DNA from: Planctomycetia bacterium
GTDB taxonomy: Bacteria; Planctomycetota; Planctomycetia; Gemmatales; Gemmataceae
Reading direction: 5' to 3'
Assembly: GCA_005772955.1 (NCBI GenBank)
Contig: SXID01000082.1
Location: 1-37,055 of the forward strand
DNA length: 37,055 bases
Positions 1-37,055 of this stretch are shown one piece after another. Under the pieces are notes generated by a model that saw nothing but the letters and a program-made list of their open reading frames with translations, did no database searches and was not told the origin of the DNA. A program made the position numbers and the translations under genes. Within the stretch, counting starts at the first letter, position 1, and the number at the start of each line of letters is the position of its first letter.

Positions 1-530
1 AAGGCACGTACCCGCTGCCCGAAGCGCAGCAGGACCGCTTCATGTTCACGATCAACGTGGGCTACCCGAGCGAAGAAGAAGAGTTCCGCATCATCGAGGC
101 GACGACTTCCTCTCACCGGTCACAACCGGATCGAGTGATCAACGGCGCCGAACTGATGGCGATGCAGCGCCTCGTACGGAAGGTGCCCGCGGCCGGCTTC
201 GTGATCCGCTACGCGATGCGGATCGCCCGCCTCACACGCCCAGGCACTCAAGACGGCGAAGCACCCGACCCGAACGTGCCGGACTTCGTGAAGAAGTACG
301 TGACTTGGGGCGCCGGTCCGCGTGCCGGTCAAAACCTGATCCTCGCGGCGAAGGCCCGCGCGCTACTTCGCGGGCGCACCTACGTCGCGACCGAAGACGT
401 GAAAGCAGTCGCGATGCCCGTGATGCGGCACCGGATCGTTACCAACTACAACGCCGACGCCGACCGCGTCACGCCCGACGAGGTCGTGCGTAAACTGCTG
501 GCGCTGGTTCCGGCGCGGGCGGCGGAGTGA
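1..530 (+). CDS. MoxR-family AAA+ ATPase, C-terminal part (5' end outside window)
   Basis: The reading frame is open from base 3, so the gene begins before the window. The first visible residues read GTYPLPEAQQDRFMF, which matches the conserved MoxR segment following Walker B (E-G-T-Y-P-L-P-E-A-Q-x-D-R-F). The remaining ~175 residues are the sensor 2/lid region, including GPRAGQNLILAAKARAL, typical of MoxR proteins. MoxR ATPases act as chaperones that help assemble or activate partner complexes, and they are usually encoded next to DUF58 and von Willebrand A proteins. The next gene is a DUF58 protein, which agrees. Walker A and B lie outside the window and could not be checked. Confidence 0.93.
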   Translation, partial: GTYPLPEAQQDRFMFTINVGYPSEEEEFRIIEATTSSHRSQPDRVINGAELMAMQRLVRKVPAAGFVIRYAMRIARLTRPGTQDGEAPDPNVPDFVKKYVTWGAGPRAGQNLILAAKARALLRGRTYVATEDVKAVAMPVMRHRIVTNYNADADRVTPDEVVRKLLALVPARAAE

Positions 531-532
531 TT

Positions 533-644
533 TGTAGGGTGGGTCAAAGCTTTGCGCAGGCCCACCACGCGACGCCAGAACGATCAACCTTGTGACTTGA
601 ACTCATCGCTGGTGGGCCTGCGCAAAGCCTTGACCCACCCTACA
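533..644. repeat. 35-bp near-perfect inverted repeat between moxR-like and DUF58 genes
   Basis: The left arm (533-567) and right arm (610-644) are reverse complements at 34 of 35 positions and are separated by 42 bases. The outer ends read TGTAGGGTGGGTCAA. The right arm ends 5 bases before the DUF58 ATG, so the element occupies the place where a ribosome binding site would be. The GGTGGG...CCCACC ends resemble REP/MITE-like intergenic palindromes seen in many bacteria, but family membership is an inference. Confidence 0.9.
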
Positions 645-649
645 CAACC

Positions 650-1531
650 ATGGCCAACCCAATCGACACCGCTGTTCTGTCGCGCATCGACCGCCTCGAA
701 CTTGAGGCTCGGCTCGCGGTGGAGGGCTACCTCGCGGGCAAGCACCGCAGCCCGCGACAGGGGCTTGCCGTCGAGTTCGCGCAGCACCGCGAGTACGCCC
801 CCGGCGACGACGTGAAGCACATCGACTGGAGCGTGTACGCACGCACCAAGCGGTACTTCATGAAGCAATACGAGCAAGAAACGAACCTCGTCGCGTGGCT
901 GATCGTGGACGCGAGCGAGTCAATGGGGTACGCATCCGGTGAGCGCAGCAAGTACGACCTCGCCAGCACCGCGGCAGTGGCGATGGCGTACCTCGTGCTT
1001 CAACAGGCTGACACGGTGGGGCTGAGCCTGGTCGCGAACGGCATTCGCGCGTACCTGCGGCCGTCAGGCCAGATGAACCAGTTGCGTGAAGCATGCCGCG
1101 TCCTTGCGGACGGCCCGTTCCCTGGCAGCGGCGGGATCGCGCGCGGCGTGGACGAACTGGCGGGGCGCACCGGCCGCCGCGGGGTCGTGTTCCTGTTTAG
1201 CGACCTGCTCGACGACGTGCCGGACATCCTCGCGGGGCTTCAACACCTGCGCTACCAGAAGCACGAAGTGGTTCTCTTCCACACACTCGACGCGGCCGAA
1301 ATCGATTTCCCATTCCGGCAGACCACGCTGTTCCGCGGGCTGGAAGGACTACCGGAAATCCTCACCGACCCGACCAGCATCCGCGACAACTACTTGAAGG
1401 CGCTTCACGCGCACATCGAATCGATCGAAGCCGGCTGCCGGCGTTTGGAGATCGACTACGTGAGGCTCCGCACCGACGCCGACTTGGGCCACGATCTTGC
1501 CGCCTATCTGCAAAAGCGCCACGGGCGGTAA
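650..1531 (+). CDS. DUF58 domain protein
   Basis: This 293-aa protein has the DUF58 pattern. An N-terminal segment with LELEARLAVEGYLAGKHRSP is followed by REYAPGDDVKHIDWSVYART around residues 48-66, and then a vWA-like fold with a MIDAS-type D-x-S-x-S (D87, S89, S91). DUF58 proteins are MoxR partners of poorly known function, thought to act at or near the membrane. No membrane segment is evident. The ATG at 650 is favoured because the family N-terminus begins just after it, although no Shine-Dalgarno sequence is visible and the inverted repeat abuts the start. The usual downstream BatA/vWA genes are absent and a DUF1501 gene follows instead. Confidence 0.92.
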   Translation: MANPIDTAVLSRIDRLELEARLAVEGYLAGKHRSPRQGLAVEFAQHREYAPGDDVKHIDWSVYARTKRYFMKQYEQETNLVAWLIVDASESMGYASGERSKYDLASTAAVAMAYLVLQQADTVGLSLVANGIRAYLRPSGQMNQLREACRVLADGPFPGSGGIARGVDELAGRTGRRGVVFLFSDLLDDVPDILAGLQHLRYQKHEVVLFHTLDAAEIDFPFRQTTLFRGLEGLPEILTDPTSIRDNYLKALHAHIESIEAGCRRLEIDYVRLRTDADLGHDLAAYLQKRHGR

Positions 1532-1664
1532 CGCCGGTTGCGCCTTGTTCCGCCGCAAGCGCGGAACACATTTGCCACTACCCATCGCCACCGCACTTCG
1601 AGTACACTTGACCTACTGCCGAACAGCCGCTTCCGCTGGTCCCGCCTTTCCGAAGGGCTTCGCT

Positions 1665-3014
1665 ATGCCCGTCCCGACCGATCCGACTGAGTACTTCTCT
1701 CGCCGCACGCTTCTGCGCTTTGCGCCCCTGTCGCTGCTCGGACTCGCAGCGCGAAGCAGCGCAAGCACGCCCGACGGCGGCGGCGGAAAGGCGAAGGCGC
1801 TGGTCCTCCTGTACATGACCGGTGGCCCGGCGCAGCAGGAGACGTTCGACCCGAAGCCAGACGCGCCCGAGGGAACTCGTGGCGAGTTCAAACCGACCGC
1901 CACGAATGTCACCGGCATCCAGGTTTGCGAACACTTGCCGTTGCTCGCGAAGCAGGCGGACCGGTTCGCGATCATCCGTTCGACGTGGCACGGGTCGGAC
2001 ACGCACGGCGTCGGCGTTCACTACAACCTCACTGGTCTGAAGCACGCGCCGCGATCAGCCGGCGAGCCGCAAGTCGATCGGCGCGACCCGCCGTGCATCG
2101 GGGCAGTCGTGAGGCACCTCCGAGGGGACCGCAACGGGCTTCCGGGCGCGGTGCAACTCCCGCGACAGGTCGGTGACCAGAACAACGCCTACTGGGGCGG
2201 TCAGCACGCGGGGTTCCTCGGCCCGCGATTCGACCCGCTATTCCTCCACGATGAAAACTGGCTCCCCGGCGATCCGCTTCCGGGCCTCGCGCCCGCGTCC
2301 GATGTCGGTCTGGAACGGCAGACGGCGCGCACCGGGTTGCTCGATGCGCTGCAGTCGAACCGCCCGGGCGCGAGCGGTTCCGATCAGGACTTCATGCGGT
2401 TCCAGCGGCAAGCGATCGACATGCTGCAATCGTCCGCGGCGTGGAAGGCGTTCCGACTAGATGACGAGAAGCCCGGCACGCTCGCGCGGTACGGCGACAA
2501 CCGCTTTGGGCGAAGTTGCCTCGTTGCGCGCCGACTGGTCGAAGCCGGGGTCGGGTGCGTGACGGTCCCGTGGACCTTCAAGCAGTCCGAGCAGAACTTC
2601 GACACGCACAGCAAGCACTTCCCGAAGATGAAGGACAAGCTCCTGCCGACCATCGACCGCGCGATGGCGGCGCTGCTGGACGACCTCACGGAACGCGGGC
2701 TGTTCTCGGAAACGCTGGTGGGCTGGACCGGCGAGTTCGGGCGCACGCCGAAGATCAACGGCGGGGGCGGGCGCGACCACTGGGGTCGCGTGTACTCGAC
2801 CGTACTCGCGGGCGGCGGGGTGAAGGGTGGGCAGGTCATCGGCAAGAGTACGAAGGACGGCGGGCTTCCGGCCGACGACGCGGTTCACGTGTCGGACTTC
2901 TTCGCGAGCATGTACCACGCACTCGGCTACACGTCCGCAAGCGCGGTGAAGGATGTGGCCGGCAGGCCGCACCACTTCGTGCAGGGGCGCGTGGTCGCGA
3001 GGCTGTTCGAGTGA
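1665..3014 (+). CDS. DUF1501 family protein with twin-arginine-type leader
   Basis: This 449-aa protein belongs to DUF1501, planctomycete exported proteins with a sulfatase/alkaline-phosphatase-like fold. The N-terminus has a twin-arginine motif (SRRTLLR, R13-R14) followed by a hydrophobic stretch, so Tat export is likely. Family motifs seen are TGGPAQQETFDPKP near the start, and GEFGRTPKINGGGGRDHW in the last third. The open frame extends upstream into the DUF58 gene, but the ATG at 1665 has AAGGG about 7 bases before it and places the RR leader at the true N-terminus. Unlike the two DUF1501 genes downstream it has no DUF1549/DUF1553 partner immediately before it. Substrate unknown. Confidence 0.92.
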   Translation: MPVPTDPTEYFSRRTLLRFAPLSLLGLAARSSASTPDGGGGKAKALVLLYMTGGPAQQETFDPKPDAPEGTRGEFKPTATNVTGIQVCEHLPLLAKQADRFAIIRSTWHGSDTHGVGVHYNLTGLKHAPRSAGEPQVDRRDPPCIGAVVRHLRGDRNGLPGAVQLPRQVGDQNNAYWGGQHAGFLGPRFDPLFLHDENWLPGDPLPGLAPASDVGLERQTARTGLLDALQSNRPGASGSDQDFMRFQRQAIDMLQSSAAWKAFRLDDEKPGTLARYGDNRFGRSCLVARRLVEAGVGCVTVPWTFKQSEQNFDTHSKHFPKMKDKLLPTIDRAMAALLDDLTERGLFSETLVGWTGEFGRTPKINGGGGRDHWGRVYSTVLAGGGVKGGQVIGKSTKDGGLPADDAVHVSDFFASMYHALGYTSASAVKDVAGRPHHFVQGRVVARLFE

Positions 3015-3031
3015 GGGCGTAGAGGTTCTTC

Positions 3032-4273
3032 TCAATTCCACGTCACGAACGGCACCGGCAGCAGGAACGCGTGCTGTTCGTACAGCTTCGAGACGCCGCC
3101 CCAGCCGAGGTGCTGCGAAATCCACACTGCGAACACGTACGCCATCACGACCGGGATCACTGCGAACCGGCCCATCCAGCGGAGCATCCAGAACCGCGGC
3201 TCGCGGCGCCGCGCGCCGCGCGAATAGGCCCACCCGCCGAGGACGCGGGCCGGGAAGATGAACAGCAGGAAAAACAGCCCTTCGAGGAACACGAGGTCTC
3301 GCGGAATCACTTCGATCTTCAGCAGGTAAAGCGGCATCGCGAACATCAAGTGAACCCACAGAGCGAATGCGAACGCGAGCGGAGCGCGTCGGTACACCTG
3401 TCGAACGGCCAGCACTTCAAAGAACGCGCGGAACCGCTGCGTCCGAGCGAACCGTACCTGAAGGAACGGCACGTACAGCACCACGATCCCGAACAGAAAC
3501 GCACCAACCAACCCCAGGAACCAAAACTGGTGACCGACACCGAGCAGCAAAAGCGGGAACGCGAGCCACATGAACGCGCCCGCAAAGCCGCGCACACCCA
3601 GCCAGAAGTAGTACGGTAGCCACAGCCCGACCACGGTGTTCCACACGCGATCCCGCGCCTCGGCGTACAGCCCACCGCAACACACGCGGTAGCCGAGCCA
3701 CGGGATGTTGACCGGGTTCACGAAGTGCCGGAATCGCCCGCCCCACAGCAGGGCGCCGACCGTGTGTAACACGAGGCCGGTCGCGAGCAACGCAATCGCG
3801 ATCTCCCACGCTTTCGCGATGTTGCCGTTCGGGTCAACGATGCGGGCCGCCTGAGCTTGCAGCGACATGAGGTACAATGGCAGCCACATCAGCGAACACG
3901 CGAGTACGACTCCGCCGAACAGTGCCGCGGTCCGCACGCCAACAAAGCCATCGCGAATGCGTCCGGTGCGCGCGACTCGCCCGCTCGCTTCGAGCAGGTA
4001 GCCAAGTGCGAGGAACTGCCCCAGCGGAATCGCGGCCAGCACCGACAGCCCCAGGAACAGAGCGACGACCCCGAAGCACCACTCCGTCGCGGAGTACACG
4101 AACTCGATCAGCCGCAAGAACGGATCCTGCGGCGGGAGCGGCATGACGACCGGCATGGCGCGGTCGGGGTCCGGTTCCGCGAGCGGCGGCGCGACGGGTA
4201 TAGCAGCAGCGGCAGCCATGAGATCGAGCGCGTTCCAGGAGTCCGCCGATTGCGGCGTCGCGGGTGTTTCCAT
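3032..4273 (-). CDS. Polytopic membrane protein of unknown function
   Basis: This 413-aa protein has a ~60-residue Ala/Pro-rich cytoplasmic-looking N-terminus (METPATPQSADSWN...) followed by repeated hydrophobic segments, roughly seven to nine membrane spans. A conserved-looking loop reads LGQFLALGYLLEASGRVART, reminiscent of DUF4013-type membrane proteins, but I cannot assign the family firmly. The ATG at 4273 is chosen over an upstream in-frame start at 4486 because it has AGGG 8 bases before it and the upstream extension would run into the divergent gene. The gene converges on the DUF1501 gene (17-bp gap) and diverges from the DUF1549 gene at 4368; the 94-bp spacer must hold both promoters. 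Confidence 0.8.
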   Translation of the reverse strand: METPATPQSADSWNALDLMAAAAAIPVAPPLAEPDPDRAMPVVMPLPPQDPFLRLIEFVYSATEWCFGVVALFLGLSVLAAIPLGQFLALGYLLEASGRVARTGRIRDGFVGVRTAALFGGVVLACSLMWLPLYLMSLQAQAARIVDPNGNIAKAWEIAIALLATGLVLHTVGALLWGGRFRHFVNPVNIPWLGYRVCCGGLYAEARDRVWNTVVGLWLPYYFWLGVRGFAGAFMWLAFPLLLLGVGHQFWFLGLVGAFLFGIVVLYVPFLQVRFARTQRFRAFFEVLAVRQVYRRAPLAFAFALWVHLMFAMPLYLLKIEVIPRDLVFLEGLFFLLFIFPARVLGGWAYSRGARRREPRFWMLRWMGRFAVIPVVMAYVFAVWISQHLGWGGVSKLYEQHAFLLPVPFVTWN

Positions 4274-4367
4274 CTCGAGTACCCTACAGGATAGCCGACG
4301 GTTTCGTGAAACGCGCCACCGCTCCGCGGGGTATGTGACTGCGAAACCTTCCCTCGGGATCGCGCTC

Positions 4368-5993
4368 ATGTGGGGCCGGAACGCACTCTTCATCGCGATC
4401 ATCGTCTTCAGCGTGCTCGCGCTGCGGGCGAGTCTGTTCCCGCTGTCCACCGCGTCGCGCAAAGTGAAGTTCGACCCTACCCCCACGGAGAAGGACGACT
4501 TCCGCGCGGTCGTGAGTCAGGTCAATCAATCGTTCCGCGCGGACTGGGCCAACAAAGAACTTCAGCCCGCCGCGCGTGCGGACGACCTCGCGGTCACGCG
4601 CCGGTTGTCGCTCGCGCTCACGGGCAGCGTGCCCTCGCTCGAAGAGATCAGGCAGTTCGAAGAGCAACCGCCAGAGAAGCGGCTCGACGGCTGGGCGAAC
4701 CACCTGCTCCACGATCGCCGCTACGCGGACTACTTCGCGGACCGGCTCGCGCGGGCGTTCGTCGGCACCGAGGACGGCCCGCTCATCGCGTACCGCAAGC
4801 GCCGGTTCATCGCGTGGCTCAGCGACGAGCTGAAGGAAAACACGTCTTACGCGAACCTCGTCAACGAAATGATCTCCGCACAGGGGCTGAACACGGACAA
4901 GCCCGCGGTGAACTTCATCGCCGCGACCTACGACGACAACCGGAAAGGACCGGACGTGGAGAAGCTCGCGATCCGCGTAACGCGTGCGTTCCTCGGTTTG
5001 CGCATCGACTGTGCGCAGTGTCACGACCACTTCCTCGAACCAGCGTGGAAGCAGACGCACTTCCAATCGCTGGCGGCGTTCTTCGGCCAGACGAAGCACA
5101 GCGTCACGAACATCAACGACACGAACATGGGCGAGTACAAGTTCGAGGACCGCGTCGCGGGCGGTACACAGCAGATCGCACCCTCGGTGCCGTTCATGCC
5201 CGAATTGCTACCGGCACGCGGCACGCGGCGCGAGCGACTCGCGTCGTGGGTGACGGACCCCAAAAACAAGTACTTCGCGCGCGCCACGGTGAACCGCGTA
5301 TGGGCGATGATGACCGGCCGGCCGCTGTTGCGGCGCATCGAAGCGCAGACGCTCACGGAGATGAGCGACGAGAAGATTCCGCGAGCGTTGGGGATCCTCG
5401 CCGACGACTTCGCGAGCCACGGCCACGACCTTCGCCGGCTCATCCTGCTCATCGCCTCGACGGAAGTGTTCAGGCTCGACAGCGCCGCGGACTTCGACAT
5501 CACCGACGCGCACGACGACACGTGGGCCGTGTTTCCGCTAACGCGGTTGCGCCCGGAGCAAGTGATCGGCAGCGTGATTCAGGCCGCGAGCGTGAAGACG
5601 ATCAACCAGCAGTCGCACATCTTCGTTCGGCTCGCGCGGTACTTCAACGAGCGCGATTTCGTGAAGCGCTACGGCGACGCGGACGACGACGAGTTCGCGC
5701 GTGCGCACGGCACGATCCCGCAGCGCCTGTTGATGATGAACGGCGACCTCGTGGACGGCAAAGCGAAGGACGAACTGTTGAGCGCGTCAACGCAGATCGC
5801 GATGTTCGCGCCGACCGACGCGTCCGCGGTGGAGACCGCGTACCTGACGGTGCTGACCCGCCGCCCGACGCCGAAGGAGAGCGCCCACTTCACCGCGAAG
5901 CTCACCAACACCGTCGGCGACGAACGCAAGCGACGGCTCGCGGACCTGTACTGGGTGTTGTTCAACGCGACGGAGCAGAGTTGGAATCACTGA
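4368..5993 (+). CDS. DUF1549 + DUF1553 protein without a PSCyt1 domain
   Basis: This 541-aa protein starts with an N-terminal membrane anchor or uncleaved signal (WGRNALFIAIIVFSVLALRA). It then has DUF1549 (PSCyt2), with the signature LTRRLSLALTGSVPSLEE-like segment and a CAQCHDH motif (C215, C218, H219), and DUF1553 (PSD1) with ERLASWVTDPKNKYFARATVNRVW. The CxxCH motif suggests a haem or metal site, but haem binding has not been shown for this family as far as I know. It lacks the N-terminal PSCyt1 cytochrome-like domain present in the paralogue at 7346. The ATG at 4368 puts the hydrophobic anchor at residue 2 onward; a GTG at 4335 is an alternative. The stop codon overlaps the start of the next gene (TGATG). 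Confidence 0.9.
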   Translation: MWGRNALFIAIIVFSVLALRASLFPLSTASRKVKFDPTPTEKDDFRAVVSQVNQSFRADWANKELQPAARADDLAVTRRLSLALTGSVPSLEEIRQFEEQPPEKRLDGWANHLLHDRRYADYFADRLARAFVGTEDGPLIAYRKRRFIAWLSDELKENTSYANLVNEMISAQGLNTDKPAVNFIAATYDDNRKGPDVEKLAIRVTRAFLGLRIDCAQCHDHFLEPAWKQTHFQSLAAFFGQTKHSVTNINDTNMGEYKFEDRVAGGTQQIAPSVPFMPELLPARGTRRERLASWVTDPKNKYFARATVNRVWAMMTGRPLLRRIEAQTLTEMSDEKIPRALGILADDFASHGHDLRRLILLIASTEVFRLDSAADFDITDAHDDTWAVFPLTRLRPEQVIGSVIQAASVKTINQQSHIFVRLARYFNERDFVKRYGDADDDEFARAHGTIPQRLLMMNGDLVDGKAKDELLSASTQIAMFAPTDASAVETAYLTVLTRRPTPKESAHFTAKLTNTVGDERKRRLADLYWVLFNATEQSWNH

Positions 5994-7228
5994 TGCCGCA
6001 CTTTCACCGCCGCGACTTCCTCGCTTCGCTCGCGTGGCTCACGCCGCTGGGAACCGTGCTCGCGCGCGCCGCGGAGAAGGAACGCACGCCCGCTAAGTCG
6101 GTCATCGTGCTGTGGCTGGGCGGTGGGCCGAGCCAGCTTGAGACATTCGACCCGAAGCCGGGCACCAACATCGCCGCTGGTACAAGTTCCATCAACACAT
6201 CTGCGAAGAATGTTCAGCTCGCAGCCGGGCTTGAGCAACTCGCGGATCAGATGCAACACGTCGCGCTCGTGCGCTCGCTCTGGAGCAAAGAAGGCGACCA
6301 CGAACGCGGCACATTCAAGATGAAGACCGGGTACAGCCCCGACCCGACTGTCACGCACCCGTCGCTCGGCGCGATCATCTGTCACGATCGGCCCGATACG
6401 AGCGTCGAGATTCCCAGACACGTCTCCATCGTGCCGGACCAGTGGCCCGCACGCGGCGGCGTACTCGGTGCGCAGTACGACGCATTCAAGGTGTTCGACC
6501 CGAAAGACAAGGTACCGGACGTCACCCCGCACGTTCCGAACGAACGCTTCGAGAGTCGGATCGAAGACTTGAAGGTTGTCGAAGAGGCGTTCGCGAAGGG
6601 CCGCGGGAAGCGCGTCGATGCGACCGGCCACAAGGATACGATGGAACGCGCCCGCAAGATGATGAGTTCGGATCAGCTTAACGCGTTCGACGTGTCGCTG
6701 GAGCCGGCTTCGCTTCGCAAGGAGTACGGCGACACGCCGTTCGGTCGCGGATGCCTCGCGGCGCGACGTTTGACCGATATCGGCGTGCGGTGTGTTGAAG
6801 TGACGCTCGGCGGGTGGGACAGCCACGCGAACAATCACGAGATCACCAAGCGGTTGAAGGGCACGCTCGACCCAGCGTTCGCGGCGCTGCTACGCGATCT
6901 GCGCCAGCGCGACACGCTGAAAGACACAGTCGTGCTGTGTGTGGGCGAGTTCGGGCGCACGCCGCAACTGAACGCGCTCGGCGGCCGCGACCACTGGCCG
7001 CACAACTTTACTGCGGCGCTCGCGGGCGGTGGCATCAAGGGCGGAACGGTTGTTGGCGAAAGCGACCCGGCCGGCGGGAAGGAGCCGAAGGACCGGCGTG
7101 CCGCCGAGGATCTGCACGCGACCGTCCTGAAGGCGCTGGGCATCGACTGCGAGAAGACGTTCCGCAGCCCGATCGGGCGCACGTTCGCCCGCAGCGAGGG
7201 CAAGCCCATCGACGCGATCCTGGGGTAG
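5993..7228 (+). CDS. DUF1501 family protein, coupled to the DUF1549/DUF1553 gene
   Basis: This 411-aa DUF1501 protein begins MPHFHRRDFLASLAWLTPLG, a twin-arginine-like leader (R6-R7). Family motifs are WLGGGPSQLETFDPKP near residues 40-55 and GEFGRTPQLNALGGRDHWP in the last third. The start codon shares one base with the preceding stop (TGATG), so the two proteins are almost certainly co-translated and probably work together at the exported side of the membrane. A much longer apparent open frame extends upstream to 4370, but that part is a frame shadow of the DUF1549 gene. Substrate unknown. Confidence 0.92.
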   Translation: MPHFHRRDFLASLAWLTPLGTVLARAAEKERTPAKSVIVLWLGGGPSQLETFDPKPGTNIAAGTSSINTSAKNVQLAAGLEQLADQMQHVALVRSLWSKEGDHERGTFKMKTGYSPDPTVTHPSLGAIICHDRPDTSVEIPRHVSIVPDQWPARGGVLGAQYDAFKVFDPKDKVPDVTPHVPNERFESRIEDLKVVEEAFAKGRGKRVDATGHKDTMERARKMMSSDQLNAFDVSLEPASLRKEYGDTPFGRGCLAARRLTDIGVRCVEVTLGGWDSHANNHEITKRLKGTLDPAFAALLRDLRQRDTLKDTVVLCVGEFGRTPQLNALGGRDHWPHNFTAALAGGGIKGGTVVGESDPAGGKEPKDRRAAEDLHATVLKALGIDCEKTFRSPIGRTFARSEGKPIDAILG

Positions 7229-7345
7229 TACCGGCGACGAGGCGCGGCCCCTTTGGGACCGACGCTAAACCGGTACCCATTTGCACGTCACCGGGGTATA
7301 CTTCCCTTACCCGCCCGGCTCTCCCCACAACAGCACTCAACCACG

Positions 7346-9820
7346 ATGACGCGCCTCCTCCTCGCGCTGGCCGTGTTGCTCGCGTTCACAGAATTCGGCT
7401 TCTCGCAGGAGAAAGTCGATTTCAGTCGCGACGTTTTGCCCATCCTGTCGAACCACTGTTTCCAGTGCCACGGCCCCGACGAGAAGGCCCGCAAGGCGGA
7501 ACTGCGCCTCGACACGAAAGAGGCTGCGCTGCGCAAGCAAGGCGCGGTGATCGTGCCCGGCAAGAGCGCCGAAAGCGAGATCATCCGACGCATCGAATCG
7601 GCCGACGCGAAAGAGCAGATGCCGCCGAAGAAGGCCAACAAGAACCTCAAGCCGGAACAGATTGCGATCCTCAAGAAGTGGGTCGATGCTGGCGCGCCGT
7701 GGGGCACGCACTGGAGTTTCACGGCACCTGTTCGGCCCCCTGTCCCCGTTAGCCGTGACCCGAAGGGGATCGCGAAGAACGCCATCGACGCATTCATCCT
7801 CGCTCGTCTGGAAAAGGAAAAGCTGTCACCTTCAGCGGGAGCGGACAAGGAACGGCTCATCCGGCGCGTCACGCTCGACCTGACCGGACTGCCTCCGACA
7901 CCCGATGAGGTGGACGCGTTCCTGAAGGACACCACCCCGACCGCTTACGAGAAGGTGGTCGATCGGTTGCTCGCATCACCGCGATTCGGCGAACGCATGG
8001 CTTGGGACTGGCTCGACGCGGCCCGCTACGCGGACTCCAACGGCTACCAGGGCGACGGCGAACGCACCATGTGGCCCTGGCGCGACTGGGTCGTGAAGGC
8101 CTACAACGACAACCTGCCGTTCGATCAGTTCACGGTGTGGCAACTCGCGGGGGACCGGCTCCCCACTCCGACGCGCGAACAACTCCTCGCGACCGCGTTC
8201 AACCGCAACCACATGATCAACGGCGAAGGCGGGCGCATCGCGGAGGAGAACCGCATCGAGTACGTGTTCGATCAGACCGAAACCACCGCGACCGTGTGGA
8301 TTGGTCTCACCGTGGGATGCGCGCGATGCCACGACCACAAGTTCGACCCGATCTTGCAGAAGGATTACTACTCGCTGTTCGCGTACTTCAACCAGACGCC
8401 GGTGAACGGCGGAGGAGGTAGCGGGCAGACCGCGCCTGTGATGGACTTCGGCACGACGGCACAGGAGCAAAAGCGCAAGGACGCGCAAGCCGCGTTCGAC
8501 GAGTTGGTGAAGAGGATCGTGCCCATTGAGAAGAAACTCCGCGACGACGCTGCGATCAAGGACAAGGACGGCAACTACGCCAGCACACTGCCGGCGCTCA
8601 TCGAGTCGGCACTCCGCAAGGGGCCGAACGACCGTGCCGACCAGAACTACGACGAACTCATCAAGCACTTCAAGGAGAAGGAACCGGAGTACGTGAAGTT
8701 GCTCCCGGAGATGCGCAAGGCGAAGCAGTTCCGCGACGCCGCCAACACGGGCGTCGCGAAGGTGATGGTGATGGCCGACCTGCCGACACCGCGCGAAACC
8801 TTCATCCTCACGCGCGGCGACTACAGTAAGAAAGAAGGCAAGGTCACACCGAACACGCCGGTCAGCCTGCCGGCGTTGCCGAAGGGCGCGCCCGCCAATC
8901 GCCTCGCGCTCGCGCAGTGGATTGCCTCGAAAGAGAACCCGCTGACGGCTCGCGTCGCGGTCAATCGCTTGTGGCAGATGTTCTTCGGTATTGGCCTCGT
9001 GAAGACGAGCGAAGACTTCGGCGTGCAAGGCGAACGGCCCTCGCACCCCGAGTTGCTCGACTGGCTCGCGGTGGAGTTCGCCGAGAAATGGGACACGAAG
9101 CACCTCATTCGCCTGATCGTGACAAGCGCCACTTATCGGCAGTCCGCGAAAGTCACACCAGAGTTGCTTGACCGCGACCCCGAGAACCGATTGCTCGCAC
9201 GCGGTACTCGCCATCGAATGCCGTCGTGGATGATCCGCGACCAATCGCTCGCCGCCAGCGGGCTCATGACACCCACCTACGGCGGCCCGCCGGTAAAGAC
9301 GTACCAGCCGCCCGGCATCTGGGAGGAAGCGACGTTTGGCAACAAGAAGTACGCGCAAGACAAAGGCGAGGCGATCTACCGCCGCAGCCTGTATGTGTTC
9401 TGGCGCCGTATCATCGGGCCAACGGTGTTCTTCGATGTGGCGAACCGCCAGACGTGCAGCGTGAAGACAACGACCACCAACACGCCGCTTCACGCGCTCG
9501 TCACGCTCAACGACACGACCTACGTCGAAGCGGCACGCGCGCTCGCACAACTGGCTACGGAAAAGCACGCGAGTGATGCGGACCGCCTGGGCTTCGCGTT
9601 CCAGCGCGTGGTTGCGCGCAAGCCAACGGAAGCCGAAGCGAAGATACTTCTTGGCGCGCTGGAGAAGCAGAGGAAGGTGTTCGCGGACAAGGTCGCGGCG
9701 CTCAAACTGCTCAAAGTGGGCGACTCACCGCGCAACGAGAAACTGGACGCAAGCGAACACGCGGCGCTGGCGAGTGTGTGCCTGATGATGCTCAACTTGG
9801 ATGAGGCGCTGAACAAGTAG
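7346..9820 (+). CDS. PSCyt1-DUF1549-DUF1553 protein (planctomycete cytochrome-like)
   Basis: This 824-aa exported protein starts with a signal peptide (MTRLLLALAVLLAFTEFGFS). A PSCyt1 domain follows with CFQCHGP (C38, C41, H42) and a downstream EQMPPKKA segment whose Met could be a haem ligand. DUF1549 carries CARCHDHKFDP (C325, C328, H329). The C-terminal DUF1553 contains NRLALAQWIASKENPLTARVAVNRLWQMFFG. This is the full planctomycete architecture, compared with the shorter paralogue at 4368. The ATG at 7346 is chosen because it starts the signal peptide; no Shine-Dalgarno sequence is apparent. It is followed after 75 bp by a DUF1501 gene, the usual pairing. Electron transfer is suggested by the haem motifs but is an inference. 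Confidence 0.95.
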   Translation: MTRLLLALAVLLAFTEFGFSQEKVDFSRDVLPILSNHCFQCHGPDEKARKAELRLDTKEAALRKQGAVIVPGKSAESEIIRRIESADAKEQMPPKKANKNLKPEQIAILKKWVDAGAPWGTHWSFTAPVRPPVPVSRDPKGIAKNAIDAFILARLEKEKLSPSAGADKERLIRRVTLDLTGLPPTPDEVDAFLKDTTPTAYEKVVDRLLASPRFGERMAWDWLDAARYADSNGYQGDGERTMWPWRDWVVKAYNDNLPFDQFTVWQLAGDRLPTPTREQLLATAFNRNHMINGEGGRIAEENRIEYVFDQTETTATVWIGLTVGCARCHDHKFDPILQKDYYSLFAYFNQTPVNGGGGSGQTAPVMDFGTTAQEQKRKDAQAAFDELVKRIVPIEKKLRDDAAIKDKDGNYASTLPALIESALRKGPNDRADQNYDELIKHFKEKEPEYVKLLPEMRKAKQFRDAANTGVAKVMVMADLPTPRETFILTRGDYSKKEGKVTPNTPVSLPALPKGAPANRLALAQWIASKENPLTARVAVNRLWQMFFGIGLVKTSEDFGVQGERPSHPELLDWLAVEFAEKWDTKHLIRLIVTSATYRQSAKVTPELLDRDPENRLLARGTRHRMPSWMIRDQSLAASGLMTPTYGGPPVKTYQPPGIWEEATFGNKKYAQDKGEAIYRRSLYVFWRRIIGPTVFFDVANRQTCSVKTTTTNTPLHALVTLNDTTYVEAARALAQLATEKHASDADRLGFAFQRVVARKPTEAEAKILLGALEKQRKVFADKVAALKLLKVGDSPRNEKLDASEHAALASVCLMMLNLDEALNK

Positions 9821-9822
9821 TG

Positions 9823-9875
9823 TCTTCCGCCGCTTGCGGCTTAGCGAGTCTCGCGAATCCGCAAGCGGCGGAAGA
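9823..9875. repeat. 17-bp perfect inverted repeat with GCCGC-TT-GCGGC core
   Basis: The arms 9823-9839 and 9859-9875 are perfect reverse complements with a 19-base loop, starting 3 bases after the PSCyt1 gene stop. Each arm contains the small palindrome (G)CCGC-TT/AA-GCGG(C), the core also found at 15116, 15769, 17719 and 19679. It could act as a partial terminator or mRNA stabiliser between the two genes of the pair. Confidence 0.85.
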
Positions 9876-9895
9876 TGAAGACAAGAGAACCACCC

Positions 9896-11353
9896 ATGCA
9901 CCCACTTCTAAACCACCAAGCGAACCTGACGCGCCGGCACCTCTTCGGGCGCACCGCGACCGGCATCGGCGTGGCCGCGCTCGCGTCGCTGTTGAGGCGC
10001 GACGCGCCCGCCGCTGACCGCAAGCGCGTTGGTGGCTTGAAGGATTTGCCGCACTTCGCCGCGAAGGCCAAGCGCGTCATCTACTTGTTCCAGAACGGTG
10101 CGCCGACGCACGTCGATCTCTTCGACTACAAGCCCGAACTCACCAAGCAAAAAGGCAAGCAGATACCGGATAGCGTGGTGAAGGGACTTCGGTTCAGCAC
10201 CATGACCGGCGGGCAGACCGTGCGGCCGTGTCTTCCTGAGATCACCAAGTTTGCGCAGCACGGGCAGGGCGGCGCGTGGGTATCCGACTTCCTGCCGCAC
10301 ACCGCGAAGATCGCGGACGAACTGTGCTTCGTGAAGTCGATGTTCACCACGCAGGTGAACCACGCGCCCGCGATCTGCTTCTTCCTCACCGGCTCCGAAA
10401 TGCCCGGGCGCCCGAGCATGGGAAGTTGGCTCACATATGGTCTGGGAAGCGAAACCGAAGAGTTGCCCGGCTTCGTCGTGATGACCTCGCGCGACAAGGA
10501 AGCGTCGTGCGGCCAAATCTTCTACGACTTCTACTGGAGCAGTGGGTTCCTGCCGACCAAGTTCCAGGGGGTGAAATTCCGCGGTCAGGGTGACCCGGTG
10601 CTGTATCTTTCCAACCCGGATGGCGTGAACCAGGCGAGCCGCAGAGCCTCACTCGATGACCTCGCGAAGCTGAATGAGATGACGCTAAAGGAGTTCGGCG
10701 ACCCGGAAGTAAGCACTCGCATCTCGCAGTACGAGATGGCGTACAAGATGCAGACGAGTGTCCCGGAACTGACCGACTTCAGCAAGGAACCGCAGAAGAT
10801 TCTCGACAGCTACGGCCCGGACGTGAAGAAACAGGGGAGTTTCGCGTATAACTGCCTGATGGCGCGCCGCTTAGTTGAACGCGGTACACGGTTCGTGCAA
10901 CTGCTCCACGCCGGCTGGGACCAACACCGCAACTTGAACACGCAACTCAAGGTACAATGCACCGACATTGACGCCCCCTCAGCAGCGCTCGTTAGCGACC
11001 TGAAGCGCCTTGGCCTACTGGATGACACGCTCGTGATCTGGGGCGGCGAGTTCGGGCGCACGCCGTTCCTTCAGGGGAAGATTGAGGACGTGAAGAGTTG
11101 GGGTCGCGACCATCACCCGTATGCGTTCACAGTGTGGATGGCCGGTGGCGGGATCAAGAAAGGGACGAGCTACGGCCAGACCGACGACTTCGGTTTCGCA
11201 CCCGCGAAGGACGCGGTCCACATTCACGACTTCCAGGCCACGATCCTTCATCTGCTCGGGTTGAACCACGAGAAACTCTCGTTCCGGTTCCAGGGCCGAG
11301 ATTTCCGCCTCACCGACGTTCACGGCAAGGTCGTTCGCGGACTGCTTGCCTGA
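9896..11353 (+). CDS. DUF1501 family protein, third copy
   Basis: This 485-aa protein has a Tat-like leader (LTRRHLFGRTATGIGVAALASLL) in the first ~40 residues, then motifs YLFQNGAPTHVDLFDYKP and IWGGEFGRTPFLQGKIED, with a GRDHHPYAF segment. This is the DUF1501 subtype normally partnered with PSCyt1-DUF1549-DUF1553 proteins. The ATG at 9896 is preferred over the one at 9875 because the upstream one lies at the edge of the inverted-repeat stem and the family N-terminus (MHPLLNHQ) begins at 9896. The stop codon TGA is the first three bases of the palindrome at 11351-11430. It probably forms a functional pair with the gene at 7346. Confidence 0.93.
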   Translation: MHPLLNHQANLTRRHLFGRTATGIGVAALASLLRRDAPAADRKRVGGLKDLPHFAAKAKRVIYLFQNGAPTHVDLFDYKPELTKQKGKQIPDSVVKGLRFSTMTGGQTVRPCLPEITKFAQHGQGGAWVSDFLPHTAKIADELCFVKSMFTTQVNHAPAICFFLTGSEMPGRPSMGSWLTYGLGSETEELPGFVVMTSRDKEASCGQIFYDFYWSSGFLPTKFQGVKFRGQGDPVLYLSNPDGVNQASRRASLDDLAKLNEMTLKEFGDPEVSTRISQYEMAYKMQTSVPELTDFSKEPQKILDSYGPDVKKQGSFAYNCLMARRLVERGTRFVQLLHAGWDQHRNLNTQLKVQCTDIDAPSAALVSDLKRLGLLDDTLVIWGGEFGRTPFLQGKIEDVKSWGRDHHPYAFTVWMAGGGIKKGTSYGQTDDFGFAPAKDAVHIHDFQATILHLLGLNHEKLSFRFQGRDFRLTDVHGKVVRGLLA

Positions 11354-11430
11354 TTGCTACACGACAAGTCGCACGTCAGAAACCTGCACAGTTGAGGTCT
11401 TCGACTTTGCGACTTGTCACGTAGCAATCA
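11351..11430. terminator. Bidirectional hairpin carrying both converging stop codons
   Basis: The arms 11351-11373 and 11408-11430 match as reverse complements at 21 of 23 positions. The left arm begins with the TGA of the plus-strand DUF1501 gene and the right arm ends with the TCA (TGA on the minus strand) of the GT2 gene. The 34-base loop has no gene. No T-tract follows, so Rho-independent termination is plausible but not certain. Confidence 0.75.
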
Positions 11431-12498
11431 ATACCGAAAGATGCCGAGGCGGTACATGCGGTTGTGAAACACGTGCCACGCGCGGTATCTCCGCAATCCG
11501 GCCTGGATTTCGAGGTCCGTCACGTTCCCGCCGTGAACACGCTGCCGGAGTCGCCCCATCTCTTCCACCCCGTTGCTGGTCACCACATTCATCGTTTTGG
11601 ACGAGGTGTGGAGACGGAACGCACCGAGGAACCGCGGCAAGCGAACCATCTTCGCGCCAGCCGCCTGGAACCGGAGGAGCAGATCCCAGTCCATCGCGAA
11701 TCGGAAACTCTCGTCGATGCCGCCGACCTTGTCCCAGATGCGGCGCCGCCAGAACATCGTTTCCTGCGGGATGTAGTCTGCCCACTTCAGCATCTCGTCG
11801 TCGTGGCGGGGCAGCACCCAACGCCCGATTTCATAGCCCACTTTGTCGATGAGGACGCGGTGCCCGTACACCACGTCCACGTCCGGGTGGCTCTCAAAGT
11901 ATTTCGCGACGGCGTGCAGCGCCCCAGATAAGAGCAGGTCGTCCGAGTTCAGGTACCCCATAATTTCGCCGGTCGTGCCGGCGAGACCGAGGTTGATCGC
12001 TTGGGACTGGCCGTTATCCTTGCGCGACTCGCACCGGTGCAGCCGATCGCGATACCACTCGAGTACCTGTTGGGTGCTGTCGGTGGATCCCCCGTCCTGC
12101 ACGACGTATTCGAGTCGCGGGTACTCCTGACCGAGAACGCTCCGGATGGTCTGCTCCAGAAACACACCCTGGTTGAACGACGGGGTGGCTATGGAGATGA
12201 CCGGCGGGTTCTTGAGCGTCGGCTTGCGATGATACCATGAGGGCACGACAACCGGCTTGGGTACGGCGTCGAAGTCCAGTTTGCCGATCACCACGCGCAA
12301 CCCCAAGATCGTTTTGATCTGGTGTCGGATCCAGTACTTCAGCGGGATCCGCGGGCGAATCTGTTCCTTCAACTGGATCAGTTCACGATGGAGCGAGTTC
12401 ACTTGGCGTGAGAGGGTCTGTACCCGGTTCATCATCCCGACGACGGTGGGATAGTCCAGTACGGCATCTGGATTGGTGTTCGTCGTATCCGCGTCCAT
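11428..12498 (-). CDS. GT2 family glycosyltransferase with N-terminal coiled-coil-like extension
   Basis: This 356-aa protein has a ~95-residue extension whose residues 17-48 (MMNRVQTLSRQVNSLHREL) look like a short coiled coil. A GT-A domain follows: ISIATPSFNQGVFLEQTIRSVL from residue 101, QDGGSTDST near 135, and the nucleotide/metal-binding NSDD at 184-187. A downstream ED-like region reads ESFRFAMDWDLLLRF. GT2 enzymes transfer a sugar from a nucleotide sugar; the donor and acceptor cannot be read from sequence. A strong AAGGAG lies about 4 bases before the ATG. It is the last gene of the polysaccharide locus and converges on the DUF1501 gene. Confidence 0.93.
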   Translation of the reverse strand: MDADTTNTNPDAVLDYPTVVGMMNRVQTLSRQVNSLHRELIQLKEQIRPRIPLKYWIRHQIKTILGLRVVIGKLDFDAVPKPVVVPSWYHRKPTLKNPPVISIATPSFNQGVFLEQTIRSVLGQEYPRLEYVVQDGGSTDSTQQVLEWYRDRLHRCESRKDNGQSQAINLGLAGTTGEIMGYLNSDDLLLSGALHAVAKYFESHPDVDVVYGHRVLIDKVGYEIGRWVLPRHDDEMLKWADYIPQETMFWRRRIWDKVGGIDESFRFAMDWDLLLRFQAAGAKMVRLPRFLGAFRLHTSSKTMNVVTSNGVEEMGRLRQRVHGGNVTDLEIQAGLRRYRAWHVFHNRMYRLGIFRY

Positions 12499-12530
12499 GC
12501 TGCTCCTTCTTCACCTGCCGCAAGTCCGGT

Positions 12531-13717
<1,187 letters not shown>

Positions 13718-13735
13718 ATTCCGACCGGAGGGAGG

Positions 13736-14440
13736 TCAGGCGGCCCGCTTCACCTGGTTGGCCTGGACTGCCTGTTCCCAGGCGCGAAACTCGGTCATGA
13801 ACTGGGCCACGGCCTCGTCCGTCTTCGGGTGCGCGCACATCTGCGGGAAGAACTTCGGCGGCACGGTGAGGATGTGCGCGCCGGCCTGGATCGCCTCGTT
13901 CACGTCCGCCAGGTGCCGGATACTTCCCACAATGATCTCGCTGTCCAGGCCACGACGGTCGAGTGACTCGCGGGTTTGGCTGACGACGCTACCGGCGTCG
14001 TACCCGATGTCGCGAATGCGGCCCCAGAACAGGCTCACGTACTTGGCCCCTGCGCTCGCGGCCATGACTGCTTGGTTGTAGGACATGCAGCAGGTGCAGT
14101 TCACCGGCACGTTGCGGCGAGCCAGTTGCGCGATCACCTTCAGTTCGTTCCAGCCGATCGGTATCTTGATGTTCAGGTACGGGTAGTCCCCGAACTCGTT
14201 GACGAAGTGCTCGGCCTCGTCAGCCATCTTCGCGGGGTCGGCGGTGTTAACCTCCACGCTCAGTGGGATCTTCGCGTCGTGCTTGATGAGCGCGTCGATC
14301 ATCGAGCGGATGTGAACGCCGAAGTCGGTGCAACCGGACCGCGCGACGAGCAACGGGTTGGTGGTCACGCCCGACGGGAACCCGCGTTCCAGGCACGTTT
14401 CCAGTTCCTTCACATCGGCGGTATCAACGAACAGTTTCAT
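13736..14440 (-). CDS. Transaldolase, small TalC/FSA-type subfamily
   Basis: This 234-aa (beta/alpha)8 enzyme of the transaldolase/fructose-6-phosphate aldolase family is of usual length for the small subgroup. Visible residues include Asp6, Asn28 in GVTTNP, and the Schiff-base Lys92 in NIKIP. Two positions distinguish activities in this family: Glu63 (LSVEV) and Phe138 (SLFWGRI) are transaldolase-type, where FSA has Gln59 and Tyr131. So it likely moves a dihydroxyacetone unit between fructose 6-phosphate and erythrose 4-phosphate, giving sedoheptulose 7-phosphate. That product is the substrate of the GmhA-like enzyme two genes upstream, which suggests a local supply role (inference). The ATG at 14440 gives the family start MKLFVDTAD; the open frame continues upstream to 14512. 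Confidence 0.9.
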   Translation of the reverse strand: MKLFVDTADVKELETCLERGFPSGVTTNPLLVARSGCTDFGVHIRSMIDALIKHDAKIPLSVEVNTADPAKMADEAEHFVNEFGDYPYLNIKIPIGWNELKVIAQLARRNVPVNCTCCMSYNQAVMAASAGAKYVSLFWGRIRDIGYDAGSVVSQTRESLDRRGLDSEIIVGSIRHLADVNEAIQAGAHILTVPPKFFPQMCAHPKTDEAVAQFMTEFRAWEQAVQANQVKRAA

Positions 14441-14459
14441 CGTCGGTCCCCAGAGTAGT

Positions 14460-14523
14460 AGGCACGCTCCGTGTGCCGTTGTTACTTCCCAGCCCGCACA
14501 GCGACGGCACACGGAGTGTGCCT
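14460..14523. repeat. 20-bp inverted repeat, each arm itself palindromic
   Basis: The arms 14460-14479 and 14504-14523 match as reverse complements at 19 of 20 positions. Each arm contains GGCAC-x-C-TCC-GTGTGCC, itself a palindrome around TCC. The core CACGCTCCG(C/T)GTG is shared with the element at 20981-21081. It fills most of the 96-bp spacer between the gmhB-like gene and the transaldolase gene. Confidence 0.85.
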
Positions 14524-14536
14524 GTTACTTTGAAGT

Positions 14537-15097
14537 TCACGCAGCCGAGCGCCCAGCGAACTCGGCCGCCACGGTCGCCAGGATCCAGTCCACGGCTCCA
14601 CGAATATCAGCCGCTTGGTGGTCTGGGCTGCACCGTTCCGGCTGGCTGAACGGCGTCTCGATCAGCACGCCCCGACACCCGGCGGCGTGCGCGGCGGCGA
14701 TGTCGGACCACCGGTCTCCGATCAGAAACCCAGTGGTCAGTTCCAGGTTCCATTTCTCCTCCGCCGCGAGCAGCAACCCCGGCTTCGGCTTGCGGCAGGT
14801 ACACTTGTCGGCGTTGTCGTGGTAGCACGCGAACACGTCGAGCAGCGGGAGTTCCGCGTGCATCTTCGCGTTGATCTCTTCGACGGCATCGCGCGTCTGC
14901 TTGCCGCGTGTCACGTCCGGTTGGTTCGTCACAACAACCAGCGCGAACCCGGCGGCACGCAACCGCGTGAGTGCTTCCGGCACGCCGGGGAGCAGTTCGA
15001 GTTCCGCGACGCTCATCGGCGGGCGTGTGGTGCCGCCTTCGGGGAAAGCCCGGTTGAGCACCCCGTCGCGGTCCAGGAACACCACCCGTTGCGTCAT
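14537..15097 (-). CDS. gmhB: D-glycero-D-manno-heptose-1,7-bisphosphate phosphatase-like HAD protein
   Basis: This 186-aa HAD phosphatase has the DxDGVLN motif (nucleophile Asp9, acid/base Asp11), VVTNQPDV (motif II), and GDRWSDIAAA (motif IV). Cys91, His93, Cys99 and Cys101 match the C-x-H...C-x-C zinc site of GmhB, although the loop between the pairs is shorter than in E. coli. GmhB removes the 7-phosphate of heptose 1,7-bisphosphate in the cytoplasm. Its neighbours GmhA, HddC and HddA support the GDP-heptose branch. GGGAG lies about 7 bases before the ATG. Histidinol-phosphate phosphatase is the main alternative in this family, made less likely by context. Confidence 0.87.
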   Translation of the reverse strand: MTQRVVFLDRDGVLNRAFPEGGTTRPPMSVAELELLPGVPEALTRLRAAGFALVVVTNQPDVTRGKQTRDAVEEINAKMHAELPLLDVFACYHDNADKCTCRKPKPGLLLAAEEKWNLELTTGFLIGDRWSDIAAAHAAGCRGVLIETPFSQPERCSPDHQAADIRGAVDWILATVAAEFAGRSAA

Positions 15098-15115
15098 CGC
15101 GTTCTCCCAGATGCT

Positions 15116-15132
15116 AAGCCGCGAAGCGGCTT
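15116..15132. repeat. Stop-codon palindrome AAGCCGC-GAA-GCGGCTT
   Basis: A perfect 7-bp stem with a 3-base loop lies between the gmhA and gmhB genes. Read on the minus strand, the gmhA stop and palindrome form TGA-AGCCGC-NNN-GCGGCTT, so the stop overlaps the stem. It is one of five elements in the window sharing the GCCGC/GCGGC core. Confidence 0.8.
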
Positions 15133-15743
15133 CACGCCGCCTTCTTGGTCGCCTCGGATTCCCATTTGGTCGCGGCGGACTTGAGCGATGGGTGTGTCAC
15201 GAACAGGTGCCACACAACCGCCTGAAACGCCTCCGCGTGCGGGGTCACATGCGCGGCGTTCACCGTCGGCACGATCACGCACGCATCCGCGACCTTCGCG
15301 GTGTAACCGCCGTCGCGGCCCACGATGCCGCACACCGTCGCGCCCACTTTCTTCGCGTGTTGGACCGCGCGAACGAGGTTTGGGCTGACGTTGCGTTCCA
15401 GGTCACCGCCGCCGACGGAGAACACGAGAATGCCGTCCTTGTCGTTCAACCGGCTGCCGCGAAGCCACTCGACGAACACCGTTTCCCAACCTTCGTCGTT
15501 GGTGCGTGCGGTGAGTTCGGACACGTTGTCCGTGGGTGCATACGTCTCGATGCCCGCGATCTTGCGGAAATCGTTGACAGCGTGCGAGGCGTTCGCCGCG
15601 CTGCCTCCGACGCCGAGAACGAACAGGCGGCCGCCGCGCCCGCGCACGTTCGCGAGCGCGGCCACGACCTTGTCGATGGCGCCGGTGTCTAACTTGGCGA
15701 GGATCTCGCTAGCTTCGGCGAGGAACTGCTGCGTGAAGGACAT
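15132..15743 (-). CDS. gmhA: Sedoheptulose 7-phosphate isomerase-like SIS protein
   Basis: This 203-aa protein has a single SIS domain with the phosphosugar loop GVGGSAANASHA (Ser48), and a second sugar-phosphate loop FSVGGGDLERN. GmhA isomerises sedoheptulose 7-phosphate to D-glycero-D-manno-heptose 7-phosphate. Relative to E. coli GmhA, the catalytic Glu65 position is Asp58 (AVNDFRK), and the C-terminal His180 equivalent appears to be His179. This is a divergent subgroup, so a related phosphosugar isomerase cannot be ruled out, but the adjoining HddA, HddC and GmhB genes make GmhA the best reading. GGAG lies 9 bases before the ATG at 15743; the frame extends upstream into the hddC gene without a better start. 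Confidence 0.82.
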   Translation of the reverse strand: MSFTQQFLAEASEILAKLDTGAIDKVVAALANVRGRGGRLFVLGVGGSAANASHAVNDFRKIAGIETYAPTDNVSELTARTNDEGWETVFVEWLRGSRLNDKDGILVFSVGGGDLERNVSPNLVRAVQHAKKVGATVCGIVGRDGGYTAKVADACVIVPTVNAAHVTPHAEAFQAVVWHLFVTHPSLKSAATKWESEATKKAA

Positions 15744-15768
15744 TCGAGCGACTCCGTTTACTTTTCCT

Positions 15769-15784
15769 AAGCCGCAAGCGGCTT
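15769..15784. repeat. Palindrome AAGCCGC-AA-GCGGCTT after hddC-like gene
   Basis: A perfect 7-bp stem with a 2-base loop lies 2 bases past the TAA of the hddC-like gene, within the 43-bp gap before the gmhA start. It has the same sequence as the element at 17719 on the opposite strand. Its short loop and lack of a T-run make it more like a REP element or mRNA-stabilising hairpin than a classical terminator. Confidence 0.8.
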
Positions 15785-15786
15785 GG

Positions 15787-16500
15787 TTACCCCGCGCGGC
15801 GCATGACGAACTCTTCCGCTTCGCGCAGGCCGGCGGGCGAGCCAATCTCGTAGAACCGGTTCGTCACCTCGAAGCCGACCATTTCGCCACTCGCGACAAG
15901 CGCGCTGTACAGTTCCGCGAGGTCGCACGGCTGACCCGCCGGGATACGCTCAATCGCGGCCCGACGCAACAGCGACAGTCCGTAGTCGATGTGCGTCATG
16001 TCCGGGGTCGCGTCCTGCTTGCTGTACCGCAAAAGCCGCCCGTTGTGGAAGACCACGTTGCTCGTGTCGAAACTGTTCTCATTGTGAAATACGGTCATCA
16101 GTCCGAGTGCATTGTGCGGCAACCGCGTGAAAGCGGACGCGTAACTCACGTCGAGGATCGAGTCGCCGTAAAGCACGAAGCACCCGTCGCCAACGAGAGG
16201 CAGCGCCCGCCGCACTGCGCCGCCGGTGCCGCGGAGCGTCTCGCCGTCGTCGGAATACCGCACGCGAAGTCCGAACCTCGCGCCGTCGCCAACGTACTCG
16301 CGCAACTGGTCGGCGAAGTGGCCAACGCACATCACGACTTCGCGAATACCCTGCTCGTGCAACTCTTCGAGTTGGTGGTCGATGAACGGGCGCCCCGCGA
16401 GCGGCACCAGCGCCTTTGGGATGGTCTTCGTGACCTCGCCCAACCGCGTGGCCTTGCCGCCGGCGAGGATCAGAACGGGCGTCGAAGCGAGATCCTTCAC
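15787..16500 (-). CDS. hddC: D-glycero-alpha-D-manno-heptose 1-phosphate guanylyltransferase-like protein
   Basis: This 237-aa nucleotidyltransferase has the signature LAGGKATRLGEVTKTIPKAL (12-31), GTGGAVRRAL, and the metal-binding LYGDSILD. The length and short C-terminus fit HddC/WcbM-type enzymes that make GDP-D-glycero-alpha-D-manno-heptose from the 1-phosphate and GTP. The nucleotide cannot be read with certainty, so glucose- or mannose-1-phosphate transferases are alternatives; position between HddA and GmhA argues for HddC. The start is a GTG at 16500, with GAGG 8 bases upstream, and no in-frame ATG comes earlier. It ends 2 bases before the palindrome at 15769. Confidence 0.85.
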   Translation of the reverse strand: MKDLASTPVLILAGGKATRLGEVTKTIPKALVPLAGRPFIDHQLEELHEQGIREVVMCVGHFADQLREYVGDGARFGLRVRYSDDGETLRGTGGAVRRALPLVGDGCFVLYGDSILDVSYASAFTRLPHNALGLMTVFHNENSFDTSNVVFHNGRLLRYSKQDATPDMTHIDYGLSLLRRAAIERIPAGQPCDLAELYSALVASGEMVGFEVTNRFYEIGSPAGLREAEEFVMRRAG

Positions 16501-16525
16501 GGTGATTGCCTCAAGCCACTACCTT

Positions 16526-16553
16526 GTGGCACAGACATTCCTGTCTGTGCCAC
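16526..16553. terminator. 12-bp perfect hairpin with TTCC loop
   Basis: GTGGCACAGACA (16526-16537) pairs perfectly with TGTCTGTGCCAC (16542-16553) around a 4-base loop. It sits in the 58-bp gap between the hddA-like and hddC-like genes. There is no T-tract on the downstream side of the minus strand. It may be an attenuator, processing site or dispersed repeat and need not be a full terminator. Confidence 0.65.
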
Positions 16554-16558
16554 GAAAC

Positions 16559-17584
16559 CTACGCCGCCCGGCGGATCGTCGGCCGCAGTACCGGCGACGG
16601 TGTCCCGCCGCTGACCACGCGCGTGCCCTCGAAGTCGAACCTAAATGGCACGTGCTGCAAGCCCGCCTCGGTCATCGCCTCGTTGAGTTGCTCGGCGTCT
16701 TCGGTGTAAAACATGAGGAACCCACCGCCGCCGGCGCCGATCAATTTGCCGCCCAGCCCGCCGTTCTTCATTCCGAGTTCGTACCACTCGTCGATCTTGG
16801 AGTTCGTCATGTTCCCGCTGCGTTTCTTCTTCGACCGCCAGTGAACGTTCATCAATTCCGCGAAGGCGCGCAGGTCGCCACCTTCCATCGCGTCCTTGCT
16901 CTTCAGCCCCAAGTCTTTGATGAAGTGCAGGTTGTCAATCATCGACTGATCGGCGGCCTTCGTTTTCGTGTCCTGTTCGCGCAGCACCTCGGACGCGGAT
17001 CGCGTGTAGCCGGTGAAGTACAACACGAGGTTCTGTTCGAGCCGACGCAGCGTGTCCGACGACGCACGCAGGGGCCAGTATTCGACGTGCCCGTCCGGGT
17101 GGAACCGGAAGCACGTCACCCCGCCGACCGCGGCGATGAACTGATCCTGCTTGCCGACCGGTTCTTTCAGCGTGTCGATCTCGATGTGGCACGCCTGCTC
17201 CGCGATCTCGGCGGCGCTCGGGTTGCCGTTGTGGAGCGCGTGCAGCCCGCGGAGCAACGCGGTGCAGAAGCTGCCCGACGACCCCAACCCAGTGCCCGCA
17301 GGGATGTCGGCCATCGCCGCGATCTCCAGCCCGTCGGCCGGGATACCGACTACCTGCATCGCGGTGCGCACGAGTGGGTGCTGAATGTCCTTCACGTCGG
17401 TGACGCGCTCGGACTGCGAGTACTTGAGGATCATCTCCGGCAGGATGGTCCGGTTGATGACGATATGAACGTGCCGGTCGATAGCGGCGGCCACGAGGAA
17501 GCCGGTGTGTTCGCGATAGTAGGACGGCAGGTCGGTTCCGCCCCCGCCGAGCGAGATGCGGAGTGGGCTGCGCGTGATGATCAT
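16559..17584 (-). CDS. hddA: D-glycero-alpha-D-manno-heptose 7-phosphate kinase-like GHMP kinase
   Basis: This 341-aa GHMP-family kinase has the N-terminal TRSPLRISLGGGGTDLPSYY, the ATP loop PAGTGLGSSGSFCTAL (95-110), and the C-terminal GGKLIGAGGGGFLMFY. HddA adds the 1-phosphate to heptose 7-phosphate, giving the alpha-1,7-bisphosphate that commits flux to GDP-heptose. Length and motifs fit HddA better than galactokinase or mevalonate kinase. GGAG lies about 8 bases before the ATG at 17584. The 132-bp spacer upstream shows no clear promoter. The protein ends in RRAA, like many in this locus. Confidence 0.88.
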   Translation of the reverse strand: MIITRSPLRISLGGGGTDLPSYYREHTGFLVAAAIDRHVHIVINRTILPEMILKYSQSERVTDVKDIQHPLVRTAMQVVGIPADGLEIAAMADIPAGTGLGSSGSFCTALLRGLHALHNGNPSAAEIAEQACHIEIDTLKEPVGKQDQFIAAVGGVTCFRFHPDGHVEYWPLRASSDTLRRLEQNLVLYFTGYTRSASEVLREQDTKTKAADQSMIDNLHFIKDLGLKSKDAMEGGDLRAFAELMNVHWRSKKKRSGNMTNSKIDEWYELGMKNGGLGGKLIGAGGGGFLMFYTEDAEQLNEAMTEAGLQHVPFRFDFEGTRVVSGGTPSPVLRPTIRRAA

Positions 17585-17716
17585 CGGTCAACTCCGCTTC
17601 CGTGCGGTCGGGTCATTCGCGCATCGCGCGGTATTGTGACTATCGGTTACAAGCTCGCCCGCGCTTCACACTTTGCCGAATAATCCGGTTGCGCGGCTCG
17701 CGAAGCCTTGAGCGGC

Positions 17717-18718
17717 TCAAGCCGCTTGCGGCTTCGCGGGCTTAGACTGCGTGTACACTCGCGCCACCACATCGAGCGCCGCGACCGCGTCGCTCAGCGT
17801 TGCGCCCGGCCCGGCTTCGCCATTGGTCGCTCGCTCGAAGTCACGGAACTCGGCGTTCCACGAACCGTCTTCGCCGGGGTATTCCCAGATGGTCGTTTCT
17901 GGTGGCCCCATCGCAGGCAACATGCGGTAATACGCGAGCCGCTCGACGCCGTAGCTCCCGCCCAAGCCGTCGATCTGAAGTTTCCCAGTACGGCCGTAGA
18001 TTTCGAGGCAGAACAGGTTCTTCCACTCGGAGCAACTCGCGTGCAGCCACCCCACTTGCCCGCCGGTGTGGTGCGTGCAGACGAAGCCGTTGTCTTCGAC
18101 TGGCATATCCCAGAAGAATGTTGTTGCGAAGCCGCTCACGGCGGTCACGTCGCCGAGGAACCATCGCGTGAGGTCGATGAGGTGAACGCCCTGGTCGAGC
18201 AGTTCGCCGCCGCCCGCGAGCGCCGGGTCCGAGCGCCATTCGCGGTCGTAGCCCACGCGCCCGCCGTGGCCGTATCGCCCGCGCACAAACATCAGCGGGC
18301 CACACGCGCCTTCATCGACCAGCGTTCGAGCCTTCAGCAGCGCCGGATGGAAGCGGTGGTTGAAGCCGACGCGAACCGTCACGCCCATTGCCTTCGCAGC
18401 CGCTACCACGGGGCGCAGTTCGCTAGCCGATCTCGCCGCGGGCTTCTCCACCAGCACGTTCTTGCCGGCCTCGATCGCGCCGAGCGCGATCGCGGCGAGC
18501 GAATCGTTGATCGTGGCGACCACGACCGCGTCCGCATCATCCCGGCGCACGATCTCTTTCCAGTCGCCGCTCGACACGCAACCGGGGTAGCTATTCGCGA
18601 GCGCGGCGGCGCGTTCGGGAACCGCGTCCGCGGTCGCGACGACGCGATGTCCCAGCGCGGCGATGGACTTCGCGCGCTTGCCACCGATCAGCCCACAACC
18701 CACGATCGCTACGCGCAC
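17717..18718 (-). CDS. Gfo/Idh/MocA-family NAD(P)-dependent oxidoreductase
   Basis: This 333-aa protein has an N-terminal Rossmann fold (VAIVGCGLIGG) and the family EKP motif (E91-K92-P93, in VEKPAARS). A C-terminal alpha/beta domain contains GGGELLDQGVHLIDLTRW, where Asp and His are typical catalytic residues. Such enzymes oxidise or reduce sugar hydroxyl/keto groups; a nucleotide-sugar C3 or C2 oxidation is possible here but unproven. The GTG at 18718 is preferred over one at 18727 because GGAGG lies 9 bases before it and directly abuts the other. It overlaps the upstream SDR gene by 10 bases, implying coupling. Its last codons (K-P-Q-A-A) are encoded by a palindrome. Confidence 0.88.
   Translation of the reverse strand: MRVAIVGCGLIGGKRAKSIAALGHRVVATADAVPERAAALANSYPGCVSSGDWKEIVRRDDADAVVVATINDSLAAIALGAIEAGKNVLVEKPAARSASELRPVVAAAKAMGVTVRVGFNHRFHPALLKARTLVDEGACGPLMFVRGRYGHGGRVGYDREWRSDPALAGGGELLDQGVHLIDLTRWFLGDVTAVSGFATTFFWDMPVEDNGFVCTHHTGGQVGWLHASCSEWKNLFCLEIYGRTGKLQIDGLGGSYGVERLAYYRMLPAMGPPETTIWEYPGEDGSWNAEFRDFERATNGEAGPGATLSDAVAALDVVARVYTQSKPAKPQAA
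17719..17734. repeat. Palindrome AAGCCGC-TT-GCGGCTT inside a gene's 3' end
   Basis: A perfect 7-bp stem with a 2-base loop spans the last five codons and the first base of the TGA of the Gfo/Idh gene. Read on the minus strand it is the same 16-mer as at 15769. Here the repeat is translated, adding K-P-Q-A-A to the protein. Confidence 0.8.
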
Positions 18719-19596
18719 TTCTTCCACCCTCCGCGATCTTCCGGTGTGATGCGGCGCAAGGTGTAGACGTCTCCGCGTGCGAGTTCGTCTTTCTTATCAG
18801 GCAGGTTCGCCCAGTCATCCCACACCGCGCTGAGAAGCCGACCGGAGATGCCGTCGGACGCGGCCGACGCGAGGAACACGCTGAGTTCCGCGCCCCGGTC
18901 CAACGGCGTGCCGCCGGAGTCGCGTGTCTTGGTCATCTTGTCGAAGAACGCAGCCCCGACCTTTTCCGGTCCGGCCGCGATGAGGTCGTCCATGAATCGC
19001 GTGTTCAGCGCGCCGGGCGCGATCGCGTTCACGTCGATGCCGGCACCGCGAGTTTCCTCTGCGAGCGTCTCCGTGAACCGCACCACGGCGGCCTTCGACG
19101 CGGCGTAGGAGCTGATGCGCGGCAGCGGCGCGGTCGCGCCACCGCCGGACAGGTTGATGACCTTGCCGTAGTTCGCGCGACGCATGTGCGGCAGGAATGC
19201 GCGGCACATGAGAATGGTACCGAACAGGTTGATCTCGATCGCCTTGACCCACTCCGACCAGTCGTTGTCTTCGATGAGTCCGAACGGCCCGTACACGCCG
19301 GCGTTGTTGACCAACACGCACGGGTTGTCGAGTTCCGCTAACGCCTGAACCGCGGTGGCGTTGCAATCGCGCTCGTTGGACACGTCCGCGATGCGACCGA
19401 GCACCTGTTGGTCTGGGAGTGTGGCGAGAGGGGTGAGTTCCGCGACGGTTCGCGTCAGTAACTCTGCGCCCCGGGCGGTGAGAAGAACACTGGCCCCGGC
19501 TCGCACGAAGTGTTCCGCGATGGTGCGCCCCAGTCCCTGATTCGCCCCGGTGATGACGGCCGACCGGCCGGCGAGCGGCTTGCCCCGCGAGTCCAT
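18709..19596 (-). CDS. Classical short-chain dehydrogenase/reductase
   Basis: This 295-aa SDR has TGANQGLG cofactor loop (16-23), NNAG (97-100), Ser150, and the YAASK catalytic pair (Y164, K168). The C-terminus is ~40 residues longer than usual and ends in a polar stretch without known motif. Substrate unknown; in this locus it may act on a sugar or nucleotide sugar, but SDRs of this kind also act on small alcohols and ketones. GGAG lies ~9 bases before the ATG. A candidate promoter is at 19635-19664. It overlaps the downstream Gfo/Idh gene. Confidence 0.87.
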   Translation of the reverse strand: MDSRGKPLAGRSAVITGANQGLGRTIAEHFVRAGASVLLTARGAELLTRTVAELTPLATLPDQQVLGRIADVSNERDCNATAVQALAELDNPCVLVNNAGVYGPFGLIEDNDWSEWVKAIEINLFGTILMCRAFLPHMRRANYGKVINLSGGGATAPLPRISSYAASKAAVVRFTETLAEETRGAGIDVNAIAPGALNTRFMDDLIAAGPEKVGAAFFDKMTKTRDSGGTPLDRGAELSVFLASAASDGISGRLLSAVWDDWANLPDKKDELARGDVYTLRRITPEDRGGWKKCA

Positions 19597-19634
19597 TCGC
19601 AGAATCTCCGAACCAAGTTGCGTAACCTGCGGTG

Positions 19635-19664
19635 CCTATACCCTGCGGCGTGGGTTGCGGACAA
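19635..19664 (-). promoter_or_regulatory. Candidate sigma70-type promoter for SDR and downstream genes
   Basis: On the minus strand TTGTCC (19664-19659) and TATAGG (19640-19635) are separated by 18 bases, each matching four of six consensus positions. It lies ~40 bases before the SDR start. This is a sequence match only; planctomycete promoters are poorly defined. Confidence 0.35.
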
Positions 19665-19678
19665 GGGGAACTCGCCAC

Positions 19679-19694
19679 AAGCCGCTCGCGGCTT
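19679..19694. repeat. Stop-codon palindrome AAGCCGC-TC-GCGGCTT
   Basis: A perfect 7-bp stem with a 2-base loop directly after the dehydrogenase-like gene; the final A of its TGA is the first base of the stem on the minus strand. The sequence around the stop (GGCGTGAAGCCGC) is the same as at the gmhA stop near 15132. Confidence 0.8.
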
Positions 19695-20962
19695 CACGCC
19701 GCGCGCCCAGCGGCCACGTACGCAATCGTCGGATCGTTCGCCAGGCCCGCGGAGAGGAAGTGCGTGGGGTCAATCACCTTCGCCTTCTTCATCGCGCCGC
19801 GCACTTGCGCCGGGGTGAGCGTGCGGTACTCTGGCCATGGGGTCGCGAGTACGCTCACGTCGGCGCCGCGCATCGCGCCCTCGGCGGTGTCCGCGAGTTC
19901 CACGCCGCGAAGCTCGGCGGCGTCGCGATTCGCCGCCGGGTCGTGCGCGCGAACCTTCACGCCGCGCGTGAGCAACCACTGGCACAGTTCGACCGACCCG
20001 GAGCGCCGCAACGTGTCCGTGCCCGGCTTGTACGTGAGGCCCAGCACCGCGACCGTCGCGCCAGCGGGGACGCCGGAAAGCTGATCGCGGAGCCAGTTCT
20101 TCTGGCACTCGTTGCTCGCCCGCACGCCGCTAAAGAGGTGTGCCGGCCGGGCGTTTTCCGCAGCGAGGTCGAGCAGGAAGCCGATGTCGCGGGCGAGCGT
20201 GCCGCCCGCGAACGCGGTCCCCGGCGAGAGGTACGCTTTCGGCCCGATGCGCTGCTCGCTCTTGAGGCCGCGCTCCACTTCTTTCGCGTCCGCGCCCACG
20301 ACTTCGCAGATGCGCGCGAGTTCGTTGATGAACGCGACCGACGTGGCGAGGAACGCGTTGACCGCGTGCTTCGTCATCTCCGCGGACGCGACCGACATCC
20401 ACACGCGATCGCCGCCGAACGGCGCGAGGAGTTCCGTTAACTTCGCGCGGTCGCTCGCGTCACACCCCAACACGACGCGGTCCGGTTTGCGGAAGCAATC
20501 GAGCGCCTGCCCGAGCCGCAGGTTCTCCGGCGAGCACGCGACACTCACGCCGCGCGCGGCCCAATCCGTTGCGAGTTTCTTTCCGAAGCCCACTGGCACC
20601 TGCGACGAGACCAGCACGAGCGTGCCGGGCGTCAGGTGCGGGGCGATGTCTTCGAGCCGGTCGCGGACCCACTTCACGTCGGCGTTATCGCTGCTGTCTA
20701 CCGGCGTGTCGAAGCACACCCACACGACTTCCGCCGAAGGGATTGCAGTGGCTTCGTCGCTAGTAAAGCGGAGCCGGTTCGCATGCTGTTGTTCGGTGAG
20801 GAGCGCCGCGAGTCCGGGTTCGTCCACTGCGGGCTTGTTCGCGCGCAGGTTCGCGATGGTAACCGCATCGGGATCGAGGCCGACAACGGTGTGGCCGCCG
20901 TCCGCGAGGCACGCGGCCGTCACGCTGCCGAGGTGCCACAGGCCGTACACGGTGACGCGCAT
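19694..20962 (-). CDS. UDP-glucose/GDP-mannose dehydrogenase-family protein lacking the catalytic Cys
   Basis: This 422-aa protein has the three domains of the UGD family: N-terminal Rossmann (VTVYGLWHLGSVTAACLA), central helical domain with Lys198 and Asn202 conserved (TKHAVNAFLATSVAFINE), and C-terminal domain (LGLTYKPGTDTLRRSGS). The catalytic cysteine loop, normally GGxCLPKD, reads AGGTLARD with Thr255 at the Cys position. The usual PEFLREG loop is PENLRLG. Without the cysteine the thioester step of four-electron oxidation to a uronate cannot proceed as known, so it may do a single two-electron oxidation, or act otherwise. GGAAG lies ~6 bases before the ATG. The protein ends in GRAA. Confidence 0.88.
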   Translation of the reverse strand: MRVTVYGLWHLGSVTAACLADGGHTVVGLDPDAVTIANLRANKPAVDEPGLAALLTEQQHANRLRFTSDEATAIPSAEVVWVCFDTPVDSSDNADVKWVRDRLEDIAPHLTPGTLVLVSSQVPVGFGKKLATDWAARGVSVACSPENLRLGQALDCFRKPDRVVLGCDASDRAKLTELLAPFGGDRVWMSVASAEMTKHAVNAFLATSVAFINELARICEVVGADAKEVERGLKSEQRIGPKAYLSPGTAFAGGTLARDIGFLLDLAAENARPAHLFSGVRASNECQKNWLRDQLSGVPAGATVAVLGLTYKPGTDTLRRSGSVELCQWLLTRGVKVRAHDPAANRDAAELRGVELADTAEGAMRGADVSVLATPWPEYRTLTPAQVRGAMKKAKVIDPTHFLSAGLANDPTIAYVAAGRAA

Positions 20963-20980
20963 GAGGAACTTCCGTGTGTG

Positions 20981-21081
20981 GTCATCACGCTCCGCGTGAT
21001 GTCGCCTTTGCGGTTCAGGTGCGCTTCGAGCAAACGTTAATCGCTTGCCAGGGTCGCGGACATCACGCGGAGCGTGATGAC
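20981..21081. repeat. 23-bp perfect inverted repeat, arms palindromic
   Basis: The arms 20981-21003 and 21059-21081 are perfect reverse complements with a 55-base loop. Each arm contains ATCACGC-TCC-GCGTGAT, itself a palindrome. The core CACGCTCCG-C-GTG is nearly that of the element at 14460-14523. It fills most of the 133-bp spacer between the epimerase-like and dehydrogenase-like genes. Confidence 0.9.
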
Positions 21082-21095
21082 TACTATGAAGACAA

Positions 21096-22058
21096 TCACG
21101 CCGCGTGGCGCGACTCGATCACCCACGGGTTCGCGCGAAGGTAGTCGAGCGTGCGAATCACCGCGTCGCGGATGCTCAGCTTCTGCCTCCAGCCGAACGA
21201 TTGAAGTTTCTTCGTGTCGAGGAAAATGAACGGGCTGTCGCCGATCCAGCCACGCGCCCCGCCGGTGTGATTCACCTTCGGCGTGAGGCCGAGGCGGTCG
21301 CAGATCCAACCGAGCGAGTTGTCCACCTGGCAGTATTCGTCCGCGCCGAGGTTCACCACGTTCACCGGTTGCTCGGCCTTCTCCACCACGGTGAAGATCG
21401 CGTCGATGCAGTCCTGAACGTACAGGTAGCTCTTGCGCTGTTTGCCGTCGCCCAGCACCTCAATGCTGTTCGGATTGGCAAGCAGTTTCGCGTAGAAGTC
21501 GAACACGTGACCGTGCGTGTATCGCTCACCGAGGATCGACACGAACCGGAAGATGAACGCCTGAAACCCGAAGCCGGTCGCGTACGCGGAGATCAAGCCT
21601 TCGCCCGCGACCTTGCTCGCGGCGTACAGACTCGTCTGTACCGGGAACGGGGCGTTCTCCGGCGTCGGGAACACTTCCGCTTCGCCGTACACCGAACCGG
21701 TGGACGAGAAGCCGATACGCTTCACGCCGTTCTGGCGCATCGCTTCGAGCACGTTGAACGTCGCGATTGTGTTCTGTTGCAGGTCGCGGTCCGGGTGGTT
21801 CGTGCCGAAACGAACGTCAGCATTTGCCGCGAGGTGAAACACGAAGTCGTGCCCCGCGACCGCTCGCGTCAGCGCGGGCTTGTCGAGCAAGTCGCCCTCG
21901 ACGAGCGCGAATCGCGTGTTCTTTTGCGCGTCCGCGAGGAACTGCCGCTGCCCGGTACTGAAGTTATCGAACGCGGTGACGTGGTGCCCATCCGCGAGCA
22001 GGCGGTCCACCAAGTTGCTCCCAATGAACCCGGCCCCGCCAGTGACGAAGTAGCGCAT
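21096..22058 (-). CDS. NAD-dependent sugar-nucleotide epimerase (extended SDR)
   Basis: This 320-aa protein has GGAGFIG (7-13) and a YAASK pair in [11 protein letters not shown]. The upstream SSTGSVYGE matches epimerases more than 4,6-dehydratases, which carry T-D-E there. UDP-hexose 4-epimerase-like activity is the best general reading; exact sugar unknown. The C-terminal part contains [20 protein letters not shown], a usual closing segment for this family. GGAGG lies 8 bases before the ATG at 22058; the frame extends upstream over the methyltransferase gene, but that portion is a shadow. It ends in RHAA. Confidence 0.9.
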
Positions 22059-22081
22059 GTCGTGAACCTCCGTGTTGTGAA

Positions 22082-22831
22082 TCACGCCGCGGCGCGGGTG
22101 TCGAGCGCGTTGAGCGCCCGTGCGCGGGGCTTCAGCGTCAGCCCGATGACCAGATTGCACCACGTCGCGGGGATGAAGCGGAACGGGAAGAACCGGCGGT
22201 GTTCGACCGTGAAGTACGGCGCGAGTTCTTCCTGAATCTCGTGCGGCCGGTTCACGTGCTCGCGCTCGATGAACCACTTGTAGGGCTGCTTGTACCGGCG
22301 CTCGAAGATGCGCTGCGCGGAGATGCGGCGGGCCATCGTGTACGCCAGACTGCCCTCGCACGGGATCACGATCGAGAACGTCCCCCTGGCCTTATCGCAA
22401 AGGCGGTACATCTCGCGCGCGGCGGCTGGCAGGTTCGGCAAGTGTTCGAGCACGTGAATCGCGAGGACGCGGTCGAAGTACCCGTCCGGGTGCGGGAGTC
22501 TCGCCTGGCAATCACCGGTCACGGTCTGGATCTTCGGAAACCGTTCACGAATCGCCGCGCTCATGTTCTCGCGTAGTTCGAGCGCGTGGTACGCGCGTTC
22601 CTGCTCCGGCGTGAGCTTCTCGTACTTCAGGTGCTCGCCGATCCCGGCACCGATTTCGAGCGTGCGGTGGAACTCGGCCGGCGCGTGCGCCACCGGGTAC
22701 GAGTGGTTGAACCGGTCGATACGCCCGAACTTGTTGGGCAGCACCTCGTGCCAGTGCTTCATGAAGTCGTCGCTGATGCGCTGCTGCTCCGGCGTGAGCG
22801 GCGGGAACGTCTTCGGCCACGTCGTGGGCAT
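22082..22831 (-). CDS. Class I SAM-dependent methyltransferase
   Basis: This 249-aa protein has the SAM-binding motif LEIGAGIGEHL (58-68), a GDCQARLP segment and AIHVLEHLPNLP, the motif around the acidic post-II region typical of methyltransferase-11-like enzymes. Acceptor unknown; in this locus a sugar or lipid-linked glycan is likely. The C-terminal region (PFRFIPATWCNLVIGLTLKP) is hydrophobic enough to associate with membrane. GGAGG lies 8 bases before the ATG. The end of the protein is RAAA. Confidence 0.88.
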   Translation of the reverse strand: MPTTWPKTFPPLTPEQQRISDDFMKHWHEVLPNKFGRIDRFNHSYPVAHAPAEFHRTLEIGAGIGEHLKYEKLTPEQERAYHALELRENMSAAIRERFPKIQTVTGDCQARLPHPDGYFDRVLAIHVLEHLPNLPAAAREMYRLCDKARGTFSIVIPCEGSLAYTMARRISAQRIFERRYKQPYKWFIEREHVNRPHEIQEELAPYFTVEHRRFFPFRFIPATWCNLVIGLTLKPRARALNALDTRAAA

Positions 22832-22859
22832 GTGAGTTTCCTCCGTGACATCGACCCGG

Positions 22860-23606
22860 TTACGCCCGCGGCGCGGGCACGGGGAGTGCCGCGCGGCGCC
22901 CGCCGAACCGGATGCGGAACAGATCCTTCAGGTTCTTCCAGTTGCCGGAGACAAGTTTCAGTCGCGTGTCTCCGTCGTCCTGCCACGCGACGCCGACTTC
23001 CTTCACCTTGTAACCGGCTCGCGCGGCCAGCGAGAGAATCTCGACATCGAACATGTAGCCGTCGATGCGCTGACGCGTGAACAGGTCGCGGGCGACCTCG
23101 GCGCGGAAGAACTTGAACCCGCACTGCGTGTCCTGGATCCCGCGCAACCCAACAAGAGGCCGCATCACCATGCCGAACCCCTTCGATCCGATGCGGCGAT
23201 ACCACGGCTGACGCACGCGGATGTTCGCCCCAGCCGCGGCACGCGAACCGATCACGATGTCGTAGTCCTGCTCGAACCACGGCATCACCTTCTCGATCTC
23301 GTCGATGGGCACCTTGTAGTCGGCGTCGAGGAACCCGACCATTTCGCCGGTCGCGGCCAGCACGCCTTCCCGCACGCCCCGGCCCTTGCCGCGGCGCTCA
23401 GGCGCGCCCATCACGCGCACCGGCATCTCGCTGACGAGCGCCGCAGCGGCTTCGCGTGTGCCGTCGGTGCCGTCGGCGCTGACGATCAACTCGTAGGTGA
23501 CGCCGCGCGGTTCGAGGTACTCACGGATCGCGCGAAGGGTGCGCTGGATCGTCGCGACCTCGTTGAACGCGGGGATCACCAAACTCAACTGCGGGGACGC
23601 GCTCAT
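22860..23606 (-). CDS. Polyprenyl-phosphate glycosyltransferase-like GT2 (ALG5/DPM type)
   Basis: This 248-aa GT2 has LSLVIPAFNEVATIQRTL at the N-terminus, the DAD metal motif (94-96) in GFLDADYKVP, and IQDTQCGFKFFR, typical of dolichyl-phosphate glucosyl/mannosyltransferase relatives. It has no membrane segments. Such enzymes load a hexose from a nucleotide sugar onto polyprenyl phosphate at the inner face of the membrane. The gene upstream encodes a large multi-pass protein that could use this lipid-linked donor. AGGAG lies 9 bases before the ATG. Confidence 0.9.
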   Translation of the reverse strand: MSASPQLSLVIPAFNEVATIQRTLRAIREYLEPRGVTYELIVSADGTDGTREAAAALVSEMPVRVMGAPERRGKGRGVREGVLAATGEMVGFLDADYKVPIDEIEKVMPWFEQDYDIVIGSRAAAGANIRVRQPWYRRIGSKGFGMVMRPLVGLRGIQDTQCGFKFFRAEVARDLFTRQRIDGYMFDVEILSLAARAGYKVKEVGVAWQDDGDTRLKLVSGNWKNLKDLFRIRFGGRRAALPVPAPRA

Positions 23607-23638
23607 CGGGCGCTGCTCCTGGCTAGAGTCACGGACGG

Positions 23639-26600
23639 TTACGGTTTCGCCGGTTCAAAGCCGACGAACCGGAGGAGCGCGCCGACCACCCGGCCGTCGG
23701 GCGGCGGAAGCGCTTGCGTGTTCGAGAATCGGCATTCCAGCCGGTACGATTGAGCCGACTTACCGGCGGGCGCGCGCACCTCGAAGTCGCCAGTGCCCAG
23801 AACCCGCTTCGCAACCTCAACGCCGTCAAGCAGCAACGTCAACTCTGTCCGGTACGCGGTGTCGCCGGTGATCTCGGGAATCTGCCCGCGAACAACCGCG
23901 TCGCGGTCGGGTCCGGTCGGCAACAACAGGGTCGTGAAGGTCTTCTCGGTCCACGCATCGGTATAAATCCCCATCGCCTCCGCCTTCGGGTGGCTCAGGT
24001 CAGCCGGGAACGCATCGAGCTTCTCCGGGGACCGCGACTTCGCCTCGTCCTTCGGTTCAAAGCCGACGAACTTGATGTGCGCGACTGTTCGACGACCGTC
24101 GGGTGCGGGAAGTAGTTGATCCTCCGAGAACCGAACCTCGATCCATCGCGGGCCAGCGACCGCACCACAGGGGACGCGAATCTCGAAGTCCCCGGTCTTC
24201 AGCATTCGTTTCTCGACTGGCTTTCCGTCAATCAGAACCGTTGCTTCGGTTCGGAATCCGGCCCCGTCCGCCGACACCTGCGGGATCATTCCACGAATCA
24301 CCGCTTCCTGGCCCGATTCCGGTTGCGTCAGCCGCACCTTGAAGTTCTTCCCAACCCAACCCTCTTCGTAGAGGCCGGAGTATTCCAGGTGCGGGTGTGT
24401 CAGGTCGTCGGGGAACTTCGTGATCTGCTGAGGGGGCCGGAACGCAGCGTACTCCTCTTCCGAGAGAACCGAAATGTCGCGGACGTGCCCCGTGAGGTAG
24501 CGCCGGTCGCGCGGCAGGTCCACGCCCCACAGTTTCTCGACCGCATTCAGGTTGTTGGCATTGCGACTCGGATCGCCGAAGTCGAGAGCGAGGTACCGAC
24601 CGGTGCCGATGGCCTGCGGCGCCAGCGGCGGTGAGATCAGGCGAGCCGACCCCGCCCCAACCGAGGCAAAGTCGACGCGACGGTCCCCGACCACTCGAAT
24701 CGGCGGCACCACCCGTTTCGCCGGGTCGGAGTAATACGACGCAGTAGCCGACACCAGCACACGGACGCGGGGCGCGGGATTGATCACGTCGAAGACCAGC
24801 GCACGGCCCACGCCGGCCATCGACTGCTTGGGAAACGCGGGGTCGGACTGCAACTGGTACATCCCGATTTCGGTCGGCGTCTTCATGCCGTAAAAGTGCT
24901 GCCTCGCGCCGCTCACGTCGCAGAATACGACGAAGTTGCGAACGTCTGTCAGGCGATCGCAGACAATCGATGCGCCAGACTCCAGGTATCGCGAACGGTT
25001 GAACGCAGACAGTGGCCCAATCGTTGACACCACCAGCACCCGCTCTGGCGGGCCGGCCCCCGTCTCCGCCGGAGCATTCATCAATTGGTGCATGACCTCC
25101 CCGGAGTCCGGGTCGTAGATGCTCGGCCCGATGCCCCGCCGGTGCCGAGCCAGATACGCCACCCGCAGCGCAGTCAGGGATTGCTCCCACTCGGGCGGAA
25201 CCCGCGGCGCGGTCTGATAGATGGTGAACAGGGCGCGAACCTGATGCTCGAACGGGTCTTGGCCCAATTGGCCGGTGGGGACGCCCCGCACCTCGGTCGC
25301 CATCAGCTTCCGCAGCACCACGTTCTCACCGGCCAGCAACACCTGATCGACGTCCCCGGCGGCGGTCTGCCGAGCGTACTCGGAACGGAACTGCGCCAGC
25401 GCGCGGCGGGGCGTCGCGGCCGCCACCTCCACCCGGCCTTCTTTCCCGCGGCTCTGATCCACGTACCAGAACTGCACACGCGCGTTCTGCCCCGCGACAA
25501 CGGCCAGCACCCCCGCGGCGCCGACCGCGACCCACCGCGACCGCCGAGAGAGCACCCACGCAGCCACAGCCACCCACACGAACGGCTGAGCGAACATGGC
25601 GATCTTGTACAGGCCGAACGCACCCCGCTGGACCAACAGCACCGCGGTCATGGCTCCCAGCACAGCGAGGACAGCCGCGAACCCCTGCCGCCGGCGGAAC
25701 CCGGCGACCGCCGGGACGACCAACCCAGCCAGGAGCAAATGGCCAGCAACGACACACACGTTCTGAACCGCCGCCTCCTCCGGGCCGGCGAGTGGGAGCA
25801 GGCCCCAGACCACCGCCGCGCCCCGCGGGGTTAGAAAGAACGGGAAGACCTCGGCGTGGACGGCCGAACCGCCTTGGGTCGCTTGGATGGCGAGGAACGT
25901 CACGCTCCCGTACAGGTACACCGGCACCACTGCGGCCGCCACCGCGAGGGCAATCGCGGCGTGCCCCGGATACCGCCGGTCGAGCCGCCGACGGGCCAGG
26001 TCGAACAGCCCGAGGACCACGCACCCGCCGACCAGCACCGGGATCACCTCTGGGTAGAACACCGTCTGCCCGGCGAACACCACCCCACACACGACCGCCC
26101 GGCCGAGGAACTGTCGCGCCCGCAACCGGCGGAACCGGGCTGTCACCAGCGCCAGTGCGGTACACAACAACGCCAGCCCGCTCGCCTGAGCGATGAGTTG
26201 TTGGACTACCCCATAGGTCGTCGCAGCCGACACCGCCAGTAGCCCGCCCGCGAGCACCCCGACGGCGCGGCGCCGGGTTCCGGCGACCGCCAGCCCGGAC
26301 GCCGCCGCGACCAGCGCCAGGTTCAACCCAATGAGCACCGGCATGAACACCTGCTGAGCCGCGAGACCGGTCCAGACCATGGTCGTCGCGAGCAGTACCT
26401 CGCACCCCGGCCGCACCTCTTGAACCACATAGGAGAACCACGACTGCGTCTGGTCGCGACCGCCGTCGAGGTCGTCCATCGTCGGCACCTGCGCGTACCC
26501 GTGATCGCGGTACCCGGTCGCGATCATGCAGTAGTTCGCCATGTCGTCGTTGCCGTTGGCCACCCAGTCGAACCCGTACCCGAACAGCGGCCACGCGGTC

Positions 26601-26920
26601 AGCCCAAACGCGCCGACGAGTACTACTGCGAACGCCCGCGAACGCTTCCACAGGCGCCGCGCGTGCACTGCGGTCGGCCGCGCGCGCCACAACACGGCCA
26701 GCGACAGGAGGAGCAACGAACCTCCAACGGGTACCGCCGAAAGGCGCACCGGCACGCCGAACCGCACCAAAATGTAAGTGGGAACAACGAGGGTCGCGAA
26801 CCCGACCGTCGGCGCGAACAGCAACGTCGGCAGCGCCCACCGGAACCGACCGAGTTTCAGCACCGCGAGGCCGATAACCGCCCAGCCGATGAATAGTGCC
26901 CACGTGAGTAGCACGGCCAA
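23639..26920 (-). CDS. 1093-aa multi-pass membrane protein with duplicated C-terminal domain, possible GT-C
   Basis: The first ~520 residues contain roughly a dozen hydrophobic spans, with an acidic pair D125-D126 (NGNDDMANY) in an early non-membrane loop. GT-C glycosyltransferases have such acidic residues in their first external loop, so it could transfer a sugar from a polyprenyl-phosphate donor, but I do not recognise a specific family. Residues ~520-830 are soluble without a motif. Residues 835-956 and 970-1090 are two copies of one domain, both running from (K/A)FP(D/A)DL(T/S)HP to FVGFEP. The start is a TTG with GGAAGG about 6 bases upstream; a GTG two codons later is possible. It is the first gene of the locus. 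Confidence 0.8.
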   Translation of the reverse strand: MAVLLTWALFIGWAVIGLAVLKLGRFRWALPTLLFAPTVGFATLVVPTYILVRFGVPVRLSAVPVGGSLLLLSLAVLWRARPTAVHARRLWKRSRAFAVVLVGAFGLTAWPLFGYGFDWVANGNDDMANYCMIATGYRDHGYAQVPTMDDLDGGRDQTQSWFSYVVQEVRPGCEVLLATTMVWTGLAAQQVFMPVLIGLNLALVAAASGLAVAGTRRRAVGVLAGGLLAVSAATTYGVVQQLIAQASGLALLCTALALVTARFRRLRARQFLGRAVVCGVVFAGQTVFYPEVIPVLVGGCVVLGLFDLARRRLDRRYPGHAAIALAVAAAVVPVYLYGSVTFLAIQATQGGSAVHAEVFPFFLTPRGAAVVWGLLPLAGPEEAAVQNVCVVAGHLLLAGLVVPAVAGFRRRQGFAAVLAVLGAMTAVLLVQRGAFGLYKIAMFAQPFVWVAVAAWVLSRRSRWVAVGAAGVLAVVAGQNARVQFWYVDQSRGKEGRVEVAAATPRRALAQFRSEYARQTAAGDVDQVLLAGENVVLRKLMATEVRGVPTGQLGQDPFEHQVRALFTIYQTAPRVPPEWEQSLTALRVAYLARHRRGIGPSIYDPDSGEVMHQLMNAPAETGAGPPERVLVVSTIGPLSAFNRSRYLESGASIVCDRLTDVRNFVVFCDVSGARQHFYGMKTPTEIGMYQLQSDPAFPKQSMAGVGRALVFDVINPAPRVRVLVSATASYYSDPAKRVVPPIRVVGDRRVDFASVGAGSARLISPPLAPQAIGTGRYLALDFGDPSRNANNLNAVEKLWGVDLPRDRRYLTGHVRDISVLSEEEYAAFRPPQQITKFPDDLTHPHLEYSGLYEEGWVGKNFKVRLTQPESGQEAVIRGMIPQVSADGAGFRTEATVLIDGKPVEKRMLKTGDFEIRVPCGAVAGPRWIEVRFSEDQLLPAPDGRRTVAHIKFVGFEPKDEAKSRSPEKLDAFPADLSHPKAEAMGIYTDAWTEKTFTTLLLPTGPDRDAVVRGQIPEITGDTAYRTELTLLLDGVEVAKRVLGTGDFEVRAPAGKSAQSYRLECRFSNTQALPPPDGRVVGALLRFVGFEPAKP

Positions 26921-27248
26921 GAGTCACCTTCCTTCACCACAGACCGGCGCATCTCATGTCAGCATCGATCGCTCCGGTGCGGGGACATGGCACGGCCGCG
27001 CCGGTCAGGGGTGATAGCGAATCTGGCGGGTTACCGCAATGCGACTCGCACCTGGGGTGTAGCAACGATTCCTGGTATTCCTTACTCCAGGCGAAACCGC
27101 TTCGGCATCGGTTTTGCCTGGAGTAAGGAATACCAGGAATCGTTGCTACACCCTCCGCGTCCCGCCCGCGAGGACGCCTTGACACGGTCGCGGATCGCTG
27201 GCATACCGGCGGCCGATCCCGCGAACAGTCCGAGGTGAGGCAAACCGC
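26921..27248. other. 328-bp divergent spacer with two structured elements
   Basis: No gene is seen. The spacer separates the polysaccharide locus (minus) from the lipoprotein gene (plus) and should hold both promoters, though none is clear. At 26942-27006, GACCGGCGC and GCGCCGGTC form a 9-bp outer stem around an inner CATGTC/GACATG stem. At 27055-27153 there is a 45-bp inverted repeat, listed separately. A GAGGTGAGG ribosome binding site precedes the lipoprotein ATG. Confidence 0.7.
27055..27153. repeat. 45-bp near-perfect inverted repeat
   Basis: The arms 27055-27099 and 27109-27153 match as reverse complements at 44 of 45 positions, with a 9-base loop containing CTTCGG. The outer ends read GGGTGTAGCAACG. 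It is one of the longest stems in the window and lies ~95 bases before the lipoprotein start. It has no coding capacity and no obvious target-site duplication; a MITE-like origin or a cis-acting RNA hairpin are both possible. Confidence 0.92.
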
Positions 27249-27869
27249 ATGGCAACGCGGCGAGTAGTTCCGTATCGGCTTCGGGCCGTCGCGATAACGG
27301 TCTGCGCCGCCGCGCTTGGGTCGGCCGGTTGCGTCACCGCGCCGCCGCTCGACAACCCGGTGACCGTGCGCAGCACCGAGATCGAGAACCCGGTACTCGT
27401 GTCACCCGGTCAGCCAACGGCCGAAGCGTACCACGAAGTATTCGACAAGGTCGTCGAGGTACTCGACGACTACTTCGACCTCCAGACGCCGAATCCTTAC
27501 GAAGGGCGGGTGACCACGAAGCCGCGGGTCGCACCGGGGTACGAACAGTTCTGGAAGCCCGGCAACCCGGACACCCGGCAACGGCTCCACGCGACGTTCC
27601 AAAGCACCCGGCAGACCGCGACCGTCGAAATCCGTGCCGGCGAGCGCGGCGGGTATCTGGTGTACGTCGTCGTCGAGAAGGAACTCGAGGACGTGCCGCG
27701 CCCGGCCCGCGCGACGGTGGGCAACGCGGTATTCCAGGAGGCGCCCACGGTGGACCGGCAGTTGGAAGTGGTCAGCCCCGAAACGGCGGTCAACCGTTCG
27801 TGGTTCAAGATTGGTCGGGACTACGCCTTCGAGCAGGAGATTCTGAGAAGGATTCGTCAGTGCAAATAG
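27249..27869 (+). CDS. Predicted lipoprotein of unknown function
   Basis: This 206-aa protein has a positively charged N-terminus, a hydrophobic stretch, and a lipobox-like LGSAGC with Cys28, so it is probably a lipoprotein. The mature part has no motif I recognise; residues ~57-75 (TAEAYHEVFDKVVEVLDDYFD) look helical, followed by beta-rich sequence with TVEIRAGERGGYLVYVVVEKEL. GAGGTGAGG lies before the ATG. The gene is followed after 103 bp by an MCE-domain gene in the same direction, and the two are probably co-transcribed. A role alongside the MCE protein, perhaps in lipid transport across the periplasm, is inference. Confidence 0.78.
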   Translation: MATRRVVPYRLRAVAITVCAAALGSAGCVTAPPLDNPVTVRSTEIENPVLVSPGQPTAEAYHEVFDKVVEVLDDYFDLQTPNPYEGRVTTKPRVAPGYEQFWKPGNPDTRQRLHATFQSTRQTATVEIRAGERGGYLVYVVVEKELEDVPRPARATVGNAVFQEAPTVDRQLEVVSPETAVNRSWFKIGRDYAFEQEILRRIRQCK

Positions 27870-27873
27870 GGCG

Positions 27874-27960
27874 GTTACGAGTTACGAGTTGCGAGTTGCG
27901 AGTTCCAGACATCGGCCGACCGGTTCGTCTTCAACTCACAACTCACAGCTCACAACTCGC
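27874..27960. repeat. Two inverted arrays of a 7-bp unit (GTTRCGA / AACTCRC)
   Basis: Between the lipoprotein and MCE genes, 27874-27901 holds GTTACGA, GTTACGA, GTTGCGA, GTTGCGA in tandem, plus a partial copy. Then 27933-27960 holds AACTCAC, AACTCAC, AGCTCAC, AACTCGC. The second array is the reverse complement of the first family (GYGAGTT). They can pair into a long imperfect hairpin ending 12 bases before the MCE start. Confidence 0.85.
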
Positions 27961-27972
27961 GACTGAAAGAAG

Positions 27973-29493
27973 ATGGCCGAGCGGGCGCTACGGATGCGGT
28001 TGGGGCTGTTCATGGGCGCGTCGCTGGCGGCGCTCGCGGGCCTCGTCGTACTCTTCGGGGGCGCACCGCGGCTCTTCTCCACCGACGCGAAATACTCGAT
28101 CATGTTCCCCGAGGCGCCCGGCATCGGACCGGGCACGCCGATCCGCAAGTCCGGCGTCCGCATTGGACAGGTCACCTCGGTGGAACTCGACCCCGATAGT
28201 GGGTTGGTGCGGGTTCGCGTCTCGATCGAACGGAAGTACACGCCGCGTACTTTGGAAGAGGCGCACATCACTCGCGGGCTTCTCAGCGGCGACACGGCCA
28301 TCGACTTCCTTCCGAAACTCGGACCCGACACTCAGCCGCTTTCGCGCGGCGACGAGTGGCCCAGCGGCAGCGACATCCCCGGCGTTCAGCCAATCACCCC
28401 GCGGAGTTTCGTCGCGCCCGCGTCCAACGCGCTGGCGAACGCGCAGCAGTCGCTCGACCGCATCACGAAAGCCTTCGAGAAGATGGAGAAGATCGGCGAC
28501 CTCAGTCCGAAGATGGAACTCGCCGTGGACGAGGCGACCGGGCTGTTCCGCGACGTGCGCGCGTTCATCCCCGAGCTCAAGAAGACCAATACGAGGATCC
28601 AGAATCTCATCGGCGGCGACGGACCGGTGCCGCCAAAAGCCGGCGCGCCGGTCGCCGGGAACACCGACCAGCCCATCGGGTTCGTGATGGCCGCGCAACC
28701 GGCCGCGCCGGAGGAGCCGAACCTCAAGGGGTTGGTCCGCGACGCCCAGGAAACACTTCGCACGATCAAGCCCGCGGTCGAGGACTTCCGCGCCACCATG
28801 AAGCGTCTCGAACCCGAGATCACGGCCGCGGTGAAAGGCGCACGGCAAGCGCTCGACGGTGTGAACGACGTACTCTCGCCGGAGAACCGGAAGCAGTTCA
28901 CGGAGTTGCTCAAGAACCTCAACACTGTTTCCGCCAACGTGATCAAATTCGCCGTCGCGCTCGGCTCGATGCTCGACACCGCCGAGAAGACGCTCAAGAA
29001 CATCGACGGCCGCGTCACCGAAGTCGGGCAAGTCGTGGCCGACGTGCGAGCGGTCACCAAGCCGCTCGCGGCGCGGTCCGAGGGGCTGGTGAAGAATGTC
29101 GCGGATTCGGCGGAGCAGTTGAGCAAGATGATCGCCGAGATTCGCGCGATCGTCGCGGCGTTCGGCAAGGAGAACGGCACAATCCAGAAGCTCATCACCG
29201 ACCCAGGCGTGTACCAGAACCTCGACCTCGCGGCCGGGTCGCTGGCGCGCATCCTGGCACGTTCGGAGAAGGTCGCGCGCGACCTGGAAGTGTTCGCCGA
29301 CAAGGTGGCGCGGCGACCGGAGTTGATCGGCATCGGCGGCGCGCTGCGTGGGAGCGGCGGGTTGAAGGATTTGCCCGGCGTACCGAGCTTCCGCCCGGAC
29401 TGGCCGCCGGCAACGTCCGCGCGCCCGTTCAACGGCCCCGCGTGGCTGGAGCCAAGCGGGCAACCGCCGCCCGTGCAGGGCTACCCGCCGTAG
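27973..29493 (+). CDS. MCE/MlaD-domain lipid-transport protein
   Basis: This 506-aa protein has an N-terminal membrane anchor (LGLFMGASLAALAGLVVLFGG) and an MCE/MlaD domain (about 40-118; GIGPGTPIRKSGVRIGQVTSVEL). A long, mostly helical region (about 150-455) follows, with repeated segments such as LKNLNTVSANV and QLSKMIAEIRAIV, and then a Pro-rich tail. MCE proteins form hexameric rings or tubes that carry lipids between membranes with an MlaE-type permease and MlaF ATPase. Neither partner is adjacent, and the nearby ABC exporter is of a different kind. GAAAGAAG directly precedes the ATG. Confidence 0.9.
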   Translation: MAERALRMRLGLFMGASLAALAGLVVLFGGAPRLFSTDAKYSIMFPEAPGIGPGTPIRKSGVRIGQVTSVELDPDSGLVRVRVSIERKYTPRTLEEAHITRGLLSGDTAIDFLPKLGPDTQPLSRGDEWPSGSDIPGVQPITPRSFVAPASNALANAQQSLDRITKAFEKMEKIGDLSPKMELAVDEATGLFRDVRAFIPELKKTNTRIQNLIGGDGPVPPKAGAPVAGNTDQPIGFVMAAQPAAPEEPNLKGLVRDAQETLRTIKPAVEDFRATMKRLEPEITAAVKGARQALDGVNDVLSPENRKQFTELLKNLNTVSANVIKFAVALGSMLDTAEKTLKNIDGRVTEVGQVVADVRAVTKPLAARSEGLVKNVADSAEQLSKMIAEIRAIVAAFGKENGTIQKLITDPGVYQNLDLAAGSLARILARSEKVARDLEVFADKVARRPELIGIGGALRGSGGLKDLPGVPSFRPDWPPATSARPFNGPAWLEPSGQPPPVQGYPP

Positions 29494-29494
29494 C

Positions 29495-29566
29495 GGATAG
29501 AGGAGTGGGGAAATGCAGAAGACCGGGCATGGGCCCGGTCTTCTGCATTTCCCCACTCCTCTATCC
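29495..29566. terminator. 34-bp perfect palindrome between converging genes
   Basis: The arms 29495-29528 and 29533-29566 are perfect reverse complements with a 4-base loop (ATGG). The palindrome begins just after the MCE gene stop and ends 6 bases before the stop of the minus-strand lipoprotein. Such a long stem should stop or shield transcripts from both directions. There is no strong T-tract. Confidence 0.85.
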
Positions 29567-29572
29567 TATGTC

Positions 29573-30412
29573 CTACTTCTTTGGGCTGAACTCTTCGTCC
29601 TTGATCTCAGCCGGGAACTCCCACTTCTCGATGGCGAGTTTCTCGACAACCGTGCCGTTGTGCCAGCACTCGTAAAGGTGCGGGAGCATCAGCCCGTTCG
29701 GGCCAGGTTTGTAGCTCGAATACGTGACCTTCGTTCGACGCGCGACGCCGAATTCGCTTACGGTGTACTCCACGCGCACCAGCGCGTCGGTCTTTCCATC
29801 AAATGTGAGTTGATAAACCGGGTAGTCGGCGAGCGACACTTTCACCAGGTTGAGCACCCGGCGTTCAAACTCGATGGACTCGTGGTCGAACACAACTGCT
29901 TTTGGGTCGGACGCTGGGAGTAACAACGCCAGCCAGTGTTGCGCCACCTCGTCGCTCGCGAAGATGTGTTCCCGCTCGGCCGGATTCGCGTGAGGTTGCG
30001 GAACGCCGTTGGCGGAGATGCTCATGTCTGGACGGCGCAGCCACGCTTCAACGATATTCTTGGTGTTGAGCGCCTGCCGGTCGTCCATCGCGTACAGTCG
30101 GTCCGGCCATACCGCGGCAACAGTCCGGGTCACCTCGGTCGGAAGCTCTGGATTCTCAAAGGATTGTCCCTTAAGCACACACCGACTGGCCTTCAGTTTC
30201 GCGAGCATTTCGGGCTTCCCGCCGGTGAGCGACTTTACCGCACGGTCGATGACGTCCTTTGCCTCAGGCTCGGATTTCACGGGCAGTAATTGTTGTAGCG
30301 TGGTCGCGCCGTCGGACTTCGGCACGTCGGTTGGCAGTTCCTTGGCCGGCTCGCAGCCGGCGACGAGGGCCGCGGTCAAGACGAACACCGCCCAGGCGGG
30401 ATACCGTGCCAT
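29573..30412 (-). CDS. Predicted lipoprotein of unknown function
   Basis: This 279-aa protein has a clear lipoprotein signal with lipobox LVAGC (Cys20). The mature protein contains a 45-residue linker and then a beta-rich domain with motifs such as YPVYQLTFDGKTDALVRVEYTV. That pattern suggests a beta-sandwich similar to outer-membrane lipoprotein-sorting (LolA/LolB-like) folds, but no specific assignment can be made. The ATG at 30412 has GGAGG 4-5 bases upstream and is preferred over the in-frame start at 30442. The gene converges on the MCE gene. Confidence 0.8.
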   Translation of the reverse strand: MARYPAWAVFVLTAALVAGCEPAKELPTDVPKSDGATTLQQLLPVKSEPEAKDVIDRAVKSLTGGKPEMLAKLKASRCVLKGQSFENPELPTEVTRTVAAVWPDRLYAMDDRQALNTKNIVEAWLRRPDMSISANGVPQPHANPAEREHIFASDEVAQHWLALLLPASDPKAVVFDHESIEFERRVLNLVKVSLADYPVYQLTFDGKTDALVRVEYTVSEFGVARRTKVTYSSYKPGPNGLMLPHLYECWHNGTVVEKLAIEKWEFPAEIKDEEFSPKK

Positions 30413-30732
30413 TCTGCCTCCTTCAGAGCGTACCGACGACAACTCTTGTTTTGTACAGTGGTGAGCGGCCCCGCGTCCATCAGGATAACCGTGCTGCGGG
30501 CGGTGGCGTTGGGGCGTAGAGTGAGATTACACCGGTGAGGCGCGGTTTTCCGTTACGGCCCCGCGTACCCGTCCACCGGCTGCGCGCGACCCCGCCGGGC
30601 TGACGCTATCCCTTTTCCGAACGCGCACTAGCATATCCCGCGAACCGGTCTGCGGGCCGGTGCGTAATCACCCTTGGCACCACTTATCGGTTCGCGCCGC
30701 TCTATTCTCGCGGTGGCCCGGAGATCAAGGCA
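30413..30732. other. 320-bp divergent spacer before ABC exporter
   Basis: No gene is seen. The spacer lies between a minus-strand lipoprotein and the plus-strand ABC exporter. It must hold both promoters, but no pair of -35/-10 boxes with normal spacing is evident; TATTCT at 30703-30708 is a possible -10 for the exporter. GGAG lies 9 bases before the ATP-binding gene start. Confidence 0.6.
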
Positions 30733-31713
30733 ATGGCCGACGACCTCGTTGTTGAGACGCGGAGCCTCACGAAGGTGTACCGCGACTTCTGGGGGCGCAA
30801 GAAGAAAACTGCGCTCAACGCGTTCGACCTCAAGATCCACAAGGGCGAAATCTTCGGCCTCCTCGGGCCGAACGGGTCCGGTAAAACCACTACCATCAAG
30901 CTCCTTCTCGGCCTCCTGTTCCCCACAAGCGGCGATGCGTTCGTGTTCGGCGAACCGGCCGCGAAGGTCGAGAAGAACGAACGAATCGGCTACCTGCCGG
31001 AAGAATCGTACCTGTACCGGTTCCTCAACGCCGAGGAGACGCTCGACTTCTACGGCCGGCTCTTCAACATCTCCCCGGACGTTCGGAAGGCGCGCGCCGC
31101 CGAACTCATCGAACGCGTCGGTCTCGGCGCCGACAAAAAGCGTATCCTCAAGGAATACTCGAAGGGTATGCGACAGCGCATCGGGCTGGCGCAGGCTCTT
31201 ATCAACGACCCGGACCTTGTCATTCTCGACGAACCTACCTCGGGTCTCGACCCGCTCGGGACGCGCTGGATGAAAGACCTCATCCTCGACCTCAAGGCGC
31301 AGGGCAAGACGGTGCTGATGTGTTCGCACCGGCTCGAAGACGTGCAAGACGTGTGCGGGCGGATCGCGATCCTTTACAACGGCGACCTGCAAACGCTCGG
31401 CAAGGTGTCCACGCTCGTCGAGGACGCACAACGGCTGGAAGTGCGGGCCAGCAACGTGAAGGAATCGCCTGAACTGAAGGCTGACCTCGAAGCTGTGTTC
31501 AAGAAACACGGTGGCTCGATGGAAGCGATCGGCCACCCGTCGAGCACGCTGGAAGAATTGTTTTTGCGGGTCATCGAGGAGTCGCGTGCACGCCCCGGTC
31601 GGCGTTACCTGCCACCGGAAGAAGCGACCCGCAGCACCGCGACCCCGGTTGCGCCACCGCAACAACAGCAGAACCAGAATCGCGATCACGGCAAGAACAA
31701 CAAAAATCGCTAA
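30733..31713 (+). CDS. ABC-2-type exporter ATP-binding protein
   Basis: This 326-aa ATPase has Walker [10 protein letters not shown] (45-53), signature [10 protein letters not shown] (142-151), Walker [14 protein letters not shown] (162-174) and switch His199. The first 230 residues are the usual ABC domain. The C-terminal ~95 residues include a region like the regulatory tails of exporter ATPases ([12 protein letters not shown]) and a Pro/Gln/Asn-rich end. It should energise the permease encoded next. Substrate unknown. GGAG precedes the ATG. Confidence 0.95.
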
Positions 31714-31833
31714 GGGTGACGATGTTCCGAGGCGCGGGGGCGCAGTTCCCTAATACGTCCTCCCTATCGACTACATTGTCGAATCTATTAAGGGGCTGAC
31801 GCCTCCCGCTCGCCAAGATTGAAGGGTTCCCCG

Positions 31834-34116
31834 ATGTCGTCGGCGCTGTTCGGCATTCTGCAACTGGACCGGGGCGACCCGTGGGGGTACGGGCAACTGC
31901 TCGGCCTCGCGCAAGCGTGGCTGCAAGACGCGGGTGGCTTCGCCGCCGTCGGGCTAGTCGCGTACCTCGTGTACGCGCTCTCTACCCCAACAGACAAGTC
32001 CGAGTCTGAGCGACTCCGCGTACCGGTGTCGAAGTGGATGCTGACCATGGGCGCCCTCGCCCTTGTGTGTTACGCACTGCTGGCCGCGCTGATGATCCTC
32101 AACAAGGGTGCGCTGCCCCCCGTCCCGCCCCCGCAACCGGGTGAGGCGATCAAGATCGTACCGCCCGTGTGGCGAACCCAGTTGCAGCCAATGATGCTCA
32201 TGATCGGCGGGTTCTTCGCGCTACTCGGGCTGTGCGAGCCAATCGCACGCGACATGTGGAAGATCCTGCGCCGGAATGTGTCGTTCAATTCGTCCGGCGT
32301 GCGGCGGTTTGGGCGCTCGCTCGACGCCTACACGAAGGAACTGCTCAACCGCAACCGCATCATTGCACTGGGCAGCGCGCTCGCGGTGTACGCGGTGATT
32401 GGCGTGGTTCTGTTTGTCGTCGGCGCGCCGCGACTCACCGCCATCTGGACGTGGCTCCTTGTGGTCGGGGTGGGGGTGTTCGCCGCGGCGCTGGCGCTGC
32501 TCATGCTGTTCGAGGCGGAAGGCCCGATCTGGGCCATCGCGAAGTTGAGTTTCAAGGAAGCGGTGCGGAGTCAATTGCTCTGGGTGTTCCTCATCATCCT
32601 GCTGCCGTTCTTGTTCCCGCTCCAGTGGTTCGTGCAGGTCAAACCGGCCGATGAGTTGCGCGCCACCACGGGGTTCCTCACGGGCGTGATGAGCGTGTTG
32701 GTGCTGTTCCCGGCGTGCCTGCTCGCGGCGTTCGGGATTCCCAACGACATCAAGAACCTGAACATCTTCACCGTGGTGTCGAAGCCGGTCGAGCGATTCG
32801 AGATCGTACTCGGCCGGTTCGTCGGATACCTCTCGCTGATGACGCTGGTGCTGCTCGGGCTTACGGGCGTAAGTGTCGTGCTCATCACCAACACGACGAT
32901 GTCGGAGAAGGCCCGTGAGGAGACATACAAGGCCCGCGTGCCGCACCGCGGAAAACTGGAATTCAAAAGCATGCGGGCCGAAGACCGACAGGAGAAGCGC
33001 GACTTCGACGGCACCAACGTGGGCCGCGAGTTTGACTACCGACGGTACATTGCCGGGCACGAGAAGTCGCCGCAGCGGGCCATCTGGAAGTTCGCGAGCG
33101 TACCCGCCGGACTGGAACGCGCTGAGGGCGACCGAGTGCCCGTCGAGTTCACCTTCGATGTGTTCCGCATGACCAAGGGCGAGCAGGACAAGGGCGTGAT
33201 GGTGAACTTCACGTTTGTCACGCACAACACACCGTTGCAGCAGCCGAGCCTTGCTCAGGGCGCCGAATGGCCGTGGGCGGACCCGACGAAGACCAAGAAG
33301 GAACAGTACCTCGCCCGCGCCGAGGAGTACCGGCAGAAGGGGTTCGCTATCGACAACGCTCGACCCGGCGACCCGGCGTGGGCGAAGGTGAACGAACTCG
33401 CCGAGGAGTTCGGTTTCTACGAGTACAAGGGCAAGTCGGTACTCGACTACACCGTCATGGGAATCGACGTACCTGCCGGGCTGTTCCGCAACGCGAACAC
33501 GGGTACCCCGGGCAAGGAAGAGAAGGAACAACCACTCCCGCGTCTGAGCATCTTCGTGAAGTGCGAGAGCGAGGGGCAGTTGCTAGGCATGGCCGAACCT
33601 GACCTGTACCTGCTCCAGAACGAGATGCCGTACGCACTCAACTTCTTCAAGGGGATGGTCGGGCTGTGGTGCCGGTTGTGTCTGGTGATCGGTGTCGCAG
33701 TCGCGGCCAGCACGTACCTGAGCGGGATACTTGCGTTCCTGCTCACGTGCGGCATCTACATCACCGGGTTCTTCACGGATCACCTCAACGACATCGCGTC
33801 AGGCGGGCAGAACGTCGGCGGTCCGTTCCGCAGCATGTCGCAGATCGTGAAGGCCGAGCAGCCCACTGCCCCCACCGGCGACACCGCTTACGCGCGGACC
33901 CTGTTGTTCGGTGACAAGATTGCGGCGTGGATATTCCGACGCGTCCAGAACGTGATCCCGGACGTGGACTCTTTCAGTTGGGGACACTTTGTCTCCGAGG
34001 GGTTCAACATCAACACCGAGTATCTGGTGGTGAACGTCCTGATCACTTTCGGCTACCTGATACCGTGGGCGATTCTCGCGTACTATCTGATGAAGTCCCG
34101 CGAGGTGGCCGCTTAA
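31834..34116 (+). CDS. ABC-2-type permease with large extracytoplasmic insert
   Basis: This 760-aa membrane protein has N-terminal spans (about 1-280), with an NLNIFTVVSKPVERFEIVLGRFVGY segment typical of ABC-2/NosY-like permeases. A polar insert of about 220 residues (about 355-600) is predicted outside the membrane, and three or four C-terminal spans follow. The size is about twice that of a usual ABC-2 permease. It follows the ATPase by 120 bp. The ATG at 31834 has GAAGGG 8 bases upstream; a TTG at 31819 would add only five residues. It is followed by a heptamer array and a third gene of the same direction, probably part of the same system. Confidence 0.9.
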   Translation: MSSALFGILQLDRGDPWGYGQLLGLAQAWLQDAGGFAAVGLVAYLVYALSTPTDKSESERLRVPVSKWMLTMGALALVCYALLAALMILNKGALPPVPPPQPGEAIKIVPPVWRTQLQPMMLMIGGFFALLGLCEPIARDMWKILRRNVSFNSSGVRRFGRSLDAYTKELLNRNRIIALGSALAVYAVIGVVLFVVGAPRLTAIWTWLLVVGVGVFAAALALLMLFEAEGPIWAIAKLSFKEAVRSQLLWVFLIILLPFLFPLQWFVQVKPADELRATTGFLTGVMSVLVLFPACLLAAFGIPNDIKNLNIFTVVSKPVERFEIVLGRFVGYLSLMTLVLLGLTGVSVVLITNTTMSEKAREETYKARVPHRGKLEFKSMRAEDRQEKRDFDGTNVGREFDYRRYIAGHEKSPQRAIWKFASVPAGLERAEGDRVPVEFTFDVFRMTKGEQDKGVMVNFTFVTHNTPLQQPSLAQGAEWPWADPTKTKKEQYLARAEEYRQKGFAIDNARPGDPAWAKVNELAEEFGFYEYKGKSVLDYTVMGIDVPAGLFRNANTGTPGKEEKEQPLPRLSIFVKCESEGQLLGMAEPDLYLLQNEMPYALNFFKGMVGLWCRLCLVIGVAVAASTYLSGILAFLLTCGIYITGFFTDHLNDIASGGQNVGGPFRSMSQIVKAEQPTAPTGDTAYARTLLFGDKIAAWIFRRVQNVIPDVDSFSWGHFVSEGFNINTEYLVVNVLITFGYLIPWAILAYYLMKSREVAA

Positions 34117-34204
34117 TTGGTGTTTGGTGTTTGGTGTTTGGTGTTTGGTGTTTGGTGTTTGGTGTTTGGTGTTTGGTGTTTGGTGTTTGGTGTTTGGTGT
34201 TTGG
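34117..34204. repeat. 12.6 perfect tandem copies of TTGGTGT
   Basis: The array starts at the base after the permease stop codon and has 12 identical 7-bp units plus TTGG. It is strand-biased (G/T on plus, A/C on minus) and has no stop in some frames, which makes spurious open frames on both strands. It ends 62 bases before the start of the 742-aa protein gene. Perfect identity across so many units suggests recent slippage-type expansion. Confidence 0.97.
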
Positions 34205-34266
34205 GCTGTGCGTCTTGAATGTGCTGTGCGGTTCTTCGGACGAAACACGAAACACAGAGGTAAGCC

Positions 34267-36495
34267 ATGAATCCCCTGCAACGAGCCGCGATCGTCCGCA
34301 AAGCGATTTACCTCGGCGCGATCCTCGTGCTGTTCACGGTCAGTATGTTCTGGCGCGGCGCGATTCCTGTCCCGCTTGGTTCCTCGACCGCGTCCGCGTC
34401 CACGCCATTCCGGTGGGCGGCGAGTCACACCATCAAGAGCCAGGCAGAGCGTCTGGAGGTGTGGGAACTCGACGAACGCGAGGGCGAGTCCGACATCACC
34501 GGCAGTGCGTTGCAACTCACGCTCACGGGAAGTCGCGGGATCGCGGTCACCGCGCTGTGGCTTTCTGCCATCGACAAACAGAAGCGGAACGACTTCCACG
34601 AGTTTGAACTCCGGGTGAAGGCCGTCACCAAACTCCAGCCAAACTTCATCACGCCATGGATCTTCCAGAGTTGGAACATCGCGTACAACGTGTCGGTCGA
34701 GATGCACGGTAGCGGCGACATGTACTTCTACATCGTCCGCGGCATCCAACTGCTCGCGGAAGGCGAACGCCGCAACAGTCGCTCGCCTGACATGCGATAC
34801 CAGATCGCGTTCTACTACCAGAACAAGTTCGGCGTGTCCGACCAGGTCGAGATTCTGCGGTGCCTGTACGACCTGAGTTGCATCCCACCGACCAAGCGTG
34901 ACCCGAAACAGTTCACCGACCCGGCAACGGGGAAGTTCAACGACAAGGCGTTCGAGGATTTTTGCACGCGGCACCCGCACCTCGTGCGACGGCTGCGCGG
35001 CGAGGACCAGCGGTACACGGACAAGCGTGCGAAGGAGAAATTACGCCGCGCAACGCCGCAGGAAGTGGTGGAGTTCCTCAATACCAACTGGGAAGTTCCG
35101 TCCCGCTATCGGATCAACTATCTGAAGGAACCGACCGACGACTTCGCCGAACCGGAGAACCAGTTCCCGGTACTCCCGAAACAGTTCAACGAGGGGCCGG
35201 AAGAAGCCGATCCAACGATCGCGACCCCGGACGACCGCGCGCCGAAGGTGGGGTACTTCACCGCCTTCAAGGCCTCCCGCGCCTGGTACAGTTACTCACT
35301 GCTCCTTCTCCCGCCGCCACTGAAAGACGCACAGGGACTGACGATCCCCGGCCCAACCCCGTCGGCTGGCACGTTCGGGCACGACCCAGCCAAGCACCGC
35401 GTCCCACGACTCCCGATGATGATCATCTTCCGCCAGGGCGCGCCGCGTGCGCAGAGTTATCAAGCGGAGATGGAGCAGAAAGAGGGCTGGTTCGACGACG
35501 AGGGTTGGCAGATCGACGACCCGCGAGACCAGCCATCGAAGTGGTGGTTCCCCGACGACCCGGACCGGCCGACGCGGGCACGGGGCGTGGTGGTGGGCAT
35601 GGGTCGTACGTGGTCACTGGAGGAGTGGCGTCGGGCCGCCGACATGTGGGACCGGCACGGCAAGGACTATGGTTTGTCGTTCCCGCAGGGGCGCAAGGAG
35701 ACACTGGAGAACCGGCGTGGCGACCCCAACTCAATCCCCGCGGACCCGACCCCGGAACAACTCGCCGACCCCGTGATCCGCGAACGGTATCTCGCGAAAA
35801 TCGGGTTGGAATTCTACGGCTCGAACCGGAGTGTCACGAACTTCGCTTACTTCGTCGCCGCGTCGCAGGCCGAGGCACAAGCCCGGACCGTGATCGCCCG
35901 CAAGACACTCTGGAAAGCAGATCAGGCGCGCAAGGTCGGGAAGCCAGACGAGGCCATCCGGTTCTACAAGGACGGTCTCGACCAGTGGAAGCAGGTACTC
36001 ATCGCCAACAAGGATTTCCACCGCCCGGAGCGGTCCGACCGCACGGAAGAAGAAACGTTCGAGTACGAATTCGCGTACATGCGACTTCTCGTGCAGGAGG
36101 ATTCGCGGGTCCGTGAGCGGGCCAACGAGATGTTCCTGGCGTGGCGCGGGTTGATCCCGTTCCGCAAGCCCGCGGTGCCCTTCCCGGCAGACGAATTCCG
36201 CAAGTGGCGCTGGATGATCCCATTCCTACCGCAATCGCGCGGGGCCGAAGTGCCCGCGCTGCCCGACCCACTCTGGACCCCCGCCAACCGCGAAGAGATC
36301 AAGTGGCAGGTGGTCGAGAACGTCGCCGACGCGGACTTCTCGTCGCCATTCGTCGGCTCGCTGGCACCCGACCGACTCGCGTGGGTAAACGAGGCGATGA
36401 AGGAGTCCGTGCGCGTGAGGCTGAACGTGCGAACGAAGCAGGCGGCCCCGCAAACAACGACAGCCGTACCGACGCCGTCGCCCACGAAGCCGTAA
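34267..36495 (+). CDS. 742-aa membrane-anchored protein of unknown function
   Basis: A single N-terminal membrane segment (AIYLGAILVLFTVSMFWRG, ~13-31) is followed by a long soluble domain. I do not recognise the family. Visible features are a Trp- and Tyr-rich segment (NFITPWIFQSWNIAYNVSVEMHGSGDMYFY) at ~125-155, a charged middle region with many Pro-Asp turns, a helical stretch resembling TPR-like repeats at ~540-600 (KADQARKVGKPDEAIRFYKDGLDQW), and a Thr/Pro-rich tail. Its position after the ABC exporter genes suggests an exported-face partner of that exporter. GAGG precedes the ATG by about 7 bases. Confidence 0.82.
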   Translation: MNPLQRAAIVRKAIYLGAILVLFTVSMFWRGAIPVPLGSSTASASTPFRWAASHTIKSQAERLEVWELDEREGESDITGSALQLTLTGSRGIAVTALWLSAIDKQKRNDFHEFELRVKAVTKLQPNFITPWIFQSWNIAYNVSVEMHGSGDMYFYIVRGIQLLAEGERRNSRSPDMRYQIAFYYQNKFGVSDQVEILRCLYDLSCIPPTKRDPKQFTDPATGKFNDKAFEDFCTRHPHLVRRLRGEDQRYTDKRAKEKLRRATPQEVVEFLNTNWEVPSRYRINYLKEPTDDFAEPENQFPVLPKQFNEGPEEADPTIATPDDRAPKVGYFTAFKASRAWYSYSLLLLPPPLKDAQGLTIPGPTPSAGTFGHDPAKHRVPRLPMMIIFRQGAPRAQSYQAEMEQKEGWFDDEGWQIDDPRDQPSKWWFPDDPDRPTRARGVVVGMGRTWSLEEWRRAADMWDRHGKDYGLSFPQGRKETLENRRGDPNSIPADPTPEQLADPVIRERYLAKIGLEFYGSNRSVTNFAYFVAASQAEAQARTVIARKTLWKADQARKVGKPDEAIRFYKDGLDQWKQVLIANKDFHRPERSDRTEEETFEYEFAYMRLLVQEDSRVRERANEMFLAWRGLIPFRKPAVPFPADEFRKWRWMIPFLPQSRGAEVPALPDPLWTPANREEIKWQVVENVADADFSSPFVGSLAPDRLAWVNEAMKESVRVRLNVRTKQAAPQTTTAVPTPSPTKP

Positions 36496-36514
36496 TCGCG
36501 ACTGGCCAGATCCG

Positions 36515-36595
36515 AGGCGATGGGGCGCGAGTCCCCCTGTTTGACGCGCGGCGTTCCGTGATCGCGTCAAACAGGGGGACTCACGCCCCTCGCCT
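36515..36595. repeat. 33-34-bp inverted repeat before PIG-L gene
   Basis: The left arm 36515-36548 and right arm 36563-36595 match as reverse complements with one single-base gap and one mismatch; the inner 20 bases from GAGTCCCC to GACGCG are perfect. It lies 19 bases past the stop of the 742-aa protein gene and ends 22 bases before the PIG-L ATG. It may terminate the exporter operon. Confidence 0.85.
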
Positions 36596-36617
36596 TTCAT
36601 CACAAGGAACCGTTCCC

Positions 36618-37055
36618 ATGAACCGCACCGCACTCGCCGTACTCGCACACCCCGACGACGCGGAGTTCCTCTGCGCTGGTACGCTGGTCCGGCTGAAGAA
36701 GCAACACGGCTGGACGATCCACGTCGCGACCATGACGCCCGGCGACTGCGGTTCCGCCGAACACATGCCCGACGAGATTGCACGCATCCGCCGCGCCGAA
36801 GGCAAGGCCGCGGCCGAAGCGATCGGTGCGACTTACACCTGTCTCGAAGAACGCGACCTACGCGTGATCTACAACGAAGTTGCCCTTGAGAAGGTAACGC
36901 GGCTCATCAACGCGGTCGCGGCGTCGGTGGTGTTCACGCACAGCCCGGACGACTACCACCTCGACCACGAGCAGACGAGCAAGCTCGTGCGTGCGGCGTC
37001 GTTCGCGGCGCCGATCCCGAACTTCCTGCACGGGCGGCACCTTCACCCGCCGCTC
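36618..37055 (+). CDS. PIG-L/LmbE-family deacetylase, N-terminal part (cut by window)
   Basis: The frame stays open to the edge (146 codons). The start MNRTALAVLAHPDDAEF carries the zinc-binding AHPDD motif (H11, D13, D14). A later HLDH segment (in DDYHLDHEQT) supplies the third metal ligand. PIG-L enzymes remove N-acetyl groups from GlcNAc-containing substrates, for example in GPI, mycothiol, bacillithiol and antibiotic biosynthesis. Which substrate applies here cannot be told. AAGGA lies 9-10 bases before the ATG. Confidence 0.94.
   Translation, partial: MNRTALAVLAHPDDAEFLCAGTLVRLKKQHGWTIHVATMTPGDCGSAEHMPDEIARIRRAEGKAAAEAIGATYTCLEERDLRVIYNEVALEKVTRLINAVAASVVFTHSPDDYHLDHEQTSKLVRAASFAAPIPNFLHGRHLHPPL

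Follow-up and report, generated by a model that had tools for sequence, protein, structure and literature searches.

A transaldolase-containing gene cassette in Gemmataceae and other phyla, possibly directed to GDP-octose for surface polysaccharide

The window considered here is a stretch of 37,055 nucleotides from a Planctomycetia bacterium of the family Gemmataceae (GenBank assembly GCA_005772955.1, contig SXID01000082.1), and all of the genes described in this paragraph lie on its minus strand. In transcription order an HddA-like GHMP sugar kinase (16559..17584; Pfam GHMP_kinases), an HddC-like sugar-1-phosphate nucleotidyltransferase (15787..16500; PF00483, NTP_transferase), a GmhA-like SIS isomerase belonging to a separate subfamily (15132..15743; PF13580, SIS_2) and a GmhB-like HAD phosphatase (14537..15097; Pfam HAD hydrolase families) are followed by a transaldolase (13736..14440; PF00923, TAL_FSA, 1.4e-36; ATG at 14440), with gaps of 58, 43, 34 and 96 bp. 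Coordinates and Pfam matches confirm this arrangement, which had been put forward in an earlier sequence-only reading together with a span of 13736-17584 for the cassette. The five genes are indeed found there; the block is larger, however, as three further genes are conserved alongside, encoding a nucleotide-sugar dehydrogenase of the UGD family that lacks the catalytic cysteine (19694..20962; PF03721/00984/03720; motif GGTLARD), an SDR oxidoreductase (18709..19596; PF00106) and a Gfo/Idh/MocA-family oxidoreductase (17717..18727; PF01408, PF22725) whose gene the SDR gene overlaps, both of these oxidoreductases being kept together with the cassette. The context is that of a polysaccharide locus, with two family 2 glycosyltransferases (11428..12498 and 22860..23606; PF00535) and an NAD-dependent epimerase/dehydratase (21096..22361; PF01370) whose domain begins at residue 105 and whose true start is probably downstream. 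A GDP-fucose-synthase-like NAD epimerase/reductase, EPI (12531..13586, start probably near 13481), scores 291.3 of 500 bits with NF047922; genes of this type are present in some cassettes only, with close copies in L003, L009 and L010 (77-93%) and in L065 (86%). An enzyme with such likeness to GDP-fucose synthase could equally act on GDP-heptose.

Judged by curated profiles, the names HddA, HddC, GmhA and GmhB are valid at the family level only, since the NCBIfam equivalog scores of all four window proteins lie below cut-off (153.9 of 600 bits for HddA, NF049969; 76.9 of 300 for HddC; 49.3 of 209.45 for GmhA, TIGR00441; 119.1 of 178 for GmhB, NF006506); an assignment as canonical heptose enzymes by cut-off was rejected on these scores. 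The GmhB-like protein does exceed the cut-offs of two broad HAD models, TIGR01656 and TIGR01662. MurU is a uridylyltransferase and provides the best NCBIfam match of the HddC-like protein (114.7 bits); because this score is higher than that for HddC, and both are below cut-off, GTP is only a candidate substrate of the enzyme. Solved relatives of the HddA-like kinase include a putative sugar kinase (4usm) and the heptose phosphate kinases 3k85 and 4n3o.

These relationships bear on the reading of the locus as a GDP-heptose cassette, in which the transaldolase would supply sedoheptulose 7-phosphate (S7P) locally and the UGD, Gfo/Idh/MocA and SDR enzymes would modify GDP-heptose, a reading that we regard as possible and on balance doubtful. 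Transaldolases produce S7P in ordinary metabolism, every step would be workable for a C7 sugar, and heptose-pathway enzymes are among the best curated or solved relatives of the kinase, the isomerase and the phosphatase. The missed equivalog cut-offs argue against it, with the qualification that our controls do not establish how easily a true HddA passes: of 14 control genomes, 11 have matches to the HddA model and none has a match above its cut-off, from which it follows that weak matches are common and nothing more, while the GmhA model exceeds its cut-off in 2 of the 14. A second argument comes from the isomerase: where E. coli GmhA has E65 and T120, it has other residues, namely Asp and Val, which are present in 23/23 aligned isomerases. 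The alignment comprises 21 members of the subfamily and two isomerases of another GmhA type (L021, L024) against one canonical GmhA only, and since the two other-type enzymes share both changes, these do not single out a C8 substrate. Thus the four families of the proposed GDP-heptose cassette are present, whereas GDP-heptose itself is unsecured, with equivalog cut-offs missed and key residues of the isomerase different.

The transaldolase falls into a subgroup of its own within the TalC/FSA family, referred to below as type A, that emerges with clade support of 100/99 in a tree in which bootstrap is unsettled, long branches meet and the TIGR02134 members are all from cassettes. Residues corresponding to E. 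coli TalB E96, K132, F178, R181, S226 and R228 are found in 25/25 aligned subgroup rows and D17, T33, T34 and N35 in 24 of them, the exception being the frame-shifted L024, whose two segments are not in one frame and whose last 230 residues represent it in the tree; the L022 transaldolase lies outside these counts, since its extended reading went beyond a stop codon. At the E96 and F178 positions FsaA has Q59 and Y131. We take these positions to have the catalytic roles assigned to them in TalB (Schiff-base Lys, phosphate-site Arg/Ser, and Glu96 and Phe178 as against Gln59 and Tyr131 of FsaA), and a fructose-6-phosphate aldolase in place of a transaldolase was ruled out by Glu and Phe at TalB 96 and 178 with Lys and Arg/Ser kept. 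The window protein shares its Pfam family and the aligned catalytic lysine with both the staphylococcal-type transaldolases of TIGR02134 and the TalC/FSA proteins of TIGR00875, but reaches neither cut-off (70.2 of 281.95 for TIGR02134, 138.9 of 245.95 for TIGR00875). Other cassettes have a type B transaldolase, of which two members were scanned; both pass TIGR02134 (342.6 and 329.1 versus 281.95), and in L026 and L027 the identity of type B to type A is 27-32%. As to the acceptor, the sequence is compatible with either erythrose 4-phosphate (E4P) or ribose 5-phosphate (R5P).

A second PF00923 gene is located elsewhere in the window's own genome and in all 24 of the genomes tested (24 of 37; in G434 the match extends over no more than 167 of the 285 profile positions), so that the cassette transaldolase is an extra copy. 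Its presence counts against the GDP-heptose reading, as a transaldolase-family gene is already available there. The suggestion that the five proteins could work without drawing on the central pool is likewise unsupported, given this gene and the fact that fructose 6-phosphate (F6P), E4P and S7P are all central metabolites.

All eight genes occur together in the window and in L004, L019, L026, L027, L065, L067, L095 and L100, a set that takes in Planctomycetota, Chloroflexota, Rhizobium and Lawsonia, and Gemmata relatives and Chloroflexota share the gene order as well. Several of the Gemmata rows are near-copies of each other, and in the search across phyla at most 7 candidates were scored per genome; L062-L064, L066 and L069-L074 proved to be contigs already counted, leaving L065, L067, L068 and L075 as new. 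The long open frame at 23639-26920 of the window has no similarity to the long protein of the Lawsonia cassette (E 0.20). The type A subgroup comprises 22 of 23 loci, L025 (38%, a generic match) having been left out, and in 16 of these 22 loci outside the window the transaldolase has a GmhA-type isomerase no more than 2 kb away. In the sequence available, no GmhA gene is near in five, three of which end at a contig end less than 1.4 kb upstream while L020 and L023 do not; the L008 sequence ends 678 bases before its transaldolase, and the presence of an isomerase there cannot be judged. The expectation that the transaldolase belongs with the heptose-type genes is borne out by the 16 loci, and the outcome named beforehand as telling against it, a subgroup located mainly outside heptose loci, is not what was found.

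Eighteen further loci carry a member of the GmhA subfamily without a type A transaldolase. Eleven of them have another transaldolase within 2 kb (8 of type B, 3 of another type); in the remaining 7 none is nearby, and in three of those, L096-L098 from Gemmataceae, the isomerase stands without any other cassette gene. The possibility that the Lawsonia and Rhizobium cassettes are free of transaldolase was rejected, as these loci carry one of another family. In an isomerase tree that excludes L021 and L024 (another GmhA type) and the distant L023 match, L019 with its type A enzyme nests inside the type B loci L099/L100 (98/90 and 97/81). At the level of gene content and phylogeny it is supported that the transaldolase is a real member of the pathway, in a slot filled by different lineages. 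For a chance neighbour or passenger gene one could adduce the general mobility of polysaccharide genes and nothing further; with the cassette kept across phyla and several transaldolase lineages involved, this explanation was ruled out by recurrence and appears scarcely credible. Improbable as well, in our view, is a transaldolase that only adjusts the pentose-phosphate supply of the locus without a sugar-building step, comparable to the transketolase genes in some polysaccharide loci. The type A gene of L014, which comes downstream of a transketolase gene part, and the five members without a nearby GmhA gene would fit such a role, but the proximity of the isomerase in most type A loci and the occupation of the same slot by other transaldolases speak against it.

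The window UGD matches TIGR03026 over nearly its whole length and above the subfamily cut-off, yet the catalytic cysteine of UDP-glucose 6-dehydrogenase is replaced by Thr. The same replacement at E. coli Ugd C253 is observed in 8/8 aligned cassette UGDs, and among 14 readable motifs Thr occurs in 12, Asn in 2 and cysteine in none, 2 partial copies being unreadable. Uronic-acid formation was judged unlikely, since no readable copy retains the cysteine, and because of this loss the enzyme appears suited to forming a ketone and not a uronate.

Taken together, we lean towards a conserved cassette for GDP-octose destined for surface polysaccharide; on our analysis the product would be a nucleotide-activated higher sugar, most likely GDP-octose. 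We infer all substrates and products, as well as the nucleotide, of the scheme that follows. The transaldolase would pass three carbons of F6P (or S7P) on to an aldose phosphate, with R5P as the most likely acceptor, to give octulose 8-phosphate, which the GmhA-like isomerase would convert to the aldose 8-phosphate. The HddA-like kinase would then phosphorylate C1, the GmhB-like phosphatase would take off the terminal phosphate and the HddC-like enzyme would attach a nucleotide, probably GMP. Subsequently the cysteine-less UGD may oxidize a secondary alcohol to a ketone, with the Gfo/Idh/MocA enzyme and the SDR completing redox or epimerization chemistry much as LmbL and LmbZ/CcbZ do on GDP-octose in lincosamide biosynthesis; LmbL we take to be UGD-like and LmbZ to be Gfo/Idh/MocA-like. 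Tentatively, and with somewhat less than even confidence, we propose further that a lincosamide-like GDP-octose pathway is widely distributed (Gemmata, Chloroflexota, rhizobia, Lawsonia) as a module for surface polysaccharide, that its transaldolases are interchangeable and its cysteine-less UGD forms a ketone, that its product has eight carbons and is perhaps a keto- or 8-deoxy-octose, and that it may be ancestral to the antibiotic sugar genes. Should the product be an octose, aldol-extended eight-carbon sugars would be surface glycan units in several phyla, beyond the lincosamide antibiotics, their bearers including a Rhizobium that associates with plants and a pathogen of the pig gut, and an origin of the lincosamide sugar genes would be indicated along with a testable enzyme set. 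Should it be a heptose, the cassette would still be a route to heptose that includes an aldol step of its own, which is absent from the C. jejuni heptose scheme.

The C. jejuni capsule pathway is a homologous four-step set that starts from S7P and whose four enzymes are found in 23 serotypes; the modifying enzymes named in the abstract are dehydratases, epimerases, C4-reductases, mutases and a C4-dehydrogenase (PMC10680097). It differs from the window in that the four proteins here miss the equivalog cut-offs and in that the word transaldolase is absent from the main text of that paper, which again argues against GDP-heptose. Our literature searches returned no paper joining 'GDP-heptose' with 'transaldolase', nor one on the Lawsonia intracellularis plasmid with a transaldolase, and among the matches listed no title or abstract opening pointed to a GDP-heptose or polysaccharide locus with a transaldolase. 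The sequence-only reading had considered a dedicated transaldolase not to be established in such sets, but one was already known with LmbN, LmbP, LmbK and LmbO: in the 2015 table for lincomycin, LmbR (transaldolase), LmbN (C8 isomerase), LmbK (C8 phosphatase) and LmbO (guanylyltransferase) are given as confirmed and LmbP (kinase) as predicted (PMC4351081), and the passages on LmbR name F6P or S7P plus R5P as its substrates (PMC5854111). LmbM, LmbL, CcbZ and CcbS are described as leading from GDP-octose to GDP-lincosamide (PMC12945683). As in the window, a dedicated transaldolase is combined with an isomerase, a kinase, a phosphatase and a guanylyltransferase (a nucleotidyltransferase here); in the lincosamide pathway a C8 dehydrogenase and an oxidoreductase likewise assigned to C8 act afterwards (PMC4351081, Table 2; PMC12945683). 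The lincosamide genes, in contrast, form a Streptomyces antibiotic cluster that also has an aminotransferase and condensation machinery, whereas the window locus has glycosyltransferases and an extra SDR. No LmbS-type aminotransferase, and no Pfam match to any aminotransferase, was found among the 28 window proteins scanned, a subset of the open frames; a DegT gene is present in the related locus L015. None of the Lmb proteins was recognized among the matches listed in the plasmid searches, a minority of all records that did not include the two Streptomyces records counted, and the two systems are likened by enzyme steps rather than by sequence. On that basis the set of steps in the window resembles the lincomycin octose pathway more closely than the ordinary heptose pathway.

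The window, which comes from a 5.9 Mb genome and counts Gemmata among its nearest relatives, carries a block of sugar genes on its minus strand that encode, in order of transcription, a UGD-family dehydrogenase, an SDR, a Gfo/Idh/MocA oxidoreductase, an HddA-like kinase, an HddC-like nucleotidyltransferase, a GmhA-like isomerase, a GmhB-like phosphatase, a transaldolase, a GDP-fucose-synthase-like epimerase and a family 2 glycosyltransferase, with a further epimerase, a methyltransferase and a second glycosyltransferase upstream. The five genes from HddA to transaldolase that the sequence-only reading had grouped as a GDP-heptose cassette (13736-17584) lie exactly where it placed them, spaced by only 34-96 bp, with the start codon of the transaldolase at 14440. 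Pairs of REP-like inverted palindromes are found between the GmhB and transaldolase genes (14451-14532) and upstream of the UGD gene (20978-21084), with a short one between the HddA and HddC genes (16531-16549). A minus-strand open frame of 1093 residues (23639-26920) gave no Pfam match.

We are highly confident that the dedicated transaldolase is real, and five lines of evidence place it in the pathway: proximity to a GmhA gene, joint occurrence in family genomes, recurrence of the whole eight-gene set, exchange of the transaldolase within it, and a further family member elsewhere in the genome. Sequences of the window type form a single clade (26 rows, 100/99), retain the catalytic lysine and phosphate-site residues and share VNCTCCMSYNQA, invariant across 17 aligned members; at the aligned positions that we take to discriminate transaldolase from fructose-6-phosphate aldolase, 25/25 carry the transaldolase residues. 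The subgroup is rare, occurring in a phylum sample of 392 genomes solely in the window's own (439 bits; next best 186) and in 15/95 genomes of the family sample, 13 of these 15 within the genus. Outside the window the subgroup is represented by 22 loci (23 found minus one generic match). The window's GmhA subfamily lies within 2 kb of the transaldolase in 14 of them and another GmhA type in 2, which makes 16/22 loci with a GmhA nearby. No GmhA is nearby in five, and one more is cut by a contig end; of the five, L013, L014 and L017 run into the end of their contig no more than 1.4 kb upstream, and L020 and L023 are not so cut. At L014:67-1990, from a Rokubacteria MAG, part of a transketolase (pyrimidine-binding and C-terminal domains) stands with the window-type transaldolase directly behind it. 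Of the 15 family genomes that have the transaldolase, 14 fall among the 18 having the GmhA subfamily, and in the fifteenth (L071) the contig stops 674 bases upstream of the transaldolase. The full set of eight genes, UGD through transaldolase, is present in the window and at L004, L019, L026 (Lawsonia plasmid 3), L027 (a Rhizobium jaguaris plasmid), L065, L067, L095 and L100. At three Deltaproteobacteria loci (L015:1806-6305 and the similar L016 and L018) isomerase and transaldolase stand together; next in L015 come genes for a DegT aminotransferase and an E1-type dehydrogenase.

The transaldolase is swapped while the remaining cassette genes persist. The Lawsonia and Rhizobium transaldolases are 27-32% identical to that of the window, against 59-69% for the isomerases, and those of Lawsonia and L100 score over the curated TIGR02134 (staphylococcal transaldolase) cut-off. 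Eighteen more loci with the isomerase, 4 from Gemmataceae and 14 from Chloroflexota, include 11 with a transaldolase within 2 kb, 8 of staphylococcal type and 3 of other TalC-like kinds. The remaining 7 (L096-L098, L105, L106, L107, L109) have none nearby; at L096, L097 and L098 (Gemmataceae genomes G429, G430 and G392) the isomerase stands without other cassette genes in the DNA examined, and two of the seven genomes, those of L105 (shared with L020) and L107 (shared with L013), hold a window-type transaldolase elsewhere. On the isomerase tree L019, a window-type locus, is nested within staphylococcal-type loci (98/90 and 97/81). The cassette transaldolase is an extra copy: a further PF00923 gene, a putative transaldolase in a family that includes aldolases, lies elsewhere in 24/24 genomes searched, from a set of 37, and in the window's own.

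As for the four heptose-named proteins, their Pfam membership is clear, and none of them reaches its NCBIfam equivalog cut-off. Among control genomes 0/14 exceed the HddA cut-off and 2/14 that of GmhA (TIGR00441); the controls are thus uninformative on strictness and the missed cut-offs compatible with a plain GDP-heptose product. The HddC-like protein scores highest with MurU. In an alignment including one canonical GmhA, Asp and Val replace the key E. coli residues E65 and T120 in 23/23 cassette isomerases (21 of the window subfamily, 2 of the other type). The genome's second GmhA-family gene fits TIGR00441 better than the cassette copy (96.9 vs 49.5 bits), and its second HddA match is weaker (115.1 vs 148.6 bits).

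Plain GDP-heptose is a possible product that we would not favor, since a transaldolase supplying only sedoheptulose 7-phosphate (S7P), the start of the C. jejuni GDP-heptose pathway (PMC10680097), would probably duplicate what another gene can do. GDP-octose or a similar higher sugar seems somewhat the likelier product, and we infer acceptor, chain length and nucleotide alike. The UGD has lost its catalytic cysteine: where the motif can be read, in 14 copies, the residue is Thr in 12 and Asn in 2, and 2 partial copies are unreadable. Given the family's known mechanism it should stop at the two-electron stage, giving a ketone and no uronate, which fits a lincosamide-type octose. Near window-subfamily isomerases at L012 and L105 we find HldE-like fusions of PfkB and CTP_transf_like domains (L012:1761-3317, below the HldE cut-offs, and L105:13002-14744), while the DNA examined at these loci shows no pair of HddA and HddC genes; the nucleotide in these variants would then more likely be ADP or some other one. 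Directly after the HddC-like gene of the Lawsonia cassette lies a long unannotated protein of 1089 residues (L026:11696-14965), with no similarity to the 1093-residue frame of the window.

Lincosamide biosynthesis is a known system whose five-enzyme logic is exactly the same. There LmbR, a transaldolase, couples fructose 6-phosphate or S7P to ribose 5-phosphate (PMC5854111), LmbN isomerizes, the kinase is predicted to be LmbP, and LmbK and LmbO serve as C8 phosphatase and C8 guanylyltransferase (PMC4351081), and GDP-octose is converted to GDP-lincosamide via LmbM, LmbL, CcbZ and CcbS (PMC12945683); in the lmb cluster the genes form units lmbR-S-O-P-Z and lmbN-M-L (PMC7014725). A dedicated transaldolase in such a set, which had been thought new, is thus already known from lincosamides. 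Among the literature matches listed there is no counterpart to a polysaccharide cassette that is conserved, exchanges its transaldolase and has a UGD lacking the cysteine. No LmbS-type aminotransferase is found among the 28 window proteins scanned, and the likeness rests on gene content and logic, not phylogeny. If LmbL is UGD-like and LmbZ Gfo/Idh/MocA-like, as we take them to be, the cassette and the lincosamide pathway would have seven enzyme types in common.
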